Part shown: positions 1 to 16,963 of the stretch, piece after piece
How the letters are laid out: the number at the start of each line of letters is the position of its first letter
How positions within the stretch are numbered: position 1 is the first letter of the stretch
Source of the DNA: Deltaproteobacteria bacterium RIFOXYA12_FULL_61_11
Lineage (GTDB): Bacteria > Bdellovibrionota_F > JAHFAK01 > YA12-FULL-61-11
NCBI GenBank assembly: GCA_001799195.1
Contig: MGSU01000341.1
Span: 7,141 to 24,103, forward strand
Reading direction: 5' to 3'
Length of the DNA stretch: 16,963 nt
The notes under the pieces: model-generated
Seen by the model: only the letters and a program-made list of their open reading frames with translations
Told to the model about the DNA's origin: nothing
Databases searched by the model: none
Made by a program: the position numbers and the translations under genes

Positions 1-1341
1 AGTCACAGCCAGATCCTGCAAGGTGATTTCTCGAATCTCTCGGTCCCAAGGCCCCACCTGCTGTTCTTGCCGGTCGTCCTCTTCGTCTTCACCCTGGTCT
101 TCAAGTTTCTCCACATCTACCGGGCGAAGCGGGACCAGACCATCTACCGGGAACAGAGCGCGATCGTGCGGGCAGTGCTGTTGGCCGTGCTGTTCGTGTA
201 TGGGGTTTCCCATCTGGCCTTCCAACAGGATCCCGGCAGATTCTTTACCCTGGCCTTCTGGCTCCTCTCGACGATCTTCCTCCTACTCTCTCGCACCGGG
301 ATCCGCACCTTCCTCCGCTCCATCCGCAAGCGCGGGTACAACCTGCGTTACGTCGTCCTGGTAGGTGCGGGGCGCAACGGTCGCAACGTCCTCCAAGAAA
401 TACGCGACAATCCTTGGCTCGGACTCGTCGTCGTCGGCTTCATCGACAACGGGTATCAGGTTGGTCAGAAGATCGATGGAGAGAGGGTGTTGGGCAAGAT
501 CGGTGATCTCAAGACCCTCGTGCGTCAGTATTCCATCGACCAGGTCTTCATTACCCTGCCCGCGAAGAAGATCGGTTTGATCGAGACCATAGCCGAGGGT
601 CTGCTCGACGAAGTGGTCAGCATCCGCATCGTTCCCGAGATCTTCGCCAAGGGACGCATCCGCGAGTACGACATCGATTCCATTTCCACCCTACCGGTCT
701 TCACGGTCCATTCCAACCCCATCGATAACGCATACTGGTTGGCCATGAAGCGGTTGGTGGACATCCTCTTCTCGTTGTTAGCCCTGATCGTCTTCGGGCC
801 GATGATGCTGTTCATCGCCCTGATCGTTAAAATGTCCTCCAATGGTCCGGTCTTCTACAAACAGGAGCGCGTCGGCCACAACGGTCGCCCCTTCACCATG
901 CTCAAGTTCAGGACGATGAGGGTCAGCACCGAGACCGAGGCCCAAGAGTTGGCCAAGGCCCACGATGTCACCGAGCTCTTCACCAAGGTCGATGATCCCC
1001 GGAAGACCCACTTCGGGTCGTTCCTCCGCCGGACCAGCCTCGACGAGTTTCCGCAGTTCCTCAACGTCCTCAAGGGGGATATGTCGATCGTCGGACCGAG
1101 GCCCGAGAGACCTTTAATTGTCGAGCAGCTCAAGTACGAATATCCACAGTACTCGCAACGCCACAAGATCAAGACCGGGATCACCGGGTGGGCTCAGATC
1201 AATGGGTGGAGAGGCAATACCAGCCTCGAGAAGCGGGTCGAGCACGACCTGTACTACATCAAGCACTGGTCCTTGTTCTTCGATATCAAGATCATGCTCC
1301 TCACCGTGGTCCGCGGGTTCGTGAACAAGAACGCCTACTGA
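1..1341 (+). CDS. Undecaprenyl-phosphate sugar phosphotransferase (WcaJ/PssY-like), 5' end cut by window
   Basis: This inner-membrane enzyme should transfer a hexose-1-phosphate from a nucleotide sugar to undecaprenyl phosphate, priming exopolysaccharide or capsule repeat-unit synthesis. The frame is open from base 1; a TTG at 67 could be read as a start, but coding continues upstream of it (visible N-terminus SHSQILQGDFSNLS), so the gene is truncated rather than starting there. About 446 residues are visible, close to the usual 460-475. Hydrophobic segments lie at about 58-120, 165-215 and 240-290, followed by a Rossmann-like domain (VVLVGAGRNGRN, from ~349), a further membrane hairpin (~763-828) and the C-terminal bacterial sugar transferase domain. 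That domain shows VFYKQERVGHNGRPF, KFRTM, the catalytic-region SLDEFPQFLNVLKGDMS, VGPRPERP and GITGWAQINGWRG, and the family's typical C-terminus ending in AY. The family assignment is secure; the sugar is not known. Confidence 0.93.
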   Translation, partial: SHSQILQGDFSNLSVPRPHLLFLPVVLFVFTLVFKFLHIYRAKRDQTIYREQSAIVRAVLLAVLFVYGVSHLAFQQDPGRFFTLAFWLLSTIFLLLSRTGIRTFLRSIRKRGYNLRYVVLVGAGRNGRNVLQEIRDNPWLGLVVVGFIDNGYQVGQKIDGERVLGKIGDLKTLVRQYSIDQVFITLPAKKIGLIETIAEGLLDEVVSIRIVPEIFAKGRIREYDIDSISTLPVFTVHSNPIDNAYWLAMKRLVDILFSLLALIVFGPMMLFIALIVKMSSNGPVFYKQERVGHNGRPFTMLKFRTMRVSTETEAQELAKAHDVTELFTKVDDPRKTHFGSFLRRTSLDEFPQFLNVLKGDMSIVGPRPERPLIVEQLKYEYPQYSQRHKIKTGITGWAQINGWRGNTSLEKRVEHDLYYIKHWSLFFDIKIMLLTVVRGFVNKNAY

Positions 1342-1639
1342 CCCCGCGGTCCTTCCCTTTCTCTACTCTCTTGCCTTCCCCTCTTCTTGCACCTCCTTCT
1401 TGTGCCCTGCTATCGATCCGCCGAGGTTGCTCCTTGCACTCCCTCGATGTAGGGAAGCCCTGGTTCGCCATTGCCTCAGGTAGCAGCATTCGAGCCAAGT
1501 ATTATTATGTTATATAAACATGTTGTTATGTGTTTTCTGGGATCATCGGCGGCACAATATTCAATCAATATGGAGTAGGACTCCTTCAATTCGATAGTGG
1601 GGAGTCTCTTGCATTTCAGGAAGAAGAAGATCGGCGGGT
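1342..1639. other. Convergent intergenic region with an AT-rich patch
   Basis: This 298-bp gap separates two convergent genes. I see no convincing gene in it. Bases ~1497-1570 are much more AT-rich than the surroundings and contain a small inverted repeat, ATGTT (1507-1511) and AACAT (1517-1521), around a 5-base TA-rich loop. No clear T-tailed terminator is visible for either gene. Confidence 0.5.
1572..1606. other. Overlapping alternative hairpins after a secreted-protein gene
   Basis: Three related blocks occur in order: GGAGT (1572-1576), GGACTCC (1578-1584) and GGAGTC (1601-1606). The middle block can pair with either neighbour, giving two mutually exclusive stems of 5 and 6 bp. The site lies 34-68 bp past the stop codon of the minus-strand gene at 1640, so it could be a 3' end structure. 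It lacks a T-run, so I do not call it an intrinsic terminator. Confidence 0.25.
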
Positions 1640-2584
1640 TCAGATGCTCTCGAGGAAGGAATTGTCGGTATAGATGCGGGAGACGGGTTCGTCGAGGTCG
1701 AAGTGGACGGCTAGGTTCTTTGCCGGGTCGAGGAACCAGTCGCCGCGGGCGAGCAGGCTATCCCGAGGATAGACCCAAGCCCAGGGAAGATTGGCCTTGT
1801 CCTTGCCCCAGTTGTCGCCGCTGAGAGAGCCCGGGAGGACCTTGGTTGCACCGCTGAGCGGGTTGACGAAGGTGAAGAAGTTGGCAAAGGTGCCGGTTTC
1901 CTGTTCGACCAGGACTTGCCACAGCGCATCGTAGATGGGCCGCAGCTCGTACCCCGCCGAGCGGTCGGCCGGCCAGGAGGGTTCGACGGCCTCTCCGCGA
2001 GCCTGCCGGTAGACCAAGCACGTGCCTCGGCACGCTGCCTGGCGCTTGGCATCCATGCCGTAGATGCCGTGGCCTTGGGCTTCGACGAAGACGACCGGAT
2101 GTCCGGTCTCGAGCAGGATCGATCCCTTGAAACCGACTCTCGACTTAGCACTCCCGGTCGGGGCGGCATAGGCCAGGATCTCGAAGTGGGCGATGGTCTC
2201 CATCAGGCGCAAGCTGCCGAACTCCGAGCCGTCCTTGGCTACGGTGATCTTGATACCCTCGAGGTCGTTCTCGTGACAGACCACGGGGAGACAGACCCGG
2301 GAGTAATCGCGGGGATGAAAGACCAGGTAGGTCAGGAACCAGTGGGTCTCGCTCTCGATCACCGAGTAGTACAAGGCCGCCTCGAGGGTACCCTGCTCGA
2401 GGTTCTCCCAGTTGTTCGCGCTGCTGTCGTCGCCGTCGTAGTCGAAGGTCGCGATGAAGTCGGCTCGGGGATGATGACCGATGCCTTGGTACAGCACTGG
2501 GCTATAGTGTTCGGCAAGTTCGTAGGAGGAAGTCGCTTCTGCGGTCAAGGCGAAGCACAGGCAGAAGACGCACAGACAGCGCAT
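1640..2584 (-). CDS. Secreted protein of unknown function, paralogue of the next gene (HENDLEG family)
   Basis: I do not recognise a function. The 314-residue product begins with a short hydrophobic, Cys-containing leader (MRCLCVFCLCFALTAEA), suggesting export. The mature part has GHHPRAD (36-42), DYDGD (48-52), NNWE, YYSV, THWFLTY, FHPRDY, a Cys pair around C98/C103 leading into HENDLEG (104-110), then GHP, EAQGHG (169-173 region), EPSWP, PGSLSGDN, ANLPW and DWFLDPAKNL. The HxxDxE-type motif faintly recalls the HxxDWE motif of NPP1-like and Vps62-like secreted proteins; that resemblance is only an inference. A second pair, C185/C189, is absent from the paralogue. A good GAGGGGG ribosome site (2592-2598) sits 7 bases before the ATG. 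It lies 121 bp downstream of its paralogue on the same strand, probably co-transcribed with it. Confidence 0.8.
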   Translation of the reverse strand: MRCLCVFCLCFALTAEATSSYELAEHYSPVLYQGIGHHPRADFIATFDYDGDDSSANNWENLEQGTLEAALYYSVIESETHWFLTYLVFHPRDYSRVCLPVVCHENDLEGIKITVAKDGSEFGSLRLMETIAHFEILAYAAPTGSAKSRVGFKGSILLETGHPVVFVEAQGHGIYGMDAKRQAACRGTCLVYRQARGEAVEPSWPADRSAGYELRPIYDALWQVLVEQETGTFANFFTFVNPLSGATKVLPGSLSGDNWGKDKANLPWAWVYPRDSLLARGDWFLDPAKNLAVHFDLDEPVSRIYTDNSFLESI

Positions 2585-2705
2585 GGAACAACCCCCTCGG
2601 CGACGTGGCGAAGCCGGGTTTACAAGAAGTGCGCCAGGAATAAGAAAAGTAATTACAACCAGCTAGAAAGGGGCCCGGCGGTTTTGCTGCAAGTTTGCTA
2701 GCAGG

Positions 2706-3659
2706 TCAAGGCACGGGGGCGAGAAAGACGTTGTCCTCGTAGGTCCTGGCTACTTCCTCGGGGAGGGAGAACCTTTTCAAGAGGTTGAGAGCGGGATCGA
2801 GGAACCACGCGCCCTTGGGCAGGAGCTTGTCCTTGTAATAGGTCCAATACCAGGGGAGGTTCGCCCGGTTGTCGCTGTAATTGTCGCCACGCAGGCTACC
2901 GGGCAGCAGCATGGGCAGCCCGAGGAAGGGGTGGGTATAGGTGAAGAAATTGGTGAGGGTCGGGAGGTGGATGGGAAGCTGGAGCGTCGCCCACAGGAGG
3001 GTCGCGATGGGTACCAGGGTGTAGGTGGCTTCGCGCTCTTCCGGCCAGGACGGTTCGACGGGGGAGGTGTCGTCGAAGCGGTACACCAAGCGTCTCGAGG
3101 AGCTGATCTGTTCGGGATGGGTCACCGCGCGAACGCCATGGCCCTCGGCTTCGATGGTCATCATCGGATGACCATCCTCGAGCAAGGGGGGGGGCAAGAG
3201 AGCGCCTTGTTTCCCCTGTACCTCGGGGGAGGTGGCATAGGCCAGGATATGAGCATGGGCGATGGCTTCGACGAGGCGCAGGCGGCCCCAAGGACTGCCG
3301 TCTCGTTGCACCGTGAGTTTCAGACCCTCGAGATCGTTCTCGTGACAGATCTCGAGGGTGCAGAACCTGGCGTAGTCCCGAGGATGGAAGACGACGTAGG
3401 TGAGGAACCAATGGGTACGGGTGCTGACGACGCTGTAGTAGATCGTGCCGAGCAAGGGATAGTTGTCGAGATGTTCCCAGTTGTTCAGGGTGTTCAGATC
3501 CCCGTCGTAATCCAGGGCGGCGAGGAGATCCGCGCGGGGGTGATGGCCGATGAACTGGTGGAATACCGGGCTGTACCGGGCAGCCAGCTCGAGGTCTTCC
3601 TGTCCGTGCGCGGCAAAGGCACCGAGGAAGAATAAAACAATGATCGCGCCGAAGCGCAT
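2706..3659 (-). CDS. Secreted protein of unknown function, tandem paralogue (HENDLEG family)
   Basis: This 317-residue product starts with a typical Sec signal peptide (MRFGAIIVLFFLGAFAAHG). By eye it is about 60% identical to the neighbouring 314-residue protein over the first ~120 mature residues, sharing GHHPRAD, DYDGD, NNWE, YYSV, THWFLTY, FHPRDY, the two Cys before HENDLEG, LRL-E-IAH-ILAYA, EA-GHG, VEPSWP, PGSL-GDN, ANLPW and WFLDPA-NL. The conserved His/Asp/Glu residues could form a metal or hydrolytic site, but no known family is claimed. A GGAG core at 3664-3667 lies 4 bases before the ATG. A plausible promoter is at 3704-3732 and a perfect 6-bp stem is in the leader. It is the promoter-proximal gene of the pair, so the downstream copy probably arose by tandem duplication. 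Confidence 0.82.
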   Translation of the reverse strand: MRFGAIIVLFFLGAFAAHGQEDLELAARYSPVFHQFIGHHPRADLLAALDYDGDLNTLNNWEHLDNYPLLGTIYYSVVSTRTHWFLTYVVFHPRDYARFCTLEICHENDLEGLKLTVQRDGSPWGRLRLVEAIAHAHILAYATSPEVQGKQGALLPPPLLEDGHPMMTIEAEGHGVRAVTHPEQISSSRRLVYRFDDTSPVEPSWPEEREATYTLVPIATLLWATLQLPIHLPTLTNFFTYTHPFLGLPMLLPGSLRGDNYSDNRANLPWYWTYYKDKLLPKGAWFLDPALNLLKRFSLPEEVARTYEDNVFLAPVP

Positions 3660-3673
3660 GCCCCCTCCACAAC

Positions 3674-3689
3674 GTCGGCTCCCGCCGAC
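3674..3689 (-). other. Perfect 6-bp stem-loop in leader of the secreted-protein operon
   Basis: GTCGGC (3674-3679) and GCCGAC (3684-3689) pair perfectly around a 4-base loop. In the minus-strand transcript this stem would sit near the 5' end, just before the GGAGGGGG ribosome-binding region. It could stabilise the mRNA or affect initiation; that is an inference. Confidence 0.4.
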
Positions 3690-3703
3690 AGTTCAACCGC
3701 TGA

Positions 3704-3732
3704 GCCATAGCAGAATCGCCTCGGTATGGCAA
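3704..3732 (-). promoter_or_regulatory. Candidate sigma-70-type promoter for the secreted-protein pair
   Basis: Read on the minus strand, TTGCCA (3732-3727, 5 of 6 to consensus) is followed after 17 bases by TATGGC (3709-3704), itself preceded by TGC in the extended -10 position. Transcription would start about 40 bp before the ATG at 3659. The -10 match is only partial. Confidence 0.4.
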
Positions 3733-3830
3733 GCATTTGATTGGATGCGGGGTGCGAGTAGCCGGAGCCAGGTACCCACAAGCGGGCCGGAGGAAGGTGC
3801 GCCTCTTGGTAGGCAGCAGGAAGCAAACCC

Positions 3831-3853
3831 GTCAAAAAGGATTCAGACCCCCC
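3831..3853 (+). repeat. Upstream transposase-flanking repeat (GTCAAAAA...CAGACCC)
   Basis: The sequence starting GTCAAAAAGG and ending CAGACCCCCC resembles, in the same orientation, the element at 4807-4825 (GTCGAAAAAAGACTGACCC) at the end of the transposase gene. Both pair a GTC + A-run with a GACCC end. Such direct flanks are expected for RAYT-type single-gene elements; assignment as the element's left end is an inference. Confidence 0.4.
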
Positions 3854-3875
3854 ACTAATCCCAATCTCCTCCCCA

Positions 3876-3922
3876 TCCCAGGTCGGACTTCGAAGCATCG
3901 AATCGGTTTCGCGAACGCCGAC
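3876..3922. repeat. Hairpin-rich palindromic repeat, REP-like, copy 1
   Basis: Bases 3876-3903 match 7081-7108 at 22 of 28 positions. The core is GGACTTCGA, a 4-base loop, then TCGAAT, so TTCGA (3889-3893) pairs with TCGAA (3898-3902). All four loop bases differ between copies while the stem is kept. In this copy an 8-bp palindrome TTCGCGAA follows at 3908-3915, and an outer GTCGG (3882-3886)/CCGAC (3918-3922) stem encloses everything. Its position just upstream of a RAYT gene fits a REP-like substrate. Confidence 0.5.
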
Positions 3923-4006
3923 AGAAGGTTTTGCTTGGATTCCCAAGAAGTTCAAAATAATAGACGTGCCGTCTGCCTGGCATCGATCCTGCTGTTTCCA
4001 TCGCCC

Positions 4007-4822
4007 ATGAACACAAGGGTCCCCCGATATCTCCAGTTCTCGGACGGCGCGCTGCTGCACATGTACTGGCAGTGTACCAACCACAACAAGCAGTACCTCC
4101 TCGAGAACGATGACCTCAAAGAGCTTTACCTGGAGCTGATAGCGAAGTACAAAAAGCAATACAATATCAAGCTGTTGGACTACGCGCTCATGGGCAACCA
4201 TCAACATCTCCTTGTCCGTATCTCGACAGTGGTGAAGTTCTCGCGGTTCCTGCAGAGCCTGCACACCGCGTTCGCCCGGCGGGTCAACAACCATTATGGC
4301 AACACCGGAGCCGTGGTCGAGAACCGGGTCAAGGTCTCGGTGGTGGAGGAGACCGACGAGGCGATCCTTTCCGTGCAGCGGTATCTCGCGCTCAACCGCT
4401 GGAACTGCGCCGAACGCACGCTGCCGCACGACTACCGCTACTGCGGCTTTCGGCACTACGCGGGGATCGAACGTGATGATCGCATCGACACCTCGGAGGC
4501 CTGGTTGGCCCTGGGCGAGACCGATGTCGAGCGTTGTGCTGCCTATCGTGAGATGGTAGAAGCTCATCGCCAAGAGCAGGGGGCACCCTCGCAGGAGCAT
4601 GACCATCTCCCATCCTTCTGCAGAGCGGTGGTGGAGCAGTTCGTACAAGCAGTTTCAGACTCATGGGAGCATGACGACCTCCCGTCCTTTTACAGCGGCA
4701 CCCCAGACTATTGCCGGACACAGACCGAGCGACTCCGCCAGGCTTTCCGCGAGCACAACCGGGCTCTTGCCGCTGCCCGGGCTCTGAGCCTCGATAGTTC
4801 CGACACGTCGAAAAAAGACTGA
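4007..4822 (+). CDS. REP-associated tyrosine transposase (RAYT, Y1_Tnp/HUH family)
   Basis: The product is a single-stranded-DNA nickase/transposase of the Y1 HUH family, which acts on short hairpin ends. From the ATG at 4007 it has 271 residues. HUH-type metal ligands appear as MGNHQHLLVR (H65, H67), where most relatives read MPNHVHLL; RYLALN contains the likely catalytic Tyr126, in the place of the usual rYihlNP. The YGNTG and ENRVKVSVVEE region fits the family core. The frame is open upstream to 3737, but residues before 4007 do not resemble the family, so I chose the internal ATG; no strong Shine-Dalgarno precedes it. The C-terminal third (~190-271) is an extension with a duplicated EHD(H/D)LPSF motif. 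Its last codons run into the right-hand flanking repeat (4807-4825). Confidence 0.85.
   Translation: MNTRVPRYLQFSDGALLHMYWQCTNHNKQYLLENDDLKELYLELIAKYKKQYNIKLLDYALMGNHQHLLVRISTVVKFSRFLQSLHTAFARRVNNHYGNTGAVVENRVKVSVVEETDEAILSVQRYLALNRWNCAERTLPHDYRYCGFRHYAGIERDDRIDTSEAWLALGETDVERCAAYREMVEAHRQEQGAPSQEHDHLPSFCRAVVEQFVQAVSDSWEHDDLPSFYSGTPDYCRTQTERLRQAFREHNRALAAARALSLDSSDTSKKD
4595..4695 (+). repeat. 72-bp-period direct repeat within the transposase gene
   Basis: Bases 4595-4623 and 4667-4695 are near-identical, both starting GAGCATGAC, and are spaced by exactly 72 bp (24 codons). They encode EHDHLPSF and EHDDLPSF. The in-frame period shows an internal duplication in the C-terminal extension. Confidence 0.6.
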
Positions 4823-4825
4823 CCC
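4807..4825 (+). repeat. Downstream transposase-flanking repeat (GTCGAAAAAAGACTGACCC)
   Basis: This element overlaps the last codons and stop (TGA, 4820-4822) of the transposase gene and is related to 3831-3853 in the same orientation. It probably marks the right end of the RAYT unit. Confidence 0.4.
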
Positions 4826-4900
4826 TTCTTCCAGGTCAGCTCTTTGGTGATGTGCGAGGAAGGCCTTGGTGCGTCTTCTTTCCGGGGTAGCGCTCCCTCG

Positions 4901-5087
4901 CTTGCTGCCGGATCAACCCGATGGTACATTGGTCGGCATGGAGAAGGTGGTAGTGAGGGCTGCGTGTGGAAACCGAGTCCGGCTTTGGCAATGTCATTGC
5001 TTGCCGTCAAATCGGCCCGATGGTACCCTTGCCGGCATGGAGAGGGTTGTGATGAGGGATGCGTGTGGAAACCGAGTCCGGCTCTTG
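4901..5087. repeat. Two tandem copies of an ~88-bp repeat, 99-bp period
   Basis: Bases ~4901-4988 and ~5000-5087 align at a constant offset of 99 bp with few substitutions; the stretch GCGTGTGGAAACCGAGTCCG is identical in both. The copies share CCCGATGGTAC and GGCATGGAGA(A/G)GG. The period is a multiple of 3, so open frames cross it, but they have no ribosome site or recognisable protein, so I treat it as a noncoding repeat. It fills most of the 399-bp gap between the transposase and the AT-rich operon. It is not CRISPR-like: there are only two units, and they are long. Confidence 0.75.
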
Positions 5088-5123
5088 GGGCTCTTTGTAA
5101 TTTGACGGCTAATTAGAATTATT

Positions 5124-5152
5124 TTGACTAAATAGAAAGATTGTAAGATTAT
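5124..5152 (+). promoter_or_regulatory. Candidate sigma-70-type promoter for the receiver/kinase operon
   Basis: TTGACT (5124-5129, 5 of 6 to consensus), a 17-base spacer and GATTAT (5147-5152, 4 of 6) lie about 70 bp before the first ATG. The surrounding DNA is very AT-rich, so chance matches are likely. Confidence 0.35.
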
Positions 5153-5173
5153 TTATTGGATTTAACTAACTTG

Positions 5174-5210
5174 CGGGCTGACTTTATTGGTGCCCCAGTG
5201 TGACAGCCCG
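5174..5210 (+). promoter_or_regulatory. Stem-loop abutting the ribosome-binding site of the receiver gene
   Basis: CGGGCTG (5174-5180) pairs with CAGCCCG (5204-5210), and C5182/G5202 extends the stem past one A-A mismatch, leaving a ~19-base loop. The stem ends immediately before AAAGGAG (5211-5217), the ribosome site for the ATG at 5222. It is a GC-rich stem in otherwise AT-rich DNA. It could control translation or be a protein-binding operator. Confidence 0.45.
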
Positions 5211-5221
5211 AAAGGAGTTAT

Positions 5222-5980
5222 ATGATTGAATTCTTTCGATCGTGTGATTGGATTGCAAATGTATTTGGGATCGTAGTAGTTCTGGTAACCTATGCGATCG
5301 GCTTATGGAAATGGTTACTATTTAAAATACGGATACAAAAAATTGATTCAGTAATTCCAAGTCAATTCGAATCGACATGGTCTGCCGCCAGCGGGAAGCA
5401 CATTGCTACCGTTGCCATTGTTGATGATCAACCTCTCGACTTCCCAATAGATGAATTAACGCTGGCTGGGTTCAATATTTCATCCTTTACGCAAGTTCAT
5501 TTGGTGGACATTCCCAAACTTGCTTCCTATGATATTGTTTTTCTTGACATAAAGGGTATCGTAAAAGATAACCCTGAGTACGGGGGACTTATATTGATTG
5601 CTGAGTTGCGTAGAATAAACCCAACACAAAAAATATGTGCAGTATCTAGCAGGACTTTTGATCCTACCGCAACTGAATTCTTCAAACAAGCAGACAGCCA
5701 AAAGAAGAAACCATTAACCGCACAAGAATGCAAAGCCGTAATTGAGACATTCATTCAGCAAGTTTTTGATGTGGCAAATGTAATTTCAAACGCCAGAGCA
5801 GTATACGCAAGCATGCCACCAAAGCAGAAGAAGGTGGTGCTGAATGATTTCAAGCATTCACTATTGCACAATGAAGGTGCTGATGTATTCGATTCAACGC
5901 TATCAGCGGCTAAGGTCAATACATCAGAAATGAGACGTGTCGTTGTACTTTTATACAGGATGATCCACCATGCATGTTAA
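5222..5980 (+). CDS. Membrane-anchored response-regulator receiver protein
   Basis: This 252-residue protein appears to be a phosphorylatable receiver tethered to the inner membrane. One transmembrane helix spans about residues 13-34, followed by a basic stretch and a linker. A receiver domain (~60-183) carries the full canonical set: acidic pair D68/D69 in VAIVDDQP, phospho-acceptor D109 in IVFLDI, S142 or S143 at the end of the fourth strand (CAVSS), and K163-P164 (KKKPL). The C-terminal ~70 residues (185-252) look helical and contain no helix-turn-helix or enzymatic motif that I recognise. AAAGGAG at 5211-5217 supports the start. The stop overlaps the next gene's start by 11 bp, so the two are translationally coupled and the neighbour is the likely phosphodonor. 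AT-rich codon use marks it as foreign to the window. The receiver call is strong; the output is unknown. Confidence 0.85.
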   Translation: MIEFFRSCDWIANVFGIVVVLVTYAIGLWKWLLFKIRIQKIDSVIPSQFESTWSAASGKHIATVAIVDDQPLDFPIDELTLAGFNISSFTQVHLVDIPKLASYDIVFLDIKGIVKDNPEYGGLILIAELRRINPTQKICAVSSRTFDPTATEFFKQADSQKKKPLTAQECKAVIETFIQQVFDVANVISNARAVYASMPPKQKKVVLNDFKHSLLHNEGADVFDSTLSAAKVNTSEMRRVVVLLYRMIHHAC

Positions 5981-7073
5981 GGATCTATTCTCAACAGGCG
6001 CAATCAAACAGCCATGGCCCTTGATGGTGAATGGGACCGTCATCGGTATCTCTGAAATGGGTATTTCGAAAACCTGTAAAAATAAATGTGGTCGACAACC
6101 CGCATGTTCTGAACATGCTCAAGAGGGGGAGCATACTTGCAAGCATGGGCTCTCATGTCTCAGTACCAGTATTGCGAATAACAGAGTCACTGTATATGGG
6201 GTACGTGGTGAAGAAAATAACACACCAATAAATTTCTTCAATCGTGCAGGGCTAAAAGGGCGCTCGATCACGAAGAAAGAATTTGCCGAGTGGGTCATCA
6301 CTGTCAATAGATTACTTAGTGGATTCGAATCGGAGTTCGGAAAAAGGCAGGCCGAAATGCTCGACCCACTTCATGATATTACACGGCTTGCAAAGCAAAT
6401 ATCGATTATCTCAAATCGCATCGTTCAAGCCGACGTAACCAGCGTTGCGTATGAGGAGCAAGTTGATAATGCGTCGCCCGAGTTGAAAACATTGGTGAAG
6501 GCAGCCGATCTCCTAAACGATTCGTTCGATTTACTCGTGATCTATTTTAATCCTGCTGCGGCAAAATTTGGCGGTGTACACTCGATCAACATGCACGGCT
6601 TGTTGAGAAAGCTGGTTGCAATATTCTGCATTGACTATCACGGTGAAATAGTGACAGATTCAAAAATCCAATTATCCGGCGCGTGCTACACGAATGTATC
6701 AGTATATGAGAGCTTTAAACTCATCCCGTTTGCGATACTTACAAATGCTGTTAAGTATTCTCTTGAAGGGATAATCCGAGTACTGGTAACGGATTCTTGC
6801 CCCATTATCCATGTATCTGTTGAATCAATAGGGCCGTACATTGAGGAGAATGAGCGCGATATTATCTTCCATAAGAAAGGGCGTGGAAAGTGGGCATCTA
6901 CTTTAAGAGATGGCAAGGGTGTAGGGCTCTATCTTGCCAGTGTCATTGCAAAAGCTCATGGGATCACAATCAAGGTCAGTAGCACAACGAACGGTAAAAA
7001 ATTGCAAGGGAATATCCCCTTGGCTATGAATATCTTCTCCTTTGCAATAGATTCTAGAGTACCGTTGCCCTAG
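5970..7073 (+). CDS. Soluble histidine kinase-like protein with N-terminal Cys/His cluster
   Basis: The 367-residue product has no obvious transmembrane segment. The N-terminal region (36-63) has five Cys (C36, C40, C46, C57, C63) and three His (H49, H55, H59), a possible metal, Fe-S or redox site. Residues ~118-195 look like a two-helix dimerisation/phosphoacceptor hairpin with H135 in LDPLHDITRL. Residues ~205-360 form a HATPase_c-like domain: N-box ILTNAVKYS (N259) and glycine-rich DGKGVGLYLASVIAKAHG (314-331). The usual DxGxG box reads ESIGPYI (285-291), so the canonical Asp is replaced by Ser; nucleotide binding may be altered. The ATG at 5970 is preceded by AGGA (5957-5960) and overlaps the receiver gene by 11 bp. 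It is probably the cognate kinase of that receiver. The signal it senses cannot be read from the sequence. Confidence 0.82.
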   Translation: MHVKDLFSTGAIKQPWPLMVNGTVIGISEMGISKTCKNKCGRQPACSEHAQEGEHTCKHGLSCLSTSIANNRVTVYGVRGEENNTPINFFNRAGLKGRSITKKEFAEWVITVNRLLSGFESEFGKRQAEMLDPLHDITRLAKQISIISNRIVQADVTSVAYEEQVDNASPELKTLVKAADLLNDSFDLLVIYFNPAAAKFGGVHSINMHGLLRKLVAIFCIDYHGEIVTDSKIQLSGACYTNVSVYESFKLIPFAILTNAVKYSLEGIIRVLVTDSCPIIHVSVESIGPYIEENERDIIFHKKGRGKWASTLRDGKGVGLYLASVIAKAHGITIKVSSTTNGKKLQGNIPLAMNIFSFAIDSRVPLP

Positions 7074-7080
7074 ATAGCAA

Positions 7081-7108
7081 TCCCACGTTGGACTTCGAGT
7101 ATTCGAAT
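7081..7108. repeat. Hairpin palindromic repeat, REP-like, copy 2
   Basis: This site matches 3876-3903 at 22 of 28 positions in the same orientation. TTCGA (7094-7098) pairs with TCGAA (7103-7107) around loop GTAT, and GCAA (7078-7081 region) with TTGC (7108-7111) can extend the structure. It begins 8 bp after the kinase stop codon. Confidence 0.5.
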
Positions 7109-7113
7109 TGCCA

Positions 7114-7173
7114 GTATCATTATCGGTCAGGAAACCGGCTGATTTTTTTATGGGGGATAAATGATAATGATAC
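7114..7173. repeat. 11-bp perfect inverted repeat at the right edge of the AT-rich island
   Basis: GTATCATTATC (7114-7124) and GATAATGATAC (7163-7173) are exact inverted copies, separated by 38 bases that contain a T-tailed hairpin. They could be a large stem-loop, a paired protein-binding site or a recombination end; no matching copy was found at the left edge of the island. Confidence 0.5.
7127..7149 (+). terminator. Weak candidate intrinsic terminator after the kinase gene
   Basis: TCAG (7127-7130) and CTGA (7139-7142) form a 4-bp stem, extendable by a G-T pair, followed at once by seven T (7143-7149). The stem is short, but it is enclosed by the 11-bp inverted repeat, which would add stability in RNA. 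Confidence 0.35.
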
Positions 7174-7219
7174 AAGGTGTTAGGTGGGCAAGAGAAGCGG
7201 ACAACCACAGCATTTCTTG

Positions 7220-7235
7220 GATACAATTTTGTATC
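7220..7235. promoter_or_regulatory. Operator-like palindrome upstream of pseG-like gene
   Basis: GATACAA (7220-7226), two T and TTGTATC (7229-7235) form a perfect 16-bp dyad about 80 bp before the ATG at 7316. A further GATACAA half-site lies at 7169-7175. The symmetry and position suit a dimeric regulator's operator; no regulator is identified. Confidence 0.4.
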
Positions 7236-7315
7236 GCGCACGTACCCCTTGGCCTTCCCCCCTGGTACGATGGGTCCTGTGGAGGATTGCACAACGCACG
7301 AGAGGGTGGTGAGCC

Positions 7316-8353
7316 ATGTCCACGGTCCTGATCAATGCTCCGGCTTCGCCGGTCCTCGGAGGGGGTCATCTCGGTCGCTGCCTGCGTTTGGCCGAGGCTT
7401 TTTCTCTTCGGGGGCATGAGGTCGTCTTCCTGTTGGCCGACCTTGGAGGCGGCTTTCCCGACCGGGTACTCGAGGCAGGTTTCCCTCTCGAGCTGAGCCC
7501 TTCGAGCGGTCCGGCTATTGAGTTGGCCTATCTGCGTGAGGCGGCCCGACGGTTCCGGGCCGACCTGCTGGTTCTCGACCGCTACGATCTCTCCTCCAAG
7601 ACCGAAGCCGAGTTCTGCGCCCGACTCGGTCGCACGGCGTTGATGGTGCTCGACGACTGCTATGTGGCCCATACTTGCACGGTCCTGCTCAATCACAACC
7701 TCTACGCAGAGGAGGCCCGCTATCGTCGCGAAGCGTTGGTGCCGCCGACGACCTTGGTGCTGGCCGGTCCCGACTATGTTCTCTTTCCCCCGGACCTGCC
7801 CACCTACCGTCGCGACCATCGGAGCCCCTGTGCCGCACCGAAGGTCCTCGTTTCCCTGGGAGGGTCCGTGCAGAGAGACCTCCTGGGCCGCGTGCTGCCG
7901 CTGCTGCACAAGCTCTTGCCTCTCGACGCGACCCTGACTCTGGTTGCCGTGCCTTCCTCGGACGAGGTCCCCCTGCTCCTCCTCTCGAGGCTGCAGGAAG
8001 AAGGCCGGAACGTACGTCTCCTGCCTCCCCAACCCTCCCTTCTTCCCCTTTTCCACGAGGCCGATATTGCGGTGACCGGAGGGGGCGTCAGCGCGATCGA
8101 GGCCGTTGCCCTCGGGGTGCCCTTGTTGGTGGTGCGGCTGGCCGAGAACCAGGCCCTCAACACCGCCTATCTCGACGCCAAGGGTCTGGCGGTGGTGGTG
8201 GAGCAGCCGGAGGTTGACGCGCACCTCGAGAGGGGGTGTGCCGAGCTGCTCGGTCCGGCATGGTCCGGATTGCTCCCCCGCCTGGAGGCCCTGCACCTGT
8301 CGCCCGGAGGGGGGGCCGTGGTGGCCGCGGTCGAGCATTGCCTCGGTTGGTGA
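7316..8353 (+). CDS. pseG: PseG-like UDP-sugar hydrolase (nonulosonic acid pathway)
   Basis: PseG removes UDP from UDP-2,4-diacetamido-2,4,6-trideoxy-beta-L-altrose in pseudaminic acid synthesis; homologues serve related nonulosonic sugars. The 345-residue GT-B-like protein has the family motifs in order: LGGGHLGRCLRLAEA with the catalytic-type His18, LVLDRYDL, MVLDDC, NHNLYAEE, LAGPDYVLF, KVLVSLGGS (second domain), and EADIAVTGGGVSAIEAVALGVP followed by AENQ. Length matches the usual ~280-360. GAGAGGG (~7300-7306) precedes the ATG by 9 bases. It is followed after 75 bp by a pseF-like gene, almost certainly one operon. The other pathway genes (pseB, C, H, I) are not in the window. The exact substrate is inferred. 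Confidence 0.82.
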   Translation: MSTVLINAPASPVLGGGHLGRCLRLAEAFSLRGHEVVFLLADLGGGFPDRVLEAGFPLELSPSSGPAIELAYLREAARRFRADLLVLDRYDLSSKTEAEFCARLGRTALMVLDDCYVAHTCTVLLNHNLYAEEARYRREALVPPTTLVLAGPDYVLFPPDLPTYRRDHRSPCAAPKVLVSLGGSVQRDLLGRVLPLLHKLLPLDATLTLVAVPSSDEVPLLLLSRLQEEGRNVRLLPPQPSLLPLFHEADIAVTGGGVSAIEAVALGVPLLVVRLAENQALNTAYLDAKGLAVVVEQPEVDAHLERGCAELLGPAWSGLLPRLEALHLSPGGGAVVAAVEHCLGW

Positions 8354-8428
8354 TGGTCAAGATCGTCCCGGGGGAGTACACTTGCGCTCGATACTAACCC
8401 GACGGACGAATGCCAGGAGGTCCTGCCG

Positions 8429-9175
8429 ATGACTCTTCCCCGTCTCCGCACGTTGGCCGTGATTCCCGCTCGCGGCGGTTCCAAACGCTTGCCGCGCAAG
8501 ACCGTGCTCCCCCTCCATGGGAAACCCCTTCTCGCTTGGGTGGTGGAGGCGGCAGCACGCTGTGGGAGCCTCGACCGGGTGATCTGTTCCACGGATGACG
8601 ACGAGATCGCCGAGGCCGCGCGCGCTCACGGTTGCGAGGTGCCGTTCAAGAGGCCGGCGGAGTTGGCCTCCGATACCGCGACCACGATCGACGTCCTCCT
8701 GCATGCTGTAGATACCCTCGAACGCTCGGGCGACCGATACGACCGCCTCGTCCTGTTGCAGTGCACCTCTCCCCTGACCACCTCGCATCACATCGAGAAG
8801 GCGCTCGAACTGCACGCCGCCGCAGGCCGGCCCAACCTGGTCAGTGTCTGTCCGGCCGACCATCCTCCGGCCTGGATGCTGCGCCTCGATCAGTCCGGGG
8901 CCTTGCATCCGCTGCTCGATCCCGAGCTGCTCAACGCGCGCAGCCAGGATCACCCCCCGGCCTTCCGGCCCAACGGAGCGGTCTTCGTGGCCGAGGTCGA
9001 GAACCTCCGACGTGCCCAGTCATTCCATGACCCGGCGCCGACCGCTTATCTGATGCGGCGCGAGGATTCCGTGGACATCGACGACCGCGTGGATTTCCTC
9101 CTTGCCGAGGTCTTGTTGCGTCTGCGGTTGGAGGAGGTCGAGCGGACGGCGGTTGGAGTTCCCGTCATTCGGTGA
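8429..9175 (+). CDS. pseF: CMP-nonulosonate cytidylyltransferase (PseF/NeuA family)
   Basis: This cytoplasmic enzyme joins CTP to a nonulosonic acid (pseudaminic-, legionaminic- or sialic-type) to give the CMP-activated donor for glycosyltransferases. The 248-residue product has the signature AVIPARGGSKRLPRK (10-24), CSTDDDEIAE, LLQCTSPLT (109-117), NGAVFV, and SVDIDDRVDF (214-223) with the metal-binding Asp pair D216/D218. Length is typical (~230-250). AGGAGG (8415-8420) lies 8 bases before the ATG, an excellent match. It is paired with the upstream pseG-like gene, which favours a pseudaminic-type product over Neu5Ac. Its 3' end overlaps the convergent penicillin-binding protein gene by 11 bp. 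Confidence 0.88.
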   Translation: MTLPRLRTLAVIPARGGSKRLPRKTVLPLHGKPLLAWVVEAAARCGSLDRVICSTDDDEIAEAARAHGCEVPFKRPAELASDTATTIDVLLHAVDTLERSGDRYDRLVLLQCTSPLTTSHHIEKALELHAAAGRPNLVSVCPADHPPAWMLRLDQSGALHPLLDPELLNARSQDHPPAFRPNGAVFVAEVENLRRAQSFHDPAPTAYLMRREDSVDIDDRVDFLLAEVLLRLRLEEVERTAVGVPVIR

Positions 9176-12100
9176 AGAAATCCACCAGGCGATGCCAATT
9201 GTCGCGATCCATCAAAACCTCGACGCACGCGCAGCCCTCGCCGCTCTCCGGACAGCGTTCGCCCCGGGCGCAACCCTCGCAGTCCCGGCTCTTGGCATCG
9301 TTCTCGGGTAAGCCGGTACGACAGTCCACGGGCACGAAGTCGATCATGGCCTCGCCGTAGTCCATGGCGAACTCGCTGGTGTGCTTGTCGCTCATGGTGA
9401 CATCGTCTTGCTGGTCGCGCGTGATCCTGTCCCGGTAGTGGTGTAGTTCGCCGACCAAGCGAGCGAAATGCACCCAGGGAGGAGCCGCACCGTTGGAGCC
9501 GGTCACGCGGTAACCGCCCCGGCGCATCCGGGTGTTGTCATCGTACCCGGTGTAGGCGACCACGGTGTAGAGGTCGCGGACCGAGAGGTGGGGCGTTGTG
9601 CCCTGGAAATAGGGTTGGTACCCGGCGAAGAGCGCATTGGTATAGTCGTTGGTGGTACCCGTCTTCCCGAACAGCGGTAATTCGATTCGGCCGTCCTCTA
9701 CCTGGAAGGCTGCGCGGCGTTTGTAATCCCTGGCCGTACCGACCTCGAAGACCTTGCGCAGGAGCGAGAGCAGCATCGGCGGCAGCGAGGGGTCGGTCAA
9801 ACGCCGCTCAAAGGGAATCCTCTGGTAGATGGGTTCGCGGTCGGGATCGCAGGCGATCGCCGCGGCGCCTCCAGCCGGTGGCGGAAAACAGACTTTCTCC
9901 ACCAGGGCGAGCCGGTTGCCCTTGTCCTGGTAGACCAGGCCATGCGCCATGGTTTCGTAGATCAAGGCCACTTCTTCCAGCGAGAGGGCATTGGAGCCGA
10001 GGGGGAAGGAGAGGACTTCTTCGATGCGGGAACGCACGCCCATGCGTTCGAGCATGAACCGCAGGTAGCGCAAGCCGACCAAGACCCTGAAATCCCTCAG
10101 ACCGTGCAGCACCCGAGGTTGGTAGACCAGGTTCCCCGGCAGTTCGGCCTTGGCTTTCTCGAGCCCTTCTGAGAGTTCCTCGACCAGCTCCAGCGGCAAG
10201 AGCCCTTCCAACAAGACAGCCTCGGGGGGCGAAGCCTTTCCCGCGAGCCCGAGCAATTCGGCCAAAGGTACGGCTAGGGCTTTGGCATAGCGCTTGGTGG
10301 GATGCTCGTCGGCAAGGCCCGGGGCCTTGGGCACGGCCTCGCGGTCGAGGCGGAACTCCGGTTTGAAGAAGAGCAACTCCTGGGTGTCAGGGTCTTTTCT
10401 GAAGGCGGCGAGGGCGGTGTCGAGGCGCGAGCGTTCATCCCCGAGGAGCATGCCCTCGACCAACTCGGCCAGAGAGGTGTCGTCTTCCGTCATTCCCTCG
10501 CCCCGTTGGCGCAGCTCGGCCAGGAAGGTCATGGTTTCGAGAAGCGTCGTCCGTGAAGCCTCCAGGCGCACGAACGAAAGGTCGAGCAGCTCGAGGCGAC
10601 GGTACCGCTCCTCGAGGTCGTCTTCCAACTCCGCCGCGACTTTCCGATCCCGAGCGGTACGCAACTGTCCGATCCGGTCCGTCAACTCCTGCAGCACGAC
10701 GTTCCTCTGGCGTTCGAAACCTTCGCCGTAGCGCAAGCTCCTGAGCCGTCGGAGGTGTTCGGGGGAGCGTTCACCGAAGACTTTGTCGAGCTGGACCTCG
10801 GCCTGGATCTTCTCGAAGCGGAGGCTCAGCAGGGCCGAGTTGTCGAGGACGATACCGTGATCGCGGATGCGGCGGGTATAGTCGCCGGCGCCCTCGTTGG
10901 GTCGAGGCGCCAGACCGACTTTCTCGACCAGATCGAGGAATTGATGCTCCCCGAGCAGGTCACAGAGGTGGTAGAGCAGTTCGATGCTGGCGAGGTTCTC
11001 GGAATAGGCGTTGACCCACGCCAGGGACATCTCGGTCGCGGTCGGCTGGTGGTCGGGCCTCGGGAAGTAGTAGCTCCCCGCATAGGTGTAGATCTTGCGC
11101 AGGTTGTCCACCCGGTCGAGCGGATGCCATCCGAGTTGGAGCGCCGCGTACATGAGTACCGGCTTGAAGACCGAACCGACCTGGCGGAAGCTGTCCAGGG
11201 CGCGATTGAAATCGCGGTTCTGGAAGCCCCCGACCATGGCCAGGATGCGGCCGTGGTCCAGGACCAGGAAACCGCCCTCCACGCGCGGTAGTTGTTCCAG
11301 ATCGAGGATGAGGGAGGTTTGATCCTCCCCCGATCGGTTCGGATCCTTCTCCGGTCGGAGCTCCCTCACGCTGACCAGGACCGGGGTGCCGGGTTTCAAG
11401 GCTTGCAGGGCTTTGATCCTGCGTTCGACGGTGTCCTTGGGCCAACCTTGGTCCTCGTGCAGGAAAGCGGAGGCCAGGGTTTCGTGCAGCCCCACCTCGT
11501 CGATGGTGCCGCTACGGCCCTGGAACTCGACCAGGATCTTGTGCCGTTTCGGATCCTTGCCGGCCTCGACGGTCTTGACCGTACCCTGATGGAAGCTCCA
11601 CTGCTCGAAGGGGCCGGCCGAGGGAACATCACTGCTCTGATCTCCTTGCAAGGCGCGAAGACCGTTGAGACGGATGTCGAGCTGCGAGAGGTGTTTGCGC
11701 ATGGCGTAGAGCGCGGTGGCCTGGAGCTCCTTCTCGATCGTGGTCACGATGGAGAGGCCGGCCGTGGTGATGTTGTTGATACCCGAGGCCTCAAGCAGGG
11801 CCGAGAATTCTTCGCCCTCGAGTTCCTCGCGGACCTGGTCGAGGATGACGTTGGACTGGAAGCGGAACTCGCCCATGCGAAAGGGGATGGCCGCGGCCAG
11901 GGCCTTATCGCGCTGTTGGGCCGTGATTTTACCCAGGCGGAAGAGGTTGTTGATGACATAGTCTTTGCGCTCCTCGGCCCTCGCCGCTACGCGTTCTTTC
12001 GTCTCCTTGTCCCGATGCAGGAACGGGGTGTAGCGGAAGGGACCCTTGAGCGAGCAAGCAATGAACGCGGCCTCGACCAGGTCGAGGTCGGCCAAGGGTT

Positions 12101-12707
12101 TGGAGAAAAAGAACTGGGCGGCAATGCCCGCGCCGCGACCGTTGCCGCTGACATGGAACTGGTTGAGGTAGAACTCGAGGATATCCTGTTTGGTGAAGTG
12201 GTATTCCAAGCGGAAGGTGTTGAGGTACTCCTCGACTTTAGCCAGCCAACGGTTGGCCGGACGTTCGCGCTGGAAGAGGTTCTCGGCGGTCTGCATGGTG
12301 ATAGTGCTGCCGCCCTGGACGACGCGCCCGGCCAAGAGGTTGGCGACCATGGCGCGCGTCAGCGCCCAGTAGTTGATGCCGCCGTGCTGGTAGAAAGTAG
12401 CATCCTCGGCGGCGAGGATCGAGTCGATCAGCACCTGCGGGATGCGGTCATACAACACATAGCTGCGGTGATCTTGGCTGAAGAACGTGCCGAGCTTGGT
12501 GCTGCCGTCGGCGAAGTAGACCGAGGTTTCGGGGGTGATGGCCGCTCGGATGTACTCGCGATCGATGTGCGGTCCGGGGTTCTTCACCACGAGCCACCAG
12601 TACCCCACCGCCCCTCCGAGGAGCGCCCCCGCGGTCGCGAGGACGAAGGCGATCGCCCCGATAAGGATCCAGGTCTGCCACGTTGTTCCCTTCTTCCGTC
12701 TCGGCAT
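9165..12707 (-). CDS. Class A penicillin-binding protein (bifunctional, PBP1a-like) with a large insertion
   Basis: This envelope enzyme should polymerise lipid II and cross-link peptidoglycan. The 1180-residue product has a cytoplasmic basic start and one membrane anchor (~13-41). Its GT51 glycosyltransferase domain shows EDATFYQHGG (catalytic E101) and QGGSTITMQ (131-139). A linker with an OB-like region (~340-480) leads to a transpeptidase domain with GSVFKP (S512-K515), SEN (569-571) and GKTGTTNDY (K1015-G1017). The SxN-to-KTG distance is about 444 residues, against about 120-185 in E. coli PBP1a/1b; the extra part (~600-860) is charged and largely helical. The C-terminus has six Cys (C1129, C1143, C1146, C1152, C1159, C1161). 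All catalytic motifs are intact, so it is probably active. GGAG (12714-12711) before the ATG is close and weak. Confidence 0.93.
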   Translation of the reverse strand: MPRRKKGTTWQTWILIGAIAFVLATAGALLGGAVGYWWLVVKNPGPHIDREYIRAAITPETSVYFADGSTKLGTFFSQDHRSYVLYDRIPQVLIDSILAAEDATFYQHGGINYWALTRAMVANLLAGRVVQGGSTITMQTAENLFQRERPANRWLAKVEEYLNTFRLEYHFTKQDILEFYLNQFHVSGNGRGAGIAAQFFFSKPLADLDLVEAAFIACSLKGPFRYTPFLHRDKETKERVAARAEERKDYVINNLFRLGKITAQQRDKALAAAIPFRMGEFRFQSNVILDQVREELEGEEFSALLEASGINNITTAGLSIVTTIEKELQATALYAMRKHLSQLDIRLNGLRALQGDQSSDVPSAGPFEQWSFHQGTVKTVEAGKDPKRHKILVEFQGRSGTIDEVGLHETLASAFLHEDQGWPKDTVERRIKALQALKPGTPVLVSVRELRPEKDPNRSGEDQTSLILDLEQLPRVEGGFLVLDHGRILAMVGGFQNRDFNRALDSFRQVGSVFKPVLMYAALQLGWHPLDRVDNLRKIYTYAGSYYFPRPDHQPTATEMSLAWVNAYSENLASIELLYHLCDLLGEHQFLDLVEKVGLAPRPNEGAGDYTRRIRDHGIVLDNSALLSLRFEKIQAEVQLDKVFGERSPEHLRRLRSLRYGEGFERQRNVVLQELTDRIGQLRTARDRKVAAELEDDLEERYRRLELLDLSFVRLEASRTTLLETMTFLAELRQRGEGMTEDDTSLAELVEGMLLGDERSRLDTALAAFRKDPDTQELLFFKPEFRLDREAVPKAPGLADEHPTKRYAKALAVPLAELLGLAGKASPPEAVLLEGLLPLELVEELSEGLEKAKAELPGNLVYQPRVLHGLRDFRVLVGLRYLRFMLERMGVRSRIEEVLSFPLGSNALSLEEVALIYETMAHGLVYQDKGNRLALVEKVCFPPPAGGAAAIACDPDREPIYQRIPFERRLTDPSLPPMLLSLLRKVFEVGTARDYKRRAAFQVEDGRIELPLFGKTGTTNDYTNALFAGYQPYFQGTTPHLSVRDLYTVVAYTGYDDNTRMRRGGYRVTGSNGAAPPWVHFARLVGELHHYRDRITRDQQDDVTMSDKHTSEFAMDYGEAMIDFVPVDCRTGLPENDAKSRDCEGCARGERCPESGEGCACVEVLMDRDNWHRLVDFFTE

Positions 12708-12743
12708 CCGCTCCGCCGCCCAGTGCCAATTCTGTAGGGCATG

Positions 12744-12772
12744 ACTGTACTGGATAGCAAGGCTAGGTGCAA
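12744..12772 (-). promoter_or_regulatory. Candidate promoter for the penicillin-binding protein gene
   Basis: On the minus strand TTGCAC (12772-12767) is followed after exactly 17 bases by TACAGT (12749-12744). Matches to the sigma-70 consensus are partial, but spacing is ideal and the site lies about 37 bp before the ATG in a divergent intergenic region. Confidence 0.35.
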
Positions 12773-12812
12773 GATTCTGCGCTTAGGTCAAGGCCTTCCT
12801 GGACCTTGCTAT
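12754..12812. promoter_or_regulatory. Inverted repeat in the divergent promoter region
   Basis: ATAGCAAGG (12754-12762) and CCTTGCTAT (12804-12812) are perfect 9-bp inverted copies 41 bases apart, in the 185-bp gap between the divergent PBP and lipoprotein genes. A second hairpin lies between them (GGTC 12786-12789 with GACC 12802-12805, and AGG 12791-12793 with CCT 12798-12800). The arrangement fits a shared operator, or a leader hairpin for the lipoprotein mRNA. Confidence 0.35.
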
Positions 12813-12892
12813 TCTCCGAGCCGCCGTCTTAGAGTCGCATGGGCAAACCCACCCCGAATGCGCACAGATGAAAAGATTGGAGAGTAGAGACC

Positions 12893-15800
12893 ATGCTACC
12901 CACTCGGATGATCCTGCTTGCTAGCGTTCTCCTCGGTTGCCTCCTGCAAGGTTGTAGCGGCGGGGAGAAAAGCCAGGTGCTGGTGGTCACTGACACCTCG
13001 GTGGACGGCGCCGGGAGCGAGGTCTCGCCCGACCCGTCCGACCCGGGCACCGACGTCACCGCCGAGGGGACTCCACAACCTCCCGATGCCGATGGGGACG
13101 GGCATACCCTGGCCGAAGGCGATTGCGACGACCGGCGGGCCGTGGTGTACCCCGGGGCCGAGGAGCTCGCGGACGGACGCGACAACGATTGCGACGGCAG
13201 CAGCGACGAGGGTACTCTCCTGACCCTGTATCCCGTCGATCCGCTCTCCAATGAGCTGATCGTGCCCGATACCTCGCTCGACACCCCGGGCTACAGCCTG
13301 ACGATCAGGGCCTGCGCCGGGGAATACGAGGTTGCCAGTGTAGTACTCAGGTCCACGGCCGCTCTTGCCGGGCTGGAACTCGAGGTCGGGGATCTCATCG
13401 GAGACCAGGGCCGTCTTCCGGCCACGGTGGTGGACCTCCGCCTGGTCAAGGTCTGGTACCAGGCCGGGCAGCATTTCTACGAGACGGGGCAGCGCCACCT
13501 CACCCCGGAACTGCTGCTCAAGGACGATGCCCTCGTCGAGGTGCGCGGGGAGGACAATTACCTGCGCCTCACCACTGGGAAGCAGGTGCACATTAGCGAT
13601 CCCGAGGGTATTCCCGGCATTCCGGCCTTCCCCTATCCTACGATCGAGCAATTCCCGGTGGCCGACGCCGTCACGCTGCAGCCCTTCGACCTGGAACCGA
13701 ACCGCAACAAGCAGGTACTCCTCACCGTGGCCCTCCCGGATGATCCCGGTCCGGCAGGAGGCTATCGCGGCACGGTGCGCCTCCGGCAAGGCACGGAAGT
13801 CCTCGGCTCGTTCGACCTCCTCGTGGAGCTCCTCCCCTTCCGGCTGGCTCCCTCGCCGTTCATCCCCAGCATCTACTACCGCTCCTTCCTGGATGAAAAG
13901 GGTACCCTTTCTTCGGAGGGCAAGAATCTCACCCAACTCAGAGCTGAGTTCCTCAACCTGCTGAGCCATGGGGTCACCCACCCAACGCTGTACCCGCAAC
14001 TCGACGCCGACTCGTTGCGCACGGTGATGGCGCTGCGCACGGAGGTAGGAGTGAGCAACGATCCCCTCCTGTACCTCGGACTGGGCATCACCAGCTATGA
14101 GGAGAACTACGAGTTGCTCGACACGGAACTGCGTGCCCAGCTCAACTTTTTCGCTCCCTACGGTACCAAGGAGCTCTTCATCTACGCACCCGACGAGCAA
14201 TCCCTGGACAGTCCCCTGCGGCGGGCCCAGATCGCGGCAGTGCACAAGGCCGGGGTCAAGGCTTTCAACGCCCAGTCCCTCGATCTGGCTTGGAAAGTCG
14301 AGGACCTCCTGGACGTGGCCGTCGTGGCCGAGACTCCGAGCCGTACCTTGGCCCGGTCCTATCACGAGCATGGCCACCGCCTCTTTTCCTATGCCAATCC
14401 CCAAGCCGGAGAGGTTGCGCCGGACACCTACCGCCGCAACTTCGGGTTTCTGGTGTGGCAACAGGACTATGACGGAGTCATGGACTACGCCTATCAGCAC
14501 TCGTTCGGGAACATCTGGAACGACTGGGACGTTCCGGACAGCAGGGACCTCTGTTTCACCTATCCCACGGCCGACGGGGTCATCGATACGTTGCAGTGGG
14601 AGGGTTTTCGCGAGGGCCTCGACGATGTTCGCTACCTGGCGACCCTCGAGGAACTGCTCGAGCGCAAGCGGTCGTGCTGCGCTACCGAGCCTGGTACGGG
14701 CTGTTGCCCCAAGGGCGTGCTCTCCGCCCACAACTTCCTCGCGAACCTCAAGACCGTCGGGAGCGCGACTCTCGACCTCGATGCCATGCGCAGCGTGGCT
14801 ATCGCCCACCTGCTCCATCTCTCGGGCAAGGGTCCGGCACCGGCGACCGAAACGAGCTGCGGCAACGGGCTCCTCGAGGACGACGAGGAGTGCGACAACG
14901 GGGATTTCGGTGGAGTGACGTGCGCGACCTATGGCTACGGAGGGACTCTAGGGTGCGTCCGTTGCCGGTACGATCGCTCGACCTGTCTCCCGAAGAGCTC
15001 CTCCCTGACCTTCCTCGCACCAACCCCGGCGGATGGGGCCGAAGTCCGTGACGGAGCGTTGGGTCTGGCCGTGCGGTCCGAGAGCGTGGAACCGGTCCGG
15101 GTCTACCTCGAGTTCGGGCAAGACGATACCCCGGTCGCTCACTGGACCTTGGATGAGTTCGAGGGGGACCTTGTGCGGGACGTCAGCGGACACGGCAATG
15201 ACGGCTCTCTGGCTTCCGGCGACCTCGGGAGCGCGGCCGAAGGCAGCACTCCCGACCTGGTCTACGTCACCGAAGCCTACCGGCTCAGTTATTACAATGC
15301 CTACTACCGCGACTGGACGCTGACCGTGGAAAGCGGTCCGGCGAGCGGAGCGAGCACCACGGTCACCGACTACCTCGTCCGCTCGATCGTGGATGACAAG
15401 GAACTCCACCTCGCCGCTCCCCTCGAGGGCTTTGGACCCGGAGATACCTTCCGATTGACCGAGAACGACGAGACGCCCTTGCGGGTTTCAGGAAAGTTTG
15501 GCCGCGCGGTGCACCTCGATGGGCAGGACGATTACCTCGACCTCGGTCACGGTTGCCCGGACCTCTCCGGGCTCGCCGGCCAGGCTCTCACGGTCGAGGT
15601 CTGGCTCCGGCCCCGTCTCCTGAGAGGCATGCAGGCCGTCCTCACGAAGAACGGACCTCTGCTCCTGACCCTCGTCGAGAACCGGCTCCAGGGAGCGATC
15701 TATACCGAGGACCGGGGGTGGGTCTACGTGACGGGAGAGCGCCCGCTAGTGGAAGGAGTGTGGCAGCATGTGGCGCTAGTGTATGACGGCAGCGCCATCA

Positions 15801-16132
15801 CTCTGTACCTGGATGGGCAGGCAGATCTCTCCATCGGCCAAAGCGGAGAGCTCGCCTCGAACGGGTGCACCCAGGTTGGCCGGGGCAATGACGGCAACTG
15901 TCACGGGGGGCCTGGCCAGTACTACCAAGGCGACCTGGATGAACTCCGCATCTTTCGACGAGCTCTCTCCGCCTCCGAGGTCCGAGCGCTGGCCGGGGGG
16001 CGTGTCCTCGAACTCGAGCGCAGGCTCGTCGACCTTGCTCCGGGGTCGTATGAATACCGGGCTTGCGCCTCTGACGATGCCGGCGGAAGCACCTGTACCG
16101 CGACCCGCACCGTGGTCGTAACCGGGGAGTAG
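12893..16132 (+). CDS. Multidomain lipoprotein: MopE-type metal-binding motif, DUF4091-like region, Cys-rich repeat, LamG domain
   Basis: This 1079-residue protein is probably a surface or periplasmic lipoprotein acting on or binding glycans. The leader ends in lipobox LLQGC (lipidated C21), followed by an acidic Pro/Ser-rich linker. Residues ~66-107 hold a MopE-like motif (DADGDGHTL, GDCDD, VYPGAEE, DNDCDG). Residues ~115-590 form a beta domain then a region like the DUF4091 glycoside hydrolase-type C-terminus (FTYPTADG, WEGFREGLDDVRYLATLEELL). A CC...CC insert (595-605) follows. Residues 655-698 are a myxobacterial-type Cys-rich repeat (SCGNGLLEDDEECDNGDFGG). Residues ~747-1035 are a LamG lectin-like domain (AHWTLDEFEG, RAVHLDGQDDYLDLG, WQHVALVYDG, LYLDGQ, GDLDELRIFRRAL) containing an ~85-residue insert (~778-860). 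A small beta segment ends the protein. GGAGAG (12879-12884) sits 8 bases before the ATG. Catalytic activity is not demonstrated by any motif I can name. Confidence 0.85.
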   Translation: MLPTRMILLASVLLGCLLQGCSGGEKSQVLVVTDTSVDGAGSEVSPDPSDPGTDVTAEGTPQPPDADGDGHTLAEGDCDDRRAVVYPGAEELADGRDNDCDGSSDEGTLLTLYPVDPLSNELIVPDTSLDTPGYSLTIRACAGEYEVASVVLRSTAALAGLELEVGDLIGDQGRLPATVVDLRLVKVWYQAGQHFYETGQRHLTPELLLKDDALVEVRGEDNYLRLTTGKQVHISDPEGIPGIPAFPYPTIEQFPVADAVTLQPFDLEPNRNKQVLLTVALPDDPGPAGGYRGTVRLRQGTEVLGSFDLLVELLPFRLAPSPFIPSIYYRSFLDEKGTLSSEGKNLTQLRAEFLNLLSHGVTHPTLYPQLDADSLRTVMALRTEVGVSNDPLLYLGLGITSYEENYELLDTELRAQLNFFAPYGTKELFIYAPDEQSLDSPLRRAQIAAVHKAGVKAFNAQSLDLAWKVEDLLDVAVVAETPSRTLARSYHEHGHRLFSYANPQAGEVAPDTYRRNFGFLVWQQDYDGVMDYAYQHSFGNIWNDWDVPDSRDLCFTYPTADGVIDTLQWEGFREGLDDVRYLATLEELLERKRSCCATEPGTGCCPKGVLSAHNFLANLKTVGSATLDLDAMRSVAIAHLLHLSGKGPAPATETSCGNGLLEDDEECDNGDFGGVTCATYGYGGTLGCVRCRYDRSTCLPKSSSLTFLAPTPADGAEVRDGALGLAVRSESVEPVRVYLEFGQDDTPVAHWTLDEFEGDLVRDVSGHGNDGSLASGDLGSAAEGSTPDLVYVTEAYRLSYYNAYYRDWTLTVESGPASGASTTVTDYLVRSIVDDKELHLAAPLEGFGPGDTFRLTENDETPLRVSGKFGRAVHLDGQDDYLDLGHGCPDLSGLAGQALTVEVWLRPRLLRGMQAVLTKNGPLLLTLVENRLQGAIYTEDRGWVYVTGERPLVEGVWQHVALVYDGSAITLYLDGQADLSIGQSGELASNGCTQVGRGNDGNCHGGPGQYYQGDLDELRIFRRALSASEVRALAGGRVLELERRLVDLAPGSYEYRACASDDAGGSTCTATRTVVVTGE

Positions 16133-16138
16133 AACCGT

Positions 16139-16963
16139 TCAACTCCTCGGAGAGGGATTGGTGCTCTCGTGGTAGGCCTGTTCGGCGTTGACCGCCCAGA
16201 TGGCCGAGCGGTCGCCGTCGTCGGCCAAGATCGCTCCGACCGCGGCGTGGGCGGTGAGGACCGAATGGTCCATGTTGTTATAGCGGTGCAAGCCGTTGCG
16301 GCCGATCGAGTATAGATTGCAGAGACCGTCGAGGAAGGCGCGCAACTCCCCGAGGTGTTCGTACGTGCCGAGATAGGAGGGATAGGCGTCGCGGACCCGG
16401 ACCACGGTCCCTCCGGCCACGGTCGTGGGGTCGCCGAGGCCCAGCGTGCCGAGTTCTCTTGCCGCTAATTCGAGCAGAGCGCTGTCCTTGCTGCGCCACA
16501 ATTCGTCGCCGGCATTGCAGAAGTATTCCAGACCGACCCAGGCCTTGCTCGTATCGGCGACCAGGTAGGGGCTCCAGTTGTGGAAGAGCTGCAGCCGCCC
16601 GACCTTGACCCGGGGTTCCTGCACGTAGATCCAGTTATCCTGGAGTTTCAAGAGCTCCTCGGAGCGGAGCTCCAGGCCCACGGTGAGGAAATCGCGATAG
16701 ACCAAGCCGGCGGCGAGGGCGGCTATTCGCCTCGGCGCGGCGTCTCCCAGGCTGGCGACGAGGTCGCGCAACGGCATGGTTGAGAGGACCAGCTCCGGCT
16801 CGTAGGTCTCTTCCCTACCGCTGTGGAGGTCGAGACAGGTGACGGTGACGATGCGCCGACCCGAGCACTGGAGCCGGATCACCCGGCGGCCCGTGAGCAA
16901 GGCCCCCCCGCCCTCGAGGAGGAGTGCCGCCGCGGCGGTCCAGAGTTGCCCGGGACCGAATTT
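16139..16963 (-). CDS. FAD-dependent amine-oxidase-like oxidoreductase, C-terminal part (5' end beyond window)
   Basis: The visible 274 residues match the C-terminal half of NAD(P)/FAD-dependent oxidoreductases of the amine-oxidase/protoporphyrinogen-oxidase-like superfamily that occur in polysaccharide clusters. The frame stays open to the right edge (visible start KFGPGQLWTAAAALLL), so the TTG at 16900 is internal and the FAD-binding N-terminus lies outside. Supporting segments are GQLWTAAAALLLEGGGALL, ELVLSTMPLRDLV, NWIYVQEP, RLQLFHNWSPYLV, WVGLEYFC and the C-terminal FAD-contact-type YSIGRNGLHRYNNMDHSV. It is convergent with the lipoprotein gene, with only 6 bp between the stops. The substrate is unknown; UDP-galactopyranose mutase-like activity is possible but not shown. 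Confidence 0.82.
   Translation of the reverse strand, partial: KFGPGQLWTAAAALLLEGGGALLTGRRVIRLQCSGRRIVTVTCLDLHSGREETYEPELVLSTMPLRDLVASLGDAAPRRIAALAAGLVYRDFLTVGLELRSEELLKLQDNWIYVQEPRVKVGRLQLFHNWSPYLVADTSKAWVGLEYFCNAGDELWRSKDSALLELAARELGTLGLGDPTTVAGGTVVRVRDAYPSYLGTYEHLGELRAFLDGLCNLYSIGRNGLHRYNNMDHSVLTAHAAVGAILADDGDRSAIWAVNAEQAYHESTNPSPRS

Follow-up and report, generated by a model that had tools for sequence, protein, structure and literature searches.

How might a two-component pair act when its receiver sits in the membrane, its kinase is soluble, and neither protein has a recognizable output domain? Such a pair lies in a 16,963-nucleotide stretch of DNA (the window) from Deltaproteobacteria bacterium RIFOXYA12_FULL_61_11. 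An earlier reading of the letters alone (the sequence-only reading) had proposed an undescribed system here, possibly a mobile signaling or defense module. The two open reading frames that it described, overlapping by 11 bp on one strand, were confirmed. Gene A (5222..5980, plus strand) encodes a 252-aa receiver protein in which a TM helix and a receiver domain are followed by two more helices and a tail of low prediction confidence; gene B (5970..7073, plus strand) encodes a 367-aa soluble histidine kinase with a Cys-containing N-terminal region, a DHp hairpin, and a HATPase domain. Gene A starts with ATG and has AAAGGAG upstream. The pair is flanked by a promoter-like site (5124..5152, plus strand), in a region where the number of such sites is no higher than in shuffled sequences, and by a terminator-like hairpin and T-run (7122..7143, plus strand).

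The surroundings also matched the AT-rich island beside a transposase and repeats that had been reported. GC content is 42.6% in the pair and 61.9% in its flanks. Upstream lie a transposase-like gene (Y1_Tnp in Pfam; 3737-4822) and, adjoining it, two tandem copies of an 85-bp element (4900-4984 and 4999-5083; 82% alike) that is dispersed across the genome of origin (35 matches). The transposase-like gene, accompanied by REP-like repeats, resembles genes for RAYT-type Y1 proteins and does not look like the carrier of the pair. Around the island, Pfam identified a sugar transferase (67-1341), a GT28-like (PseG-like) protein (7316-8353), and a CMP-sugar cytidylyltransferase (8429-9175), which suggests an envelope polysaccharide or nonulosonate locus. 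The pair stands alone between the RAYT-like transposase with its REP-like repeats and these nonulosonate or envelope genes, and no integrase or defense gene was recognized beside it in the stretch read. Elsewhere in the window, two tandem paralogues of ∼315 aa (1640-2584 and 2706-3659, minus strand) are 49% identical and predicted to be secreted; a Pfam scan of the first gave no match.

Kyte-Doolittle hydropathy agreed with the earlier assignment of one TM helix to A and none to B. Residues 11-29 of A (IANVFGIVVVLVTYAIGLW; codons 5252..5308, plus strand) form a single, strongly hydrophobic N-terminal helix (mean, 2.17), and the best 19-residue mean in B is 1.29. By the positive-inside rule, the Lys and Arg residues that follow the helix suggest that the receiver of A is cytoplasmic. 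The Pfam Response_reg match to A was weak (E 0.0064, below the cut-off), and the domain was examined by three further tests: alignment, structure, and a candidate-defense library. The AlphaFold2 model of A (mean pLDDT, 70.7) comprises an N-terminal helix (residues 2-44), a receiver fold (about 62-181), and two helices reaching residue 216. Foldseek searches with this model returned response regulators, with receiver-only targets aligning at 2 to 3 Å; RMSD was large over full-length targets because linker and tail regions differ. Weak matches to Tma16 and RprY were dismissed. The receiver site, which the sequence-only reading had called complete, consists of D68/D69, D109 (the predicted phosphoacceptor; codon 5546..5548, plus strand), S142/S143, and K163. 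In an alignment of 22 receivers, D68, D69, D109, and G122 were invariant, S or T occupied position 142, and K163 was kept in 21 of 22. In A and in those relatives that were scanned, Pfam detected no DNA-binding or enzymatic output domain, and the alignment of 22 receivers added none, in agreement with what had been read from the letters.

The kinase assignment held equally well. HATPase_c matched B above the Pfam cut-off (1.6e-7), and an AlphaFold2 model built from an 11-row alignment (mean pLDDT, 63.6) predicted a DHp-like hairpin (residues 102-154 and 170-193) and an ATPase fold at ∼203-361. H135, the predicted phosphoacceptor (codon 6372..6374, plus strand), falls in the first helix of the hairpin. 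The matches listed by Foldseek for this model were histidine kinases, and a profile of B matched kinases in the PDB at up to 5e-22. Across 21 aligned kinases, H135, N259, Y263, G315, G317, and G319 were invariant. Invariance of the His and Asp sites argues that the phosphorelay is in use and not merely inherited. Judged by sequence, the pair is a two-component system, its features being a phosphoacceptor His within the predicted DHp hairpin, the N and G boxes of the HATPase domain, and a full receiver site.

The N-terminal 100 residues of B were poorly predicted by AlphaFold2, and the N-terminal region had no Pfam match. It contains a Cys motif (residues 36-65; codons 6075..6164, plus strand) with C36, C40, C46, C57, and C63, ending in CKHGLS. 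The motif is common to B and the kinase of its nearest relative, and recurs as C..C..CPxG or C..C..C(P)xG in many other relatives; this region may sense metal or redox state. Four kinases (L100, L102, L123, and L148) have no Cys at all in the N-terminal region, so the cue probably differs between members. A PocR-like sensor was considered for the motif and rejected, given the lack of a Pfam match and the poor AlphaFold2 prediction of the region.

A PADLOC search assigned PDC-M43A to A, PDC-M43B to B, and nothing else. A matched PDLC04646 (PDC-M43A) at E 3e-8 over profile positions 73-199 of 203, and B matched three PDC-M43B models (PDLC04647, 3e-11; PDLC04650, 8e-6; PDLC04648, 4e-5); the bit scores of the window pair were 31.7 and 41. 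The PDC-M43A model had one match in the genome of origin and none in 14 well-known control genomes. The PDC-M43B model had matches in 11 of the 14; because it shares the general HATPase domain, a PDC-M43B match alone is non-specific. A pair on a Phaeobacter plasmid and the nearest relative of the window pair also match PDC-M43 models. By its sequence features, then, the window pair is a divergent member of PDC-M43, a candidate phage-defense system in PADLOC-DB 2.0, with the 11-bp overlap taken as adjacency and judged apart from PADLOC's exact score and distance rules. The profile and structure searches proposed alongside the sequence-only reading recovered kinase and receiver folds and matched both proteins to PDC-M43, and its description of the system as undescribed no longer stands. 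PDC names denote in silico candidates from a guilt-by-embedding survey, most of them without validation (2026, PMC12988326). Our literature search found neither a mention of PDC-M43 by name nor a defense assay on the pair or any relative. A figure legend in the machine-learning survey with DefensePredictor includes HATPase and REC among the domains of predicted, unvalidated defense systems (2026, PMC13092281); this prediction may or may not be the A-B pair, on which the accessible text of that paper is silent.

Pairs of this kind were found in about 22 divergent lineages, 15 to 28% identical to the window pair, on viral contigs and plasmids, in phage records, and in E. coli and other whole genomes. 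B directly follows A in every lineage, the 14 measured junctions ranging between an overlap of 25 bp and a gap of 3 bp. A search with the receiver only, across 793 genomes (398 Pseudomonadota and 395 Bacteroidota species), returned nine receivers in eight genomes at E below 1e-16, weaker matches being ordinary regulators; a kinase lies directly beside the receiver in 9 of 9. Two outcomes would have spoken against the sequence-only reading, namely homologues that are always ordinary kinase-regulator pairs with a DNA-binding output and a lack of conserved pairing outside this genome, and neither was observed. Occurrence is patchy: the pair is present in ∼1% of the Pseudomonadota and Bacteroidota species sampled, in 1 of 295 Enterobacteriaceae species, and in 4 of 5,426 complete E. 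coli genomes. No pair was detected among 398 Bacillota species, an empty result that proves little, and the window's own phylum was represented by two genomes only. The nearest relative (L141, from the Pseudomonadota genome G478) has the same Cys motif and the same N-terminal TM helix, with 28% identity to the window over nearly the whole kinase and 27% over the TM helix and receiver. Two different copies of the pair occur in a single Bacteroidota genome (G923).

Other searches were less productive. Viral contigs searched with the window kinase alone, or with a two-row receiver alignment, yielded nothing, and a scan of genome contigs with a generic N-box pattern returned almost only ordinary kinases. 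Plasmid kinase matches beyond Phaeobacter were mostly generic KdpD-like kinases. A Nostoc match proved to be another kind of pair, whose response regulator is separate and encoded on the opposite strand, and two further loci were false positives, one an ordinary OmpR-type pair (L039) and the other a hybrid kinase (L026).

Comparison of the 22 receivers bears directly on how A might act. An N-terminal hydrophobic helix is present in six (the window, L141, L147, L145, L013, and L008), and in none of these six is the tail hydrophobic (≤0.57 for the best 19-residue mean over the final 35 residues). The remaining 16 lack the N-terminal helix, and all of them have a hydrophobic C-terminal stretch with 19-residue means of 0.77 to 1.55, a range reached at its lower end (0.77) by 11% of 129 soluble control proteins of similar length (tails versus controls, Mann-Whitney p 1e-9, uncorrected for relatedness). 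Each receiver thus likely has exactly one membrane segment, either an N-terminal helix or a C-terminal tail, which is new information. The moderately hydrophobic C-terminal tails might insert into the membrane, and the N-terminal helices of L013 (1.38) and L145 (1.51) are themselves modestly hydrophobic. In a concatenated tree built without L008, N-anchored forms occupy two places: one comprises the window, L141, and L147 (L147 weakly supported), and the other, L145 and L013, is nested beside the tail-bearing L144 and L146. The anchor therefore seems to have switched ends.

The sequence-only reading had offered residues 185-252 of A as a possible route of output, and this idea fared poorly. 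Nearly all of that region is absent from L013, L145, and L008, which have little or nothing after the receiver, and the smallest forms (L013 and L008) comprise only a TM helix joined to a receiver by a linker; in A itself, the last third of the region is modeled at pLDDT below 50. Since the shared element is a receiver plus one membrane segment, the comparison points away from residues 185-252 as the general route of output and toward the membrane segment itself, or a contact at the membrane, in that role. The inverted layout, with a membrane receiver and a soluble kinase, is supported.

The genomic settings of the relatives point to mobile elements and defense. In E. coli FORC_081 and A14, the pair (WP_001572526/WP_001572525) lies exactly between psu and the integrase gene (int) of a P4-like satellite. 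According to Rousset et al. (2022, PMC9122126), the P4 psu-int slot is a reservoir of anti-phage systems that differ between elements, several of them proven, and TM proteins in defense systems are presumed to act as cell-killing effectors; the accessible main text of that study mentions no histidine kinase or response regulator system. At another locus (L159), the pair is flanked by an integrase and, on the opposite side, by HsdM and HsdS of a type I restriction system; an integrase also lies near the pair at L156, and a gene with a weak TIR match adjoins it at L162. Further copies are carried by a conjugative Phaeobacter plasmid, a 6.2-kb Kosakonia plasmid, and several proviruses. Others are chromosomal with no mobile element in view, and several, the window's included, stand alone among housekeeping genes. 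GC content of the pair was below that of the flanks at 14 of 14 loci. The suggestion of a mobile or defense module is supported for the relatives, with their P4 slot, type I restriction-modification, plasmid, and provirus positions, and is not supported at the window locus itself, where no integrase or defense neighbor was recognized.

Three neighboring features were recorded in passing. Beside the pair-carrying E. coli P4 satellite, an integrase-flanked segment contains an sce7725/sce7726-family gene pair (L107:3564-5344), the second protein of which matches the PADLOC model "cll" at 1e-21. In G923, a gene located a few genes from the pair encodes a 263-aa protein that has a TM-like segment near its N terminus and gave no Pfam match (L160:14543-15334). 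At L163, the gene immediately preceding the pair, in the same orientation, encodes a 914-aa protein without a Pfam or PADLOC match (9251-11995).

Taking these data together, we favor, with somewhat better than even confidence, a two-gene, two-component module of the PDC-M43 type that is most likely anti-phage (abortive-infection type), in which phosphorylation would switch a membrane-bound receiver. That scattered relatives occur in viruses, on plasmids, and within phage satellites suggests a device for self-protection that is triggered by viruses. Also in favor are the PADLOC match of both proteins, the invariant catalytic residues, adjacency, the predicted folds, the defense and mobile settings, rarity, and the membrane segment. 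Against it we counted the position of the window locus among envelope-polysaccharide genes with no integrase or defense neighbor, the moderate hydrophobicity of the tails in most relatives, and the non-specificity of a PDC-M43B match alone. In such a module, soluble kinase B would sense an intracellular cue of infection in the cytoplasm, perhaps via its Cys-containing N-terminal region, and autophosphorylate at H135. The phosphate would pass to D109 of receiver A, which would sit at the membrane through its one hydrophobic segment. The change in phosphorylation at D109 would switch the state of A, for instance its oligomeric state, and the switched protein would then act at the membrane, arresting or killing the infected cell; the membrane is proposed as the site of action because A has no other output domain. 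Phosphorylation may activate or restrain A, the sequence being compatible with either. More tentatively, the pair could be a minimal immune system in which the receiver, gated by the kinase, would itself be the membrane effector; one segment at either end would be its whole output, and phosphorylation alone would decide whether it is quiet or damages the membrane.

The Cys motif in many kinases, the lack of a recognizable toxic domain, and the solitary copies among housekeeping genes, including that in the window, are also what would be expected of a mobile stress-signaling pair with no role in defense. Here the kinase would sense redox state or metal, the membrane receiver would control a membrane protein by contact, and the fitness benefit to element or host would be unrelated to phage. 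We consider this unlikely, as the P4 psu-int, type I restriction-modification, plasmid, and provirus positions and the rare, patchy occurrence fit defense better. Copies on the conjugative plasmid, the 6.2-kb plasmid, satellites, and prophages, together with the tight two-gene overlap, raise a further alternative: that the pair serves the maintenance or conflicts of its carrier element other than against phage, by excluding competitor plasmids or satellites or as an addiction pair whose kinase restrains a membrane-active receiver. That function appears improbable, given the chromosomal copies with no mobile element in view and invariant phosphorelay residues that a simple toxin-antitoxin pair would not need. 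Finally, the below-cut-off Pfam receiver score would suit a decaying fragment of an ordinary two-component regulator that has lost its output domain, a very remote prospect that is already contradicted by intact frames, retention of the catalytic residues across about 22 divergent lineages, conserved pairing, and the absence of a DNA-binding domain from every relative.

If the anti-phage reading is correct, two small proteins forming a two-component phosphorelay would suffice as an entire immune system, and the candidate PDC-M43 would gain a concrete mechanism, built on conserved His and Asp sites and on a receiver that is bound to the membrane and has no other output. Given the copy in the E. 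coli P4 satellite, this is directly testable with standard laboratory phages. New here are the conserved phosphorelay sites, the rule of one membrane segment with two topologies, and the E. coli copy in the P4 hotspot.

Among known systems, the window pair resembles PDC-M43 in its two adjacent genes for a receiver-like protein and a HATPase protein, and differs in that its receiver has an N-terminal TM helix plus a C-terminal region. Likeness to the P4 psu-int hotspot systems lies in the position of the E. coli relative exactly in that slot. Detocs, whose regulator carries an enzymatic effector domain, is likewise a defense system made of two-component parts. It comprises three genes, encoding the kinase DtcA, the buffer DtcB, and the response regulator DtcC (PMC11728103). 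In contrast, the pair has two genes, with no DtcB-like buffer and no third gene conserved around it, and its receiver lacks an effector domain, with nothing after it but short helices or a hydrophobic tail; identity with Detocs was rejected on these grounds, and PADLOC gave only PDC-M43. With canonical HisKA/HATPase kinases and receiver-only regulators (T. maritima HK853-RR468; CheY-like), the pair shares the catalytic core, the His and Asp sites, and the folds. Unlike them, it has a soluble sensor whose N terminus has no Pfam match, places the receiver in the membrane, and is mobile and rare.
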